Of a stretch of DNA of 64,000 nucleotides, positions 1 through 64,000 are shown in pieces (position 1 is the stretch's first letter; each line of letters starts with the position of its first letter). The position numbers were made by a program, and so were the translations under genes. Origin of the DNA: Parvibaculaceae bacterium Mf 1.05b.01 (GTDB lineage: Bacteria > Pseudomonadota > Alphaproteobacteria > Parvibaculales > Parvibaculaceae); contig BAOK01000002.1 of the NCBI GenBank assembly GCA_000509225.1, forward strand, positions 66,496 through 130,495, written 5' to 3'. The notes beneath the pieces are model-generated. The model did not search any database, was not told the origin of the DNA, and was given only the letters and a program-made list of their open reading frames with translations.

Positions 1-234
1 CCGACCTGCGAAGAGGCCGGCGTTCTGGGCGCTCTCACCGGCGTTATGGGGTCCATGCAGGCGCTTGAAGTGATCAAGGAACTGACTGGCACTGGCACAG
101 GTCTCGCCGGAAAACTCTTGATCTACGACGCACTTGATGCGCGGGTGCGCACGATCACCCTGCGCCACGACCCAGCCAATCCGCTCACTGGGGACAATCC
201 GACGATCAAGGATTTATCGGCACACGCGGGCTAG
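1..234 (+). CDS. MoeB/ThiF/HesA-family adenylyltransferase, C-terminal end (partial)
   Basis: The reading frame is open from base 1 to a TAG at 232-234, so only about the last 77 residues are present. They begin PTCEEAGVLG, with the conserved Cys of the MoeB/ThiF C-terminal region, followed by a GVMGSMQALEVIKELTG helix typical of this family. These enzymes use ATP to adenylate the C-terminal Gly of ubiquitin-like sulfur carriers (MoaD or ThiS) in molybdopterin or thiamine synthesis. I infer a MoeB-like role; the nucleotide-binding part lies outside the window, so the two cannot be told apart. The stop overlaps the stop of the next, convergent gene by 4 bp. Confidence 0.85.
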   Translation, partial: PTCEEAGVLGALTGVMGSMQALEVIKELTGTGTGLAGKLLIYDALDARVRTITLRHDPANPLTGDNPTIKDLSAHAG

Positions 235-1229
235 AGTATCGCGGGGATCACCCTGTCTGGTGGCTTGTGGCCATCAACCCAGGTGCGGATGTTGATCAAC
301 ACTTTCTCGCCCATTTCCAACCGGCCTTCAATCGTCGCCGAGCCCATATGGGGGAGCAGAACAACCTTCCGGTGATTGATAAGGGCCGGGTTCACCGCGG
401 GTTCCTGTTCAAATACGTCAAGACCCGCCCCTGCAATCTTGTCGTTCTCCAAGGCGCGGACCAGCGCATTCTCATCGATGACCTCACCGCGCGCGGTGTT
501 CACGATGTAAGCTTCCGGCTTCATGAGCTTCAGACGTTTGGTATTGAGCAGATGATAAGTCGCAGGTGTGTGGGGACAATTGATGGATAAAATGTCAACC
601 TCCGCCAGCATGCGGTCAAGATTCTCCCAATAGGTTGCACCAAGCTCTCCTTCCACTCCCGCACTCAGCTGATGGCGATTGTGATAGTGAATGTCCAACC
701 CAAATGCCTTGGCACGGCGCGCCACCGCCTGGCCTATGCGCCCCATGCCCAGAATGCCGAGCTTCTTGCCACCGATGCGCCGTCCCAACATCCAAGTGGG
801 TGACCAGCCTGTCCAGGTGGCCGCGCGTTCCTGAAGATAGTCGACCCCTTCCACCAGACGCCGCGGCACAGACAGGATCAGCGCCATGGTCATATCCGCT
901 GTGTCTTCTGTCAAAACGCTCGGCGTATTGGTGACTGTGATCCCTCTCGCGATGGCGCTTTCCACATCAATATTGTCGACGCCGGTTCCAAACTGCGCGA
1001 TCAGGCGCAGCCTGTCGCCCGCCTGTGCCATAAGCCGCCCGTCAATACGGTCGGTTACGGTCGGCACCAGCACGTCAGCCTCGCGCATGGCGCCTGCCAG
1101 CTGCGATTGGCTCATGGGCTCATCGCCCTCATTCAGCCGGGTCTCAAAGAGTTCGCCCAAACGCGTTTCGATGGCATCCGGCAATTTCCGGGTGACAATA
1201 ACAAGAGGCTTTTCGGGCGTTGTGGCCAT
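231..1229 (-). CDS. D-isomer-specific 2-hydroxyacid dehydrogenase (glyoxylate/hydroxypyruvate reductase type)
   Basis: A 332-residue protein of the usual family length. It has the Rossmann motif GMGRIGQ at 161-167 and the family catalytic triad: Arg247 in NTARGEV, Glu276 in DVFEQEP and His294 in LLPHMGSAT. These are the substrate-carboxylate, relay and acid-base residues of NAD(P)H-dependent 2-hydroxyacid dehydrogenases. The Thr-Ala-Arg-Gly and MGSAT context fits glyoxylate/hydroxypyruvate reductases better than phosphoglycerate dehydrogenase, and no ACT domain is present. It is cytosolic and convergent with the MoeB-like gene, with 4 bp shared between the stops. The exact substrate cannot be read from sequence. 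Confidence 0.9.
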   Translation of the reverse strand: MATTPEKPLVIVTRKLPDAIETRLGELFETRLNEGDEPMSQSQLAGAMREADVLVPTVTDRIDGRLMAQAGDRLRLIAQFGTGVDNIDVESAIARGITVTNTPSVLTEDTADMTMALILSVPRRLVEGVDYLQERAATWTGWSPTWMLGRRIGGKKLGILGMGRIGQAVARRAKAFGLDIHYHNRHQLSAGVEGELGATYWENLDRMLAEVDILSINCPHTPATYHLLNTKRLKLMKPEAYIVNTARGEVIDENALVRALENDKIAGAGLDVFEQEPAVNPALINHRKVVLLPHMGSATIEGRLEMGEKVLINIRTWVDGHKPPDRVIPAIL

Positions 1230-1322
1230 ATAGAGAAGACGCCTTTCTAAAGGAGTGAGACCCCTTATCTAGCAGAGCCCGCATGCTGCCGCAAAGTCTT
1301 GCGGTTCCCGCCACCCCTCTCC

Positions 1323-1351
1323 TTGACGCTGCGAGCGCCCACTTGCATAAG
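1323..1351 (+). promoter_or_regulatory. Candidate sigma-70 promoter of the SH3-domain gene
   Basis: TTGACG at 1323-1328 and CATAAG at 1346-1351 are separated by 17 bp and end 20 bp before the chosen ATG at 1371. The -35 box is strong and the -10 box matches 4 of 6 consensus positions. Its position argues against the longer reading frame that begins at 1299. Transcript mapping has not been seen. Confidence 0.45.
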
Positions 1352-1370
1352 GGTAAACGTGATTCATTCC

Positions 1371-1955
1371 ATGGCTAAATTGCGAGGATTTCCCGTGCGC
1401 AGGGCGCAGCCTATTCCTTTCTTTCAACGCGCCTTCTGGGCCTTTGGCATGGCTATCGCTCTGATTTTGACGGGTTTTGGCGAGCTGGGGACGCCTGTCC
1501 GCGCAGAAAACGAACCTGTGGGAATAGAAACAGGCCTGCCACTGCCTCGATTTGTGAGTCTCAAAGCCAATAAGGTGAATGTGCGCGTCGGCCCCAGCCG
1601 GTCCCATCCGGTTCGCTGGGTGTATCAACGCAAAGGCCTGCCCATCGAAGTGTTGGCGGAATTTGAAAACTGGCGCCGCGTCCGCGACATGGATGGTGAT
1701 GTGGGGTGGGTCTATCACACGCTGCTGGATGGGCGACGTCACGGCCTCGTTAGACCCTCTGATGGCGAAGAAACAGCCAACCTGTTTGACGGACCGGACG
1801 GGACCGGCGAGACAATCGCAGCTGCTGAACCCAATGTGGTCGTCGCCCTTGAAGCATGCGGCGCCGACTGGTGCCAGGCCCAAGCTGGTGGCTATACAGG
1901 CTGGATCGCGAAACAGGATCTTTGGGGTGTCTATTCAGACGAGCGCTTTGAGTAG
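1371..1955 (+). CDS. Secreted bacterial SH3-domain protein
   Basis: A protein of 194 residues from ATG 1371. This start is chosen over the in-frame start at 1299 because a good promoter lies between them and because the N-terminus then begins with a basic stretch. A hydrophobic segment (about residues 19-40) reads as a signal peptide or anchor. Residues about 60-119 form an SH3b-type domain (VNVRVGPS, GWVYHTLL), the SH3_4 class common in alphaproteobacteria, and a second, weaker SH3-like stretch follows at 130-185. Such domains often bind peptidoglycan or envelope partners; I infer a periplasmic role but no specific function. Confidence 0.75.
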   Translation: MAKLRGFPVRRAQPIPFFQRAFWAFGMAIALILTGFGELGTPVRAENEPVGIETGLPLPRFVSLKANKVNVRVGPSRSHPVRWVYQRKGLPIEVLAEFENWRRVRDMDGDVGWVYHTLLDGRRHGLVRPSDGEETANLFDGPDGTGETIAAAEPNVVVALEACGADWCQAQAGGYTGWIAKQDLWGVYSDERFE

Positions 1956-1974
1956 GCGCTGCCAATTTTTCAAC

Positions 1975-2019
1975 GCGTTTTCGGACGGAAAACCGGAAGC
2001 CCACTTTTCCTGCAAACGC
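1975..2019. repeat. Dispersed cruciform repeat, copy 1
   Basis: A 45-bp element between the convergent SH3 and DUF3501 genes, ending 1 bp from the DUF3501 stop. The outer arms are GCGTTTTC and GCAAACGC (one mismatch) and the inner stem is GGAAAA (1987-1992) with TTTTCC (2005-2010). The same two-stem layout recurs at 4081, 9828, 34405, 36517 and 59304. Confidence 0.75.
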
Positions 2020-2020
2020 T

Positions 2021-2614
2021 TTAGTCGAGATCGCTGCTCAGAGCAGACCGCACCGACTTAGAAAGACCCGCGGCATGAGCGTAGTTCTCATGCCCAATGC
2101 CAACAGACACAACAACATCTCCGTTCTTGAAGGCCTCAGCCTGGGCGTCGCTCAGGTCAAAATGAAGAAAGTGAATGGACGATGTCTTGCCATCATCCTT
2201 TGTGCGTTCCACATCATCTTCGGCACGCGCCGTGATCTTCTGGTCGCCTACCTGCAGGTAACAGGTCTCTTCCACATGGGAGAGCTGGCGCAACATGCGA
2301 TCGCGCCGGACTTCATCATCAATCTCAAACATTAGCGTGGCCACCAGGTCGCGGCCCTGCGGGATCAACGGATTGTAAGCCTCCAACTCATCCGTCATCT
2401 GCTCGTCGCCACCGCCCTCAATGCGCAGCATCTCATGGATCTGGTGCAGCATGGTGTCGTAATTTTCGAAATAGAAGGTCGCGCTGGGCCCCACTTCCAC
2501 ACGGCGGTCGCGTTTGATATCGCGCAGGCGTGCGCGACGGTCATTTCGCTCACCCTCATAGGTTTGCATGTCGAGAATGTCGTCGGGCGAAATGGATTTG
2601 CGGGCAGCACTCAT
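2021..2614 (-). CDS. DUF3501 family protein
   Basis: A 197-residue protein matching DUF3501: the start SISPDDILDMQTYEGERND, a central FYFENYDTMLHQIHEMLR block, and a C-terminal half built around HFLHFDLSDAQ. The ATG at 2614 is chosen over an upstream TTG (2632) because GAGAG sits 8 bp before it; it leaves 10 bp after the upstream gene. The family has no established biochemical activity. It is usually found beside the same two partners as here, a CCG/Fe-S protein and a rubrerythrin, so I infer a shared role in peroxide or iron handling. It has no signal peptide and no metal-binding cysteine cluster. Confidence 0.85.
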   Translation of the reverse strand: MSAARKSISPDDILDMQTYEGERNDRRARLRDIKRDRRVEVGPSATFYFENYDTMLHQIHEMLRIEGGGDEQMTDELEAYNPLIPQGRDLVATLMFEIDDEVRRDRMLRQLSHVEETCYLQVGDQKITARAEDDVERTKDDGKTSSIHFLHFDLSDAQAEAFKNGDVVVSVGIGHENYAHAAGLSKSVRSALSSDLD

Positions 2615-2624
2615 TCTATGTCTC

Positions 2625-3992
2625 TCAGTCAATCAGGCCGTAAGCGCGGGCCATAATTTCAATCGGGTGTTGAGCCTGTGGCAGAGGTTTCGCTTCTGCG
2701 TCGCCGTTCAGTGTCTCAACTTCATGTACCAGATGCTTGGCAGCGAGCGGACAATCAGACGTTACATATTTGTTTTCGGTTTTGGCAACATTGCGCGCCG
2801 CTGTCTTTCCCACCTTCATCGCGAGATCAAATGTCTCTTTCATCACGCCAAACGTTCCCCCATGGCCGGAACAGCGCTCAACCACATCAATTTTTGTGTC
2901 GGGGATGAGGCGCATCATCTCCGCTGACTTTGGTCCCATATTCTGCGCCCGGGCATGGCAGGCGAGGTGTGCGGTCACACCGCCTTCAACAGCGGTCATG
3001 CCGTCGGGCAAGCCATCCTTTTTGGCGATGTCGACAACATATTCATCCACATCAAAGGTCGCCTCGGACAGGGCTTTGACATTCTCGTCTTCGGGCAGAA
3101 TGAGCGGCCACTCAAATTTCAGCATCAGGCCACAGGACGCGGTGAGTGCGATAATGTCATAGCCCTCGTCAATCAGTGGCTTCAGTTCAGTTGAAACTTT
3201 GCGCGCTTGTTCTGCCACCTTCTCAATATTGCCGCTTTCAAGGTGTGGCATGCCACAACAGCCGGGATAGGCGGGCTGCGTGTCGACACCGATATGGGCA
3301 AGCAATTTCCGTGCGGCTTCACCGACAGTCGGATTGTTGTAATTCACAAAACAGGTGGCGAAGAGGGCTGCCTTGCGGCCTTTACCGGGTGCCTCTGCGT
3401 TCAGGGTCAGGGTCCCTGCTGCGTCTTCGGCCTTCGCCCGCATCATGAACGTTTTGCCTGCAAATTTCGGCAGCTCAGCGCGGGCATCAATGCCGGCGAC
3501 TTTTTCCATCACCGGGCGTGTCAATTTGTTGGAGCGTTTTGACCCCCAGTTTGCGAGTCCGGCAACCGGTGCCGCGAGTTTGCCATTGCGATCCATCTTC
3601 GCGAGCTGTCCCGGCACGAAGGGAGGGCCACCCGCTGCCTTGGTTTCAATGGCACGATAGCGCAGCATGAGATGGGGGAAATCAAGATTGAATTCATGGG
3701 GCGGCACGTAGGGACATTTGGTCATGAAGCACATGTCGCAAAGTGTGCAGGCATCCACCACAGGACCAAAGTCATCGCTGGAGACGCTGTCCAGCTCGCC
3801 ACTGTCACTGTCATCAATCAGGTCAAAGAGGCGCGGAAAACTATCGCAGAGATTGAAGCAGCGCCGGCAACCGTGACAGATATCAAACACTCGACGAAGT
3901 TCTTCGTCCAGCTGGTCGCGATTGTAAAAGTCAGGGTTCTGCCAATCTATCGGATGGCGCGTTGGGGCATCCAAGCTGCCTTCTCTGCTCAT
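2625..3992 (-). CDS. Two-[4Fe-4S] ferredoxin plus CCG-domain oxidoreductase subunit (GlpC/HdrB-like)
   Basis: A 455-residue protein. The N-terminus carries two classical cluster motifs, C39-x2-C42-x2-C45-x3-C49 and C82-x2-C85-x2-C88-x4-C93 (ending CPYVPP). Two CCG-type cysteine domains follow, one near 212-255 (YPGCCGMPHLESG) and one near 340-385 (HLACHARAQ, ERCSGHGG). This layout is shared with the GlpC subunit of anaerobic glycerol-3-phosphate dehydrogenase, the glycolate oxidase GlcF and heterodisulfide reductase B. No flavin subunit lies next to it. Its place between DUF3501 and rubrerythrin suggests that it passes electrons to the rubrerythrin; this is inference. It starts at an ATG and is cytosolic. 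Confidence 0.85.
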   Translation of the reverse strand: MSREGSLDAPTRHPIDWQNPDFYNRDQLDEELRRVFDICHGCRRCFNLCDSFPRLFDLIDDSDSGELDSVSSDDFGPVVDACTLCDMCFMTKCPYVPPHEFNLDFPHLMLRYRAIETKAAGGPPFVPGQLAKMDRNGKLAAPVAGLANWGSKRSNKLTRPVMEKVAGIDARAELPKFAGKTFMMRAKAEDAAGTLTLNAEAPGKGRKAALFATCFVNYNNPTVGEAARKLLAHIGVDTQPAYPGCCGMPHLESGNIEKVAEQARKVSTELKPLIDEGYDIIALTASCGLMLKFEWPLILPEDENVKALSEATFDVDEYVVDIAKKDGLPDGMTAVEGGVTAHLACHARAQNMGPKSAEMMRLIPDTKIDVVERCSGHGGTFGVMKETFDLAMKVGKTAARNVAKTENKYVTSDCPLAAKHLVHEVETLNGDAEAKPLPQAQHPIEIMARAYGLID

Positions 3993-4080
3993 GCCAGACT
4001 TTCTCTATTCAATGTGCGCATGTGCCCGCTGGGAAACACCTCAGGAGCGGCAAAAGAAACAGGGCAAACAGTTTTTCATC

Positions 4081-4123
4081 GCGTTTTCGAACCACAAAAG
4101 TCTGCAACTTTTATTGAAAACGC
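4081..4123. repeat. Dispersed cruciform repeat, copy 2
   Basis: A 43-bp element with perfect 8-bp outer arms GCGTTTTC (4081-4088) and GAAAACGC (4116-4123) and an inner AAAAGT/ACTTTT stem. It differs from the copy at 34405-34447 at only two positions over 43 bp. It lies 27 bp beyond the rubrerythrin stop, in the 158-bp gap before the Fe-S gene. Confidence 0.85.
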
Positions 4124-4150
4124 TCGGTAGCCTGCCCTGCTTCCAAATTT

Positions 4151-4570
4151 TTAGTCGTCGAGATTGTCGAGGGCTTTCTGGAAACGACCCGCGTGGCTCT
4201 TTTCAGCTTTTGCAAGCGTTTCGAACCAGTCTGCGATTTCGTCAAAACCTTCTTCGCGTGCCGTGCGAGCCATGCCCGGATACATATCCGTGTATTCATG
4301 GGTTTCGCCAGCGATCGCTGCTTTGAGGTTCAGGTCTGTACTGCCAATCGGTTCACCCGTAGCCGGGTCACCAACAGCTTCCAGAAATTCCAGATGGCCG
4401 TGCGCGTGGCCCGTCTCACCTTCCGCGGTCGAGCGAAAAACAGTTGCCACATCGTTGTAGCCTTCTACATCCGCCTTTTGGGCGAAGTAGAGATAGCGGC
4501 GGTTTGCCTGGCTTTCGCCTGCAAACGCGTCTTTGAGATTACCTTCGGTCTTAGACCCTGCTAGCGACAT
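4151..4570 (-). CDS. Rubrerythrin-type diiron protein without rubredoxin domain
   Basis: A 139-residue ferritin-like four-helix protein. Diiron ligands are visible: Glu19 in AGESQAN, Glu50/Glu52 and His55 in [10 protein letters not shown], Glu89 in AGETHEY, Glu123 and His126 in AEKSHAG. It contains no cysteine at all, so the C-terminal rubredoxin Fe(Cys)4 domain of classical rubrerythrin is missing and electrons must come from a separate donor. The ATG at 4570 is chosen over 4666 because AGGAG lies just upstream and the family sequence begins there. Rubrerythrins reduce hydrogen peroxide. An ICE-like Irr box lies about 100 bp upstream and irr itself is the next gene, so iron or peroxide regulation is likely. 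Confidence 0.9.
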
Positions 4571-4669
4571 TTGCGTTCTCCTCGCCTTTGCGCTTTTCCA
4601 TACGCCTCTCGGGGCCCCGGGGGGCGTCGTCGCAAGGAAGTTAAGACGCACCAAAAGGTTCGTCAACTC

Positions 4670-4686
4670 TTTATAATTCTTCTAAA
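4670..4686. promoter_or_regulatory. ICE-like Irr operator upstream of rubrerythrin
   Basis: TTTATAA (4670-4676), spacer TTC, TTCTAAA (4680-4686). This is the 7-3-7 layout of the Irr iron control element, TTTAGAA-N3-TTCTAAA, with one mismatch in the left half. The dyad extends outward by three further paired bases on each side (CTCTTTA at 4667-4673 with TAAAGAG at 4683-4689). It sits between irr and the rubrerythrin gene, about 100 bp before the rubrerythrin ATG. Confidence 0.65.
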
Positions 4687-4716
4687 GAGAATGAGTTGCA
4701 AAAACAGGTATGGAAA

Positions 4717-5133
4717 TCAGGAGCTGTTGCGCACCCGAACAACCACATCCACGCGAGACAGTTCGGTGCCTTCTGGTACGTCCGGCAAGCCGGCCACATC
4801 GATCATCTGGCCTGATATATCCGTCAGGCTGCCCTCATCCTCGTGGAAGATATGGTGATGATCGGAGGTGTTGGTATCGAAATAGGTGCGCGAACTGTCG
4901 ACGACAACCTCACGCAGAAGCCCGACCTCGGTGAATTGATGCAGCGTATTGTAGACGGTCGCCAGTGAGACAGAGACGCCGACTTCCTGTGCCTGCTCGT
5001 GCAAGCGTTCAGCGGTCACATGACAATCACCTTCGTCAAAGAGCAGCCGTCCAAGCGCCAGGCGCTGGCGAGTGGGCCGAAGTCCTGCCTCCCGGAGGCG
5101 GGCCAAAGTCTGACTATAAGGACGATCCGTCAT
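4717..5133 (-). CDS. irr: Irr-type Fur-family iron response regulator
   Basis: A 138-residue Fur-fold regulator. The winged helix is in the N-terminal half (LRPTRQRLALGRLL, SLATVYNTLHQFTEVGLL) and a metal/heme-type HHHIFHED motif follows. It lacks the CxxC zinc pairs of classical Fur or Zur, which fits Irr. The ATG at 5133 is preferred to the longer frame to 5250, which adds unrelated residues running through the operator. Irr accumulates when iron or heme is low in alphaproteobacteria and controls heme and iron-storage genes. The neighbours irr-fabA-fabB are in the order often seen in Hyphomicrobiales. A second, Fur/Mur-type paralogue lies at 29692. A PerR-like peroxide sensor is the main alternative. 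Confidence 0.8.
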   Translation of the reverse strand: MTDRPYSQTLARLREAGLRPTRQRLALGRLLFDEGDCHVTAERLHEQAQEVGVSVSLATVYNTLHQFTEVGLLREVVVDSSRTYFDTNTSDHHHIFHEDEGSLTDISGQMIDVAGLPDVPEGTELSRVDVVVRVRNSS

Positions 5134-5193
5134 GTCCAACCTGTCTGTTCTGCACGACTGGGGCAGAAATACACCACCAGATACCGCGTTCCA

Positions 5194-5212
5194 GTTTGTA
5201 ACGATTACAAAC
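5194..5212. promoter_or_regulatory. Perfect 7-3-7-type palindrome upstream of irr
   Basis: GTTTGTAA (5194-5201), spacer CGA, TTACAAAC (5205-5212): a perfect 8-bp dyad with a 3-bp spacer, 60 bp before the irr ATG. The geometry matches Fur-family operators, but the half-site (TTTGTAA) differs from the ICE half-site (TTTAGAA) at two positions. Autoregulation by Irr, or binding by another Fur-family protein, is inferred. The rest of the 299-bp irr-fabA gap (5134-5432) holds only this and the dyad at 5293-5308. Confidence 0.55.
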
Positions 5213-5292
5213 AATACTCTACCATGTGGGAATTGCGGACGTCTTGTCAAGTGGGCGGCCCACAGACCGCCTGACCGTCCGAGTCCGACAAA

Positions 5293-5308
5293 ATGGCATT
5301 CTTGCCAT
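5293..5308. promoter_or_regulatory. 16-bp dyad upstream of fabA
   Basis: ATGGCA (5293-5298), spacer TTCT, TGCCAT (5303-5308): a perfect 6-4-6 inverted repeat 125 bp before the fabA ATG. It could be an operator for the fab operon, but I do not recognise the protein that would bind it. Confidence 0.3.
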
Positions 5309-5432
5309 AAAAATCAAGGGTTTGCGGGGCTTGCCGCGTATGTTACCAAGCGCTCAACAGATGCTGACCCGGGATAGAGCCGGAATACACTTAATATGTC
5401 GGCAAACAAACGGGCGGGGTGATTGAACGGAC

Positions 5433-5945
5433 ATGGCTGAGCAAAAGTCGAGCTATTCATATGAAGACCTGTTGGCATGTGCGCATGGGGACCTGTTTGG
5501 CCCCGGAAACGCGCAGCTGCCACTCCCGCCTATGCTGATGATGGACCGCATTACCCAAATTGCGGATACCGGCGGCGCACACGACAAAGGCCTTATTCGC
5601 GCGGAATATGACATCACTGAGGACCGCTGGTTCTTCCCGTGCCATTTCGAAGGCGACCCGATTATGCCAGGCTGTCTTGGCCTTGATGGCATGTGGCAGC
5701 TGGTTGGCTTTTATCTTGGGTGGATGGGTGCCCAGGGTAAGGGACGCGCCATTGGTGTTGGATCGGTGCGCTTTTCGGGCATGGTGACACCTGAGGTCAA
5801 GAAGATCGAATATGAGATCGACCTTAAGCGGGTCATCAACCGCAAGATCGTGATGTTGACCGCTGACGGCATTCTAAAGGCCGACGGCGAACCGATTTAT
5901 AAGGCAGAAGATCTGCGCGTCGTCGTTGAAGGCCCGTCCGACTAA
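5433..5945 (+). CDS. fabA: 3-hydroxydecanoyl-ACP dehydratase/isomerase FabA
   Basis: 170 residues, the normal FabA length. The single hot-dog domain carries the catalytic pair His71 ([11 protein letters not shown]) and Asp85 ([10 protein letters not shown]). FabA dehydrates 3-hydroxydecanoyl-ACP and isomerises the trans-2 to the cis-3 product, the committed step to unsaturated fatty acids in bacteria that also have FabB. fabB follows 119 bp downstream and fabI after it, all on the same strand, so they probably form one transcription unit. The gene is divergent from irr across a 299-bp gap with two palindromes. It starts at an ATG. Confidence 0.97.
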
Positions 5946-5996
5946 AAGATTGGGCACATCAGCTTCTTGCGGATTGCGATTTCTCAGAAAAGCCAC

Positions 5997-6024
5997 TTTC
6001 GGGTTACATAAGAGGTAACCGAAA
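5997..6024 (+). other. Intercistronic hairpin between fabA and fabB
   Basis: TTTCGGGTTAC (5997-6007) pairs with GTAACCGAAA (6015-6024) around the loop ATAAGAG, giving a 10-bp stem with one bulged G. No U-run follows, so it looks like an mRNA-stabilising or processing hairpin rather than a terminator. Confidence 0.4.
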
Positions 6025-6064
6025 TTGATTGCGGGTTCCCCCCGCCCAGCCATGGAGTAGAACC

Positions 6065-7282
6065 ATGAGGCGTGTTGTCGTTACCGGAATGGGCATTGTG
6101 TCCAGCCTTGGCAATAATGTGCAGGAAGTAGTTTCCAGCCTTCGCGAAGCCAAATCAGGCATTGTCGCAGCTGAGAAATACACAGAGCTCGGCTTTCGCA
6201 GCCAGGTTCACGGATCTCTAAAGTTGGATCTGGAAGAAGTGCTCGACCGCAAGACACGCCGGTTTATGGGTGATGGTGCGGCCTACACGTATATCGCGAT
6301 GGATCAGGCGATCCGGGACGCAGGCCTTGAGGCCAACGAAGTCAGCAATGACCGCACGGGCGCCATTCTGGGATCGGGCGGGCCATCGACAAAAGCCATC
6401 GTTGCTGCGGCCGACATCACCCGTGAAAAAGGCCCCAAACGAATTGGGCCAACGAGCGTACCGAAGGCCATGTCGAGCACGGTTTCTGCAAACCTTTCGA
6501 CGCTCTTTAAGATCAAAGGTCCGAGCTATTCGATCAGCTCTGCCTGCACGACATCGACCCATTGTATTGGGAACGCGGTCGAGCAGATCCAATGGGGCAA
6601 GCAAGACATGATGTTTGCCGGTGGCGGTGAGGAACTGGATTGGTCTCTCTCCTCCCTCTTCGATGCCATGGGCGCCATGTCGTCCAAGTATAACGACACA
6701 CCCGCTGAAGCCAGCCGCGCCTATGATGTAAACCGCGACGGATTTGTCATCACAGGTGGTGGTGGCACATTGGTACTTGAAGAACTGGAACATGCAAAAG
6801 CCCGCGGCGCGAAGATCTATGCGGAAGTGGTGGGTTATGGCGCCACCTCAGATGGTGCCGATATGGTTGCCCCATCCGGCGAGGGGGCCATCCGAGCCAT
6901 GAAGCTCGCGCTCGAAGGGGTTGGTGAAAAGATTGACTATATCAACCCGCACGCAACCTCGACGCCGGTAGGCGACATTCCAGAGATCACAGCGATCACT
7001 GAAGTGTTTGGTGACGACATGCCGCCCATCAGCGCCACTAAGTCATTGAGCGGACACGCGCAGGGTGCAGCTGGTGTGCATGAAGCGATCTATTCTCTCC
7101 TGATGATGGAAAGCGGCTTTATTGCTGAGTCTGCCAACATTAAGGAAATCGACCCGGAAGTGGCGCATGCAAATATTGTCCGGAAGCGGATCGATAATGT
7201 GGAGCTGAACACCATCCTGTCCAACAGTTTTGGATTTGGCGGAACCAACGGGTCCCTGGTTTTCCAACGGTATAACGGCTAA
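6065..7282 (+). CDS. fabB: 3-oxoacyl-ACP synthase I FabB
   Basis: 405 residues from ATG 6065, chosen over an upstream in-frame start at 6029 because GGAG lies 8 bp before it and [10 protein letters not shown] is the usual beginning. The thiolase-fold enzyme has Cys161 (SSACTTSTH), His296 ([11 protein letters not shown]), Lys326 and His331 (KSLSGHAQG), the Cys-His-His condensing triad. FabB elongates cis-3-decenoyl-ACP and so partners FabA in unsaturated fatty acid synthesis. The gene lies between fabA and fabI. Confidence 0.96.
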
Positions 7283-7433
7283 CGGGCATTGGTGGGGAAA
7301 CCCTCTGAGGCCCAACCCGTTAATGAGGCACAGAGCTTGCTCCCCCTAGTAGTTGAGTGACGAGAACGTCTCATATCGGCACACCCTGTCTTCATGGGGG
7401 CCGCAACAGAAAATTTGAGGAGTGGCATCAGAG

Positions 7434-8288
7434 ATGACACGTGGAAGTGCATTTCAGTCGGGCGACCTGCTTGCGGGCCGAAAAGGCCTCATTATGGGCG
7501 TCGCAAACGACCATTCCATTGCCTGGGGCATCGCAAAAGCCGCGGCGGCCCACGGCGCAGAACTCGCCTTCACCTATCAGGGCGAAGCCTTTGGACGCCG
7601 GGTGAAACCCCTGGCGGAATCTCTTGGATCAGACCTGCTGCTGCCCTGCGATGTCATGGACGAAGCGAGCCTTGATACGCTGTTTGCTGCGCTCAAAGAG
7701 AAATGGGGCAAGATTGATTTTATCGTCCATGCTGTCGCTTATTCCGACAAGAGCGAGCTGAAAGGCCAGTATGTGGACACGACGCGGGATAACTTCCGTC
7801 AGACCATGGAAATCTCCTGCTATTCCTTCACTGACATTGCGCGGCGCGCGTCTGAAATGATGCCGGACGGTGGATCGATGATCACGCTCACCTATGCGGG
7901 CGCTGAACGGGTGATGCCGAACTACAATGTTATGGGTGTTGCAAAAGCGGCCCTGGAAGCCAGTGTGCGCTATCTCTCGGTCGATCTCGGCCGCAAAGGC
8001 ATTCGTGTGAACGCCCTGTCCGCCGGGCCGATGCGAACGCTCGCAGGATCAGCCATCGGGTCTGCGCGCTATGTATTCAAGTGGAACAAGACCCATTCAC
8101 CGCTGAAAGAAACTGTTGAGCTGGATGATGTGGGTGGCTCAGCCCTTTATCTGTTGTCAGACCTCTCCAAACGGGTCACTGGCGAAGTCCATCATGTGGA
8201 TTCGGGCTTTAACATTGTCGGCATGCCGCAATGGGAAGACATGCAGGAAGAGGCGGCCCCTGCGCCGACAAAAAAGGCCGCCGAGTAA
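7434..8288 (+). CDS. fabI: Enoyl-ACP reductase (NADH) FabI
   Basis: 284 residues. The short-chain-dehydrogenase fold carries the FabI pattern Tyr154 and Tyr164-x6-Lys171, with an N-terminal GVANDHSIAWGIA nucleotide-binding loop in place of the classical TGxxxGIG. It reduces trans-2-enoyl-ACP, the last step of each elongation cycle. ATG 7434 has GAGGAG 11 bp upstream; a GTG at 7422 overlaps that site and is rejected. It is convergent with the hydrolase gene, with 3 bp between the stops. The tail is Ala/Pro/Lys-rich. Confidence 0.95.
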   Translation: MTRGSAFQSGDLLAGRKGLIMGVANDHSIAWGIAKAAAAHGAELAFTYQGEAFGRRVKPLAESLGSDLLLPCDVMDEASLDTLFAALKEKWGKIDFIVHAVAYSDKSELKGQYVDTTRDNFRQTMEISCYSFTDIARRASEMMPDGGSMITLTYAGAERVMPNYNVMGVAKAALEASVRYLSVDLGRKGIRVNALSAGPMRTLAGSAIGSARYVFKWNKTHSPLKETVELDDVGGSALYLLSDLSKRVTGEVHHVDSGFNIVGMPQWEDMQEEAAPAPTKKAAE

Positions 8289-8291
8289 ACC

Positions 8292-9029
8292 TCACGCGCT
8301 GGCCAACTCTTCGAGAACATCCGTCGTTTTCTCAGGCATTGAGAGAAACGGGGAGTGTGCGGCTTCAAGAGATTTCACCTGATCGAAATTAGCGAAGCGC
8401 TGCATCCTGCGTTGCAGTGCAATCGGCAAGGCCTGGTCGTGTGTGCATTCGACAAAGGCTTTCGGCAGGGACCCAAAACGCTCCGGTGTAATCGCCACGC
8501 TTGAGAGAAGCGGGCGCACAGGCTGTGGAATGAGTGCTGCCGTCGCATCGCGTTGCATCTCCGGCGGGCAGTCTGTGTAAAGGAAATCTGGTGCGGTTTC
8601 AGGACGTACGGAGTTGGTCCCACCCAAAATATTGAAATCGCTATTGAGGATCCTTTTTCGCAAGGAAGGGTCAGCGATGATCATGGGCAACAACCGGCTT
8701 TTCTTTTCGGGCACGAAAGCTGTCAGAAAAATGAGTTTTTGAAAGAGGTCGGGGCGACGCTCTGCAGCCAAGGCAAGGACAAAGCCGGCCATCGAATGGC
8801 CGACGCAGATTGGTTTTTGATCTGCCTGAGCCGCAACTTCGATAAGGGCAGCTGCGTATTTTTCCATGGTGATGGACCAGGGGCTGGGCTTGTCTTTCTC
8901 ATTGCCGGACTCATGTCCCGGCAGCGTCGGTGTCAGAGCCCGATGACCTCGTGAGCGCAGAAGCGACGCGAGACCGTCCCAACATCCCGCATCATGCCAG
9001 GCGCCGTGCACCAGTATATATGTCGCCAT
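8292..9029 (-). CDS. Alpha/beta-fold hydrolase (plant methylesterase/EstC-like)
   Basis: 245 residues of alpha/beta-hydrolase fold. The oxyanion-hole motif HGAWHD is at 8-13 and the nucleophile elbow G77-H-S79-M-A-G is typical. A late Asp (CTHDQALPI, about 197) and His (AAHSPFLS, about 224) complete the triad. The HGAWHDAGCW and GHSMAG pattern resembles the EstC/hydroxynitrile lyase/methylesterase group. The substrate is unknown. It has no signal peptide and so is cytosolic. It lies 12 bp downstream of the DUF4893 gene, probably co-transcribed. Confidence 0.85.
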   Translation of the reverse strand: MATYILVHGAWHDAGCWDGLASLLRSRGHRALTPTLPGHESGNEKDKPSPWSITMEKYAAALIEVAAQADQKPICVGHSMAGFVLALAAERRPDLFQKLIFLTAFVPEKKSRLLPMIIADPSLRKRILNSDFNILGGTNSVRPETAPDFLYTDCPPEMQRDATAALIPQPVRPLLSSVAITPERFGSLPKAFVECTHDQALPIALQRRMQRFANFDQVKSLEAAHSPFLSMPEKTTDVLEELASA

Positions 9030-9041
9030 ATCTAAAGAACT

Positions 9042-9728
9042 CTAGTCAGGACGCTTCAACTCCAGCACATCATAGGTGCTTTCCAGAACGGACCAGGGGA
9101 ACACCACACGCAGCCTGCCATCTGCAAGCTGGCTCAAAATGCCGGCCTTGTCCTGGCGCTGCGGATCGGTGATACCGCCTGCCGGCCCTGAATAGGTGCG
9201 CTGAGGCTCATCATTGTAGGTGGGGGCAGCCAGCAGAACCCGCCGGGCAGGCCCATCCTGATAAAGACGGCCGGAAAGCCGTTGAGAGCCAGAACGCTTC
9301 TCAAAGAACAGAAATCCGTCTCGGACACTTACCTTGCAGTCAAACCAGCTGTACACGACGAGGCCAGAGAACTTGCCGCCTACTTTGATGGTTCGGCACG
9401 CCCACCAGCCAAGCAGGTCCGCGTCATTGACGGGTTTTGTCTCCGCGTCCATTACTTTGTGAAAGGCGGCCCGCTCCCGAATGGTCGCAGATGCGCCGTA
9501 GGATTCTTCAGTTCCCAGTGCCACAGCCTCATCAAGGCGGGCCAAACGATCGCGGTCAAATTCTGTCACCACATTCGTCCACACATATTCTGGCGGAATG
9601 CCCAGGCCTGCGTCTGTCTGTGGTGCTTCAGCGGTGCTGTCTTGCGCCGCATTCTGCGGTATCTCCGCATGCGCTCCACCTACAAGAGCCATCGCTATGA
9701 CCAGCGTAAGTGCGAAACCGGTCCTCAT
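9042..9728 (-). CDS. Secreted DUF4893 family protein
   Basis: 228 residues from ATG 9728, with AAGGA 8 bp upstream; the in-frame start at 9752 is less likely because the signal peptide begins at MRTGFALTLV. That hydrophobic segment ends GGAHA, a probable signal peptidase I site. The mature part matches DUF4893: WWACRTIKVGG, a paired-Cys CKV segment and a C-terminal LRVVFPWSVLESTYDVLEL block. The function is unknown; it is probably periplasmic. It lies downstream of pnp beyond a terminator, so it needs its own promoter. Confidence 0.8.
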   Translation of the reverse strand: MRTGFALTLVIAMALVGGAHAEIPQNAAQDSTAEAPQTDAGLGIPPEYVWTNVVTEFDRDRLARLDEAVALGTEESYGASATIRERAAFHKVMDAETKPVNDADLLGWWACRTIKVGGKFSGLVVYSWFDCKVSVRDGFLFFEKRSGSQRLSGRLYQDGPARRVLLAAPTYNDEPQRTYSGPAGGITDPQRQDKAGILSQLADGRLRVVFPWSVLESTYDVLELKRPD

Positions 9729-9827
9729 GCCCACATCCTTCTCAATTTCCAAACCACTCTGTCACCCTCATCTTCCATCAGGAACCGTTTCCAAACCATC
9801 TAGAAACGCCCAGCTAATTGTCTCAAC

Positions 9828-9871
9828 GCACTTCCCGAGCGGCGAACCGCTCGCACTTCGCCTGGAAGTGC
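9828..9871. repeat. Dispersed cruciform repeat, copy 3
   Basis: A 44-bp element with outer arms GCACTTCC (9828-9835) and GGAAGTGC (9864-9871) and inner stem GGCGAA (9841-9846) with TTCGCC (9857-9862). An alternative internal hairpin, GAGCGG-CGAA-CCGCTC, also forms. Both stems differ from the other copies but remain fully paired. It sits just beyond the pnp terminator. Confidence 0.8.
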
Positions 9872-9881
9872 GCACCCCAAC

Positions 9882-9910
9882 AAAAAAGGGCCCCCGTAAG
9901 GGAGCCCTTT
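9882..9910 (-). terminator. Rho-independent terminator of pnp
   Basis: Read on the minus strand: AAAGGGCTCCC, loop TTAC, GGGGGCCCTTT and then a run of T. The near-perfect GC stem and U-run lie about 33 bp beyond the pnp stop. Confidence 0.9.
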
Positions 9911-9942
9911 ATCTTGTCGCGTTGGCGGCATGCCGCCAAGAC

Positions 9943-12147
9943 TTAATCGGATTTTTCTTCCGCAGGCTTGCGACGGCGTGGACGACGTGGCTTGTCGCCA
10001 TCAGACTTTTCGCCACCCTCTGCTTTGTCGCCTTCTTCGCGAGGAATTTCCTCACCGGTTTCCTGATTAACAACTTTCATGGACAGGCGAACCTTGCCGC
10101 GATCGTCAAAGCCCAAGAGCTTCACGAACACTTCGTCGCCTTCCTTCACCACATCGGTCACCTGCGCCACTTTGCGCGGCTCAAGCTGCGAAATGTGAAC
10201 CAGACCGTCTTTTGGTCCGAAGAAGTTTACGAACGCCCCAAAGTCCACTGTCTTCACGACTGTGCCTTTGTAGATCACGCCGACTTCTGGCTCAGCTGTA
10301 ATGCCGGTGATCCAGTCGATCGCTGCCTTGATGCTTGCACCATCAGAGGAAGACACTTTCACAATGCCTTCGTCATTAATGTCGACCTTGGCACCGGTTT
10401 CTTCAACGATCTGACGGATGACTTTACCGCCAGCGCCGATCACATCCCGGATTTTGTCCGTTGGAACCGTCATGGTTTCAATGCGCGGTGCATATTCGCC
10501 AAGTTCCTCACGGCCTTCGGAGATTGCTTTCGCCATCTCGCCAAGAATATGCAAACGACCGCCCTTCGCCTGGTCAAGCGCCTGCTGCATGATGTCTTTG
10601 GTGATGCCGGTGATCTTGATGTCCATCTGAAGGGACGTGATGCCTTCTTCGGAACCAGCTACCTTGAAGTCCATGTCGCCGAGGTGATCTTCATCACCCA
10701 GAATGTCAGAGAGAACGGCAATGCCGTCATCTTCCTTGATGAGACCCATGGCAATACCAGCAACAGGACGTACCAGCGGGACACCTGCATCCATCATTGC
10801 AAGGGATGAACCACAGACAGTTGCCATGGAAGACGAGCCGTTTGATTCCGTGATCTCAGAAACGAGGCGGATTGTGTAAGGGAAGTCTTCGCGCGTTGGC
10901 AGAACAGCCCGCAGCGCCCGCCAAGCAAGCTTCCCGTGACCAACTTCACGACGGCCTGTGAAACCCACACGGCCTGTTTCCCCAACTGAGTAAGGTGGGA
11001 AGTTGTAATGCAGCAGGAAGTTTTCTTTGTAAGTGCCTTCCAGCGCGTCGATGAACTGTTCGTCATCGCCCGTGCCCAGAGTTGCAACCACAAGACCCTG
11101 CGTTTCACCACGCGTGAAGAGCGCTGAGCCGTGTGTGCGCGGCAGGATGCCAACTTCTGAAACGATTGGGCGCACTGTATCGAGATCACGACCATCAATA
11201 CGCTTGGATGTTTTGATGATGGAACCACGAACGATTTTCTTTTCAACGCCCTTGAAAGACCCACCCACTTTATTGGCAGGATAGGCGTTTTCGTCTTCCT
11301 CGTTTGCAAGTGCAGCCAGCGCTTTGTCGCGGGCTTCAGACACTTTGGCCTGACGCTCCATCTTGTCTGCGATGGAGTATGCGGCTTCGAGGTCTGCTTC
11401 AACGAGTGCAGCAACTTTGCCGTCAAGCTCGCTTGTGTCTTCTTCGGCAATCGCACGAGGCTCTTTTGCCGCTTTTTCTGCAAGGCGGATGATCGCGTCA
11501 ATCACAGGCTGGAAACCTTCATGACCGAACATCACAGCACCGAGCATGACGTCTTCTGGAAGCTCTTTGGCTTCTGATTCAACCATCAGAACCGCGTCTT
11601 CCGTCCCCGCGACAACCAGATCGAGGTCGCTATCGCCCAGATCGTCGATCATTGGGTTGAGGACATATTCACCGTCTGTGTAGCCAACGCGTGCCGCGCC
11701 AATCGGGCCCATGAAGGGAATGCCGGAGATGGTGAGTGCTGCAGAAGTTGCGACCATGGCCACGATGTCTGGATCGTTTTCCATGTCGTGGGAGATCACG
11801 GTTGCAATGATCTGCGTTTCGTTTTTGAAGCTCTTGTGGAAAAGCGGGCGGATCGGCCGGTCAATCAGACGACAGACGAGCGTTTCTTTTTCGCTCGGGC
11901 GACCTTCACGCTTAAAGAAGCCACCAGGGATCTTACCGGCGGCATATGTTTTTTCCTGGTAGTTCACGGTAAGCGGGAAAAAATCCAGTCCCGGCTTTGG
12001 CTGACGTTCAGCCACCGCTGTTGCGAGCACAGTTGTCTCGCCATACGTCACCATCACAGCGCCATCCGCCTGACGGGCTACCTTACCCGTTTCGATGATG
12101 AGGGGCCGTCCGCCCCATTCAATTTCCTCTCGGACAATATCAAACAT
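9943..12147 (-). CDS. pnp: Polyribonucleotide nucleotidyltransferase (PNPase)
   Basis: 734 residues in the full PNPase order: a first RNase PH domain, an alpha-helical linker, a second RNase PH domain, a KH domain ([17 protein letters not shown], about 560-620), an S1 domain ([19 protein letters not shown], about 625-695) and a basic tail rich in RRPRRRKP that may contact RNA or RNase E. It degrades mRNA by phosphorolysis from the 3' end as part of the degradosome. It follows rpsO at 310 bp, the conserved arrangement. A leader hairpin and the rpsO terminator in that gap fit post-transcriptional autocontrol, as known in E. coli. ATG start. Confidence 0.97.
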
Positions 12148-12232
12148 TTCAGTTTCCTAATTTGCGCCTTCAGTTCTCGTATCATCGCATCCAGATCGGT
12201 TTGTTTGGCCGGATGTGTGGCGCGTCGGTTAT

Positions 12233-12252
12233 GCCGCTTTCATGTCAGCGGC
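12233..12252 (-). promoter_or_regulatory. pnp leader hairpin
   Basis: A perfect 6-bp stem GCCGCT/AGCGGC (12233-12238 with 12247-12252) around an 8-base loop, about 85 bp upstream of the pnp ATG. In enterobacteria the pnp leader folds into an RNase III target used for autoregulation. This could be the counterpart, but the stem is short. Nothing else gene-like is seen in the 310-bp gap 12148-12457 apart from the rpsO terminator. Confidence 0.35.
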
Positions 12253-12392
12253 CGGATTGTGAACGGGGTCGGTCCAAAATTTCTTGTGCCCAAACTCAAG
12301 AGACAGAAGCGTCAAGGGCAGTTTCGGATGGACCCGCGTCAAACGGACAGAGTCTCTCTTTTACTCGTATTCATTACTTATTGGAGAAACAC

Positions 12393-12425
12393 GAAAAGCG
12401 CTCGGTCCAATTTGGAGCGAACGCT
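12393..12425 (-). terminator. Terminator/attenuator between rpsO and pnp
   Basis: Read on the minus strand, AGCGTTCGCTCC and GGACCGAGCGCT form a 12-bp stem (one G-U pair, one mismatch) with loop AAATT, followed by TTTTCGTG. It lies 33 bp beyond the rpsO stop. Read-through would feed pnp. Confidence 0.65.
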
Positions 12426-12457
12426 GTTTCATGGTTTGAGAGGCCAAGGCCGCTCTC

Positions 12458-12727
12458 TTATCTCCGGATACCGAGGCGTTTGATCAACGCTTCGTAACGC
12501 GCCTGTTCTTTGCCCTTAACATAGTCGAGCAAACGACGGCGCTGGCTTACCATTTTCAAGAGGCCGCGGCGGGAGTGATTGTCCTTGCCATGGGTTTTGA
12601 AATGGTCGGTCAGATTGGTGATCCGTTCTGTCAGGATAGCAACCTGTACTTCCGGCGAACCGGTATCGCCCTCACCTTGAGCGAATTCTTTAATCAGTTC
12701 TTGCTTGCGATCAGCTGAGATCGACAT
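12458..12727 (-). CDS. rpsO: 30S ribosomal protein S15
   Basis: 89 residues, the standard S15 length. It has the conserved [15 protein letters not shown] segment and the [21 protein letters not shown] block that contacts 16S rRNA. The ATG at 12727 has AGGAG upstream and is preferred to a TTG two codons earlier. S15 is an early assembler of the 30S platform. It lies 41 bp downstream of truB and upstream of pnp, the canonical operon end. S15 represses its own mRNA in several bacteria; no clear pseudoknot was identified here. Confidence 0.97.
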
Positions 12728-12768
12728 CGGCAACTCCTAAAAATTGACCGGGATACTCCCGGGACTCC

Positions 12769-13740
12769 TCAATGCCTTTCGCCGGATGCCGCATGCGACG
12801 TCCGAGTGAGGCCCTGATCGGTCAGGTTAAAAACGCGGACCGGTTTCAATTCGCCCCGGTCATACTCTGCCAGGGCAACCGGCGTGCCGCCTGCAACGGT
12901 GAGGGCTATACCCTCCAATACCGGAGCATCACGACCGCGTAACAAAATCGCCTGTCCCTGCTTCAATCGAGCTGCATCTTGATCACTTACGGCCACCGCC
13001 GGGATGTCGTCCAGCGCGGTCTCAAGCGGATGAAGATGGGCCCACAAGGTCGGGCGAGCGGCGGCACTATTGCCGAACTCTTTGAGTTTATCCAGCGAAA
13101 TCGACGCCTCTTCGCCAAAAGGTCCGGTTGAGAGGCGTCTTAGGGCAACAACATGCCCAAAACAGCCCAAAACCTCGCCTAAATCGCGTGCCAGCGAGCG
13201 GACATAAGTACCCTTTGAGCACACAGTCTCGAAGGCAGCATGATCGGGATCGGGCAAATCGAGAAGCGCGGCTTCATAGATGGTCACGGGCCGTGATTTC
13301 AGCTCCACCTTCTCTCCATCACGGGCGATGTCGTAAGCCCGCTCGCCATCCACCTTGATGGCGGAGAATTGGGGTGGCACCTGCTCGATTTCGCCCAGAA
13401 ACCCCTCCAAAGCAGCCTCTATGGCCTTTCTGTCGGGTCGGTCGTCGCTGGACTGGACTATGTCCCCTTCCGCGTCATCAGTCGTCGTTGACGCCCCCCA
13501 TTTCACGGTAAAGCGGTAGACCTTCTCGCTGTCCACAACGAAGGGAATGGTTTTGGTCGCCTCACCCAGAGCGATGGGCAAAATACCTTCAGCGAGCGGG
13601 TCAAGCGTGCCCGCGTGACCGGCTTTCTGAGCGTTAAAGACGCGGCGGACAGCGCCTACGACCTGCGTAGATGTCGGACCCACGGGCTTATCGACAATCA
13701 CCCAGCCGGAGACCGGATCACCTTTCTTGCGGCGGCCCAT
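12769..13740 (-). CDS. truB: tRNA pseudouridine-55 synthase
   Basis: 323 residues. The catalytic Asp47 lies in GHAGTLDPLAEG, and the N-terminal SGWVIVDKPVGPTS and later KGTYVRSLARDLG motifs are TruB signatures. TruB makes pseudouridine 55 in the T-loop of tRNAs and acts as a tRNA chaperone. ATG 13740 is chosen because it lies 4 bp after the rbfA stop and starts the conserved MGRRKKG; the in-frame start at 13761 would overlap rbfA. It is part of the infB-rbfA-truB-rpsO-pnp group. Confidence 0.96.
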   Translation of the reverse strand: MGRRKKGDPVSGWVIVDKPVGPTSTQVVGAVRRVFNAQKAGHAGTLDPLAEGILPIALGEATKTIPFVVDSEKVYRFTVKWGASTTTDDAEGDIVQSSDDRPDRKAIEAALEGFLGEIEQVPPQFSAIKVDGERAYDIARDGEKVELKSRPVTIYEAALLDLPDPDHAAFETVCSKGTYVRSLARDLGEVLGCFGHVVALRRLSTGPFGEEASISLDKLKEFGNSAAARPTLWAHLHPLETALDDIPAVAVSDQDAARLKQGQAILLRGRDAPVLEGIALTVAGGTPVALAEYDRGELKPVRVFNLTDQGLTRTSHAASGERH

Positions 13741-13744
13741 AATG

Positions 13745-14206
13745 TCAGCCCCCGCCGCCAATATCTGATTCCGGATCAGAATCTGAGTCTTTCAGATCCT
13801 TGCCCAAATCCTGGGCCACTTTCGGCGAACTGAGCATGGCATCGACGCTTTCGGCATAATCGAAGGTCGTATCTGCTGCAAAGGTGAGATCCGGCATGTG
13901 CTTCAAGGTGACTGCACGGGACACTTCACCGCGATAGAATTTTTTTGCGTGATTGAGCGCGTCCACAACTGAGGCGGGATTTGAATGACCCAGGGGCACA
14001 ACATACGCCACTGCGTTTTTCAGATCCGGGCTCGCCCGGACTTCCGACACCGTGATGATGGCCTCGCGCAAAACAGGGTCTAACACATCCCGACGGGTGA
14101 GGATCTCCGACAGGGCAGCCCGCAACAACTCGCCAATGCGCAGCTGTCTCTGGCTTGGCGCTCTGCCTGACGGGGCTTTGATAGTGCCTTTACGACGTTG
14201 GCTCAT
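13745..14206 (-). CDS. rbfA: Ribosome-binding factor A
   Basis: 153 residues of KH-like RbfA fold: RQLRIGELLRAALSEIL at the start, VSEVRASPDLKNAVAYV in the core and the helix-kink-helix VSRAVTLKHMPDLTFAADT. RbfA helps the 30S subunit mature and process the 16S 5' end. The Asp/Ser-rich tail is longer than in E. coli (133 residues), as is common in alphaproteobacteria. It lies 126 bp after infB and 4 bp before truB. A strong terminator-like hairpin sits in front of it. Confidence 0.95.
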   Translation of the reverse strand: MSQRRKGTIKAPSGRAPSQRQLRIGELLRAALSEILTRRDVLDPVLREAIITVSEVRASPDLKNAVAYVVPLGHSNPASVVDALNHAKKFYRGEVSRAVTLKHMPDLTFAADTTFDYAESVDAMLSSPKVAQDLGKDLKDSDSDPESDIGGGG

Positions 14207-14219
14207 ATCTCTTCATCTC

Positions 14220-14261
14220 AAAAAAGGAGAAGACTGCCCAGCTCCAGCCAGGCAGTCCTCC
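14220..14261 (-). terminator. Terminator or attenuator between infB and rbfA
   Basis: On the minus strand GGAG + GACTGCC pairs with GGCAGTC + CTCC around a 12-base loop, with 6 T following. It lies only about 70 bp beyond the infB stop and overlaps the rbfA leader, inside an otherwise canonical operon. Confidence 0.75.
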
Positions 14262-14332
14262 TGCAATTTTACTCTCACGTGCGAACTTGGTCAGCTCACA
14301 GCTTCCAATCAGGGGCCTCTAAGCGAGAGCCG

Positions 14333-16924
14333 CTATTCGAGGGAGCGGGCAATCGATTCCACATCGAAACACTCGATCACATCACCAACACGCATGTCCT
14401 GATAATTTTCAAAGCTCATGCCGCACTCCTGGCCGTTGCCCACTTCTTTCACTTCGTCCTTGAAGCGTTTCAGCGTGGACAGCGTGCCTTCGTGGATGAC
14501 AACATCATCGCGAATGAGGCGCACTTTCGAACCGCGCTTCACAGTACCTTCCGTGATTTTACACCCTGCAATACGGCCCACTTTCGAGATGTTGAACACT
14601 TCGAGAATTTCGGCATTGCCGTTGAAGGTTTCGCGGATCTCTGGTGACAAGAGGCCAGACATGGCCGCTTTCACATCGTCGACCAGATCGTAGATCACCG
14701 AGTAATAGCGGATCTCAATCCCAGTTGCGCGCGCTGCGCTTCTGGCCTGTGCATTTGCACGCACGTTAAAGCCGATTACCGGCGCCCCTGAGGCATCTGC
14801 CAAGGTGACGTCTGCTTCTGTGATCCCGCCAACGCCAGAATGGATGATTTTGGCAGAGACTTCGTCGGTTCCAAGTTTCTCCATCGCTTGAACGATGGCT
14901 TCTGAAGAGCCTTGTACATCGGACTTCACAACGATCGGCAGTTCCTGACGATCTGCTTCTTTGAGCTGTGTCAGCATCTGGTCAAGCGATGTCCGTCCAG
15001 AGCCACCCACACGCTTATCGCGCTGCAGGCGCTGACGATAGTCAGCCACTTCACGGGCACGGGCTTCGTTCTCAACGACAACAAAGACATCCCCCGCTTC
15101 AGGCGTTCCGTTCAGACCCAGCACCTCTACAGGCTGCGATGGTCCGGCGCTTTCAACGCTTTCGCCGCGATCATTGATGAGCGCGCGAACCTTGCCCCAC
15201 TCAGCACCTGCGACGAGAATATCGCCAACCGCGAGTGTACCGCGTTGAACAAGCAATGTTCCAACAGGGCCCCGGCCCTTGTCGAGCTTGGCTTCAACAA
15301 TCACACCCTCGCCGGGACGCGCCGCGTTTGCTTTCAGCTCAAGAATTTCCGACTGAAGCACAATGGCTTCTTCCAGCTTGTCGAGACCTTCTTTGGTATG
15401 CGCCGAGACTTCAACTGCCTGAATGTCCCCACCCATGTCTTCCACGAATATTTCGTGCTGGAGAAGTTCGTTTTTCACACGCTGCGGTTCAGCAGCCGGT
15501 TTGTCACACTTATTGATCGCGACGATGATCGGCACTTCCGCCGCCTTGGCGTGATTGATGGCCTCAATTGTCTGAGGCATCACACCATCGTCAGCTGCAA
15601 CCACAAGGATCACGATGTCCGTTGCCTGCGCACCACGAGCACGCATGGAGGTAAAGGCTTCATGGCCTGGCGTATCAAGGAACGTGATCTTGTCACCCGA
15701 AGCGATGTTCACCTGATAGGCACCAATGTGCTGTGTGATACCGCCGGCTTCACCTGCGACCACATCTGTCTGGCGAAGCGCATCAAGCAAGGATGTCTTA
15801 CCGTGGTCAACGTGACCCATAACGGTGACAACCGGCGCACGTGGCTGTTTCACTTCATCGGTGTCGTCGTCAGTCACCAGACCTTCTTCGACGTCTGCCT
15901 CGGAAACACGTTTCACCGTATGCCCCAGCTCTTCAGCGATAAGCTGCGCAGAGTCACTGTCGATCACATCATTAATGGTGACCATCTCACCTTGTTTCAT
16001 CAGGATCTTGATCACGTCGACGGCACGTTCTGCCATCCGGTTGGCCAATTCCTGAACCGTGATCGCTTCCGGGATCACAACTTCACGGACAACCTTGGCA
16101 GCCGGACCGGTCTGGCCCATCGCCTTCTTTTTCTCACGCTCAGCGCGACGGCGCATGGCTGCAAGAGATTTCTGACGATCCCCATCAGAGCCACGGAGGG
16201 CACTGTCGATGGTGAGCTTGCCCGTGCGACGGCGTGGCTCGTTGCGACGTGTCGGCGTTGGCGCCGGACGCGCATCGCCTGGACGTCCGCGAGGCTTCTT
16301 GTCGTCGGCCTTGGCTGCTTTCGGCGCTGTCTTTGCGGCAGGCTTTACCTCTTCACCTGGGGGTGGGGGTGGTGTCGCATCAAGACGTTTTTGCGCTTCA
16401 ATTTCCGCCTGGCGCTTGGCTTCTTCTTCAGCCTTCAGACGTTTTGCTTCTTCCGCTTCACGCTTGGCAGCTTCTGCTTCTTCTTTTGCCCGGGCCTTGT
16501 CTTCTTCCGCACGGCGCACAGCATCGATTTCTGCGCGCTTGCGATCTTCTTCTTCACGCACGCGCGCCATGTCGAGCGCGCGACCGCGGGCTTTCTTTTC
16601 TTCTTCCGTCAGGGTGCGAAGCACCATGCCGCTGCGATCTTTTTTCGGCGCTGGGGCCGGTGCCTTTGGCGCTGCAGGTTTTGGCGCAGCCGGTTTTTTC
16701 ACCACCGTCTTCGGCGCTGGCGTTGCGACCTTCTTTTCTTCTGTCGCAGGCGCTGCCTTGCCTGTCGGCTTGATCGTGCGCTTCCGCTTTGTCTCAACGA
16801 CAACCGATTTGGAGCGGCCATGCGAAATGTTCTGGCGCACATGTCCAGAGTCCACCGTCCGCTTCAGGCTGAGAGTTTTCCCGCCTGCTGGCTTCCGTTC
16901 GCCGTCGTCCGTCTGATCGCTCAT
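14333..16924 (-). CDS. infB: Translation initiation factor IF-2
   Basis: 863 residues. The first 300 are low-complexity: a Lys/Pro/Ala stretch and a long charged helix (about 105-180) rich in Glu, Ala, Lys and Arg, followed by a conserved IF2_N segment ([21 protein letters not shown]). The G domain starts with GHVDHGKT at 370-377 and also shows DTPGHEAF and NKCD; domains II-IV follow. IF-2 brings initiator fMet-tRNA to the 30S subunit and hydrolyses GTP at subunit joining. It follows the YlxR gene by one base, indicating translational coupling. Confidence 0.97.
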
Positions 16925-16925
16925 T

Positions 16926-17621
16926 CTATTCCTTTACGTCGCCTGGATCTGTCTGATCGTTCCAGGCAGCAAGTCTGGCAAAGTCCGCCAGCACCTTTTC
17001 CTGCATACGTCCCATTTTCAGGGCTGCATGTACCACATTTGACCGCCCCAATGCCAAGCCCATTTGGGCAGAGCTGAGGCCTCGTATCACTGGCAGATCG
17101 TTTAAATCTGCCGCTTTTAGCTTTGCGCGGAGCCTGCGGGCCCCATCTCGGCCTGCATCCTCTGCCTCAATCATCAATGCGACCGGCTCTCGGTCGAGGG
17201 TCTCGAACGCCCGCTCAAGGCCCATGATCAGTTCTCCTGAGCGCCGCGCTAACCCTAAGGTTTCTGCCGCTCGCGCCTCCAGAAGCCGTTTCACGAGATC
17301 CGCCAGTCCTTCAGGGACTGTGACCTGCTGTTTCGCCGCCCGGGCAAATGCCTTTTTGACAATTGCCTGATCGAGCGCTTCCCGGGTCCCTGTGACCCAA
17401 ATGCCTCGGCCGGGCAGCTTTTCTGCCAAATCCGGCCCAATGGTGCCGTCGGGCCCCACAACGAAGCGAATGAGCCCCGCTTTCGGTTGGCTCTCGCCTG
17501 TCGCGATACACCTGCGCTCTGACATTTCCTTGCCAGACTTTCCCCGGCTCGGTGTGTCATCACCAGGTCTGCCTGAGGGTGGCTTGTCTGAGGGGGGGTC
17601 GTTTGCCGGGGCTGCCGTCAT
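16926..17621 (-). CDS. YlxR/YlxQ fusion: RNA-binding DUF448 plus L7Ae-like domain
   Basis: 231 residues. An N-terminal Pro/Asp-rich stretch is followed by a YlxR (DUF448) domain ([33 protein letters not shown]) at about 35-115, then a ribosomal L7Ae-like domain at about 125-215 ([15 protein letters not shown]). In Firmicutes these are two genes, ylxR and ylxQ; the fusion is usual in alphaproteobacteria. Both domains bind RNA, and YlxR-type proteins have been linked to RNase P and to transcription control. It lies between nusA (24 bp upstream) and infB (1 bp downstream). Confidence 0.92.
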
Positions 17622-17645
17622 GAGCAGCGCCCCTCAACCTTCAAC

Positions 17646-19307
17646 CTATGCCTCAGCCTCCGGTGTTGCTTCTCCTTCGGCAGCTTCGCCGTTTTCTTCC
17701 TGCTCCTCAGCGTCTGCTTCAGCCGCTTCTGCTTCTGCGGCGGCTGCCAGTTCTTCTTCGGTCACCCATCCTGCCATCACGCGGGCTGCCATGATCATGG
17801 CCTGGGCTTCTTCAGCTCCAAGGTCGAAGCCGTCCAGGATACCATCCATCCGGGTGCGCTCTCCGTCGACATGCTCATACCACCCGATCAGATCATCAGT
17901 GACACAGCCTGCAACATCTTCGACTGTCTTAATTTCGTTTTCACCGAAAGCCACAAGCATCGCGGTGGTCACACCAGGCACTTCTGTTACTTCATCCTGC
18001 ACACCCAGCTCGCGGCGCTTGGTGTCAAACTCGGCATTCTGGCGATCGATAAAGTCGAGCGCGCGGTTCTGAATTTCCTGCGCGGTTTCTTCATCAAAGC
18101 CTTCGATCTCAGCAATTTCCTCAACGGGAACGTAGGCTACTTCTTCAACTGACGAGAAGCCCTCTGATGCCAGCAACTGCGCAATCACTTCATCCACATC
18201 GAATGCCTGGACAAAAGTTTCAGAGCGCTGAAGGAATTCAGCCTGACGACGCTCAGATTCTTCCGCCTCTGTCAGGATGTCGATATCCCAGCCTGTAAGT
18301 TGCGAGGCGAGGCGAACATTCTGACCACGACGTCCAATTGCCAGTGACAATTGTTCATCTGGAACCACCACTTCAATACGCTGTGCATCTTCGTCGAGCA
18401 CAACTTTCACAACTTCTGCCGGTGCAAGTGCATTAACGATGAAGCCCGCAAAATCATCCGTCCATTGGATGATGTCGATCTTCTCGCCCTGCAGTTCGTT
18501 CACCACAGCCTGAACGCGGCTACCGCGCATCCCCACGCAAGCGCCGACAGGGTCAATGGAATGATCGTTTGAGGTTACGGCAATCTTTGCGCGTGATCCT
18601 GGATCACGAGCGACTGCACGCACATCAATAATGCCGTCATAAATCTCCGGCACTTCCTGAGCGAAGAGCTGTGCCATGAACTGAGGATGTGTTCTGGACA
18701 GGAAGATCTGCGGCCCACGCTGTTCGCGGCGCACATCGTAAATGTAAGCGCGGATACGGTCTCCTGCGCGGAAAGCTTCACGTGGCAGGCCTTCGTCGCG
18801 ACGGACAATTCCTTCGCCGCGGCCCAGGTCGACAATCACGTTGCCATATTCAGCACGCTTCACGATTCCGTGGACAATCTCGCCAATGCGATCTTTGTAT
18901 TCTTCGAACTGACGCTCACGCTCTGCGTCACGTACTTTTTGCACGATGACCTGTTTTGCGGTCTGTGCGGCAATCCGTCCAAAATCAACCGGTGGCAACT
19001 CGTCTTCGATCAGGTCACCGACGCGCGCTGCCGGGTTCCGGCGCTGCGCATCTGTAACAGTGATTTCTGTCGCGTCATTGTCAATGACATCCACAACATC
19101 GAGCAATCGCACGAGACGAATTTCGCCGGTGTTTGGGTCGATGCGCGCGCGAATTTCATTTTCCGCACCGTAGCGAGACTTGGCCGCTTTCTGGATCGCT
19201 TCCGCCATTGCTTCGAGAACCAGTTCGCGTTCGATCGATTTTTCCCGCGCGACTGCATCAGCAATCTGCAGAAGTTCCAATCTATTTGCGCTCACAGCCT
19301 GAGCCAT
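17646..19307 (-). CDS. nusA: Transcription termination/antitermination factor NusA
   Basis: 553 residues. The order is an N-terminal RNA-polymerase-binding domain (about 1-125), S1 (about 135-200, VHGIVKRAEYGNVIVDLG), two KH domains (PVGACVGMRGSRVQAV, LAIGRRGQNVRLASQL) and C-terminal acidic repeats plus an Ala/Glu-rich tail. NusA promotes pausing and hairpin-dependent termination and takes part in antitermination. It follows rimP as in nearly all bacteria. The 116-bp leader holds a threefold 27-bp hairpin repeat directly before the ribosome-binding site, so RNA-level control is plausible. ATG start. Confidence 0.97.
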   Translation of the reverse strand: MAQAVSANRLELLQIADAVAREKSIERELVLEAMAEAIQKAAKSRYGAENEIRARIDPNTGEIRLVRLLDVVDVIDNDATEITVTDAQRRNPAARVGDLIEDELPPVDFGRIAAQTAKQVIVQKVRDAERERQFEEYKDRIGEIVHGIVKRAEYGNVIVDLGRGEGIVRRDEGLPREAFRAGDRIRAYIYDVRREQRGPQIFLSRTHPQFMAQLFAQEVPEIYDGIIDVRAVARDPGSRAKIAVTSNDHSIDPVGACVGMRGSRVQAVVNELQGEKIDIIQWTDDFAGFIVNALAPAEVVKVVLDEDAQRIEVVVPDEQLSLAIGRRGQNVRLASQLTGWDIDILTEAEESERRQAEFLQRSETFVQAFDVDEVIAQLLASEGFSSVEEVAYVPVEEIAEIEGFDEETAQEIQNRALDFIDRQNAEFDTKRRELGVQDEVTEVPGVTTAMLVAFGENEIKTVEDVAGCVTDDLIGWYEHVDGERTRMDGILDGFDLGAEEAQAMIMAARVMAGWVTEEELAAAAEAEAAEADAEEQEENGEAAEGEATPEAEA

Positions 19308-19325
19308 TGTCTCGTCTCCGTTTTA

Positions 19326-19403
19326 GCCTCGCGCCAAGGGCGCTAATGTTAAGCCTCGCGCCGGGGGCGCTAATGTCAAACCTTGCGCCAGTGGCGCTTA
19401 GAA
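19326..19403 (-). repeat. Threefold 27-bp hairpin repeat in the nusA leader
   Basis: Three imperfect tandem copies with an exact 27-bp period. Each holds GCGCC-NNN-GGCGC (19331-19343, 19358-19370, 19385-19397) with loops AAG, GGG and AGT; the flanks CTCGCGCC and CTAATGT are shared. It occupies most of the rimP-nusA gap. The last hairpin ends 23 bp before the nusA ATG. Confidence 0.85.
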
Positions 19404-19423
19404 TTTCGTTTGTACCTGGTCCC

Positions 19424-19996
19424 TCAGGTGCCAGCTCCAGAGAGCCGTTTTCCGCTTTCATCAATCAAGGTGTCGGTCATCACCAGCCGCGCATCATTCA
19501 CAAGCCGGAAAGGAAGGCCCACGATCTGCGGTTCGTCATGGCCGTCAATTTCCATGCGCAGCAGCACTTCACCATCTTCCATGGCCTGCAAAACACCGCG
19601 AAACCGTTTCCGGCCTGCAAGCATTTCTGAAAGCTCCAGTTTGGCCTCAAAGCCTGACCAGACATCAAAATCTTTTTCCCGCGTGAGCGGGCGGCCAATG
19701 CCAGGAGAGGAAACTTCCAGCGTGTAATTGTTCTTAATCGGATCTTCCACGTCGAGAATCGCCGATGCTGCGCGGCTGACACTCTCGCATCCCTCAACCT
19801 GCATCGTGCCGTCTGGCTTCTCCGCCATGAGCTGCAGGACAGATCCGCCTTCACCTGTAAGACGCACACGCACAAGCTCAAAGCCCAGATCAACAATGGC
19901 TGGCTCAACAAGATCAGCAATTCTGGTCGCAACAGCGCCCGGCGCAACCAAATGGCTGCGGTCGCTCGTATGTTCTGTGTTGCTCTCGCTCTGCAT
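19424..19996 (-). CDS. rimP: Ribosome maturation factor RimP
   Basis: 190 residues. The N-terminal alpha/beta domain (IADLVEPAIVDLGFELVRV) and the conserved NYTLEVSSPGIGRPLT strand, then an SH3-like C-terminal domain, identify RimP. It is needed for 30S maturation. ATG 19996 (MQSESN) is chosen; an upstream in-frame start at 20044 adds 16 residues without similarity. rimP heads the nusA-infB transcription unit, and its promoter should lie in 19997-20174, where I find no convincing -35/-10 pair. A GC-rich palindrome with an A/T run lies at about 20040-20062. Confidence 0.93.
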   Translation of the reverse strand: MQSESNTEHTSDRSHLVAPGAVATRIADLVEPAIVDLGFELVRVRLTGEGGSVLQLMAEKPDGTMQVEGCESVSRAASAILDVEDPIKNNYTLEVSSPGIGRPLTREKDFDVWSGFEAKLELSEMLAGRKRFRGVLQAMEDGEVLLRMEIDGHDEPQIVGLPFRLVNDARLVMTDTLIDESGKRLSGAGT

Positions 19997-20174
19997 GAAT
20001 TCAAGTCGTCCAAAAAGGTCCGTAAATCGGAGCCCAGATAACAAAAAAAGCGGGGCCCCGATCTGGAGTTCCCACTTTCAACAATCAGGCTAGGCCTGCT
20101 ATGTGAAAATTCGTCTGCACATTACTCCCAGAAAGGGGGGCTTTTCAAGCTGTTTATTGAGACGGGTTTTGTCT

Positions 20175-20906
20175 CTATTGGGGAGATGGACCTCGGTTTT
20201 TGCGGCGGAAGGTCAGATAGACCGGGACTCGGCCTTCCCGGCCCGCTTTTGCCTCATAGCGGGTCCCCGGCCAATCATCGGGACGGATACGCCAGTCATC
20301 GGCGCATTCTGCCTGCCACTCAAATACTCCATGAGCCCTCACCTCGCGAAGCGTCCAGCGACTATAGTTCTTAATATCTGTCGCAACCCGAAACTCTGCC
20401 CCATCTTTCATGATGCGGGCCAGCTGATCCAAGGTTTCAGCGGACACAAAGCGGCGCTTATGGTGCCTCTTTTTGTGCCAAGGGTCTGGGAAAAGCAGGA
20501 ATACGCGATCCAGTGAGGCATCTTCTAACCGCTCCAGCACGTCGCGAGCGTCATTGTGGTGGATGCGCACATTTGTGAGCCTTTTTGCCTCTATCTCGGC
20601 CAAAAGCTTTGCAACGCCATTGATGAAGGGCTCGCAGCCGATCAGCCCCACATTCGGATTTGCTGTCGCCTGGGCGACCAGATGTTCGCCACCGCCAAAC
20701 CCAATTTCCAGCCAGACCTGCTCAACAGGTGTGTCAAACAAAGAGGATGGCGCGAGATTGTGTGTATCAAGCGGCACGGCAAGCTTTGGCAGCAGGTTCT
20801 CCATCAGGCTTTCCTGATGGCTGCGCAACTTATGGCCTTGCCGTCGCCCGTAAAGAAGACGCCGCCGACCGGGACTATCGGCAGGCGGCGTTTGTTTGTC
20901 TGACAT
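20175..20906 (-). CDS. trmB: tRNA (guanine-46-N7)-methyltransferase
   Basis: 243 residues. The SAM-binding motif VWLEIGFGGGEHL, the PDPWHKKRHHKRRF motif and the closing GTRYEAKA segment define TrmB. It methylates G46 in the variable loop of tRNAs using SAM, fitting its position 20 bp after metK, the SAM synthetase. ATG 20906 is preferred to a TTG at 20921. A basic N-terminal region precedes the catalytic fold. Confidence 0.95.
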   Translation of the reverse strand: MSDKQTPPADSPGRRRLLYGRRQGHKLRSHQESLMENLLPKLAVPLDTHNLAPSSLFDTPVEQVWLEIGFGGGEHLVAQATANPNVGLIGCEPFINGVAKLLAEIEAKRLTNVRIHHNDARDVLERLEDASLDRVFLLFPDPWHKKRHHKRRFVSAETLDQLARIMKDGAEFRVATDIKNYSRWTLREVRAHGVFEWQAECADDWRIRPDDWPGTRYEAKAGREGRVPVYLTFRRKNRGPSPQ

Positions 20907-20926
20907 TGGTTTTGAGCCCAAGAGCC

Positions 20927-22102
20927 TTAAGACAATTCTGCCTTGATGGCATCAACCAGGTCTGTCTTCTCCCAAGAAAACCCGCCATCAGCATCGGGCT
21001 CGCGGCCAAAGTGGCCATAAGCTGCGGTCCGTGCATAGATCGGACGCGACAGATTGAGGTGTTCACGAATGCCACGGGGGCTCAAGTCCATCGCCTTGGA
21101 GATGGCTGTTTCAAGCGCCGCTTCGTCGACATTCCCTGTGCCATGGGTATCCACATAGATGGACAAGGGCTTGGAAACACCGATCGCATAAGCAAGCTGC
21201 AGGGTGCACTTGTCCGCAAGACCGGCCGCCACAACGTTTTTGGCTACATAGCGAGCGGCATAGGCAGCGGAACGGTCCACCTTGGTCGGGTCTTTCCCAG
21301 AGAAGGCACCACCACCGTGAGGGGCCGCACCACCATAGGTATCCACAATGATCTTACGACCTGTAAGGCCTGCATCGCCATCAGGTCCACCGATCACAAA
21401 CAGGCCGGTCGGGTTCACGTAGAATTCGTCTTCAGGACACATCCACCCCTCTGGAAGCACTTCTTCCACCACGGGGCGAACAAGCTCGCGAATGCCCGCC
21501 TGGTCCAAGCCTTCGTCATGCTGGGTCGACACCACCACAGATGTGGCACCTACCGGCTGACCATTCACGTATTTCAGTGTCACCTGACTCTTGGAGTCTG
21601 GTCCAAAGCCTTTGACTTCACCGCTATGACGCAGCTCGGCCATGCGTTTCAGGATCAGATGCGAGTAATAGATCGGCGCTGGCATCAGCACAGGGGTCTC
21701 TTTGCAGGCATACCCGAACATAATGCCCTGGTCGCCCGCGCCTTCATCCTTATTGCCAGCAGCGTCAACGCCCTGTGCGATATGAGCGGACTGAGCATGA
21801 AGGTGAACTGCAACGTCAGCGTTTTTCCAGTGGAAACCATCCTGCTCATAGCCAATGTCTTTGACTGCAGCGCGGGCTACGTCCTCAATCTTTTGAGGTG
21901 TGATGCTATCAGGTCCACGAACCTCTCCAGCCAGCACGATCCGATTCGTCGTTGTCAGCGTCTCGCACGCGACACGTGAGTACGGGTCCGCTTCCAAGAA
22001 GAGGTCCAAGACCGCATCTGAAATTCGGTCGCAAACTTTGTCTGGATGACCTTCGGAAACTGACTCACTGGTAAATAGATAATCTGATCGTGGCACGCTC
22101 AT
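20927..22102 (-). CDS. metK: S-adenosylmethionine synthetase
   Basis: 391 residues, in the family range. [13 protein letters not shown] (18-30) carries the metal/ATP site, [12 protein letters not shown] the adenosine loop and [19 protein letters not shown] the phosphate-binding segment. It makes SAM from ATP and methionine. An HTH regulator lies 126 bp upstream and trmB follows directly. I looked in the 126-bp leader for a SAM-II or SAM/SAH riboswitch fold and did not recognise one. ATG start. Confidence 0.97.
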
Positions 22103-22228
22103 ACGTCTCCCAAATTAGCCTACAGAATCTTTATGTACGAAGCTTGCTGCGGGCGTGCTTTAGTGCGGTGGCTGTTCTTGCAAGGTTTTAGGATGGGGTC
22201 AAGGTGAGACATTGCCCCTTGAGAAGCC

Positions 22229-22657
22229 TTACTGCTGGCTGGATGGCTTTCGTGCCAATACTTTGACCAAATCCAGGACACGTTTTCTTACATCTGCGTC
22301 TTCGATTGAGGAAAAGGCTGCTGTTAGCGCCACACCCTCTGCGGTCGACAGAAAGTCCAGATTGAAATCGGCAGCGGGTGTATCTGAGAATCCCGATGCC
22401 GACTGCCCGCCATTTGTCGCCAGGCCATCGTAAAAATAGTCCACAGGCACATTCAGCGTCTGGGAAATCTGATAGAGCCTGCTTGCTCCAATGCGGTTCG
22501 AGCCTTTTTCGTATTTTTGCACTTGCTGGAACGTGAGGCCAAGCTGTTCACCGAGCGCTTCCTGGCTCATACCGACCAGCATGCGCCGCATACGGACCCG
22601 GGAACCGACATGAATGTCGATGGGATTGGGTGTCTTTTGCGGCAATTCTGACCTCAT
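22229..22657 (-). CDS. Cro/CI-type helix-turn-helix regulator
   Basis: 142 residues from ATG 22657; the longer frame to 22750 adds unrelated residues. An HTH_3 domain spans about 15-75 (VGSRVRMRRMLVGMSQEALG, FQQVQKYEKGSNRI, LYQISQTLNVPVDYFYDGL). The C-terminal part is unique to the alphaproteobacterial group and ends in a helical segment, DADVRKRVLDLVKVLA. This XRE protein lies between lnt and metK in many Hyphomicrobiales. Its targets are unknown; control of metK is conceivable but not shown. The 240-bp upstream gap (22658-22897) holds two direct ATAGGTTCCT repeats, possible operator or promoter material. Confidence 0.85.
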   Translation of the reverse strand: MRSELPQKTPNPIDIHVGSRVRMRRMLVGMSQEALGEQLGLTFQQVQKYEKGSNRIGASRLYQISQTLNVPVDYFYDGLATNGGQSASGFSDTPAADFNLDFLSTAEGVALTAAFSSIEDADVRKRVLDLVKVLARKPSSQQ

Positions 22658-22897
22658 TATTCTTGTTTTTCGGATGTTCAGCTGCCCACAGAAGGCGTTG
22701 AACCGGCAACCGTCATACCCCTGAGATCTGCCCTCACGGTTCAATACCAATGGGTGAGGAACCTATCGCTCAGGAACCTATGGCTGTTACCGGGCACACT
22801 CCTACTAAGGACCTTGGCAAAAAACGCATTGCACTCCAAATGCAACCATAGGTTAGAGCCTTTTTGGGTGGCCTAAAAGTCTTATTCTTGAAAAGGA

Positions 22898-24568
22898 CTA
22901 CCTCGCCCTGGCTGGCTTCGCCAAAGTCAGGGCAGCAATTGCTGCCAGCAGCATGAGAAAGATCCAATCACCTAAGCGCGCATAGAGGGTCGGGGGCAGC
23001 GCCTCAGGGAGTTTGCTGTCAATCGCACCTTCGCGGTTGAGGGGCACGGCATCCAGAATCCGCCCGAATGGATCAATCATCGCAGATATGCCCGTGTTGG
23101 CAGAACGGGCGACGGGCAATCCCTGCTCGACGGCGCGAAGCCTCGCCTGCGCAAGATGCTGATATGGCCCTGCAGAACTGCCAAACCAGGCATCGTTGGT
23201 CACATTGACCATCCAGCCGGGGCGCTCAGCCCCAACGACACCGCTGGAGAAGATAACCTCATAACAAATCAGCGGACTCACACTCGGGGCTCCCGGCACT
23301 GCCAGGGTCCGCGGACCCGGTCCGGATTGATAGCCTCCGCGCAACTGCGTCAACTGCCGCAGTCCGATCGCCTCAAGGACAGATTGGAAGGGGAGATACT
23401 CCCCAAAAGGAACCAGATGGGCTTTGTCATAGGTCTCCCGGATTCCGCCGTCCGGTCCGATGATGTGTAGGGAGTTGAAGAATTTTCCAAGTTCCCGGTC
23501 TGGTCTGGTTTCGTCTGGCTCGCCACGGACAGCGCCCAACAGCAACACACCGCCGGGCGCCAGAACGCGAGAGATAGCAGACCGCAGGACAGGTTCCCGG
23601 TTGACGATGAAGGGCAGCGCAGATTCCGGCCAAATGACGTGTGTTGGCATTGCCCCCAGATCACCCGGCACATCGCTCATGCGTAAAAACTGCCCGACAA
23701 TCTCCTGGCGGTTTTCCGGTTTCCATTTTTCCCTCTGAGGAACATTTGGCTGCACAAGCCGGAGGGTCACGCCTTCGACCCACGCCTCGCTCGATGCCAT
23801 AAGACGGACGGCCCCGCCAAACCAGACGAGACCCAACACGGCAAAAGCGACCGCTGCCGGGCGCCAAACACCGAGCTCCCTCATGCCGTTATCATCGCGT
23901 ACTTGTCTGCGCCGGGGATCATAGGAAGCGATTGTCAGGAACGTCACCAGGACCAACAGTGTTGCCCCATAGGGGCCGAACAACGCCACGCTCTGCATCA
24001 GCGAGTCTGAGGCCGTGACGGTATGGCCTGGCAGGTTCCACGGGAGTCCCGTCAGAATATGTCCGCGCAGCCATTCTGCGACAGCCCATGTCACCGCCAA
24101 GGTCAGCGTTCGGCGATATCCCGCCCCCCAATGGCAACGCGCCGCCGCAAAGGCTGCGGCAGTAAAAAGCGCCAGGCCAGCAGGGAGCCCGGTAACCGCA
24201 AAAGGCAAGAGCCAACCAAACATTTCCGCCTCGACGAGGAAGGCTTCCCCGATCCAGTAGAGACTTCCTAGAAAATAGCCAAACCCAAACCACCAACCGA
24301 TGGCAGCCGCAGCCCGCGCTGGCCTCCAGTTCTCCCTGGTCGGCGTATCAGTTCCATCAAGAAGCCAAACGACGCAAGGCAGTGTTATGAGCAATATGGC
24401 GAAGAGATGGATCGGCGCGTGCGCCGCAACGCTCAGCAAGCCCAGCCCAAATGCCGTGGCGAAACGTTGCCACCCTGTCAGCGCCTGCAGCCGGACCGCT
24501 AGCCCTTCCAGCATCATAAACCCGCGACCGACAGCATCGGTCACTCTATTGGCTTCAGGGCTTTTCAT
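22898..24568 (-). CDS. lnt: Apolipoprotein N-acyltransferase
   Basis: 556 residues. About seven hydrophobic segments fill residues 30-250, then a periplasmic nitrilase domain with the Glu-Lys-Cys triad: Glu315 (IWPESALPF), Lys382 (DKAHLVPFGEYLPF) and Cys435 (PLICYEVIF). A last transmembrane helix precedes the basic C-terminus. Lnt transfers the third acyl chain to the N-terminal Cys of lipoproteins, completing the pathway that several lipoproteins in this window need. Its ATG overlaps the end of corC by 14 bp, indicating translational coupling. Confidence 0.96.
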   Translation of the reverse strand: MKSPEANRVTDAVGRGFMMLEGLAVRLQALTGWQRFATAFGLGLLSVAAHAPIHLFAILLITLPCVVWLLDGTDTPTRENWRPARAAAAIGWWFGFGYFLGSLYWIGEAFLVEAEMFGWLLPFAVTGLPAGLALFTAAAFAAARCHWGAGYRRTLTLAVTWAVAEWLRGHILTGLPWNLPGHTVTASDSLMQSVALFGPYGATLLVLVTFLTIASYDPRRRQVRDDNGMRELGVWRPAAVAFAVLGLVWFGGAVRLMASSEAWVEGVTLRLVQPNVPQREKWKPENRQEIVGQFLRMSDVPGDLGAMPTHVIWPESALPFIVNREPVLRSAISRVLAPGGVLLLGAVRGEPDETRPDRELGKFFNSLHIIGPDGGIRETYDKAHLVPFGEYLPFQSVLEAIGLRQLTQLRGGYQSGPGPRTLAVPGAPSVSPLICYEVIFSSGVVGAERPGWMVNVTNDAWFGSSAGPYQHLAQARLRAVEQGLPVARSANTGISAMIDPFGRILDAVPLNREGAIDSKLPEALPPTLYARLGDWIFLMLLAAIAALTLAKPARAR

Positions 24569-25574
24569 TTAAATCGAGCGAGGCATCAATTGGATCGACA
24601 GGCGATAATGCGCCGACGCCTGAATCCTGTTCCGCGTCATTTTCTTCTGATGCTGCTTTCGGCGCGATGGTTTCTTGGTGGATGTGGAGACGCTTGATCC
24701 GGCGCGGGTCTGCATCGCGGATCTCAAACTCGATGCCTGCAGGGTGCAAAATCAGCTCGCCCCGCTGTGGGATACGTCCAACCAGCGAAAACACCAGACC
24801 GCCCAGGGTGTCAGAATCGTCATCCTCGGTTCTATCGACAAGCGTCAGCTGCAACATATCTTCAAGGTCTTCGATCGGAGCCCTGGCTAACGCATCAATA
24901 GATCCATCGCTCAATCGAATAAGAGGTGCACGCTCTGCAACATCATGCTCGTCCTCAATATCTCCCACGATTTCCTCAACAAGGTCTTCAATCGACAAAA
25001 GACCATCGGTGCCGCCATATTCATCAACCACCAGCGCCATATGAATGCGCGATGATTGCATTTTCAACAGCAGGTCACGGGCCGGCATTGAAGGGGGCAC
25101 AAACAGCACCTGTCGGCGGATTGTTCTCAAATCAAAGGAGCCGCGGTCGTTTGGGTGAGACGCCATCCAAGCCAAAACGTCTTTGATGTGCACCATGCCG
25201 ATGGGCTCATCGAGCGTTTCGCGATAGACCGGCAAGCGAGAATGGGATTTTTCTCGGGTGAGAGAGAGCAGGTCATCCAGCGATGCTGAAACATCCACCG
25301 CAACAATATCGGCACGGGGGACCATTACGTCATCGACCCGCTGTTCGGCGAAGCTCAAAATATTCATCAACATATGGCGTGCCTGTGGCCCCAGTTCATC
25401 GGTCGCCTCATGGCCACCGATCACTGTCTCAATGCTTTCGCGCAGACTCTGATCTTCCGTCCGACGCGGAAGCTTTTTCACAACCCAGGCCATAAGGCGC
25501 GCCCAGGTGCCTGGTCGGTGCATCGCTGCCCCATCCGTCGTCCTCATGCGATGTTCTTTCCCATCCCCGCTCAT
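24555..25574 (-). CDS. CorC/HlyC-type CBS-domain protein
   Basis: 339 residues without the membrane DUF21 domain. It has two CBS domains (about 85-205: VDDVMVPRADIVAVD, PIGMVHIKDVLAW, MALVVDEYGGTDGLLSIEDL) and a C-terminal CorC_HlyC transporter-associated domain (about 225-305). The family is annotated as magnesium/cobalt efflux or hemolysin C. Its position between ybeY and lnt is conserved. The start ATG overlaps the ybeY stop as ATGA, and the end overlaps lnt by 14 bp. Confidence 0.92.
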   Translation of the reverse strand: MSGDGKEHRMRTTDGAAMHRPGTWARLMAWVVKKLPRRTEDQSLRESIETVIGGHEATDELGPQARHMLMNILSFAEQRVDDVMVPRADIVAVDVSASLDDLLSLTREKSHSRLPVYRETLDEPIGMVHIKDVLAWMASHPNDRGSFDLRTIRRQVLFVPPSMPARDLLLKMQSSRIHMALVVDEYGGTDGLLSIEDLVEEIVGDIEDEHDVAERAPLIRLSDGSIDALARAPIEDLEDMLQLTLVDRTEDDDSDTLGGLVFSLVGRIPQRGELILHPAGIEFEIRDADPRRIKRLHIHQETIAPKAASEENDAEQDSGVGALSPVDPIDASLDLNEKP

Positions 25575-26128
25575 TGTTTCTTTTCCCGGGGCCTTTCATC
25601 CGGTTCAACCGTATAGGGATCTGCGATCCCATAAAGCTTCAACAGCTCTCGTTCCCGCTTTTCCATTTTTTCTGCGTCTTCGTCGTCCACGTGATCATAC
25701 CCTAAAAGATGCAGAACGCCGTGCACAACAAGATGGGCGAGGTGGTCATCAAAACTCTTGCGCTGCGTTTTGGCCTCCGCCTTCACGGTCTCGTAGGCGA
25801 GCGCAATATCTCCCAGCGAGGAGGGTTCATCATAAAGAGCACCTGCTGGCGTGGGCGCATTGGGAAAGGAGAGCACATTTGTGGCTTTGTCTTTTCCGCG
25901 GAACTTCCGATTTAGAGATCGTACGAATATGTCATCAGCCAAAAGCACACTGAGCTCCGCCGCTGAGGAGGTTCCATCATGTTCAAAGACTGCCTGCGCC
26001 AGGCGGAGCACAATCTCCTCAGCATCAGCATCCCATTCGCCACCCGCCCGCGAGATTTCCACCGAAAGGTAGGGAGCCTCAACGCTCAAGCTCTCTTCAT
26101 CATTCGTAGGTTCCGCGCTCACGATCAA
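25571..26128 (-). CDS. ybeY: Endoribonuclease YbeY
   Basis: 185 residues. The zinc site His136-x3-His140-x5-His146 lies in HGVLHLLGYDH, the YbeY signature. It is a single-strand endoribonuclease involved in 16S 3'-end maturation and 70S quality control, working with PhoH-type ATPases and near Era in many genomes. The start is a TTG at 26128 overlapping the phoH stop as TTGA; a GTG two codons later is an alternative. Residues 1-40 are variable, followed by the SLNRKFRGKDKATNVLSFP core. Confidence 0.94.
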   Translation of the reverse strand: MIVSAEPTNDEESLSVEAPYLSVEISRAGGEWDADAEEIVLRLAQAVFEHDGTSSAAELSVLLADDIFVRSLNRKFRGKDKATNVLSFPNAPTPAGALYDEPSSLGDIALAYETVKAEAKTQRKSFDDHLAHLVVHGVLHLLGYDHVDDEDAEKMEKRERELLKLYGIADPYTVEPDERPREKKQ

Positions 26129-27150
26129 TCACTAGCCTTCTTGCCACTATTGGACAGCAGGTCTTTTTCATCCGCCCCGTAGGCTTGGACAATGCGGGTC
26201 ACCAATGGATGGCGGACAACGTCCCGCGCTGTGAACTTCACCGTGGAAACCCCTTTAACGCCTTCAAGGACGCGCAACGCATCGCCCAGGCCGGACTTTG
26301 CCCCCAGGGGCAAATCAACCTGGCTTGGGTCACCGGTAATCGCCATGCGGCTGTTCTCACCTAGACGGGTCAGAAACATCTTCATCTGCACTGGCGTACA
26401 GTTTTGCGCTTCATCCAAAATAACAAATGAATTCGCCAGGGTCCGCCCGCGCATGAACGCGAGTGGTGCGACTTCAATCTCTCCAGACTCAAGCCCTGCC
26501 ATGACCTGTTCGCCTGGCAGACTGTCATAGAGCGCGTCATAGAGCGGGCGCAGGTATGGATCGATTTTTTCGCGCATGTCGCCCGGCAGGAAGCCCAAGC
26601 GTTCTCCGGCCTCTACGGCAGGGCGCGATAGAATGATCCGGTCAACCTTCTTTTGAAGCAACATGGAAACGGCGACTACAACCGCAAGATAGGTTTTGCC
26701 GGTACCTGCAGGCCCAACACCGAAAACAAGTTCATTGTCTAAAAGAGACTGTAGATATGTCCCTTGTGTCGGCGACCGTGGTGAGATCACGCGCTTGCGT
26801 GTTGTGATCTGCAGTTTTTTGTTTGCCCCGGATCCGCGTTCGCGTTCTGCCTTTGGCGCATTGGCCATTCGAATTGCCCCATCCACTTCGCCGGGTGTCA
26901 CTTCGAGACCCGATTTCAACCGCGCGTAAAGATCTTTGACGACCGCTTCGGCCCGTTCCCGCGCATGCACCGTACCGGTCAAGACCAGTTCATTGCCGCG
27001 GGAGGTGGCCAAGACACCGAGCTCCTGTTCCAGGCGCGCAAGATGCCGATCATGCTCCCCAAACAATTCACTCAACAGCCCGTTGTCATCAAAATTGATA
27101 ACCAGACTTCCCTTTTTTTCATCGGGGCGTCCTTCGGTCGATAAGGTCAA
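26125..27150 (-). CDS. PhoH-like ATPase (YbeZ)
   Basis: 341 residues. An N-terminal KH-like region (about 15-90) precedes the PhoH ATPase domain with Walker A GPAGTGKT at 146-153 and Walker [12 protein letters not shown]. YbeZ/PhoH proteins bind RNA and work with YbeY in rRNA maturation; the gene order miaB-phoH-ybeY supports this. The best start is a TTG (27150) overlapping the miaB stop as TTGA. No ATG or GTG lies before the conserved region, so the TTG is well supported. Confidence 0.93.
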
Positions 27151-28679
27151 GTCTGGTTGGCTCCTTGATCAAGATGGGTTGAGACAAGCGTCGCAGACAG
27201 AGAGTTTGCAAACCCCCTGTCGATGGTCACTTCAGCAAAATGCCCAAACGCTGCTTCTGGCGCCTCTACATGCACGGACTGAAGATAGGGTGAGCGGCCG
27301 ACCAGCTGACCGTCCTTTTTTCCACGTCGGTCCAGGAGCACGCTCATTGTGCGACCCTCGCAGGATTGATTGAACGCTGCCTGATCGATGTTCAGCTTTT
27401 CCTGCAGACGGGCCAAGCGTTCGGCCTTAACAGCCTCTTCGACCTGCACCGTTTCTCCTGCTGCCGGTGTTCCTGGCCGCGGTGAATATTTGAACGAATA
27501 GGCCTGTGCGTATCCAACCTCACCGACGAGAGACAGAGTGTCCTCGAAGTCCTGATCTGCCTCTCCCGGGAAGCCAACAATAAAGTCAGATGACAGAGCA
27601 ATATCAGGGCGCGCTTCACGAATACGCTCGATCAGGCGCAGATAGGAGGCAGCATCATGCTGCCTGTTCATCGCGGTGAGAATATTGTTCGAGCCCGACT
27701 GAACCGGCAGATGCAGATAAGGCATCAGAACATCCACTTCGCCATGGGCGCGGATCAGCTCATCATCCATGTCTCGCGGGTGGCTGGTCGTGTATCGAAG
27801 ACGGTCAATGCCATCAATCTCCGCCAGCGCATAGATCAGACGCCCGAGGGACCAGTCTTTTCCATCCGATCCTTCCCCGTGATAGGCGTTGACGTTCTGG
27901 CCGAGGAGCGTGATTTCGCGCACACCACCGGCCACCAGATCTTTCGCTTCCTGGATGACTTTGGCAACGGGTCTCGAAAACTCTGCGCCCCGCGTATAAG
28001 GAACCACACAGAAGGCACAGAATTTGTCACAGCCTTCCTGAACGGTAAGAAATGCGGTTCGGCCGCGCGCAATGGTTTTCTTCTTCTCCGGCGCGGGCAA
28101 GGCGTCGAATTTGTCTTCGACCGGAAAATCCGTCTCGACGATGCCGTGTGAGCCATTGTCTGTGCGCTTCAGGAGGTCAGGCAGGCGGTGATAACTCTGC
28201 GGACCGAAGACGAGGTCAACGACCGGTGCACGGCGGACCATCTCTTCCCCTTCAGCCTGAGCGACACAGCCAGCAACGCCGATGGTCATCGACCCGCCGT
28301 GGCGTTCACGCTCCTCCTTCAGGGCGCGTAAGCGGCCTAGCTCCGAGTAAACTTTCTCGGCGGCCTTTTCGCGGATGTGGCAGGTGTTCAGAATGACGAG
28401 GTCGGCGGTTGCCGGGTCCAGTGTTTCAGCATAACCAGCCGGTGCCAGTACGTCCGCCATGCGGTCGCTATCATAGACATTCATCTGGCAGCCATAGGTC
28501 TTAATGAAAACCGATTTCTTTTCGGTCCCCGTGACGGATTGTGCTGACTCCTGGTCAGCCAGTCGGTCTGGGGTCTCACTCAAATGATTTGGCACTTCGG
28601 CGCTTTGAACTCCGCTCGGATGCTGCTCTAGCTGGTTGGTCTTATCGCACTTCCCGTCGGCGGACTGGGTCCACATCAC
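27147..28679 (-). CDS. miaB: tRNA-2-methylthio-N6-dimethylallyladenosine synthase
   Basis: 510 residues. The UPF0004 domain supplies Cys64 ([13 protein letters not shown]), Cys100 (NTCHIREKA) and the AGCVAQ cysteine for the auxiliary cluster; the radical SAM motif CDKFCAFC comes next, and a TRAM domain (about 425-500) closes the protein. It adds methylthio at position 2 of i6A37 in tRNAs. The first 50 residues are an unconserved polar extension. No ATG, GTG or TTG obvious near residue 53 offers a shorter start, so the 28679 ATG is kept with some doubt. Confidence 0.93.
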
Positions 28680-28753
28680 CTGGAAACGCTCTAGACCGGA
28701 TCATATAGAGCCAATCGCTTAATATTACCATGACGGAAGGGTTTTCGGCAGGC

Positions 28754-29641
28754 CTATTCGGCTGCAATGGTGGGCCGGCTTTTCTGGTCAGAATGCCCAG
28801 TAGGAGCCGGATTTTCGTCCTCTGGCTCTGCCTCGGTGGTCGGCACCTCTCCTGCTATCGCCCGTTTCATGCCGATACTCGACTGCGCCTCACAATAGGC
28901 CGCGAGCTTTTTCCGGTTGCCGTGGGTGTCGACGGTTACCGGTTCATGGAACTCTACAACAACTTCAAACGGACCAAGACCAAAGGCCTCCCAGAGGTGC
29001 GGGCCTAAATCCATGTCGCCATACCAGGCGAAATAGGGGCGAAACTGACGTCCCATGGGCATGCCGCAGAGCTTTGTATAGGTGATGGAAACCGGCTGAA
29101 CATGGACCGGCTTGGCGTCTTCCCCCGCCCCAACGGCCATTTGGGCGACGGCCATGAGCGCGCTCTTGAACGGCAGAACCCGGTTGCCATCACTAGAGGT
29201 TCCTTCTGGGAAGAGTACCAGCGTATCGCCGCCGGAAATCCGGTCATGGATCTCATTTGCTGTGGCGGCAGCCTTCGTCCGACGCTCCCGGTCCACAAAG
29301 ACCGTTTCCTGCAAGCGGGCCAGGGTGCCAAAGAAGGGCCAGGCCGCAACTTCTTTCTTCGCGACAAAGGAAAGTGGCGTCACCGACCCCAGAACAGGAA
29401 TGTCTAGATAAGAATTATGGTTGGACGCGATGAGGCACGGCCCGTCCCTAAAAGGCGTTCCACGCACCGTCACTTCAATGCCGATAATCCCACAAAGAAT
29501 ACGGTGAAACCGAACAGGCAGTTTTTTGGCATAGGGGCGGTTGAGCTTGACGCCCAGCCATTGCACCGGCGTTATCATCAAGGCCGTCATGACAAAAAGG
29601 AAGAGTTTGCTTCCAGCGCGAACATTTTTCACGAGACCCAT
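28754..29641 (-). CDS. plsC: 1-acyl-sn-glycerol-3-phosphate acyltransferase
   Basis: 295 residues. One N-terminal hydrophobic helix (12-35) precedes the PlsC domain: His75-x4-Asp80 in NHNSYLD and FPEGTSSDG near 140. It acylates lysophosphatidic acid to phosphatidic acid on the inner membrane. The C-terminal 60 residues are Glu/Pro-rich and variable. It lies between fur and miaB, the usual place in Hyphomicrobiales. A second LPLAT cannot be excluded elsewhere. The 50 bp to fur hold no terminator. Confidence 0.9.
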   Translation of the reverse strand: MGLVKNVRAGSKLFLFVMTALMITPVQWLGVKLNRPYAKKLPVRFHRILCGIIGIEVTVRGTPFRDGPCLIASNHNSYLDIPVLGSVTPLSFVAKKEVAAWPFFGTLARLQETVFVDRERRTKAAATANEIHDRISGGDTLVLFPEGTSSDGNRVLPFKSALMAVAQMAVGAGEDAKPVHVQPVSITYTKLCGMPMGRQFRPYFAWYGDMDLGPHLWEAFGLGPFEVVVEFHEPVTVDTHGNRKKLAAYCEAQSSIGMKRAIAGEVPTTEAEPEDENPAPTGHSDQKSRPTIAAE

Positions 29642-29691
29642 CCTCCCGCTCCCCTACCCATCAGGTGGCACGCCGCGCGGCAGTTTCACCG

Positions 29692-30162
29692 CTACTTGGT
29701 GCTGGGAGCCTTTTTTGAATCGGCGAGCGGAATGCCATAGAGCTCCAACCGGTGATCGACCAAGTTAAAGCCCAGCTCACGCGCAACAATCTGCTGAAGC
29801 CGTTCGATTTCATCATTGTGAAACTCGATGACTTCCCCCGTCTGCAAATTGATCAAATGATCATGGTGTTCTTCAGTGACCTGCTCATATCGAGAGCGAC
29901 CGTCCCGGAAATCATGCCGCTCCAGAATGCCTGCCTCTTCAAACAGGCGAACGGTCCGATAAACAGTGGCAATCGAAATCTTGTTGTCGATGGCCGCAGA
30001 TCGGCGATAGACCTCCTCCACATCAGGATGGTCACTTGCCATGGACAGAATGCGCGCAATCACACGGCGCTGCTCCGTCATCCGCATGCCTTTTTTGACA
30101 CACAGATCCTCGATGCGCTGAGGATCATCGTCTGCAGATTTGATGCGTTCTGTTTCAGGCAT
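29692..30162 (-). CDS. fur: Fur/Mur-family metal-responsive repressor
   Basis: 156 residues from ATG 30162; a TTG at 30201 is an alternative. The winged helix reads MRMTEQRRVIARIL and SIATVYRTVRLFEEAGILERH, and the metal site reads EEHHDHLINLQTGEVIEF and EIERLQQIVARELGFNLVDH. It lacks the C-terminal CxxC structural zinc pairs, as do alphaproteobacterial Fur/Mur proteins, which respond to manganese or iron. It is distinct from the Irr-like gene at 4717: here the HHDH motif and longer dimer domain are classical. It lies between rimI and plsC. Confidence 0.92.
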   Translation of the reverse strand: MPETERIKSADDDPQRIEDLCVKKGMRMTEQRRVIARILSMASDHPDVEEVYRRSAAIDNKISIATVYRTVRLFEEAGILERHDFRDGRSRYEQVTEEHHDHLINLQTGEVIEFHNDEIERLQQIVARELGFNLVDHRLELYGIPLADSKKAPSTK

Positions 30163-30225
30163 CTCTTGTCGTTCCGGCCGCCACTGTTGAAAGTTGTCCA
30201 AGTTTAGTCTTTTGGGTCTTCCTTG

Positions 30226-30678
30226 TCACCCAACGACACGCTTCATTGTCAGGGAATCGACGCGCGTCCCATCTTCCCGCTTGTAATAGGCGGCACGCCG
30301 ACCGACCACCTCAAATTCTGAGCTTCGATAGAGTCTGAGCGCGGCCTCATTGTCCTCCGCCACATCAAGAAAGACCGTTGAGACACCCTCTTCAAGCATT
30401 ATCCCCAGAAGAAATGTGCCAATGCCTGTGCCTCGCGCCTCTGGCAGCACACCAATAGTGAGGATCTCCGCCTCTCCGTCAATCGCGCGCATCAAGATGA
30501 AACCAACCGGCTGATCTGAGGCGCGGTCGGTCGCGATGACACCGTGCATGCCAGGTGTTGCAAAGAGGGAGGCCATGCTTTCGGGTGACCAGGCTTCGCT
30601 GAAACAATGGCCGTGCAATGCTGACAATATCTCAGCATGGGTGCCCTTTACCTGTTCTATGCGAAGCGCGTCACTCAC
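30226..30678 (-). CDS. rimI: Ribosomal-protein-alanine N-acetyltransferase RimI
   Basis: 150 residues of GNAT fold. The acetyl-CoA loop ILTIGVLPEARGTGIGTFLL is followed by VFLDVAEDNEAALRLYRSSEFEVVGRRAAYY, the RimI signature. It acetylates the N-terminus of ribosomal protein S18 in E. coli; the wider family acetylates other proteins. The start is a GTG overlapping the tsaB stop as GTGA, the conserved tsaB-rimI pairing. Confidence 0.9.
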   Translation of the reverse strand: MSDALRIEQVKGTHAEILSALHGHCFSEAWSPESMASLFATPGMHGVIATDRASDQPVGFILMRAIDGEAEILTIGVLPEARGTGIGTFLLGIMLEEGVSTVFLDVAEDNEAALRLYRSSEFEVVGRRAAYYKREDGTRVDSLTMKRVVG

Positions 30679-31373
30679 GAGGGTTCACTCGGGGATGCGG
30701 TCAACGGCTTCTTTGGCAGCTTGGCGTCCGGCGCGCGCAGGTAGAGCGGCCCTGGTAATTCTTCCGTTTCCGTTGGGCGGTCCGCTGCGATCTCGGCTAC
30801 CACCCGCGCATCGGGAAGCGCGGCGGCAGAGGCAAGAGCAATAGTGTGGACGTGGCTTGTCAATCGATCACGCACGAGTGCCGCCCCCGTCCCAACGCAT
30901 ATGAGAGCCCGATCGGGAACATGGGTGGCGACCTCATCCAGAGACACCAAGGCCGCTTCAGTGATACTCGCGCCACTTGCTGCAAAGCATTGAAGATAGG
31001 CTTCGTTCCGCCGAGCATCGAAAGTTGCGACGATTGCCGCGTCTTCCTTTGTCTCTCGCCTCACAGGCCAAGCGATGGCTTCGAGCGTCGTGACTCCGAT
31101 CAGCGGTTTGCCTGCCGCCACAGCCAATCCGCGCGCAGTCGCAAGCCCGACGCGCAGCCCGGTAAAAGTGCCAGGCCCCACGGTTACCGCAAACGCATCC
31201 AGATCCTCAAAGGCGAACCCTGCTTCTGCTTGAACCTCTTCAATCATCGGCACCAGGGCTTCGGCATGGCCCTTGGGCATGGGTGACAAGCGGTGCGCCG
31301 CGACAGCGCCATCCCGCCACAGAGCGACGGAGCAGGCAGCCTGTCCGGTATCAATAGCGAGAAGAGAGGTCAT
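30675..31373 (-). CDS. tsaB: tRNA threonylcarbamoyladenosine modification protein TsaB
   Basis: 232 residues of ASKHA fold: LAIDTGQAACSVALW at the start, then the conserved AVTVGPGTFTGLRVGLATARGLA segment. TsaB is the inactive partner that activates TsaD in making t6A37 in tRNAs. ATG start with GAGAGG upstream. It overlaps rimI by 4 bp. Confidence 0.95.
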   Translation of the reverse strand: MTSLLAIDTGQAACSVALWRDGAVAAHRLSPMPKGHAEALVPMIEEVQAEAGFAFEDLDAFAVTVGPGTFTGLRVGLATARGLAVAAGKPLIGVTTLEAIAWPVRRETKEDAAIVATFDARRNEAYLQCFAASGASITEAALVSLDEVATHVPDRALICVGTGAALVRDRLTSHVHTIALASAAALPDARVVAEIAADRPTETEELPGPLYLRAPDAKLPKKPLTASPSEPS

Positions 31374-31396
31374 GTTTTTGGATTCAGTGGCAGCTA

Positions 31397-31990
31397 TCAG
31401 ACGATGGAACAGGCATCGTCGAATGCGAGGCGCGGTGAGCGCTCAAACATTTCTCTGCTCGCATCCCCATACCCAATATTGCAGATGAAGTTCGCCTTCA
31501 CCTTGCCGTCAGGGAAGAAAGCCTCATTGACCATGTCTGGCACGAAACCGGACATGGGTCCGCAGTCAAGACCCAGCGAGCGGGCGGCGATCATGAAATA
31601 CGCGCCTTGCAGGCTTGAGTTGCGAAAGGCCGTTTCCTGAATGAGCGGATCATTGCCAGCAAACCAATTCCGTGCATCCGGATTGTGTGGGAAGAGTTCC
31701 GGGATCTTTTCAAAGAACTCAAGGTCATAGCCAATGATGGCGCAAGCCGGCGCTTCCTTGGTCTTGCCCTGGTTTTGCGGCAGGAGTGCGGGCATCAGTT
31801 TTTCTTTGGCTTCATCAGAACGCACAAAGACGATCCGAGCGGGTGAACAGTTCGCGCTGGTCGGCCCCATTTTCATGAGATCGTACAGCTCTTTCAGCAT
31901 CTCATCGGAAACGGGTTTGTCCGTCCACGCATTAAATGAGCGCGCGTTTCTGAAAATCGTATCCAGCGCCGCCCCGTCCAACGTCCCCAT
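31397..31990 (-). CDS. Nitroreductase-family protein, RutE/HadB-like
   Basis: 197 residues. It matches the RutE branch of the nitroreductase fold: [11 protein letters not shown] near the start, [16 protein letters not shown], the middle [28 protein letters not shown] and a NIGYGD end. RutE reduces malonic semialdehyde to 3-hydroxypropionate in pyrimidine degradation, but the rest of the rut operon is not here, so this may be a general FMN-dependent detoxification enzyme. It lies 23 bp upstream of tsaB on the same strand. Confidence 0.88.
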
Positions 31991-32025
31991 AGTCTGTCCT
32001 TATCCTTGTGTGCTTCGCGTCGCGA

Positions 32026-32580
32026 TCAAACGGCGCGGACTTCTTCAATTTCCGGCACGAAATGCTTCAGCATGTTTTCAACGCCGTGCTTGAGTGTCTG
32101 TGTTGATGCAGGACACCCCGCACAGGCGCCGACCATGTTGAGATAGACAATGCCTTTATCAAATCCCTGAAAGGTGATGTCTCCGCCATCCTGCGCCACG
32201 ACCGGGCGGACACGCGTGTCGAGCAGCTCTTTGATCTGGCCGACGATCTCGGAATCATCTTCCGTCACTTCATCTGGGTCCGCGCTCGCCGCACCGTCGG
32301 TCATGAGAGGTGCGCCAGATGTGAAATGCTGCATGATGGCGCCCAGAAGAGCTGGCTTAATGTGCTGCCATTCCACCTCACCTTTGGTGATGGTGACAAA
32401 GTCCGCACCAAAAAAGACGCCAGCGACCCCATCGACCTCGAAGAGTGCTTTTGCCAGCGGCGAGCGCTCGGCGGCAGTGGCATTGGGGAAGTCAGCCGCG
32501 TGGCCCTCGCCCAGCACATCCTGGCCGGGCAGGAATTTGAGAGTTGCTGGGTTTGGCGTTGATTCCGTCTGAATAAACAT
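32026..32580 (-). CDS. Nfu/NifU-type iron-sulfur scaffold or carrier
   Basis: 184 residues. An N-terminal Nfu domain (1-90, MFIQTESTPNPATLKFLPG) and a C-terminal NifU-like domain with the CAGCPAS CxxC that holds a [4Fe-4S] cluster as a dimer. Such proteins deliver clusters to client Fe-S enzymes; clients in this window could include MiaB, the two-cluster protein at 2625 and HemW. ATG start with GGAG upstream. A long AT-rich gap (32581-32741) separates it from the stress protein gene and holds a hairpin-like GGCCC/GGGCC dyad at 32603-32642. Confidence 0.93.
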   Translation of the reverse strand: MFIQTESTPNPATLKFLPGQDVLGEGHAADFPNATAAERSPLAKALFEVDGVAGVFFGADFVTITKGEVEWQHIKPALLGAIMQHFTSGAPLMTDGAASADPDEVTEDDSEIVGQIKELLDTRVRPVVAQDGGDITFQGFDKGIVYLNMVGACAGCPASTQTLKHGVENMLKHFVPEIEEVRAV

Positions 32581-32741
32581 GCGCCTGCTCCTTAAATTGC
32601 TTGGCCCCTGATATCCCTTTGATGAAAAAGGGTTTTTGGGCCGTTTCTCACCTCTAAATGGCGGAAATGGCGCTAGTATTCAAGCCCAACCAGACTAGTC
32701 AGGTATTTCAGCCCCCAAATCGGCTGGAAACAGGTAAAAAC

Positions 32742-33266
32742 TCACGCCAGATCGTGGATTTCGTCTTCTGTGAGCGATCCTGGAACCACGGTCACTGGAA
32801 TAGAGAAACCTGCCCCGACACCCGCAGCCGCCATCTGCACCAGGGGACCCGGCCCTTCTTTTTTATCCGTCCCGGCGGCCAGCACCAGAATGGATATGGC
32901 CGGATCTTCCTTGATCATGGCTTTCACAATATCGGCCTTCTTGCCCTCGCGGATTTCAAGCTCCGGCATGAGGCCTGACACCTCGTTCACCCGGGCCGCA
33001 TGGCGGTGAAGAATGCGCTCAGCTTCCTCGCGGGCCTCTTCCTTCATGAGGTTTTCAACACCCAGCCAATGCTCAAAGCCGCCAGGCTCCAGCGCTGCCA
33101 GCAAGACGAGCCCACCCTTTGTGTGGCGCGCACGGCGCGCGGCAAAGTGGATCGCCACTTCACATTCAGATGTCTCATCGACGACGACCAGAAACTTCCG
33201 CCGCTTAATCGGGGCAGCGTCTGTATCTTTCGCCATTTCTGTTTCTTTGGCTGTCATGGGAGACAT
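32742..33266 (-). CDS. Universal stress protein family (UspA-like)
   Basis: 174 residues of Usp fold: RKFLVVVDETSECEVAIHFAARRAR at the start. The usual C-terminal G-x2-G-x9-GS/T nucleotide loop is not clear, so it may be an ATP-independent Usp. Three in-frame ATGs exist (33266, 33257, 33233) and none has a clear ribosome-binding site; the longest is given. Its position between trpS-side genes and nfu is common in Hyphomicrobiales. Function is not more specific than stress tolerance. Confidence 0.85.
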   Translation of the reverse strand: MSPMTAKETEMAKDTDAAPIKRRKFLVVVDETSECEVAIHFAARRARHTKGGLVLLAALEPGGFEHWLGVENLMKEEAREEAERILHRHAARVNEVSGLMPELEIREGKKADIVKAMIKEDPAISILVLAAGTDKKEGPGPLVQMAAAGVGAGFSIPVTVVPGSLTEDEIHDLA

Positions 33267-33318
33267 GCTGCCACCGGTCAGGCGGCGCGTCTACGGCCAA
33301 AAACGCACCAAATCAGCG

Positions 33319-34362
33319 TTACTTCAGCAAAATGTTCGTGATTTCGCGGAGCTGGGTACGGGCGCGCAGCAGGTAGAAGCCCTGTGAGGCCAGGTGACTT
33401 GGTTGGATTTGTGCATCCGGCGCACCGTTCACAACCACCATGGGTGAGAGCATGGCTGCCTTCAGCATGCTGTCGAGCATCTGCTCCCAGGCGGTGTTCA
33501 GCTCGCGCTCGGTGATGAGCGTGTCAAAGTCTTTGCCCAGTGCATCCAGCAACAGATAGTAAGCGTAGAGCTGGCCCTTCACATTGTAGAAGTGATCATC
33601 AGCGGACGTGTCGATGAAACTTCCGGAATTTTCAACAACTGCCTGGTCGAGCACCGCAGACGATGAACCAATATCGAGGGCTATGCGATCGAGCGTTGCC
33701 ATGAGGTTATCACCGCGGCGCTCAAATACGGCTTCGCCTGCGGCGAGGCGCACATTGTATTTGAGAAGCGCATTGCGGGCTTCGCGGTATTGCGCTTCTG
33801 AAGAGGCGCGGGGCATCAACGATACGGACGGGTCCCAGACCCAAACGTCGCCTGCATATTGCAGCAGGCCAGAGGCCGATTGCAGGTCCGGGTCAGCCTG
33901 ACTGGAGCCGCGTGTGCGACCTAACTGGTCAGTGAGTTCAAACGAGAAGCGCGCGAGCGCCGAGACAACGCCCTGCTGATAGTTCGGCATATTGTCGAGG
34001 AAAGCTGACGGCACAAACCAGGGATCGTTTGATGTCCAACGCTTGTCATTGACTTCGCGCTGGATAAGCGCCGCCGTCATCGCCACAGCATGGGACCCGC
34101 CGGGCACCACATCTTCGGCAGCCGGGCGGAAGTTTGGATCGTCTTCAATGTCATTGATCCAAAGACCACCGACCACATAGTAAAGAAACAAGAAAACCAG
34201 GACGCTGATGCCGGTCTTGCGCGCCGCGCCGCCTTTAAAGAAACGGCCGAGATTGCCGATCTTGAGTGAGGGCTTGAATGACGGAAAAGAGCCACCTTTG
34301 CGGTACATCCAGCGATGCTTCAGACGATCTTTGTAACCACCGAGCGTATCACGGAGGGTCAT
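33319..34362 (-). CDS. DUF2333 family inner-membrane protein
   Basis: 347 residues. A basic cytosolic N-terminus is followed by one transmembrane helix at about 50-68 (GISVLVFLFLYYVVGGLW) and a large periplasmic part rich in helices. The whole matches DUF2333, with WTSNDPWFVPSAFLDNMPNYQ as its best-conserved block. The function is unknown. It lies 153 bp downstream of kdsA across a cruciform repeat, so transcription with kdsA is uncertain. Confidence 0.85.
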   Translation of the reverse strand: MTLRDTLGGYKDRLKHRWMYRKGGSFPSFKPSLKIGNLGRFFKGGAARKTGISVLVFLFLYYVVGGLWINDIEDDPNFRPAAEDVVPGGSHAVAMTAALIQREVNDKRWTSNDPWFVPSAFLDNMPNYQQGVVSALARFSFELTDQLGRTRGSSQADPDLQSASGLLQYAGDVWVWDPSVSLMPRASSEAQYREARNALLKYNVRLAAGEAVFERRGDNLMATLDRIALDIGSSSAVLDQAVVENSGSFIDTSADDHFYNVKGQLYAYYLLLDALGKDFDTLITERELNTAWEQMLDSMLKAAMLSPMVVVNGAPDAQIQPSHLASQGFYLLRARTQLREITNILLK

Positions 34363-34404
34363 GTGGCTTCCTTTTTACCCGTTGTTCAACGGCCTTCTAT
34401 GACT

Positions 34405-34447
34405 GCGTTTTCGAACCACAAAAGTCTGCACCTTTTGTTGAAAACGC
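34405..34447. repeat. Dispersed cruciform repeat, copy 4
   Basis: A 43-bp element, perfect 8-bp arms GCGTTTTC (34405-34412) and GAAAACGC (34440-34447), inner ACAAAAG/CTTTTGT stem. It matches the copy at 4081-4123 at 41 of 43 positions although the neighbouring genes differ. It lies between the kdsA stop and the DUF2333 start. Confidence 0.85.
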
Positions 34448-34514
34448 TCTTGGTGAAATGTGGGCGCTTTAACGCTCTTGTTCAAGCGCTGCCACCAAAT
34501 GGTCAAAATACAGA

Positions 34515-35354
34515 TCAGTTACCATTCATGATGGGCTTAACCAGATCGTCCACCGCTTTCACCTGCCCCAGAAGCTTGGGAAGATCCTCAAACGGCAAAG
34601 CACTTGGCCCGTCGCATTTCGCATTGTCCGGGTCTTCATGGGCTTCGAGGAAAAGGGCCGCAACACCTACTGCAACACCGGCGCGCGCCAGATCATAAAT
34701 CTGTTCGCGACGACCGCCGGACGCTTTTGATCCTGGTGCACGGGTTTGCAGCGCATGGGTCACGTCAAAGACAATCGGCACATCATTGTTTTCGTTTTTG
34801 ATGACGCCGAAGCCCAGCATGTCGACCACCAGATTGTCATAACCAAAACTGGAGCCTCGCTCGCAGACCATGATCTGGTCATTGCCGCATGACTTGATCT
34901 TGTCGACAATGTTAGGAATCTGCTGTGGGCTGAGGAATTGCGGCTTCTTCACATTGATCGGCAAACCAGCCTCGGCAATTGCGCGCACAAGATCTGTCTG
35001 GCGCGCAAGGAAGGCCGGGATCTGCAGTACGTCCAAGACTTCCGATGCAGGTTTCACCTGCTCGATCTCGTGAATGTCGGAAATCACCGGCACGCCAAAG
35101 GTCGATTTGATTTCCTGAAAAATCTTCAGGCCTTCATCCAGGCCAGGCCCCCGAAAGGAGTCCACCGATGAGCGGTTCGCTTTGTCGAAGGAGGCTTTGA
35201 AGATGTAGGGCAACCCAAGCTTCGTCGTCTGCTCGATATAGAGCTCTGCCGCCTTCATAGCCATGTCGCGGGACTCAATGACGTTCACGCCACCAATCAA
35301 AGTGAGTGACTGGTCATTGCCTATGTCAATGCCTGCAACGGTGACTGTGTTCAT
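34515..35354 (-). CDS. kdsA: 3-deoxy-8-phosphooctulonate synthase
   Basis: 279 residues from ATG 35354, with AGGAGAG upstream (a GTG one codon earlier is rejected). The TIM-barrel enzyme joins phosphoenolpyruvate and arabinose-5-phosphate to make KDO-8-phosphate for lipid A-core. Asn24 in GGVNVIES replaces the metal-binding Cys of the metal-dependent class, so this is the metal-independent type, as in E. coli. Other motifs: [26 protein letters not shown]. This implies an outer membrane with KDO. The leader carries a GCGCC hairpin. Confidence 0.95.
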
Positions 35355-35378
35355 CACGATCTCTCCTAACCAATGACT

Positions 35379-35393
35379 CGCGCCTCAGGCGCG
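35379..35393 (-). promoter_or_regulatory. Hairpin in the kdsA leader related to the nusA repeat
   Basis: CGCGCC-TCA-GGCGCG, a perfect 6-bp stem with 3-base loop, 25 bp upstream of the kdsA ATG and 11 bp before its ribosome-binding site. The neighbourhood (CTCGCGCC, then TTAA) resembles the three repeats before nusA. Confidence 0.5.
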
Positions 35394-35408
35394 TTGCTTA
35401 AATGAGCA

Positions 35409-35441
35409 CCAAAAGTTGCGCCAAGGGTGCGCATCTTTTGG
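35409..35441 (-). other. Long hairpin between trpS and kdsA
   Basis: CCAAAAG (35409-35415) with CTTTTGG (35435-35441), and TGCGC (35417-35421) with GCGCA (35429-35433), one T-T mismatch between, loop of 7. No U-run of note follows, so it may end trpS transcripts by Rho-free pausing or protect the mRNA end. Confidence 0.45.
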
Positions 35442-35472
35442 CACAGTTTGCCAATTCTGAATGCAACACGCC

Positions 35473-36489
35473 TTAGACAAAACCAACAATCTCTTTCACC
35501 TTCGCTAGAATTGGCTGTGCGATTGCATCCGCACGCTCACCGCCACTTTTGAGTACAGAGTCAATGTAAGCCGTGTCCTCCATCAGGCGTGCCATCTCAC
35601 CGGTAATGGGCGAGAGCTTCTCATTGGCAAGCTCTGCAAGGGCTGGCTTGAAGCTGGAGAATTGCGATCCGCCATGTTCCTGAAGCACTGCTTCTTTCGT
35701 CATATCAGCGAGAGCCGCGTAGATGCCTACAAGATTATCTGCTTCGGCACGTTCTTTGAGGCCCTCAAGTTCTGAGGGCAGGGGCTCGGGATCGGTGCGC
35801 GCTTTGCGGATCTTCTTTGCAATATCATCGGCAGAATCCGTCAAGGTGATCCGGCTCATGTCTGAGGGATCTGATTTGGACATTTTTTTGGATCCGTCGC
35901 GCAGGCTCATGACCCGGGTCGCCGCACCCATAATCAAAGGTTCCGGCAAGGGGAAAAATTCTTCGCCGCCGAACGCTGCAAAATCATTGTTGAACTTCTG
36001 GGCAATGTCGCGGGCGAGTTCCAGATGCTGTTTCTGGTCATCCCCCACCGGCACATGAGTGGCGCGATAGGCCAGAATGTCTGCAGCCATCAGCACCGGA
36101 TAGTCGTAGAGACCGACAGAGGCGTTTTCGCGGTTCTTGCCCGCCTTTTCCTTGAACTGGGTCATGCGGTTCAGCCACCCCATGCGCGCCACACAGTTCA
36201 GCACCCAGGTGAGTTCCCCGTGGGCGGATACTTTGGACTGGTTGAAGATCACCTGTTTTTCAGCATCAACACCGGCGGCAATATAGGCGGCGGCGACTTC
36301 ACGTGTGTTGTGGGCCAGTTCTTTTGGATCCTGCCAGACCGTGATCGCGTGCATATCGACAACGCAATAGATGCATTCATGGGTTTCCTGGAGACCCACA
36401 AAATTGCGGATCGCGCCCAGATAGTTTCCCAGATGCAGGTTTCCGGTGGGTTGAACCCCAGAAAACACGCGATTGGTTGGCTGTTCCAT
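35473..36489 (-). CDS. trpS: Tryptophanyl-tRNA synthetase
   Basis: 338 residues, the normal length for bacterial Trp[11 protein letters not shown] is the class I HIGH-type motif and [10 protein letters not shown] the KMSKS loop. ATG 36489 is chosen, with AAGGA 11 bp upstream; an ATG four codons earlier (36501) is possible. The open frame up to 36639 is rejected because it runs through a cruciform repeat. It follows murJ. Translation could be affected by the repeat that lies 28 bp upstream. Confidence 0.95.
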
Positions 36490-36516
36490 TATTCTACTCA
36501 TCCTTGTTCTCTCATC

Positions 36517-36571
36517 GCGCTTCCCGGGCGGCGAACCCCAAAATCTGACTTGGCACTTCGCCTGGAAGCGC
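36517..36571. repeat. Dispersed cruciform repeat, copy 5, in the trpS leader
   Basis: A 55-bp element with arms GCGCTTCC (36517-36524) and GGAAGCGC (36564-36571) and the inner GGCGAA/TTCGCC stem seen at 9828. It lies 28 bp before the trpS ATG and 94 bp beyond the murJ stop; the loop is longer than in other copies. Confidence 0.75.
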
Positions 36572-36664
36572 TTTGCTGCTGTCGCTTTGGACCACGACAA
36601 CTGAAACGAGGGTATGCGCTGACAGGGCAGGCCTTGCAATACCCGAGATGCGCTTTTCTCAACG

Positions 36665-38206
36665 TTAACCGCGTCGGAACATGGCTTTCAGCTCACCAAG
36701 GTGCGCCGTGCCCGTCGCTATGACGGCAAGACTGAGCAGGAGCCCACCACCTGCGATCAGCACGCCAAGGGCGATGATGCCCTCCCAGAAGCTTGCGGCG
36801 AGGTAGGGCGCGGCCATCGCAGCCCCATACCAAAGGCCGACACCCATCGCCGCAGCTGAAGCGAGAAGACGGGGAAGCCGAGATTTTAATCTCGCATCCA
36901 TCTCGTAATGGCCTTCGCGCATGAGGCGGCCCCCGAGCAGGGCCGCATTGACCCAGGCGGCGGCAGAGGTTGCCAGCGCAATGCCCACATATCCAATCCA
37001 ATAGAAGAGGATGAGAGAGCCGGTAATGTTCACCGCAATGCCGATGGCGGCATAGCGCATGGGCGTTACCGTGTCTTCGCGGGCAAAGAAGCCTGGCGAA
37101 AATACTTTGGTCAGCACAAAGGCGGGCAAGCCGATAGCAAAGGCGGCGAGGGCGAGTGCCGTGCCTGCAGTATCTTCAGCGGTGAAGGCGCCGCGCTCAA
37201 ACAGAACCTGAATGATGGGGGCGGGGATCACCGCAAGGGCAATGGAGGCTGGCACCGTCAACAACATGGCAAATTCAAAGGCGCGGTTCTGCGCATTGTT
37301 GGCGCCGCTGGTATCGTCTGCCCGGAGTCGTCTTGACAGGTCCGGCAGCAGCACAATGCCGATGGCGATGCCCACCACGCCCAGAGGCAGTTGGTAGATG
37401 CGGTCCGCGTAATAGAGAAGAGAAACAGCCCCGTCCTGCAGGCTCGCAATGATGGAGCCGATCAGAAGATTGATCTGGGTGATGCCGCCTGCAATGACAC
37501 CGGGAATTCCAAGGGTGATGAGCCGCTTCACACCGGGCGTCATGCGGGGCCAGCGGAGGCGAATAGAAAAGCCGGCGCGTTTCACCGCGATCATCATTAA
37601 AGTGAACTGCGCGGCACCTGCAATGGCGACACCCCAGGACAGAACGAGACCCGGGTTCTCAAAATGGGGGGCGGCAAACCAGATGGCGGCGATCAGCACA
37701 ATGTTGAGCAAGATGGGCGCTGCGGCGGCGGCCGTAAACCGACCGACCGAGTTCAGCACCGCCGACAGGAGTGCCACAAGCGACATGAACATGAGATAGG
37801 GGAAGGCGACGCGGGTAAAGAGAATGCCCATCTCGAACTTGTCCGGCGTGTCCGCAAAGCCCGGCGCGATCACATACATGAGCCAGGGCATGGCAAGCTG
37901 GGCCGCCAGGGTGAGCAGGATAAGTGTCGTCAGCAGGACAGAGAGCGCTTCTTCCGCAAAGCGTTTGGCGGAAGCTTCCCCCTCTCCTTCCAGACGTTTT
38001 GCAAAGAGCGGCACAAAGGCAGAGTTGAACGCCCCTTCGGCAAAGAGGCGCCGAAAAAGGTTCGGAAATTTGAAGGCGACAAAGAAAGCGTCGGCAATGG
38101 GACCGGTGCCCAGCACGCCGGCAATGAAGATGTCCCGGATGAAGCCCAGCACCCGGCTTATCATGGTCATGCCGCCCACAGTCATGGCGGATCGAACAAG
38201 GTTCAT
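36665..38206 (-). CDS. murJ: Lipid II flippase MurJ
   Basis: 513 residues with 13-14 predicted transmembrane helices. The MOP/MATE fold shows [18 protein letters not shown] at the start, [23 protein letters not shown] in the conserved cytoplasmic loop and [14 protein letters not shown] later. It flips the peptidoglycan precursor lipid II across the inner membrane. It lies between glnD and trpS. The ATG has no strong ribosome-binding site. The 80-bp gap to glnD shows no terminator. Confidence 0.95.
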
Positions 38207-38286
38207 GGGGGCGCTTCAACTCCAGTGCGGCGATTCGATTGCTGTGAGAGTACCGCTTCACCCCAATTAGGAAAGGGCGATGGCCA

Positions 38287-41061
38287 CTACGCGGCAACTT
38301 CTCGTTTTTGGGGGCGGGATTTTTTGATCGGATTTTCCAGGGCTTCGAGCAGCTGGCGTTCCACAGCTTTCTTCTTATTCGTATTGGTGACTTTCTGGCC
38401 GATCAGGTCGGTCACATAGAAAACATCCACTGCGCGCTCCCCGAAGGTCGCGATATGGGCCGAGCCAATGGTGAGGCCCAAATGGAAGAAGGTGCGGGTG
38501 AGGGCGTGTAACAGACCCGGGCGATCCAGACCGTTCACCTCGATCACCGTAAATTGGTGTGACGCCTCATTGTCGATATAGACATTGGGCGCGATGGTGA
38601 ATGCATCTATCCGGCTGTGACGCTTGGAGCGTTGCTCAATGACATCTGGCGGCAAGATGTCGCCCGACAGAACCTTCCGGATCGTGTCTTCCAGGCGGTC
38701 GAGACGCCGTGTCTCACTGAGAGATTTGTTGTGGTCGTCCTGCACCCAAAGTGTGTCGAGGGCCATCCCGTCTTTGGTCGTGAAAATTTTCGCGTCCACA
38801 ATCGAAACGCCCGCGGCCGCGCACGCACCTGCAAACCGCGAAAAGAGACCCGGATGGTCCTGCGTGAACAGCGTGATCTCTGTGACAGATCGAAAGGCGT
38901 CTGGCTTTGTCGACACAATCAAAGGCTCATCACGCTGCTCCCAAATCAGATGAGCGTGACGAAGATGCGTTTCTGCGTCAAACGCCAACCAGTATCTCTT
39001 GGGCGGGCGGCGCAGATGCGCGTCGCGTCGTGTCTTTGGCCAATCGGTCAGCGCCTCGCTGAGTGCGTCTTTTGCCGCCGTGATACGCCCTTCCCTGTTG
39101 ACCTGGGTGTCGCCTGACAGCACAGCGCTTGTTTCAAAATAAAGTTCGCGCAGGAGCTGCGCCTTCCAGCCGTTCCAGGTGCCGGGGCCCACGGCTTTAA
39201 TGTCGGCAACGGTCAGCACCAAGAGTAGTTTCAGGCGCTCCGGGCTTTGCACGATGTTCGCAAAATCCTGAATGGTTTTTGGGTCGGACAGATCGCGCTT
39301 CTGGGCGATATCGCTCATGACCAGATGGTTTTCGACAAGCCAGGCAACGGTCTCCGTGTCTCCCTTGCTCATGCCGAGACGTGGACAGAGTTTGCGGGCA
39401 ATGGCCGCACCCGCTTCAGAGTGATCCTCCGGGCGACCTTTCGCAATGTCGTGCAGGAACATGGCGACAAAAAGAACATCTCGCTTACCTGTCTTCGACA
39501 TGAGCTCATTAGCGAGCGGATATTCCTCCGCCAAGTCGCCTCGTTCAATTTCTGACAGGATGCCGATGGCACGAATGAGATGCTCATCAGCGGTATAGTG
39601 GTGATACATGTTGAACTGCATCAGTGCCACGATGCGCCCGAAGTCCGGGACAAAGCGGCCGAGCACTCCCGCCTCATTCATCTTGCGAAGAGTGCGTTCC
39701 GGATTTTTCCGCGAGGTCAGGATTTCGCGGAAGAGACGGTTCGCCTCTTCATTTTTGCGCAATTTGGCATCGATCAGTTTCATCGAGCGGGTGAGCAGCT
39801 GCAGCGCTTTTGGGTGGATCTGGAGCCCATGTTCATCCACCACGTGGAAGAGCCTCAAAATATTGACCGGATCTTCCTCAAAGAAGCTTTCGCTTTTGAC
39901 AGAGAGGCGCCCGGCAGCGACTTCGAAGCCCTGCACATCCTTCTTGCGCCGCAGCGCGGCCATGAAACGGCCGATGCCGGGTTTTTTCTTCTGCTCCTGG
40001 TCTTCAAGAATTGAACAAAGAATGCGGGTGAGATCTCCCACATCTTTCGCCACCAGGAAATAGTGCTTCATGAAACGCTCAACGCCACGGAGGCCGCGAT
40101 GCTCCTGATATCCCAAGAGCTCGGCCATTTCCGTTTGCACATCAAAGGAGATGCGCTCTTCCGCACGGCCCGTCACAAAGTGCAGCTCGCAGCGCACCGC
40201 CCAGAGGAAGTCCTCCGCCTTGCGGAAGAGATTATATTCCTGTCGGCTGAAGACACCGGCCTTCACCAGATCGCTTGGTTTTTTGACGCGATAAACATAT
40301 TTGGCGATCCAGAAAAGCGTGTGGAGATCGCGGAGCCCCCCCTTGCCTTCCTTCACATTGGGCTCAACCAGGTACCGGGACATGCCTGTGCGCTTATGCC
40401 GGTCGTCGCGCTCGGCGAGCTTTGCCTCGACGAATTCATTGGCGGTCCCTTTGACCACATCCTTGTCGAAGGCCACTTCCATATCGTTGAAAAGCGCCTT
40501 GTCGCCGCACAGATAGCGGGATTCCAGAAGCGCGGTTCGAATGGTCATGTCCTCTTTGGAGAGGCGAATACAATCAGCAATGGAACGGGTGGCGTGGCCC
40601 ACCTTCAGGCCCAAATCCCAAAGCGCGTAAAGAATGAACTCTGCCAGGCTTTCCCCCCAAGGGGTCTGCTTGTAGGGGAGCAAAAAGAGCAGATCGACGT
40701 CGGAGCCAGGCGCCAGGGCGCCCCGGCCATAGCCGCCGGTGGCGACGATGGTGAGCCGCTCGGATGATGTTGGGTTGGTCGCGCGAAACTGGGTGCGGGT
40801 CGCAAAGCCGAATAATTCCCGAATGATGGTGTCCTGAAGATAGGAGAGGCTTTCTGCGCAGACCCGCCCTCGATGCGCGCCCTGCTCCAGGCGCTCACGC
40901 GCTTTCGCCCGCCCTTCGGTCTGAGCCGTTTTCAAGACCTCCATCATGGCCTGACGCAGCGCTGTGTCATTGCCTGCATGGGCCTCATGAGCAGCGTCCA
41001 GGGCGCTGCGAATGGCAGCCGGATCGGCAATCTCAAGCATGCTGGGAAGGCTTCGGCCCAT
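38287..41061 (-). CDS. glnD: [Protein-PII] uridylyltransferase/uridylyl-removing enzyme
   Basis: 924 residues, the GlnD size. A nucleotidyltransferase domain (GGYGRG at 109-114, D121-V-D123), a middle GlnD-type region, an HD phosphohydrolase domain (FLHDIAKGRPEDHSEAG) and two C-terminal ACT domains (TEITLFTQDHPGLFSRFAG, FTVIEVNGLDRPGLLHAL). It senses glutamine and adds or removes UMP on PII proteins, controlling nitrogen metabolism. ATG 41061 has AAGGA 7 bp upstream. The AT-rich 330-bp gap upstream should hold its promoter. Confidence 0.96.
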   Translation of the reverse strand: MGRSLPSMLEIADPAAIRSALDAAHEAHAGNDTALRQAMMEVLKTAQTEGRAKARERLEQGAHRGRVCAESLSYLQDTIIRELFGFATRTQFRATNPTSSERLTIVATGGYGRGALAPGSDVDLLFLLPYKQTPWGESLAEFILYALWDLGLKVGHATRSIADCIRLSKEDMTIRTALLESRYLCGDKALFNDMEVAFDKDVVKGTANEFVEAKLAERDDRHKRTGMSRYLVEPNVKEGKGGLRDLHTLFWIAKYVYRVKKPSDLVKAGVFSRQEYNLFRKAEDFLWAVRCELHFVTGRAEERISFDVQTEMAELLGYQEHRGLRGVERFMKHYFLVAKDVGDLTRILCSILEDQEQKKKPGIGRFMAALRRKKDVQGFEVAAGRLSVKSESFFEEDPVNILRLFHVVDEHGLQIHPKALQLLTRSMKLIDAKLRKNEEANRLFREILTSRKNPERTLRKMNEAGVLGRFVPDFGRIVALMQFNMYHHYTADEHLIRAIGILSEIERGDLAEEYPLANELMSKTGKRDVLFVAMFLHDIAKGRPEDHSEAGAAIARKLCPRLGMSKGDTETVAWLVENHLVMSDIAQKRDLSDPKTIQDFANIVQSPERLKLLLVLTVADIKAVGPGTWNGWKAQLLRELYFETSAVLSGDTQVNREGRITAAKDALSEALTDWPKTRRDAHLRRPPKRYWLAFDAETHLRHAHLIWEQRDEPLIVSTKPDAFRSVTEITLFTQDHPGLFSRFAGACAAAGVSIVDAKIFTTKDGMALDTLWVQDDHNKSLSETRRLDRLEDTIRKVLSGDILPPDVIEQRSKRHSRIDAFTIAPNVYIDNEASHQFTVIEVNGLDRPGLLHALTRTFFHLGLTIGSAHIATFGERAVDVFYVTDLIGQKVTNTNKKKAVERQLLEALENPIKKSRPQKREVAA

Positions 41062-41391
41062 GGACGTTCCTTTCAGTTGGTCGGCTGGCGCCGCATCAGC
41101 GCTTTTGATCCGATCTCATGATCTATAGCAGGATGCTTCATCCACAACCCACGCCAATCACTCTAACAGGTAAGGCGTGAAATTCGATCTAAATGAGTCA
41201 ATGATACTGACCAATATTTATCCTTAAGTTTCAGACAGTTACTGATCAATCCAAATGTTCGCCGGCAGCAAATGTTAACAGATATAAACCTTTAGCTCTT
41301 CTTAACTATGTTAAGTGCCTGACTCTGTTGGCGAATCTGCATTTTGATAAAAATAAGATTCTAGCGAATCTATGGCCGCCAAGCCTTTGAT
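41062..41391. other. AT-rich intergenic gap between mutS and glnD
   Basis: 330 bp without an open frame worth naming. The stretch from about 41160 to 41380 is much richer in A and T than its surroundings (many TTAA, ATAT and AATCT runs). It must hold the glnD promoter (minus strand) and the mutS terminator; I could not single out a convincing -35/-10 pair. Confidence 0.5.
41347..41370 (-). terminator. Weak terminator of mutS
   Basis: On the minus strand GATTC-GCTA-GAATC is followed by TTATTTTTAT. The 5-bp stem is short but the T-run is good, and it lies about 22 bp beyond the mutS stop. Confidence 0.5.
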
Positions 41392-44109
41392 TCAGTTGCC
41401 TGAATCAGGAATTTTTCCCTTGAGCGTGTAAATCAGCTCGAGCGCCTCTTTCGGGCTGAGCTCGTCAGGGTTGAGCGCGGCCAGTTCCTGCTCCACCACA
41501 CTGGGCGCAGCGGACCGCCCACTTTGAGGTCTGGGAGCGCTTGAGAAGAGCGGAAGGTCTTCCACCAACGTCGCAGCGCCGCTGTTTTCCGACCCTTCTT
41601 CGAGAGCGGCGAGCACCTGGTGGGCCCGCTCGATCACTGCTGGCGGCAACCCTGCAAGCTTTGCGACCTGGATGCCGTAAGAGCGATCTGCAGCGCCTGC
41701 GGCCACTTCGTGGAGGAACACCACATCGCCCTGCCACTCCTTCACCTTCATGGTGGCATTGGCCAGAGAGGCAAGTTTTTCGTTGAGCGCGGTAAGCTCG
41801 TGATAGTGGGTTGCGAAAAGCGCCCGACACTTATTGACCTCGTGGAGGTGCTCGACTGCCGCCCAGGCGATGGAGAGCCCGTCAAAGGTCGCGGTGCCGC
41901 GCCCAATTTCATCCAGGATGACAAGCGCATGGGGGCCTGCCTGATTGAGGATCGCCGCGGTCTCAATCATTTCCACCATGAAGGTGGAGCGACCGCGCGC
42001 CAGATCATCGGCCGCGCCGACGCGGGAAAAGAGCCGGTCCACAATGCCTATGGAGGCTTTGCTTGCCGGCACGAAACTCCCCATCTGGGCCAGGATGGTG
42101 ATGAGGGCGTTCTGGCGCAGGTAAGTCGACTTACCCGCCATGTTCGGGCCGGTGAGCAACCAAAGCCGTCTTGCCTCTTCTGCATCCGCAGAGAGATCAC
42201 AATCGTTCGCCACAAAAGGCCCATCGCCTGCCTTTTCAAGGGCGGCCTCCACAACCGGGTGGCGCGCGCCTTTGATGTCAAAAGCCAGCGACCCATCCAC
42301 ATGGGGCCTGGCCCAACGCTGTTCTTCCGCCAGTTCTGCGAGACCTGCCGCCACATCTAGTACCGCCAGGGCGTCGGCAGCATTAGCAATCGCCTGCGTA
42401 TCGTCCAGGACGCGCTCGGCGAGTGTTGCAAAAACGCCGAGCTCCATTTCCAGGGCCTGGGCACCGGCGCGCGATAGTTTTTCCGCGAGCTCTGAGAGTT
42501 CCACAGTCGTGAAGCGAACGGCGTTCGCCATGGTCTGGCGATGAATGTAGGTCTCGTTGAGAGGTGCGGACATGAGCGCGTCCGCATGACGGGGTGCCAC
42601 CTCGATGAAATAGCCCAGCACATTATTGTGCTTGATCTTCATGGCGGTAATCGCGGTCTCTTGCGCATATTTTGTCTGCAGGCCTGCGATCACACGCCTG
42701 CTTTCATCGCGCAGCAATCGTGTTTCGTCCAAGGGCGGATTATACCCCTTGGCCACAAATCCGCCGTCGCGGGCCATCAAGGGAAGATCCTCGCCGAGCG
42801 CGCGGGCCAGCTCGTCTTTGAGGGCGGCCGCACAGGCCTCTAGCGACCGGCGTGCATTTTCAATCTCGGCCGGCAAACCGTCCACGCCGGTATCCAAAGC
42901 TCGCAGACGCGTTGCGATCTCATGAGCCTGGGAGAGCCCGTCTCGAATGGCGGCGAGATCTCTGGGGCCGCCGCGTGCTACCGAAAGGCGCGAGAGCGAC
43001 CGCGCCATATCTGGGGCGGCGGCGAGATCACGACGCAGGTTTTCCCGCAATTCGCGACCATCGACCAGAAAATTGATCGCATCCTGACGTGCCCGAATTT
43101 TTGCGACGTCGGTAAGCGGCGCCGCCAGGCGACTTGCCAGCTCACGCGCGCCAGCACCTGTCACCGTGCGGTCGATGGTGGCGAGCAGCGACCCCTGCTT
43201 TTCACCGGCAAGGGTCTTGGTGAGTTCCAGATTGGCGCGGGTCGCCGCATCCATCGCCATGGCTGCGCCCTGCCCCAACTGGGTGGGTGGTTTCAGCGCT
43301 GGCATCTGGCCCACTTGCGTCAGGTCCAGATAGTCAACCAACGCACCTGCCGCGCCCAGCTCAGCACGGGTAAAGGCACCAAACGCATCAAGAGCGCCCA
43401 CGTTCAATGTTTCTTTGAGCCGCCGTTCGGCGCGTGTTGAATCAAACCGTTCGCCTGGTAACGGTGTCACCGCATTCTGCATCGACAGGGTAAAGGCGAT
43501 CTGGTCATCGGCTAGGAGGGCCTGGGGCAAGATCAATTCGCTCGCATCAAGCCGGGCGAGTTCGGCGCCGAGATTTTCTGTGCTGACTTCCATGACGGAA
43601 AAGTCGCCCGTGGATACATCTGCATAAGCCAGACCGAGGACACCGCCGGCGGCTGTGCGCGATAAGGCAGCGAGATAGTTGTGCGCGCGGGCGTCCAGAA
43701 GGGTTTCTTCAGTCAGCGTACCTGGCGTCACCAGCCGCACCACCTCACGCCGGACGACCGATTTTGAGCCGCGCCTTTTTGCCTCTGCCGGATCTTCCGT
43801 CTGCTCGCACACTGCAACCCGGAAACCTTTCCGGATAAGACGCTCGAGATAGGCGTCAGCTGCATGCACCGGCACGCCGCACATGGGGATGTCTTCGCCC
43901 AGATGCTTGCCGCGCTTGGTGAGCGTGATGTCGAGGGCTGCAGCTGCAGCGACCGCATCGTCGAAGAAGAGCTCGTAGAAATCGCCCATCCGATAGAACA
44001 GAAGCGCGTCCTGTTGATCAGCTTTTAGCTCCAGATATTGCGCGATCATGGGCGTGACGGCATCAGCCTTGCTGGGAGCTGTTTTTTTGTTTTTCTCAGG
44101 CGTACTCAT
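41392..44109 (-). CDS. mutS: DNA mismatch repair protein MutS
   Basis: 905 residues. The mismatch-binding domain I ([14 protein letters not shown], with the Phe-x-Glu wedge), connector, lever, clamp and ATPase domains follow in order; Walker A is GPNMAGKST and Walker B-like [11 protein letters not shown]. MutS recognises mismatches and recruits MutL. It is larger than E. coli MutS by 50 residues, typical of alphaproteobacteria. It is divergent from the barrel-like gene at 44203 and lies upstream of glnD, with maeB near, the usual Hyphomicrobiales grouping. ATG start. Confidence 0.97.
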
Positions 44110-44202
44110 GGGCCGGGAAGGTATCAGATACGGGTGCGATCTGAAACGAGATCCCTGGCAAAATCCTTATTCTGGTCATATTCGAACGGTTTAACGGTGC
44201 TC

Positions 44203-44760
44203 ATGAAAACCGAAACCCTGATGCTCACTGCAATTCTAGCAACTGTCCCACTCGCGACGTCGCTTCACGCTGATGACGCGGTCACAACGCAAGAACCTGC
44301 TGTGCCCCTCCTTCTTGACCTCGACACCAATGCGCCTTTGGAGCATGACTCTAGTTCCTATGGTCTGACGCAGGACGTGGCCAGGCCAGGGGACGCCCCC
44401 CAAGAGACAGGTATTCTTGAACGCAACGGTCTGGACCCAGACGTGAGGGCGGACGAAAACAGCGTGGGCGCCACCCAACGTCTGGACCTTGGCAACCACC
44501 AGGCCGCCGACCAGGCGGTGAACATTCAACCCTATGTAGAAATGGGGGCTGACCTGGAAGCCCGCGACGATCACCTCATCCACGGGGGCTCCGGCCTTGC
44601 CGCAGATACAAACGCCTCTCTGGGTGGCGGCACCACCGTCAACGTGAACGATCAGATTGACTTGCGGCTTGGTTATACCCGCAAGGAAGCCATCAGCGGG
44701 ACCAATCGCGACCTGGACGGTGAAGACAGCGTTGAGACAGGCGTCTCGATTAAATTCTGA
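44203..44760 (+). CDS. Small secreted protein, possibly outer-membrane barrel
   Basis: 185 residues, unrecognised. ATG 44203 opens a signal peptide (LMLTAILATVPLATSLHA). The mature part is acidic, with no cysteine, and rich in Asp, Asn and Gly. Alternating strands near the end (TTVNVNDQIDLRLGYTRK) and the C-terminal ETGVSIKF, ending in Phe, look like the last strands of an outer-membrane beta-barrel recognised by Bam. It is too short for a usual porin, so one half may be disordered. The long frame from 44038 runs through the mutS promoter and is not used. No neighbour explains it. Confidence 0.6.
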   Translation: MKTETLMLTAILATVPLATSLHADDAVTTQEPAVPLLLDLDTNAPLEHDSSSYGLTQDVARPGDAPQETGILERNGLDPDVRADENSVGATQRLDLGNHQAADQAVNIQPYVEMGADLEARDDHLIHGGSGLAADTNASLGGGTTVNVNDQIDLRLGYTRKEAISGTNRDLDGEDSVETGVSIKF

Positions 44761-44767
44761 TCCCGGC

Positions 44768-45520
44768 CTAGCCCTTGATCTGGGGCGCGCGCCAATATTG
44801 ATAGCGGTAGAGCTCGGTTTCATATCCCAGCTTCTTATAGAGGCTCAGCGCTGGGGCGTTCGTCGCCTCCACCTGAAGACAGGACAGGGCCGCGCCCTTA
44901 TCTGCTCCCCAGGCCATAAGAGACCCGACAACTTTCCCTGCCAGACCATGTCCTCTATGAGCCGGGTCCGTCACCACTGACTCGATCACCAGAATGCCAT
45001 CGACCAATGCGGCATAGGCGAGGGAGAGTGCTTTTCCGTTCTCGACAAACCGTACGAAGCGGGCCGGAACAGATATGCGGGCGAGCATTCGGCGATAGGC
45101 TGCCTCTTGCGCAGGCGCCATGGGGCTCAACCTCAGCTTATCGGCAATCCAATCCTCCATAGGCTTGGAGTATGACTCCATTTCCGCGCACTCAGTTTCC
45201 CTTGCCTTTCTCACGTCTGCCTCTAGCGTGCAGGTCTCCCCTGCCGGGGAAAATCCGCTGACCAAGAGCTCCTGCTCAACCTCGGGCATGAAAGAAACTG
45301 TCCGAAAAAGGAGCGGCTCGCCCCTTTCCGCATAGAACTTCTTGGCAGGACCAATCACCTCCTGAATAGAGCATGACTCTAAGGTGACATTTGCTGAGTT
45401 GGTTCGCCTTGTCTCTCCACCGGAAGTGCGGCACAGCCAACCGCTGATCATCTTATCCTCGGCTGACGGCCAAGCGGTCCAGCACGCATTTTCAACGCGC
45501 CAGAGAAAGTCGTTTCTCAT
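44768..45520 (-). CDS. GNAT-family N-acetyltransferase
   Basis: 250 residues. The C-terminal half is a GNAT domain with an acetyl-CoA loop VVTDPAHRGHGLAGKVV and the ATNAPALSLYKKLGYE end, FR47-like. The N-terminal half resembles the degenerate first domain of tandem GNAT proteins. The substrate is unknown. ATG 45520 begins 17 bp from a large dumbbell inverted repeat (45537-45620) that fills the upstream gap. It is convergent with the barrel-like gene, 7 bp apart. Confidence 0.82.
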   Translation of the reverse strand: MRNDFLWRVENACWTAWPSAEDKMISGWLCRTSGGETRRTNSANVTLESCSIQEVIGPAKKFYAERGEPLLFRTVSFMPEVEQELLVSGFSPAGETCTLEADVRKARETECAEMESYSKPMEDWIADKLRLSPMAPAQEAAYRRMLARISVPARFVRFVENGKALSLAYAALVDGILVIESVVTDPAHRGHGLAGKVVGSLMAWGADKGAALSCLQVEATNAPALSLYKKLGYETELYRYQYWRAPQIKG

Positions 45521-45536
45521 GTGGGATGCCCAAACC

Positions 45537-45620
45537 CGTGTTGTGTTTAAGAAGGGCCAAAAAAAGCGCCAATTTCACGCGTTTTTTGGCACAGACATAA
45601 AGCAGGTAAAACACAACACG
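45537..45620. repeat. Long dumbbell inverted repeat upstream of the GNAT gene
   Basis: Perfect 12-bp outer arms CGTGTTGTGTTT (45537-45548) and AAACACAACACG (45609-45620) enclose a perfect 9-bp inner pair GCCAAAAAA (45556-45564) and TTTTTTGGC (45582-45590). A further hairpin TCCTC-N7-GAGGA (45621-45637) abuts it. The layout resembles the cruciform repeats but the sequence is different. Confidence 0.75.
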
Positions 45621-45785
45621 TCCTCAAAACCCGAGGATAAAGCCACATTTCCCCTTCAACAAGGCGAAAACTGGATGAAAAGCCCCACTTTCCGTCGGAA
45701 TTTTGGAATCAGGGCTAGCCAGCTCACGCAATATGAGGTACGCCTACGCGCCGTTTGAGTTCATTTATTGCGCGGAAGGCCCAAT

Positions 45786-48065
45786 ATGGGAAAGAAAAGA
45801 CAGCTTAGTGACGAAGAAGCCCTGCGATTTCACTCGCGTGGCAAACCCGGCAAGCTGGAGGTCACCCCCACCAAACCCATGGCGACACAGCGGGACTTGT
45901 CGCTCGCCTATTCGCCAGGTGTGGCGGTTCCTGTTCGCGCGATCGCTGACTCCCCTGACTGTGCGTACGACTATACGTCGAAAGGCAATATGGTCGCTGT
46001 CATCTCAAACGGAACGGCGATCCTGGGGCTCGGCGATCTCGGCGCTCTTGCGTCCAAGCCGGTCATGGAAGGGAAAGCGGTTCTCTTCAAACGGTTTGCA
46101 GATGTGGACTCCATCGACTTGGAAGTCGACACGAAAGAAGTCGACGAGTTTGTGGGCGCGGTTCGCTATCTCGGGCCCACCTTCGGCGGCATCAATCTCG
46201 AAGACATTAAGGCACCGGACTGCTTCATCATTGAAGAACGTCTGCGCGAGATGATGAACATTCCTGTCTTTCATGATGACCAGCACGGTACGGCGATCAT
46301 CACAGCAGCCGGCCTTATCAACGCCCTGCATCTGACAGGACGCGACATCAAAGACATTAAAGTCGTGGTGAACGGCGCGGGGTCTGCCGGTATTGCCTGC
46401 CTTGAGCTTATCAAGGCAATGGGTCTGCCACACGACAATGCGCTTCTTTGCGATACCAAGGGCGTGATTTATCAAGGCCGCGCAGAAGGCATGAACCAGT
46501 GGAAGAGCGCCCATGCAGCCGCCACCGATGATCGCACATTGGAAGATGCGGTGCGAGGCGCAGATGTGTTCCTTGGGCTCTCCGTGAAAGGGGCGCTCAC
46601 CGGGCCCATGGTAAAAAGCATGGCAGACCAGCCGATCATCTTTGCCATGGCGAACCCTGATCCAGAAATCACACCGGAAGAAGTGGCGGCCATTCGTGAT
46701 GATGCGATTGTGGCGACCGGTCGGTCTGACTATCCAAACCAGGTGAACAATGTTCTGGGCTTCCCCTATATCTTCCGCGGTGCGTTGGATGTGCGGGCCA
46801 CCACCATCAATGAAGAAATGAAAATTGCCTGCGCCGAAGCACTCGCAGCGCTTGCACGTGAAGACGTGCCCGACGAAGTAGCGGCTGCCTATCAAGGAGA
46901 GCGGCCAAGGTTTGGTCCAGGCTATATTATTCCTGTGCCGTTTGATCCCCGGCTCATCCGGGAGATCCCACCAGCTGTCGCGCGCGCTGCCATGGATAGC
47001 GGCGTTGCCCGCAAACCCATTGTCGATATGGAAGGCTACCGCCATGAGCTTTCAGCCCGCCTTGATCCAACCGCCGGGTCCCTTCAGGTCATTCATGAGC
47101 ATGTAAAACGCGATCCGAAACGTGTCGTCTTTGCAGAAGGCGAAGAAGAACGCGTGATCCGGGCGGCGCTCAGCTTCCGAGACAGCGGGCTTGGCACGCC
47201 CATCCTGATCGGCCGGGACGAAGTCATCCGGACAACGATGAAGTCCATTGGGCTTGATGCGTCGACCGATCTTCAGATCATCAATTCCCGCCTGTCCGAT
47301 CGCGCGCCGGTTTATGGTGAGTTCCTGTACAAGAAACTTCAACGCAAAGGCTATCTGCTGCGCGATTGCACCCGCATGGTGAATAATGATCGCAATGTGT
47401 TTGGCGCTGCGATGGTTGAGATGGGCGATGCGGACGCCATGGTCACCGGTGTCACCCGAAACTATGCGGTTGCCTTATCGGAAATCCGTCGTGTCATCGA
47501 TCCGCTGCCTGGTAAATGTGTCATGGGTCTTTCCATGATCATCTCGCGGGGACGCACCGTCCTTATCGGCGACACGAACGTGCACGACATGCCGGAGGCG
47601 GAAGAACTTGCCGACATCGCCGTGCAATCTGCAGAAGTTGCACGGCGCCTCGGCTATGAGCCCCGCGTCGCGATGCTTGCCTATTCCACATTCGGCCACC
47701 CGACCGGCGAACGCTCAACCAAATGCCGAGAGGCCGTTGAGATATTGGACGGACGCAGTGTCGACTTTGAGTATGACGGCGAAATGGCCGCCGATGTTGC
47801 GCTTAACCGTGAGGCTCTGGCCATGTATCCGTTCTGTCGCCTGACGGAACCGGCCAATGTTCTCATCATGCCGGCTATTCATTCTGCCTCCATCTCCACC
47901 AAGATGCTGCAGGAGCTCGGCGGCGCTGATCTTGTGGGACCACTTCTCACCGGTCTCTCAAAGCCCGTGCAGATTGTGAACATGGGAGCGACCGTCTCAG
48001 ATCTCGTCAACATGGCAGCCATAGCAGCCTATGATCTCGACCAGACCGCGAAAGTGGTTCGGTAA
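45786..48065 (+). CDS. maeB: NADP-dependent malic enzyme with phosphotransacetylase-like domain
   Basis: 759 residues. The N-terminal malic enzyme (about 1-430) shows RDLSLAYSPGVAVP, DDQHGTAI and the NAD(P) loop VVNGAGSAGIACLEL. The C-terminal part (about 440-755) is a phosphate acetyltransferase-like domain, usually regulatory and inactive as PTA. It decarboxylates malate to pyruvate with NADPH. ATG 45786 has GGAAGG upstream; a TTG at 45768 is less likely. It ends in a strong terminator. The MaeB-type fusion next to mutS is common in Hyphomicrobiales. Confidence 0.96.
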   Translation: MGKKRQLSDEEALRFHSRGKPGKLEVTPTKPMATQRDLSLAYSPGVAVPVRAIADSPDCAYDYTSKGNMVAVISNGTAILGLGDLGALASKPVMEGKAVLFKRFADVDSIDLEVDTKEVDEFVGAVRYLGPTFGGINLEDIKAPDCFIIEERLREMMNIPVFHDDQHGTAIITAAGLINALHLTGRDIKDIKVVVNGAGSAGIACLELIKAMGLPHDNALLCDTKGVIYQGRAEGMNQWKSAHAAATDDRTLEDAVRGADVFLGLSVKGALTGPMVKSMADQPIIFAMANPDPEITPEEVAAIRDDAIVATGRSDYPNQVNNVLGFPYIFRGALDVRATTINEEMKIACAEALAALAREDVPDEVAAAYQGERPRFGPGYIIPVPFDPRLIREIPPAVARAAMDSGVARKPIVDMEGYRHELSARLDPTAGSLQVIHEHVKRDPKRVVFAEGEEERVIRAALSFRDSGLGTPILIGRDEVIRTTMKSIGLDASTDLQIINSRLSDRAPVYGEFLYKKLQRKGYLLRDCTRMVNNDRNVFGAAMVEMGDADAMVTGVTRNYAVALSEIRRVIDPLPGKCVMGLSMIISRGRTVLIGDTNVHDMPEAEELADIAVQSAEVARRLGYEPRVAMLAYSTFGHPTGERSTKCREAVEILDGRSVDFEYDGEMAADVALNREALAMYPFCRLTEPANVLIMPAIHSASISTKMLQELGGADLVGPLLTGLSKPVQIVNMGATVSDLVNMAAIAAYDLDQTAKVVR

Positions 48066-48072
48066 TAGGCGC

Positions 48073-48108
48073 AAGTCTGAACGCGGCTCAAAAGCCGCGC
48101 TCAGACTT
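48073..48108 (+). terminator. Bidirectional terminator between maeB and olsB
   Basis: AAGTCTGA + CGCGGCT pairs with AGCCGCG + TCAGACTT around CAAA, with one A-C mismatch, then TTCTT. The 3' arm contains the olsB stop codon (48101-48103), so one hairpin serves the end of both genes. Confidence 0.85.
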
Positions 48109-48964
48109 TCTTGAACTTCGATGAATAGCGTTCATTGATCTGCGACACCGGAAACAGGATCAGCACATCTGTTGTGCCAAACTGTTTGTCGACCACCGCG
48201 CCGTCACCGATGAAACAGCCCGCACGAATGTAACCCTTGATCATAGGTGGCATGGCGCGAAGGGCGGGGCGAAGTTCAACATCATCCTTGGGCAGCCGGT
48301 TCATTTCTACATATTGGTCAGCACGGGCACGGACGTACCATTCTTCCGGCGTCTTGTGCTCGTGGTAAAGATAGGAAAGCGGCATGTCGAGAACAGACGG
48401 GTCTGTGGTCTCGAAGGATGCACAGCCGAGCATCACATCCATGTCGTAATGGGCGACATAATGCATGATGCCGTGCCAGAGCAGTTCCACTGTCGGCTTG
48501 TTGCGATAGGGTTCGAGGACGCAGGAGCGCCCAAGCTCCAGAAAGCGCACGTCAGGGCCAGCCCGTTTCAGCAAGGGCGCAATCTCAAACTCGCTTGCTG
48601 TATAGAATCCACCATTCGCTTCCGCCACATCCTGACGCAACAGGCGATAACAGCCCACCACCGCGTCAAGGGGTGGTGTTTCTTCCCGCCCTTCAGGCAC
48701 TAGATTATGATCTATGACCAGAAGGTGGTCGCAGAACGTGTCGAACCTGTCGGCGTCGAGCTTTGTGGCGAGCGTCTCAGCATCGGCTTCAGCCGACATT
48801 TCTTCATAGAAGACGTGATAGCGAAGCGCCTGGGCTGCCATTACTTCTTCCTCTGTGCTTGCCAAGCGCACTTCGAGGTTTTTGCGGCGTCCAAAGCTTA
48901 AGGGACCCGCCGGGAAACGTTCGCTCTCATCTGCCGATTTTGTTTTTGTTGTGCTGTTCGTCAT
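48101..48964 (-). CDS. olsB: Ornithine-acyl[ACP] N-acyltransferase OlsB-like
   Basis: 287 residues from ATG 48964. The conserved core ALRYHVFYEEM, CDHLLVID, LELGRSCV, MHYVAHYDMDVMLGCASFE and MPPMIKGYIRAG identifies the OlsB/GNAT-like acyltransferases. It makes lyso-ornithine lipid from ornithine and 3-hydroxyacyl-ACP; OlsA then adds the second chain. The plsC at 28754 is the general acyltransferase and not clearly OlsA. The in-frame starts 49006 and 49105 give an extra unconserved stretch. Ornithine lipids are membrane lipids made under phosphate stress in many alphaproteobacteria. Confidence 0.88.
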   Translation of the reverse strand: MTNSTTKTKSADESERFPAGPLSFGRRKNLEVRLASTEEEVMAAQALRYHVFYEEMSAEADAETLATKLDADRFDTFCDHLLVIDHNLVPEGREETPPLDAVVGCYRLLRQDVAEANGGFYTASEFEIAPLLKRAGPDVRFLELGRSCVLEPYRNKPTVELLWHGIMHYVAHYDMDVMLGCASFETTDPSVLDMPLSYLYHEHKTPEEWYVRARADQYVEMNRLPKDDVELRPALRAMPPMIKGYIRAGCFIGDGAVVDKQFGTTDVLILFPVSQINERYSSKFKKV

Positions 48965-49146
48965 GCGCGGGTCGTCGCCTATTCCTCTGGCCGTTCTTCT
49001 GGCCATCCATCCGGCCGGGAGGGCATCCGATTTGTCACCCAGTCGCCTCATCCTTGCCCCGTTGTGGGACTTTTCGCAAGCAAGATCGCACTTGTGCGCG
49101 CGCATTATGACCGCAGTGTGTCACATTCAACCTATTGATTTTCTTG

Positions 49147-50430
49147 CTATTTTCGTCCTGCGCTCAAAGGGTTTTCACCATCAAGCAGTTTTTTGTGACC
49201 AAGCCAGGCGAGCAGAATAAGGCCCGGAACCGCCGCCAGCGTGGTGAGAAGGAAAAACGGCACCCAGCCAATGGCCGCCGCGATAAATCCCGCACTGGCC
49301 GACAGCACGGTTCGGCCAACTGCCGCCAACGCCGAGAGCAAGGCAAACTGAGTTGCGGTAAACTCGCGTGAAGCGCAGAGGCTTGAGAGATAGGCTACAA
49401 AGATGACCGTGCCCATGCCCCCGGTGAAAGCTTCAATGCCCACCGTGATGGCTAACGCATCCGTCGCCGGGCCTATCCAGGCCAACCAGCAAAACGCCAG
49501 GTTCGACACCATCTGAAGAATGCCCCCAATCCATAGCGCGTTCCGCATACTGACCATACGCCCCAGAAACCCACCTGCGAATCCGCCTATCAGTGCAGCG
49601 GGCAGTCCAACGCCATTGGCGACATAGGCATAGATGGTCTTCTCAAAACCGATCCCGATTGCAAAAGGTGTGACCATGGCGCCAGCGAAGGCATCGCCAA
49701 ACTTGAACAAAAGAACGAAAGACAAAACCAGGAACCAGCCCGGCTTCTTCATAAAGTCGACAAAGGGGCTGACCGTTGCGTGATTAAACCGTTCGGCCCA
49801 GTTGAGTGCTTCGCGCTGACTTTCAATCTTTGCGCTTTCAGCAGGTTCAGTTGCGAACAAAGAGGCGACCAGCCCAACACCCATCAAAATCGCCATCAAC
49901 CCATAGGCCCAGGACCAAAGTGTGGCTGACGGTGCGCCCAGGCCTTCAAAGATGCCCAGCGCTGATACAGTCCCTGCGCCTGCAACCAGCAGTGCGACGC
50001 GGTAAGCGGCAACATAGTTCGCCATGCCCGCGGCATATTCTGTTTCATCCAGTGTCTCGACACGAAATGCATCTATGACAATGTCTTGCGTGGCGGACAG
50101 GAAGGCGACGATAACCGCCGCGAGCGCCATCAATAAAGGTGCGCGAACGGGGTCAACCAGTCCCATTGCCCCAATCGCCAGTGCGAGCGCGAGCTGAGTT
50201 GCAACGAGCCACCCCCGCCGCCGCCCGAGCCAGCGTGTGAACAGGGGAACGGGCGCGGCATCAACCAATGGTGCCCACAGAAACTTCAGGACATAGGGCA
50301 AGCCAACGAGGGAAAAGAGACCGATGGTGCCAAGGTCCACCCCCTCGTCCGCCATCCAAAGGGATAGCGTTGATCCCGTCAGCGCCAGCGGCAACCCGGA
50401 TGAAAAGCCGAGCAGCAAAATGATCAACAC
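49147..50430 (-). CDS. AmpG-like MFS permease
   Basis: 427 residues from a GTG at 50430, with 11-12 transmembrane helices. It opens with LLLGFSSGLPLALTGSTLSLWM and has LFSLVGLPYVLKFLWAPLVD and LSATQDIVIDAFRVE, all AmpG hallmarks. AmpG imports GlcNAc-anhydromuropeptides for cell-wall recycling. The frame stays open upstream to 50526 and reads LKAAWQVYTERN directly before the GTG, a stretch also typical of AmpG N-termini. That stretch has no ATG, GTG or TTG, only an ATT at 50514 with GAGAGG 8 bp upstream. The true protein is probably 28 residues longer. Confidence 0.85.
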   Translation of the reverse strand: MLIILLLGFSSGLPLALTGSTLSLWMADEGVDLGTIGLFSLVGLPYVLKFLWAPLVDAAPVPLFTRWLGRRRGWLVATQLALALAIGAMGLVDPVRAPLLMALAAVIVAFLSATQDIVIDAFRVETLDETEYAAGMANYVAAYRVALLVAGAGTVSALGIFEGLGAPSATLWSWAYGLMAILMGVGLVASLFATEPAESAKIESQREALNWAERFNHATVSPFVDFMKKPGWFLVLSFVLLFKFGDAFAGAMVTPFAIGIGFEKTIYAYVANGVGLPAALIGGFAGGFLGRMVSMRNALWIGGILQMVSNLAFCWLAWIGPATDALAITVGIEAFTGGMGTVIFVAYLSSLCASREFTATQFALLSALAAVGRTVLSASAGFIAAAIGWVPFFLLTTLAAVPGLILLAWLGHKKLLDGENPLSAGRK

Positions 50431-50589
50431 ATTCCGCTCAGTGTAGACCTGCCAGGCTGCCTTCAGTTTTTGCAGCAGCGACGGGTCTTCTCGTTTTTGT
50501 GTCTGCTCGCTAATCGAATCAGCCTCTCACTATCCCGGTTCATTTGCTAACATGGGGAACAAAGCGGCCCAACCATATTGGAAGAGAGA

Positions 50590-51057
50590 ATGGCCAAGTC
50601 GGTAGTCCTGCGCTCTGCTGTTCCAGATGATGCGCGCGCTCTTACGGCACTGGCGCTCCGGTCCAAAGCTTATTGGGGCTATGACGATGCTTTCATGAAG
50701 GCCTGCGTCAACGAACTCACCATCACGCCTGAGCGTATAGCGGGCGAAGACATGACGGTGGCAGAAGCAGACGGTGTGATCGCCGGAATGGTCTCTCTGG
50801 CGCAAGGTGACAGCGACGATGTGCGTGAACTGGAGGACATGTTCGTGGACACAGGCTTCATCGGATCGGGGCTTGGCGCACGATTGATGGCCCATGCCGA
50901 GGACACGGCGCGGGCACAAGGTGCCGCCCACATTGATGTTGATGCGGACCCAAATGCTCAGGGGTTTTACGAGAAGTGCGGCTACAGGCTCACGGGCACT
51001 TCACCGTCAGCATCGATCCCAGGGCGCATGCTGCCACGCCTCAGGCTGGATCTTTAG
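50590..51057 (+). CDS. GNAT-family N-acetyltransferase
   Basis: 155 residues from ATG 50590. A GNAT domain with a VDTGFIGSGLGARLMAHAE acetyl-CoA loop and DADPNAQGFYEKCGY ending. The start SKAYWGYDDAFMKAC resembles amino-acid or polyamine GNATs. The substrate is unknown. It is divergent from the AmpG-like gene and convergent with the sensor kinase at 51100. Confidence 0.85.
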   Translation: MAKSVVLRSAVPDDARALTALALRSKAYWGYDDAFMKACVNELTITPERIAGEDMTVAEADGVIAGMVSLAQGDSDDVRELEDMFVDTGFIGSGLGARLMAHAEDTARAQGAAHIDVDADPNAQGFYEKCGYRLTGTSPSASIPGRMLPRLRLDL

Positions 51058-51099
51058 CGCACTCTCGTTGGTCGCATTTCCAAGCGAAATACTCGGGGA

Positions 51100-53232
51100 T
51101 CAGGCAGCCTTGTCAGATTTTTTGCCGCGCCAGGCTTCGAGCATGGCCGCCAAGTCAGACGGGTCAACGGGCTTGGAAAGATAATCATCCATGCCGGCTT
51201 CCAGACAGGCCTGCTTGTCTTCAGCCATCACATTTGCTGTCAAAGCAACGATCGGGAGGGCCCCCTTGGCTGGGCCGAGTTCGCGAATGCGCCGCGTTGC
51301 TTCATATCCATCCATGAGTGGCATATGAAGGTCCATGAAGACAAGATCGTAGGTGCCGGGTGCTGCGTCTTCGAGCGCCGCCAGCGCTTCCACACCGCTT
51401 TCCACCATGTGTGGGACGTGGCCTGCACGCTCCACCATCATACGCGTGAGCGTTGCATTAAGTTCATTGTCTTCAGCAACGAGAACAGCCAGCGCACCTG
51501 CTTTCACTTCATCCGCTGGCGCGGGCATGCCTGCGTCTTCCACCTCAGTGGGAACCGTTTCAGCCTTGTTCTCAAGAACAGGCGATGCTTGAACCGCCGG
51601 ACGGGCATCCGGTTGAGGGGTGGCGATGCGGTTTGCAAATGACTCAGCTCTCACCGGACGGACCAGATAGCCCGCATAGCCCGGCCCCAAATCGTCTGCC
51701 AGTGTGTCGCCGGGTGACGTCAGCAGAAAGACTGAGGCGCCATCTACTTTCCAGCTTTCTTCAGCCAATGAGGATTGCGTCACAATGACATCTGCACCTG
51801 GCAGAGGCGTCTCGGTGATTTTAACTTCCGCCCCCATGTCTCGCAGCATTGATGAAACAGCGCGCCCGCTCATGGGTGCAGAAACGGTTACACACGCCGT
51901 CTTTCCTTCAAGCAGGCGCGGCAGGCGGGGCGTGTCGTCAGCAATGGTTGCAAGGCTGAGTGATACAGAGAAGCAGGAGCCCTGGCCGAGTTTGCTGCGG
52001 ACCGTGACATCGCCGCCCATGGCCTGCGCCAAGCGTTTGGTAATGGTGAGACCGAGGCCTGTTCCTTCAAAACGGCGGGCATGGCCCTGTTCGGCCTGGG
52101 CAAACTCAGCAAAGATTGACTGACTGTCTTCTTCAGACAGGCCAATGCCGGTATCTTCAACATCAATGATAAGGCTCTCGACCTCGCCATTCTCATCTTT
52201 TACCCCGACGCGGGCAGAGACAAAGACGCCTCCCTCATCGGTGAATTTGACGGCGTTGCCGATGAGATTGATCAGAATTTGGCGGAGACGCGACTCATCG
52301 CCAATCACATGCGTCGGGACGTCAGCGTGCACATAGCCTGCAATATCGATGTGCTTTTCAAATGCCCGCGGCGTCATCAGCTCGCATGCCTGCTCAATAA
52401 GCGCATTGATGTCGAAAGGCGCTGTTGCCAGATCAAAAGTCCCTGACTCGATTTTTGAGAAATCGAGAATATCGTTGATGATGGTGAGCAACGCTTCTGA
52501 CGAACGCTGCACCGCTCGCGCGTGGGACCGCTGGGCGGGCGACAAGTCGGTGTCCAGCAGAAAGCGGATCATGCCGAGCACACCATTCATCGGTGTACGG
52601 ATTTCATGGCTCATGGTGGCCAGGAACTGACCCTTGGACCGGTTCGCGGCTTCCGCCTGATCCAGCGCTTCACCGAGACGCTCTTCTGTTTCTTTCCGGT
52701 CGGTAATATCCCGACCAACCGTCTGCACTTCGCTCAGGCGACCATCATCATCCCGGATTGCAAACTCTTCCCAGACAAACCAGCGAGGGCCGCGCACGGT
52801 CTCCACTCGTTGGTCATATCGAACGCGATAGGGAGGAAGCGCCAGGCCTGCAAAGTCACCCAGAAGCCGCGGCTTCTCACCTTCTGGGAGCTTCGGCGTG
52901 AAAGGATTACCGAGCGCTGTGCCGCGGGTCGTGTCAAACGTGTCACAATAAACCTGATTGACGAAAGTGAGCCGTCCATCCAGATTTTTGCGCAGGATGA
53001 TGTCGCCCTGATTGGCAACAAGATCGCGATAGCGTTCCGCGCTCTCTTTCAGCTCCCAGTTTGAATCGTTCAGGAGTTCAACTTTTTCGAGGAGTTCGTC
53101 TACTTCGATGCCGCGCTCGCGGAGTCTGCGCCAGAGAAAAAGCGCGCACCCGATTGCCGCCCCACCAAGGATCGCGGCAACAGCAAGAACAGGAAAGACA
53201 ATCGACGCGGCAAACATGAGCGGTCCAGACAA
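51100..53232 (-). CDS. Membrane-anchored PAS hybrid sensor histidine kinase
   Basis: 710 residues. One transmembrane helix (about 8-34), a coiled-coil linker, a PAS domain (about 65-180), a HisKA with His209 in MSHEIRTPMNG, an HATPase (about 320-430, IGNAVKFTDEGG and GTGLGLTI), a middle domain and a C-terminal receiver with Asp634 (LVFMDLHMP). The middle domain (about 445-540) looks like a receiver that lost its Asp: GADVIVTQ occupies the phosphoacceptor strand. No response regulator gene is adjacent. A very short periplasmic part suggests a cytosolic or membrane signal. Confidence 0.93.
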   Translation of the reverse strand: MSGPLMFAASIVFPVLAVAAILGGAAIGCALFLWRRLRERGIEVDELLEKVELLNDSNWELKESAERYRDLVANQGDIILRKNLDGRLTFVNQVYCDTFDTTRGTALGNPFTPKLPEGEKPRLLGDFAGLALPPYRVRYDQRVETVRGPRWFVWEEFAIRDDDGRLSEVQTVGRDITDRKETEERLGEALDQAEAANRSKGQFLATMSHEIRTPMNGVLGMIRFLLDTDLSPAQRSHARAVQRSSEALLTIINDILDFSKIESGTFDLATAPFDINALIEQACELMTPRAFEKHIDIAGYVHADVPTHVIGDESRLRQILINLIGNAVKFTDEGGVFVSARVGVKDENGEVESLIIDVEDTGIGLSEEDSQSIFAEFAQAEQGHARRFEGTGLGLTITKRLAQAMGGDVTVRSKLGQGSCFSVSLSLATIADDTPRLPRLLEGKTACVTVSAPMSGRAVSSMLRDMGAEVKITETPLPGADVIVTQSSLAEESWKVDGASVFLLTSPGDTLADDLGPGYAGYLVRPVRAESFANRIATPQPDARPAVQASPVLENKAETVPTEVEDAGMPAPADEVKAGALAVLVAEDNELNATLTRMMVERAGHVPHMVESGVEALAALEDAAPGTYDLVFMDLHMPLMDGYEATRRIRELGPAKGALPIVALTANVMAEDKQACLEAGMDDYLSKPVDPSDLAAMLEAWRGKKSDKAA

Positions 53233-53339
53233 TCTGAGTTAAACCGTGCCTTGATTGTCGGGGGCCAAGCTTGAGAAAGAGTTACTTCAAGGTGCTCAGA
53301 TGGCGGAATTTGTGGAGGAATTTGGGGCCAATTTCGCGC

Positions 53340-54875
53340 TTAGGCGGCTGCGCCCAGGGAGTTGCCATTCTGATTTCGGTAGGAGAGTGCTTCGGCGATA
53401 TGGAGACGCTCAACATTTGGCACCTGATCTAGGTCGGCCAGAGTTCGCGCCACCCTCAAGACCCGGTGATAGCCCCGCGCGGTGAGGCCTGTCCGGTCCG
53501 CCGCTTCCATCAGGAGATCGCGTCCGGCACTGCTCAATTTGACCGTGGTTTCCAGCAGGTCGCCGTCCGCATGGGCGTTGAGTAGAACCTCCGTGCCATC
53601 ATACCGCTCTGCCTGAAGGGTGCGCGCTGCCGCGACCCGCGCCGCCACCTCGCTGCTGCCTTCGGCGGGTGGTGGGAGAGCGAGATCGCGGGCACTTACC
53701 GGTGGCACGTCAATATGGAGGTCAATCCTGTCTACCAGGGGACCGGAGAGTTTTGCCTGATAGTCCAATACACATTTGGGAAGCCTGGCACAGGCACGAC
53801 CGGGATCGCCTGCCTGGCCGCAGCGACAGGGGTTCATGGCGGCGACCAGTTGAAACCGCGCAGGGAACGTGATGTGCGCATTGGCACGGGCGACAACGGC
53901 TTCGCCGGTTTCAATGGGCTGACGCAGACTGTCGAGCACCTGCCTTGGGAATTCCGGCAGCTCATCCAAGAAGAGAACGCCGGAATGGGCGAGCGACACT
54001 TCACCTGGACGCACGCGCAAGCCACCGCCAATCAATGCCGCCATCGAGGCGGAGTGATGGGGCGCACGATAGGGACGACGCTGTGTCAGTCGTCCTTCCG
54101 ACAGCTCGCCTGCAATGCTTGCGATCATGGAGGTGTCGAGCATCTCCCGTGGGCTGAGTGGCGGCAGAATGCCAGGCAAACGCGCCGCCAGCATGGATTT
54201 TCCGGCTCCGGGAGGGCCCACCATCAGCATGTTATGGCCGCCGGCTGCGGCCACTTCCAGAGCCCGCTTTGCACTTTCCTGACCCTTAATGTCCTTCATA
54301 TCGGGCAGCGCATCGCCCAACACAGCCTTCATGGGCACAGGTTCTGAGAGAAGCTGGTTGCCTTTGAGATGATTGATCAGCTGGATGATGGTCGCTGGCG
54401 CAAGGACGCCCGGGTTGGTGTCGTCAAAGCCCGCCCAGGCGGCTTCCGCGCCACAGGGGGCCGGACAGATAAGACCTTTGTCGCGACTGTTTGCTGCCAT
54501 GGCAGCCGGCAGCGTGCCTGCAACCCCCGTGAGGGTGCCATCGAGGGAGAGCTCTCCCAGAACCACAAAACGGTCGAGATCCGGGCCTTGCACCACATCC
54601 ATCGCAACGAGAAGTCCCAATGCGATAGGCAGATCAAAATGGCTGCCCTCTTTTGGCAGGTCCGCAGGTGCGAGATTAACGGTGATCCGTTTGGGTGGCA
54701 GACCGAGGCCTATGGCGCTTAGTGCGGCACGCACCCGTTCCCGGCTTTCGCCCACGGCTTTATCCGGCAGGCCCACAATGGTGAAATTCGGCACACCGCC
54801 GGAAATTTGCACCTGCACATCGACAGGTTTGGCCTCAAGCCCCAGAAAGGCAACGGTTTCGATATGCGCCACCAT
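53340..54875 (-). CDS. YifB/ComM-family Mg-chelatase-like AAA+ ATPase
   Basis: 511 residues from ATG 54875 (MVAHIETVAFLGLEA). An N-terminal Lon-like S5 domain (about 20-140), an AAA+ ATPase with Walker A GPPGAGKS and a middle Mg-chelatase section GVLFLDELPEF (Walker B), then the C-terminal helical HTH (RGYHRVLRVARTLADL). A CxxC-like CRCGQAGDPGRAC segment is conserved in the family. ComM relatives act as branch-migration helicases in natural transformation; other members are of unknown role. No competence genes are nearby. Confidence 0.92.
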   Translation of the reverse strand: MVAHIETVAFLGLEAKPVDVQVQISGGVPNFTIVGLPDKAVGESRERVRAALSAIGLGLPPKRITVNLAPADLPKEGSHFDLPIALGLLVAMDVVQGPDLDRFVVLGELSLDGTLTGVAGTLPAAMAANSRDKGLICPAPCGAEAAWAGFDDTNPGVLAPATIIQLINHLKGNQLLSEPVPMKAVLGDALPDMKDIKGQESAKRALEVAAAGGHNMLMVGPPGAGKSMLAARLPGILPPLSPREMLDTSMIASIAGELSEGRLTQRRPYRAPHHSASMAALIGGGLRVRPGEVSLAHSGVLFLDELPEFPRQVLDSLRQPIETGEAVVARANAHITFPARFQLVAAMNPCRCGQAGDPGRACARLPKCVLDYQAKLSGPLVDRIDLHIDVPPVSARDLALPPPAEGSSEVAARVAAARTLQAERYDGTEVLLNAHADGDLLETTVKLSSAGRDLLMEAADRTGLTARGYHRVLRVARTLADLDQVPNVERLHIAEALSYRNQNGNSLGAAA

Positions 54876-55047
54876 GGGCGTGCCCCGCCTGTTTGTGATC
54901 CCCAAGACAAGCTCGATGCGCTTGCCCGTTAAACCCTGTATGATATCAATATTTCAGTCAAGAACAAAAAAGGAACACGTGCGTGGGTCTATCAGTTCTG
55001 CTATGGAAATAGGCGATTTCCTATCTCAGATCTGAGGATGTCCTTTC

Positions 55048-56109
55048 ATGCTGTTCCGCCTGCCTGCCATTTTCATCAGCTTCAGTCTCGCACTCTTTGC
55101 CCTTCCGGCTTTCGCGAAGGATGCATGGGAGACCATCACACCCGGTGGCGAAACCTCGTGTGCACTGGGCACGCCCTATAGCTTTCACGCACGCAAGGCC
55201 GATCCGGAAAAACTCGTTGTGTTCTTTAATGGGGGTGGCGCCTGCTGGGCAGGACAAACCTGTGACCCATCCGTCGAGCCCACGACCTATGTGCCGTCCG
55301 CTCAGATGGGCCACAATGATCCGCGCAATCACAAGGGCATATTTGAGCTCGACAATCCGGCCAATCCTGTTGGCGACTGGAGCATGGTCTTTGTCTCCTA
55401 CTGCACGGGCGATGTGCATCTGGGTGAAACAGACAAGACCTACGAAAAGCCTGATGGCAGTGAGATTACGATCCGCCATCGCGGGCATGTAAACGCCCAT
55501 GCAGCCCTTGCCTGGATGAAAGAGAATATTGGCAATGCCAAACAGGTGCTGGTCGCAGGCAGCAGTGCAGGCGCTATCGCGGCCCCTGTCTATGCGGGTG
55601 TTGTCTCCAAGATTTACCCAGACGCGAGCGTGCAACAGCTCGGCGACGGGGCAGGCGGCTACAGTTCACCGGAGATTGGCGGTCTCCTTGCCAATTGGGG
55701 CGTCACCGACATTTTGCCGAGCTGGCTTCCGCTTGAGGCTGACACGGTCACTGATTTCAATGCACTCTATGAAGGCGCAGCAACGGCTTTTCCTGAAATC
55801 TCCTTTGCCCAATATGACGCTGCGCACGACCGCGTACAGATTGGGTTTCAGCAGGCGCTGCAAGGCGGGACGGCTCTGCACGAACAGATCGTCGCCAATC
55901 GTGCAGCCTTGAGTGAGGCAATCCCGGGCTTTGCGAGCTTTATGGCAGGCGGCGCAGAACACACGATCCTGCGTGCACCCTATCTCTATTCATATTCCGC
56001 CAACGGAATATCATTTGTGGATTGGCTGGGTGCCCTTGTCACAGGTGAGGCACCGGAAACGGTGGATTGTGCCGGGAGCACCGAGGGGTGTGATAACGCC
56101 CCGTCATAA
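55048..56109 (+). CDS. Secreted pectinacetylesterase-family hydrolase
   Basis: 353 residues. A signal peptide (cleavage near ALPAFA-KDA) leads into a PAE-type alpha/beta-hydrolase: NGGGACW oxyanion region (61-67), the catalytic Ser173 in GSSAG and CTGDVHLG. Late His in GGAEHTILR (about 307) and an Asp in the C-terminal part complete the likely triad. Plant and bacterial members deacetylate pectin, but bacterial homologues act on other esters as well. ATG 55048. It is divergent from the YifB gene across 172 bp and convergent with nthA, 8 bp apart. Confidence 0.85.
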   Translation: MLFRLPAIFISFSLALFALPAFAKDAWETITPGGETSCALGTPYSFHARKADPEKLVVFFNGGGACWAGQTCDPSVEPTTYVPSAQMGHNDPRNHKGIFELDNPANPVGDWSMVFVSYCTGDVHLGETDKTYEKPDGSEITIRHRGHVNAHAALAWMKENIGNAKQVLVAGSSAGAIAAPVYAGVVSKIYPDASVQQLGDGAGGYSSPEIGGLLANWGVTDILPSWLPLEADTVTDFNALYEGAATAFPEISFAQYDAAHDRVQIGFQQALQGGTALHEQIVANRAALSEAIPGFASFMAGGAEHTILRAPYLYSYSANGISFVDWLGALVTGEAPETVDCAGSTEGCDNAPS

Positions 56110-56117
56110 CGTGACGA

Positions 56118-56708
56118 TCAGGCCGGGTTGGCGAGCGCAATCCCAATGAGTGCCTCGCGGGTGACAAGCGCTGCGAGCTGTTCTTCGCTCCATCCGTCTG
56201 TGCCTTCCGGTCGACAGGGGATCACCATGTAACGGGTTTCGGCACTTGTCTCCCAAACGCGGATGGCAATGTCCCTTGCCAGATCGAGGCCCATCTCTTT
56301 CAGGACTTTGCGGGGTTCCCGGGCAACGCGAGCACGATATTCCGGGCTCTTGTACCAATCCGGCGGCAGGCCGAGCACCGGCCAGGCAGTGCAAGAGCAC
56401 TGGGTGCAAACAATCACGTTATGGCGCTCGGGCTCATCCTCCAGCGCAACAATGTACTCACCCTGAATGCCTTCGTAGCCGAGTTCCGCACAGGCGGATG
56501 TCGCATCTGCCAGCAACCGTTTTTTGAAGTCCGGGTCGGTCCAAGCCCGTGCGACAACACGTGCACCGTTCTCAGGGTCCCAGTCTTCGGTGGCGGTGTG
56601 GATCACAGCGTCAAGAGCCCCTTCTGGGATCAATCCCTTGTCGGCGAGCGCAGACTGCAACGCTTCGGTGCGGGCTTTAGGCGAGGCGATGTTGGTGGGT
56701 GTGCTCAT
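56118..56708 (-). CDS. nthA: Nitrile hydratase alpha subunit (cobalt type)
   Basis: 196 residues. The metal-binding loop is C101-T-Q-C104-S-C106, inside NVIVCTQCSCTAWPVLGLP; the Thr after the first Cys marks cobalt rather than iron enzymes. The two middle cysteines are normally oxidised to sulfinic and sulfenic acid. The third loop residue is Gln where Leu is usual. The C-terminal IRVWETSAETRYMVIP and GWSEEQLAALVTREALIG blocks also match. It converts nitriles to amides. ATG overlaps the beta stop as ATGA. A thiocyanate hydrolase gamma subunit is the main alternative. No activator follows. Confidence 0.88.
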   Translation of the reverse strand: MSTPTNIASPKARTEALQSALADKGLIPEGALDAVIHTATEDWDPENGARVVARAWTDPDFKKRLLADATSACAELGYEGIQGEYIVALEDEPERHNVIVCTQCSCTAWPVLGLPPDWYKSPEYRARVAREPRKVLKEMGLDLARDIAIRVWETSAETRYMVIPCRPEGTDGWSEEQLAALVTREALIGIALANPA

Positions 56709-57340
56709 GCATCCACTCCTTCCAGATAAGAATCCCAAAGGTCGACAATGACACTTTCATTGTCTGCTCCTGCATCTGCCCAGAGGTCGGTCGAGGCAAA
56801 CTCGACATGGTAGGTGTGTTCCTTTCGGAACGCACCACCATGGGCCGCGGCATCTGGGAATGAAAAAGCGGGAGCCACATGCAGCACCGTGCCGGTCTTG
56901 CCACGACAGAAACGCGGTACCCGTGTGTGCCCTGCCGGGTGAATGTCTTTCACCAATACCCGGTCGCCTTTTGTAAAGCGCGCGACCGGTTGCGGTTCCA
57001 GCTCTGCCATCGGGTCAGGCGCATTGGGGCTCGCCAACGGAAATGCGCCACCTGCGCGTTCCTCCAGCTCCTCCTTGGTCACGACACCTTTTTCAACAAA
57101 GAGGGTCGCCGCGCCGGTCAAGACGCGCTCGTAATAACAGGCCTGGAGATAATGCACAGGCGGCATGCGCTCAATGGAATGCCGGTACTCATCTGCATTG
57201 TGATTGCGGAGCACCCCAATACCGACAATGTTCAATGCAAAGGCGGTTGCCTGCCAGGGCTCATGAAAGACAGGTTCATTTTCTTCATAGGAGATGGCGC
57301 CAAAGCCCGCCATCCCGCCCAGATCATGAATGCCGTCCAT
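56705..57340 (-). CDS. nthB: Nitrile hydratase beta subunit
   Basis: 211 residues. The start MDGIHDLGGMAGFG and the following VFHEPWQATAFAL are beta-subunit signatures. The C-terminal SH3-like barrel reads FTKGDRVLVKDIHPAGHTRVPRFCRGKTGTV, including the Arg-rich segment that touches the alpha active site. The order beta then alpha is that of cobalt nitrile hydratases. Normally a small activator (beta-homologue chaperone) follows alpha; here the next gene runs the other way. gshB lies 28 bp upstream. Confidence 0.9.
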   Translation of the reverse strand: MDGIHDLGGMAGFGAISYEENEPVFHEPWQATAFALNIVGIGVLRNHNADEYRHSIERMPPVHYLQACYYERVLTGAATLFVEKGVVTKEELEERAGGAFPLASPNAPDPMAELEPQPVARFTKGDRVLVKDIHPAGHTRVPRFCRGKTGTVLHVAPAFSFPDAAAHGGAFRKEHTYHVEFASTDLWADAGADNESVIVDLWDSYLEGVDA

Positions 57341-57367
57341 GGTTATTTCCTCCTCGGCGCTGGTATC

Positions 57368-58306
57368 TCACAGCTTTTCTTCAATGGCATCCCAGATCAG
57401 GGCCGAGATATCTGCACCGCCAAAGCGGGCAATTTCCTGAATGCCCGTCGGGCTCGTCACGTTGATCTCGGTGAGGTAATCGCCGATCACGTCAATGCCC
57501 ACAAAGATGAGGCCGCGGGCTTTCAGTTCCGGGCCGATCTGCTCGCAGATTTCCTGTTCGCGTTTTGTGAGTTCCGATTTTTCCGGACGGCCGCCCACAT
57601 GCATGTTGGAGCGGCTTTCGCCTTCTGCGGGCACCCTGTTCAAGGCCCCAACGGGTTTTCCGTCCACCAGAATGATGCGCTTGTCGCCTTTGCGTACGTC
57701 TGGCAGATATTGCTGCACGATGAGCGGTTCGCGATAGAGGTCGGTAAAGAGTTCCAGCAGGGAATTGAGATTCTGATCGCCCGGCTGCAGGCGGAAGACG
57801 CCGGCGCCGCCATTGCCATAAAGCGGCTTGACGATGATGTCCTTATAGTCATCCCGGAAGGCTTTGATCTCTGCCTCGTCAGACGTGATGAGGGTTGGCG
57901 GCATGACGCCGTCAAACTCTGTGACAAAGATCTTCTCAGGCGCATTGCGCACATGAGCCGGGTCGTTCACCACCAGTGTTTGTCCATGTACTTTCTCAAG
58001 CAGATGGGTTGCTGTGATGTAGCTCATGTCAAAGGGCGGGTCCTGGCGCATGAGCACCACATCCGTGTCAGCGAGATCGACAACCCGTTCTTCACCAATG
58101 TCGACATGATTGCCAACTTCCCGGCGGAGCGTGATGGGCTTTGTTTTGGCATAGACACGCCCGTCCCGCATGGACAGGTGCCGTGGCTCATAAAAACTCA
58201 GTGAATGCCCGCGGGCCTGAGCTTCCAGCGCCATGGCGAATGTTGAATCCCCGTTTATGTCGATCGCATCGACCGGATCCATCTGGATCGCTACGTCCAA
58301 GCTCAT
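57368..58306 (-). CDS. gshB: Glutathione synthetase
   Basis: 312 residues. The prokaryotic GSH synthase N-terminal domain ([21 protein letters not shown]) and ATP-grasp part ([19 protein letters not shown]-type [40 protein letters not shown] with parts as separate motifs) match GshB. It joins gamma-glutamylcysteine and glycine. The gshB-yraN-rsmI group is common in proteobacteria; here a BON lipoprotein gene lies between gshB and yraN. A glutathione transferase at 62274 uses the product. ATG start. Confidence 0.95.
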
Positions 58307-58405
58307 GAGATACGCCCTCTGTGAGATGTTTGTTCTTGTTGGCTTGCAAGATGGGGCGGGTGGGCGCGGATGACAAGCGCCAAGACAAAGCTAAGGGTCG
58401 CCTTT

Positions 58406-59029
58406 TTAGACCGGTTGGTCCTGTTCAGGTGGCTTGACCCGCACATAGGGGACGATATTACGCACGCCCGACACATTGCGGGCATGATTGATGACCCGCT
58501 GCAATTCACTTTCTGAGCGGGCGATGCCCAGCAGATAGATCGTGCCACGGACAGTCTCTATTGAGTAGTTGATAGCCGAAACATCGCCGTCCCCCATGAG
58601 ACGCGCACGAAGCTCTGTCGAGATGAAGATGTCCTTAGACGCCTGGGCGATGCTCGCATCGCCAGCGACCTTGATTTCATTAATGACCTCGGAAACACCG
58701 TCCACGCTCCACGAAAGGCGGGCGGCGCTCATCCGCATTTCAGGCTCATCGACGACGCCAGTCAGCAAAACGCGCCCGTCATGCACCTCGGTTGATATTG
58801 CCGCGAGAAGGTTCTCATCCAGCTCCAAAAACTGTCGCTTTATTTCGACATCAATCTTCAAGTCATCAAGCGCGGTTTCAACGCCGCGCTCTTCCGCCGC
58901 CGCAATGCCTGCTGTGGCGCCTGCGCCAATCACCATCCCAGGGATAGTGCAGCCGGCCAGCAGGCCAAGCCCTACTATGCTCAATGTTGCTCGATAGACC
59001 GTTACTTGGCTGAATCTGTTGAACCGCAT
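58406..59029 (-). CDS. BON-domain outer-membrane lipoprotein
   Basis: 207 residues. The lipobox LLAGC puts the lipidated Cys at 27. Two BON domains follow (about 55-125, VKRQFLELDENLLAAISTEV-like, and about 130-200, LRARLMGDGDVSAINYSI-like), as in OsmY and YraP/DolP. Such proteins sit at the envelope and help keep membrane integrity; DolP lies near yraN in E. coli as well, so the counterpart is likely. ATG start. The gene is followed by gshB at 99 bp and separated from yraN by the 97-bp tandem repeats. Confidence 0.9.
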   Translation of the reverse strand: MRFNRFSQVTVYRATLSIVGLGLLAGCTIPGMVIGAGATAGIAAAEERGVETALDDLKIDVEIKRQFLELDENLLAAISTEVHDGRVLLTGVVDEPEMRMSAARLSWSVDGVSEVINEIKVAGDASIAQASKDIFISTELRARLMGDGDVSAINYSIETVRGTIYLLGIARSESELQRVINHARNVSGVRNIVPYVRVKPPEQDQPV

Positions 59030-59109
59030 CTCAACCTCCGCCGCCTGTGCGGGCGAATCATCCGCATATCTATTGGTAACATGCAGGAGCGCCCTCCGTC
59101 CTTGCTAAG

Positions 59110-59346
59110 CCGTTTGAGGATGGAAAACCGGAAGCCCACGTTCAGAATGCCGCTTGAACCAGTGGCGCGGCCTTCCTCACCCTGGAAGCGCTCTCGTTCT
59201 TTTGACGCGCTTCCGGACGGAAAACCGGAAGCCCACGTTCAGAATGCCGCTTGAACCAGTGGCGCGGCCTTCCTCACCCTGGAAGCGCTCTCGTTCTTTT
59301 GACGCGCTTCCGGACGGAAAACCGCTCACACTTTTCCTGGAAGCGC
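59110..59346. repeat. Tandem array of cruciform repeats, 97-bp period
   Basis: Two copies of a 97-bp unit (59122-59218 and 59219-59315 are identical by eye) and the beginning of a third. Each unit is an 82-bp element with arms GCGCTTCC (59207) and GGAAGCGC (59281-59288) plus a 15-bp spacer. The last member (59304-59346) is a short 43-bp form with an inner GGAAAA/TTTTCC stem. The array fills almost all of the 322-bp gap 59030-59351. Confidence 0.9.
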
Positions 59347-59351
59347 TTGAT

Positions 59352-59738
59352 TTAGGGCCGCCAGGCATCCTTGATGTGCCGCGGCCAGCGACCAGGAACC
59401 ACATGCACCACATCAAAACGGAGTGAGGTGCCGTCCGGTTCCCGAGACAGGAGGATTTCTCCTGCCCGCAGCAGGCGTGTCCATTGCTTGGGCGACACCG
59501 CATCCGCCGCCCCCTCAAGTGTCTGGCGTGCCTTTACCTCCACGACGATCAGGGTCTTGCCCTTTCGGGCAAGGATATCGACCTCGCCCCCGCGGGTTTT
59601 TACGCGCTCACCAACAATTCTGTAGAATTTTGCGCGGAGTAACCAGCTCGCGATCCGCTCCGCCGCCAGCCCGCGATCGTGCGCCTTGGCGCCCCTTTCC
59701 GTTCGCGAGATGGGGTTTGGACGCACCATTTGCCTCAA
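59352..59738 (-). CDS. YraN-family (UPF0102) endonuclease-like protein
   Basis: 128 residues. The core reads GLAAERIASWLLR, GERVKTRGGEVDILARKG and TLIVVEVKARQ, with the ExK-type PD-(D/E)xK fold signature (Glu, Asp, Glu-x-Lys) of restriction-like nucleases. Its cellular role is unclear, though the fold suggests DNA binding or cleavage. The start is a TTG overlapping the rsmI stop as TTGA; an ATG three codons later (59729) is an alternative. It lies between rsmI and the repeat array. Confidence 0.88.
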   Translation of the reverse strand: MRQMVRPNPISRTERGAKAHDRGLAAERIASWLLRAKFYRIVGERVKTRGGEVDILARKGKTLIVVEVKARQTLEGAADAVSPKQWTRLLRAGEILLSREPDGTSLRFDVVHVVPGRWPRHIKDAWRP

Positions 59739-60571
59739 ACCTCATCCTTAGAGAGATCGAGCGCACGGCTATACACCGCCCGGCGTTTTAAGCCTGTTGC
59801 ACCGGTCACCGCCGCAACCGCATCTTTCAGAGAGTGCTGGGTGAGCGCTTTACGAAGCATGTCATCAACAGATGCTTCATCAATCACAGCGTCCCCCTGC
59901 GACGGCCCGACAATGACGACCACTTCCCCTTTAGGTGCCCCGGCTTCCTCGTACTGTGCCGCAAGCTCTGCGGCTGTGCCGCGGCGCACCTCTTCAAACT
60001 TCTTGGTAAGCTCCCTTGCGACCGATACCTGCCGGTCGCCCAAAACGGTCGCAACATCTGCAAGCATTGCGGCAAGCCGTCTGGGGCTTTCCAGATACAC
60101 AAGGCTCGCAGAGAGGCTCTGCACGTCTTCAAGAGCAGTGCGGCGCGCTGCCTGTTTTGGAGGTAGAAAGCCCGCAAACAGAAATCTGTCCGTGGGCAAT
60201 CCGGCAAGGGTCAGCGCGGCCATGACCGAACTCGCGCCGGGCAAGGTGGTGACGGCCAGGTCTTCTGCCAACATGGCTTGAACAAGTTTGTAGCCCGGGT
60301 CTGATATCAGCGGCGTGCCTGCGTCAGAGACCAGTGCCACAGCGGCCCCTTCCTGGATGCGGGCAATCACTTTTGGGCGTTCGGTGGTGGCATTGTGCTC
60401 ATGATAGGCGCGAAGAGGGGTCTTCAGGCCGTGGATTGCAAAGAGCTTTGAGGTGACCCGCGTGTCCTCACAGAGCACCAGATCCGCTGCCGCCAAGACA
60501 TCCAGGGCGCGAAGCGTGATGTCACGCGCGTTCCCGATGGGGGTTGCAACGATATAGAGGCCAGGTTCCAT
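59735..60571 (-). CDS. rsmI: 16S rRNA (cytidine-1402-2'-O)-methyltransferase
   Basis: 278 residues from ATG 60571 (MEPGLYIVATPIGN). The tetrapyrrole-methylase-like fold shows RDITLRALDVL, EDTRVTSKL, VALVSDAGTPLISDPG and PTDRFLFAGFLPPK. It adds the 2'-O-methyl at C1402 of 16S rRNA near the decoding centre. The divergent lipoprotein gene at 60805 and rsmI-yraN-gshB form the common proteobacterial block. A TTG at 60580 is less likely. Confidence 0.95.
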   Translation of the reverse strand: MEPGLYIVATPIGNARDITLRALDVLAAADLVLCEDTRVTSKLFAIHGLKTPLRAYHEHNATTERPKVIARIQEGAAVALVSDAGTPLISDPGYKLVQAMLAEDLAVTTLPGASSVMAALTLAGLPTDRFLFAGFLPPKQAARRTALEDVQSLSASLVYLESPRRLAAMLADVATVLGDRQVSVARELTKKFEEVRRGTAAELAAQYEEAGAPKGEVVVIVGPSQGDAVIDEASVDDMLRKALTQHSLKDAVAAVTGATGLKRRAVYSRALDLSKDEV

Positions 60572-60691
60572 GTATCTCAATCGGCTTTTCTGTGCTTGGT
60601 GATGTTGCCAAAGTGCCGCGCTCGGACCCTCTTTGTCTATGCGGATGGCGCCCGCGCCACAAAAAAGCCGTTTCCCCCGTGTCTCTAGCCA

Positions 60692-60724
60692 GGGTTTCTA
60701 TATAAAGTTGGGTTTCTATATAAA
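60692..60724. repeat. 18-bp tandem duplication in the rsmI-lipoprotein gap
   Basis: GGGTTTCTATATAAA occurs at 60692-60706 and again at 60710-60724, an 18-bp period. The TATATA core makes it look like two copies of a promoter or protein site. It lies 80-110 bp before the lipoprotein start and 120-150 bp before rsmI. Confidence 0.6.
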
Positions 60725-60804
60725 AAACGCGTTTGAAATTGGCGTGGCAGCCGATATGCCGCACCAGGCCATGTTGATGTCTACTGCACTTAAGGGGATT
60801 TAGG

Positions 60805-62169
60805 TTGTCGATCTATCGTTCTGGTCGCCGTTTTGGCGCCATTGCCCGCCTCGCACTTCTTGTCTCCGTTACCTTTGTATTGGCAGCCTGCGCCTCTAAC
60901 AGCACGCCCCCGCCGGTTTCACAGCCACGTGCAGAAACGCCAATTGCGGTGACGCCTCCGCCAGCGACGGAGCAAGATCGTGCCCTCTTCTTGCGTCCGC
61001 CCCACATGGGCGACCGTGAAGCGGTCCGCATTGCCGTGCTGCTGCCCCTAAGCGCTCGGCAACCTTCTGTGCGAAACGTCGCTGAATCTCTTTTGAATGC
61101 CGCCCAGCTCGCGCTGTTTGAATTTGGGAACCCGAATGTTCTTCTGATCCCCAAAGACACGCGCGGCACAAATTCGGGAGCCGAAGGGGCCGCACGGGAA
61201 GCCCTGCAGGAAGGGGCTGAACTTATTCTCGGACCGCTCTTCGCGGGGTCCGTTACGGCTGTCCGGCCCATCGCCGCGCAACGCAATGTGCCTGTCATCG
61301 CGTTCTCAAGTGACAGCAGCGTTGCGGGAAACGGGGTCTATCTCCTGTCCTTCCTGCCAGAACAGGATGTTGATCGGGTGGTGGATTATGCAGGACTGCA
61401 GGGCCTCACCGTGTTTGCCGGCATGGTGCCGCAGAACAGCTATGGCAGCCTGATGCGCCAGGCACTGACCAATGCGGTCACCGCACGGGCCGGAGAGGTC
61501 TACAGCATTGAGAGCTATCCCAACCGGGCGGAAGCCATGTTTGAGCCAGCCAGACGGCTTGCCCTTTATGATGATCGCAAGCGCGCATTGGCACGGGAAA
61601 AAGCCCGACTGGAGGCCCTGGTCGATGATCCGGAGGCCGAAGCCGCACTGAAAGCGCTCGAAAACCGCGAGACGCTCGGCGACGTGCCCTATCAAGCGGT
61701 CTTCGTACCGGCAGGCGGCACGGAACTTCGCTCCGTCGCCCCGCTTCTTCCCTATTTCGACGTCGACCCCCGTAAAGTTCAGTTTCTTGGCACCGGTCAA
61801 TGGGATGATGCCTCGCTTGGTCGCGAACCCAGCCTTGTTGGCGGGTGGTTTGCCGCACCGCCACGTGACGCCCATCGTGCCTTCCAACAACGTTATGCGC
61901 GCGCCTTCGGTTCTGAACCACCCCGGATCGCAAGTCTCGGCTATGACGCGACCAGCCTCGCTTCAGCGCTTGCGGCGCGGCCTCAGGGCCAGCGGTTCAA
62001 CGAACAGATTCTTGGCAACCCGGACGGATTTGCTGGTGTCGACGGCATTTTCCGCTTCCTGCCCGATGGCCGCAATGAACGCGGTCTCGCCGTCCTGGAA
62101 CTGCGGCGCAATGGACCGGTCGTTGTAGACCCGGCACCACAGAGCTTTGTACCAGCGCCAACTTTCTGA
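60805..62169 (+). CDS. LpoA-like penicillin-binding protein activator lipoprotein
   Basis: 454 residues starting at a TTG (60805) with AAGGGGA upstream. The lipobox VLAAC places the lipidated Cys at 29. After a Pro/Thr-rich linker, residues about 70-445 form a type I periplasmic binding fold (VRIAVLLPLSARQPSVRNVAESLLNA-like start, ILGPLFAGSVTAVRPIA middle). The family is the LpoA C-terminal domain, which activates PBP1A in E. coli; alphaproteobacterial members lack the N-terminal TPR part. The position divergent from rsmI is conserved. Confidence 0.85.
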   Translation: MSIYRSGRRFGAIARLALLVSVTFVLAACASNSTPPPVSQPRAETPIAVTPPPATEQDRALFLRPPHMGDREAVRIAVLLPLSARQPSVRNVAESLLNAAQLALFEFGNPNVLLIPKDTRGTNSGAEGAAREALQEGAELILGPLFAGSVTAVRPIAAQRNVPVIAFSSDSSVAGNGVYLLSFLPEQDVDRVVDYAGLQGLTVFAGMVPQNSYGSLMRQALTNAVTARAGEVYSIESYPNRAEAMFEPARRLALYDDRKRALAREKARLEALVDDPEAEAALKALENRETLGDVPYQAVFVPAGGTELRSVAPLLPYFDVDPRKVQFLGTGQWDDASLGREPSLVGGWFAAPPRDAHRAFQQRYARAFGSEPPRIASLGYDATSLASALAARPQGQRFNEQILGNPDGFAGVDGIFRFLPDGRNERGLAVLELRRNGPVVVDPAPQSFVPAPTF

Positions 62170-62273
62170 ACCTCACGCCAATCACACTGCTGAGAATGGG
62201 TTGGCTCCGTTGACCTGAAAGATTGTCAGGACCAAGCTCGGTCATCTTGTTTTTCCGTATATGGGTTCGGTTC

Positions 62274-62933
62274 ATGACCTATCGTCTTTACAATTCCCAT
62301 GCGAACTCGGCCGGGCGCCGGGTGCGCATCGCTCTTCATCTTAAAGATATTCCTTTTGAGTATGTCTCAATTGATATTGCTCCGCCTGCGGAAGAACATC
62401 TGGGTGAGGAATTTGGCAAGATCAATCCAATGCGGCTCATTCCAGCGCTGGAGCATGATGGAAACGTTCTGATCGAATCGATGGCGATTCTCGATTATCT
62501 GGAAGACCTTCATCCCGAACCCTCCCTCTACCCAGCAGACCCGCTCAAAAAGGCACAGGCCAAGGCCTTCGCGATGACGGTCGCTGCGGGCATGCACCCG
62601 CTCCACAATATGCGGGTGATCAAATATCTGGGCCAAGAGTTGGCGCTCGACCAAAAGGCTGTCGCCAAGTGGTATGTCACCTGGGCAGACAAGGGGCTTC
62701 ACGCGCTGGAGACGCTTGTGTCCGAGAACAGAGAAGAGGGGCCCTATTGTTTTGGGGCAAACCCCAGCGTGGCCGATCTGTTCCTGGTACCGCAATATGC
62801 CAATTATCAGAACCTGGGGCTCAATCTCACACTCTACCCGCATCTTGCCGTCATTGTGGAGGCGTGCGCTGCGCATCCGGCCTTCATCAAGGCGGCACCG
62901 GAAAACCAGCCGGATTTTCCAGGAGATGGCTAA
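62274..62933 (+). CDS. Glutathione S-transferase, zeta/maleylacetoacetate isomerase-like
   Basis: 219 residues. A thioredoxin-like domain with the zeta-class pattern YNSHANSAGRRVRIAL, and LIESMAILDYLEDLHPEPSL at the glutathione site; a helical C-terminal domain with DLFLVPQYANYQNLGLNL. Zeta GSTs isomerise maleylacetoacetate in tyrosine degradation or dehalogenate small acids. The Ser-Ala motif replaces the usual SSCS, so the isomerase activity is uncertain. ATG 62274 is preferred to 62223. It is convergent with hemW, sharing 4 bp. Confidence 0.88.
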   Translation: MTYRLYNSHANSAGRRVRIALHLKDIPFEYVSIDIAPPAEEHLGEEFGKINPMRLIPALEHDGNVLIESMAILDYLEDLHPEPSLYPADPLKKAQAKAFAMTVAAGMHPLHNMRVIKYLGQELALDQKAVAKWYVTWADKGLHALETLVSENREEGPYCFGANPSVADLFLVPQYANYQNLGLNLTLYPHLAVIVEACAAHPAFIKAAPENQPDFPGDG

Positions 62934-64000
62934 GCGAGTAATTCGCCCAAGAGCTTGTTGAGCACGAGACGGCCCGCCGGTGTGGCCTTGAGCTGATCAC
63001 CGGTCTGTTGCAACAGGCCATCGCCCGATAGCTCGCTCAGGCGGTCCGCATTGACAGGTTTTCCGGAAAGGCTCGCATAGCGTTTGAGCGAAACGCCTTC
63101 CTGCAAGCGCAATCCCATCAACATCATTTCTTCTGCTGATTGGGCAGGGGTAATTGTTTCCTGGTCGACCAGCCCATGGTCTTGAGCTTCCACCAAGGCC
63201 AGCCATTTGGATGGCATGCGCTCTGTCACAGTTGCACACTTCGCCCCGCCCTTCGGGACGCGTCCATGAGCGCCAGGGCCGACTCCCACATAATCTCCAT
63301 AACGCCAATAGGTGAGATTGTGACGACACTCTGCACCCACTCTTGCATGGTTGGAGACTTCATAGGCATTGAGACCAGCGTCTGCGCAGATGGATTGGGT
63401 GGCGTCATAGAGCATGGTCGCTTGATCTTCATCGGGCACGGTGAAGGCACCGCGGGCATGAAGATCAAAGAAGGGCGTGCCTTCTTCAATGGTGAGCTGA
63501 TAGAGCGACAGATGATCCACGGCAAAGGATAAGGCGCGGGTGAGTTCTTGTGTCCAGGCCTCGACGGTTTGGTCTGGGCGCGCATAAATGAGGTCAAAGG
63601 ACATGCGCCCGAAATGCGTGCGGGCCAGCTCAATAGCCCCGAGCGCCTCGTCAACAGAATGAAGACGCCCCAAAAATTTCAGGTCTTTGTCGTTCAGCGC
63701 CTGCACCCCAAGAGAGACCCGATTGACGCCCAATGCGGCAAGCGCGCGAAACTTATCTGCTTCGACACTCGTCGGATTGGCTTCGAGAGAAATCTCGACC
63801 CCCTGATTAATCCCCCAGAGACGGTCGATCGCCGCGAGCACCGTTTCCACAGTCGCAGGTTTCATGAGAGACGGGGTGCCCCCGCCAAAAAAGATGCTGG
63901 TGACGGCCTGCGGATCAGAAAGCATCGCCATGTGCTCAAGTTCGCGCACCAGGGCGCGGGCATAGGTCACCTGATCAACGTTGCGAACAACGTGGGAGTT
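62930..64000 (-). CDS. hemW: Heme chaperone HemW-like radical SAM protein (5' end cut off)
   Basis: The last 357 residues or so. The frame is open to the window edge, where it reads NSHVVRNVDQVTYARAL, the segment right after the CxxxCxxC radical SAM cysteines of HemW, which therefore lie outside. Within the window: FFGGGTPSLM, VSLGVQALND, DLIYARPDQT and YEVSNHARVGAECRHNLTYW, all HemW/CPDH-like. HemW hands heme to respiratory enzymes; many are misnamed oxygen-independent coproporphyrinogen III oxidase. The GTG at 63970 is not the true start. Confidence 0.92.
   Translation of the reverse strand, partial: NSHVVRNVDQVTYARALVRELEHMAMLSDPQAVTSIFFGGGTPSLMKPATVETVLAAIDRLWGINQGVEISLEANPTSVEADKFRALAALGVNRVSLGVQALNDKDLKFLGRLHSVDEALGAIELARTHFGRMSFDLIYARPDQTVEAWTQELTRALSFAVDHLSLYQLTIEEGTPFFDLHARGAFTVPDEDQATMLYDATQSICADAGLNAYEVSNHARVGAECRHNLTYWRYGDYVGVGPGAHGRVPKGGAKCATVTERMPSKWLALVEAQDHGLVDQETITPAQSAEEMMLMGLRLQEGVSLKRYASLSGKPVNADRLSELSGDGLLQQTGDQLKATPAGRLVLNKLLGELLA

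Follow-up and report, generated by a model that had tools for sequence, protein, structure and literature searches.

Hairpins in the spacer between two genes of an operon have been documented as processing/stability elements in papBA, as described in the excerpted text of one study (PMC5927463), and the RNase E of Rhodobacter is stated, again in excerpted text, to favour AU-rich sites (PMC6238624). In papBA of E. coli, the puf operon of Rhodobacter and the SRPS (selective RNA processing and stabilisation) operons, one or more hairpins are situated behind the stop codon of a first gene and before the ribosome-binding site (RBS) of a second, with A/U-rich sequence adjoining, and the same arrangement is found in the rimP-nusA gap considered here. 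The intercistronic hairpin of puf reportedly acts as a processing/stability element. The present locus differs from these systems in that it has three to four very short (5-bp) hairpins, three of which are set in a 27-nt tandem with free triloops. A second point of comparison is provided by REP and REPIN elements, which are short palindromic intergenic units that sometimes occur in tandem and are dispersed in many copies; they resemble the array described below in being short palindromic units between genes and differ from it in that the unit of the array occupies one place per genome.

Almost every bacterium has a rimP-nusA-infB operon, and in E. coli NusA, a protein with RNA-binding domains, represses its own operon, the proposed site of this feedback being an attenuator upstream of rimP (PMC2965389, as far as the excerpted text goes). 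That attenuator and the array share the operon, an RNA hairpin and NusA as a candidate regulator. They differ in place, the attenuator preceding rimP and the array following it inside the operon, and in that a U-tract closes the attenuator (PMC2965389) and is absent from the array. Here we describe an array of short hairpins that is unique in its genome, lies in a gap that bears hairpins throughout the genus, and changes in its loops while its stems and spacers stay the same. Among the titles and opening lines of abstracts surveyed in the open-licence literature, none described hairpins between rimP and nusA.

The array and its place in the operon

The window, i.e. the whole 64-kb stretch of DNA that was analysed, belongs to a genome of 3.82 Mb, designated G000. 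Its rimP-nusA gap is 116 nt long and contains all three 27-nt units (n = 3), which follow one another at a spacing of exactly 27 and 27 nt (Table 1); TRF calls the array at 19325-19398 with a period of 27 and 0% indels. Each unit has a GCGCC-N3-GGCGC core, and the triloop is different in each. Because rimP and nusA are both encoded on the minus strand, the mRNA carries the array in minus-strand orientation; the array is situated between two co-directional neighbouring genes, as processing/stability hairpins are, and these genes would presumably share a transcript. The first-pass annotation had reported three tandem hairpins of exact 27-nt period and differing loops, placed between the rimP stop and the nusA RBS and hence in the nusA leader, and the coordinates agree with it on every count while adding the strand, which it had not named. 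The identity of rimP rests on that annotation's naming and on gene order, and a tblastn match to rimP served to define the rimP-nusA gap in relatives. For nusA, one plasmid record carries a nusA annotation under its match; the plasmid collection holds six records similar to the start of nusA only.

Table 1. Features of the rimP-nusA region, in window coordinates
Feature	Position	Strand	Sequence or signal	Remarks
Unit 1	19376-19402	-	Hairpin GCGCC-ACT-GGCGC at 19385-19397; spacer AAGGTTTGACATTA	First in the mRNA
Unit 2	19349-19375	-	Hairpin GCGCC-CCC-GGCGC at 19358-19370; spacer GAGGCTTAACATTA	
Unit 3	19322-19348	-	Hairpin GCGCC-CTT-GGCGC at 19331-19343, then GAGGCTAAA	Beside the nusA RBS
Fourth hairpin	19414-19429	-	ACCTG-AGGGAC-CAGGT	rimP stop codon inside
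rimP	19424-19996	-	TGA at 19426-19424; ATG at 19996	Start chosen within mechanical ORF 19424-20044
nusA	17646-19307	-	ATG at 19307; RBS GGAG at 19319-19316	553 aa; RBS by eye
rimP-leader-like element	20043-20059	-	GGGGCCCCGCTTTTTTT	Upstream of rimP, at the usual attenuator position; 7/7 genus members

When the genome was scanned with a 20-nt hairpin pattern, the three places of the array were the only ones with up to two mismatches (0, 0 and 2), and the other 16 matches all had three mismatches, giving a total of 19 compared with 18 for a reversed-pattern control. The 13-nt core alone is near background, at 24 places in the genome vs 14 for its control. A pattern of spacer and arms, sought in seven genomes of the genus, occurs only in nusA leaders (seven matches in four genomes), and beyond nusA leaders blastn returned only eight matches, with E values of 0.11-0.85. 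A repeat scattered over unrelated sites, the outcome that the first-pass annotation had named as telling against its interpretation, was thus looked for and not found, and a selfish dispersed repeat is rejected since the unit occupies one place per genome in both the pattern scans and blastn.

A single hairpin of this type in a 116-nt gap is unexceptional (p ~0.11). The gap together with the last 12 nt of rimP, however, contains four non-overlapping hairpins, against a shuffle mean of 0.73 and with 0 of 200 shuffles reaching four, a comparison limited by the fact that three of these hairpins are not independent, being repeats of a single unit. It is the row of hairpins, and not any one of them, that exceeds chance.

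Two further identities of the array were considered and rejected. Rfam covariance models gave no match at gathering score in the 64-kb window and, within 19250-20250, two matches far under it (E 0.86 and 3.7), leaving no known RNA family for the array. Nor is the array an intrinsic terminator by the features looked for, as no U-run stands behind any unit and no terminator was matched in 19200-20200, the latter being a weak test.

Substitutions, relatives and folding

The genus sample comprises seven genomes (G000-G006), in six of which NusA was found; in G005, which is 88% complete and whose contig ends shortly after the nusA start, the leader was recovered by pattern, and G001 and G004 have reported contamination above 5%. 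A long rimP-nusA gap is present in all seven (116 nt in G000, G003 and G005, 131 nt in G006, 77 nt in G004, 76 nt in G002 and 80 nt in G001) and in 0 of 24 other family loci, those fetched from the 33 other family genomes searched, where the gap is 0-48 nt; among the family loci examined, the element is thus restricted to one genus. Comparison of copy number among relatives, a check proposed in the first-pass annotation, revealed variation: G000 and G003 have three standard units, G005 and G006 have two, preceded by a divergent first hairpin, and G004, G002 and G001 have none. The unit 1 stem is the same in G000 and G003, while at its position G005 carries GCGTT-TAA-GACGC and G006 carries GGAC-TGGAAC-GTCC. 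Members with no standard unit still have a hairpin before the RBS, namely GGGAT-ACAAA-ATCCC in G004, TGGTGCC-CCTTA-GGCACCA in G002 and ACCGCC..GGCGGT in G001. As judged from these sequences, a hairpin outlasts sequence change across the genus.

The four genomes with standard units (G000, G003, G005 and G006) align without gaps over 68 columns, a stretch that opens immediately upstream of the 5' arm of unit 2 and runs as far as the nusA start codon. Five of these columns vary, all within the six loop columns (p = 6e-7), and units 2 and 3 are identical outside their loops in all four genomes. Over the entire 81-nt array, G000 and G003 differ at 4 of 9 loop bases and at 0 of 72 others (p = 8e-5). 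As yardsticks for the same pair, 53 of 209 fourfold sites in nusA differ (p = 3e-8 against 0/72), as do 474 of 4063 positions in the non-coding gaps of the window (p = 2.5e-4 against 0/72), and the array loops change faster than those gaps (p = 0.015). By these yardsticks the non-loop bases are constrained and the loops are not. In 25 other perfect hairpins of the window's gaps, the gaps being set by mechanical gene calls, stems (32/262) and loops (23/141) change roughly equally. Low divergence as such is not rare, with 35 of 193 overlapping non-coding 81-nt windows showing at most four differences and eight showing none, and for this reason the weight is placed on loop confinement. Selection evidently maintains the stems and spacers and disregards the triloops, to judge from these substitutions, and it would act on hairpin plus spacer either as RNA or as palindromic DNA; the invariance of the spacers could also reflect a DNA-binding site. 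Plain repeat expansion, the alternative that had been raised at the outset, is unlikely, as the loop-confined substitutions amount to more conservation than it would leave.

The period of 27 nt corresponds to nine codons, and the reading frame of the array (ORF 19282-19464) encodes SAxGAR three times. This frame meets a stop before unit 3 in all three relatives (G003, G005 and G006), after which G003 and G005 have no ATG, GTG or TTG and G006 has one ATG. A coding repeat is therefore disfavoured, and the units are unlikely to encode a conserved peptide.

Folded in full, the leader does not exceed shuffled versions of itself in stability (z = -0.65 for the mRNA strand and +0.42 for the other strand), and its overall stability was dropped as evidence. 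Every GCGCC arm can pair with any of the GGCGC arms, and the predicted equilibrium ensemble is mostly arm-swapped: local hairpin probabilities for units 1, 2 and 3 are 0.01, 0.98 and 0.01 in G000 and 0.99, 0.01 and 0.00 in G003, and those for units 2 and 3 are 0.13 and 0.13 in G005 and 0.30 and 0.32 in G006. In G004 the first hairpin has a predicted probability of 0.99 of forming locally, and in G005 and G006 it is part of the minimum-energy structure. If local pairing is faster during transcription, as may be argued, and if the relatives' first hairpin is a guide, the local hairpins would form. Despite one two-sided change (C-G to U-A) and one one-sided change (C-G to U-G), unit 1 of G005 still has its triloop and all five pairs; the covariation, measured on three sequences, is not significant, as 163 of 500 shuffles were as good. 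The results on leader stability, arm swapping and covariation all speak against an RNA reading.

The fourth hairpin, which spans the rimP stop, is found in five of the seven genus members, with arms CACCTG/CAGGTG in G003, CACCTGA/TCAGGTG in G004 and G006 and ACACCTGA/TCAGGTGT in G005, a variable loop, and one end pair lost in G000. Its predicted pair probability is 0.31 in G000, 1.0 in G003, ~0.9 in G005, ~0.85 in G004 and 0.13 in G006, where the 3' arm pairs preferentially elsewhere (0.86 vs 0.13). Since the 5' arm is coding sequence of rimP, the conservation of this hairpin has an additional cause.

Taken one at a time, the hairpins are less striking: in six genus members even the best one in the gap does not exceed chance (shuffle p 0.10-0.28), the exception among the seven being G002 (0 of 300 shuffles). 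Among 27 distinct alphaproteobacterial gaps of at least 40 nt, seven of them from the genus, the best hairpin has a shuffle p <=0.1 in only five, and the generalisation that long alphaproteobacterial rimP-nusA gaps carry hairpins was dropped. Two gaps before nusA in Hyphomicrobiales MAGs merit separate mention: one (L076) contains the inverted repeat CAAGCCCCC-GATTGCG-GGGGGCTTG (0 of 300 shuffles as good), and another (L099) contains, by eye, a long imperfect inverted repeat, its best perfect hairpin being within chance.

Candidate functions of the array

We assign the array provisionally to the structured intercistronic spacers, a broad kind whose mechanism in this instance is inferred. Our preferred but tentative reading, to which we give somewhat less than even credence, is that of an intercistronic processing/stability element that frees the expression of nusA-infB from that of rimP. 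The pattern fits an element in which both stems and spacers are needed, and among the mechanisms considered this one is the most ordinary. Such an element would consist of the stop-codon hairpin of rimP and one to three small hairpins before the nusA RBS, with tandem 27-nt copies of hairpin plus A/U-rich spacer in one species group. It would work in cis on a polycistronic rimP-nusA-infB mRNA, presumably a single transcript. Cleavage would take place in the A/U-rich spacers (CUUAACAUUA), and the remaining hairpins would give the nusA-infB segment a structured 5' end and rimP a barrier on its 3' side; the nusA-infB mRNA would then be more stable than the rimP mRNA and would be expressed independently of rimP. 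One mRNA across the gap, local folding of the hairpins, processing and an effect on mRNA level are the steps that we infer.

The array might alternatively be the functionless product of slippage that duplicated a hairpin-forming stretch. Short hairpins are prone to slippage, the period is exact, the number of units differs across relatives, the gap is short in the other family loci examined and single hairpins are mostly near chance, all of which would fit neutral expansion; yet we judge it unlikely in view of the absence of change at 72 non-loop bases next to four changes in nine loop bases, with fourfold sites differing by ~25 percent, and of the recurrence of loop confinement across four genomes. 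Gene conversion could keep the units alike, yet it should do the same to their loops. Somewhat less likely still is the proposal that the hairpins shield a 76-131-nt gap, which would otherwise be untranslated, against Rho or reinitiating ribosomes, and so do no more than render a long spacer harmless. Long gap and hairpins do co-occur in the genus, and intercistronic Rho-dependent termination is known, according to an excerpt of PMC9239205, but this proposal leaves the invariance of the spacers unexplained, and the long rimP-nusA gaps of other alphaproteobacteria are mostly without a notable hairpin.

With sites recurring at even intervals, spacers that do not vary and loops that do, the array also resembles a multi-site platform, on which a protein (NusA, a ribosomal protein or an RNA chaperone) could bind the leader stems and spacers to repress or activate nusA translation, and the autorepression and RNA-binding domains of E. 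coli NusA (PMC2965389, in its excerpted text) would agree with this. We consider such control improbable, as the NusA site proposed in the same source lies upstream of rimP, where a candidate for it is present here, and as three of the seven genus members have no standard unit and only hairpins of unrelated sequence, so that no recognised sequence is common to the whole genus. A more specific form of the proposal, in which evenly spaced 5-bp stems serve as rigid spacers that expose single-stranded GAGGCUUAACAUUA repeats for binding in trans, and in which a nusA-specific feedback is tuned by the number of copies, is more doubtful again; candidate factors would be NusA, a ribosomal protein, or the 30S subunit by way of an SD-like GAGG, and if it were true, the operon would contain a second feedback, distinct from the attenuator that precedes rimP. 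A comparably low probability attaches to the palindromes as DNA operators or as part of an internal nusA promoter region. A dimeric DNA-binding protein would likewise yield conserved stems around a free 3-bp centre, and unit 1 contains TTGACA. In G005 and G006, however, this hexamer reads TTAACA, and the unit 1 palindromes of the relatives change sequence yet stay palindromic, which a single operator would not tolerate. A sigma-70-type scan of 19200-20200 found no promoter, with 0.5 expected from shuffles, and a promoter was rejected as the identity of the array on that basis, although alphaproteobacterial promoters may escape the scan.

A second element within the operon, particular to one lineage, would mean that some lineages set the amount of RimP relative to NusA and IF2 separately. 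The tandem copies and the clean pattern of stems vs loops also expose selection on very short hairpins with only four genomes.

The rimP leader and other repeats of the window

In the first-pass annotation, the array had been taken to suggest autoregulation by NusA. No result specific to NusA was obtained and an attenuator-like element sits upstream of rimP, so that this suggestion, while possible, is unsupported; nor is the array a general device for NusA self-control, because nusA trails rimP by 0-48 nt in the 24 other family loci. The attenuator-like element, GGGGCCCCGC-T7, is found upstream of rimP in every one of the seven genus members. A loose motif of G-run, C-run and T-tract occurs 400-1100 nt before nusA at 35 of 81 loci, four of these 35 being genus members. 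As Rfam has no match to the GGGGCCCC-T7 sequence upstream of rimP and a terminator scan of 19200-20200 passes over it, the element is described here as resembling an attenuator only. The surrounding region (20043-20098, minus strand) includes a hairpin, CAGGC-CTA-GCCTG, followed by GAAAGTGGGA and GGGGCCCCGCTTTTTTTG, in all seven genus members. In G001 the hairpin is CTGAC..GTCAG, with two pairs changed on both sides (by eye), and the gap 20045-20102 shows 0/58 differences to G003 and 1/58 to G006. Perhaps this conserved leader is the rimP attenuator of the lineage with an extra conserved hairpin.

A 45-nt imperfect palindrome, GCGTTTTCGAACCAYAAAAGTCTGCAMCTTTTRTTGAAAACGC, unrelated to the array, occurs in the window at 34405-34450 and 4081-4125. 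Copies are found at 37 places in the window's own genome, 31 in G003 and 35 in G006, locally as two to five in tandem at ~55-62 nt. They are one-stranded chromosome-wide, with 37/37, 30/31 and 35/35 copies, respectively, on the same strand; local BLAST placed 16/16 copies in the stretches fetched from G003 and G006, and 2/2 in the window, on that same strand. At 12 loci this strand is independent of the direction of neighbouring mechanical ORFs. It is also not tied to replication direction: samples from 20 places in G003 show the GC skew reversing twice, once at 0.85-1.05 Mb and once at 3.05-3.40 Mb, and the strand does not reverse with it. Rfam gave no match on one locus with tandem copies, and no mechanism known to us would confine the copies to one strand over a whole chromosome. 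Lastly, a 97-nt unit is present at 59118-59324 of the window in two nearly perfect tandem copies (2.1 copies, 99% matches).
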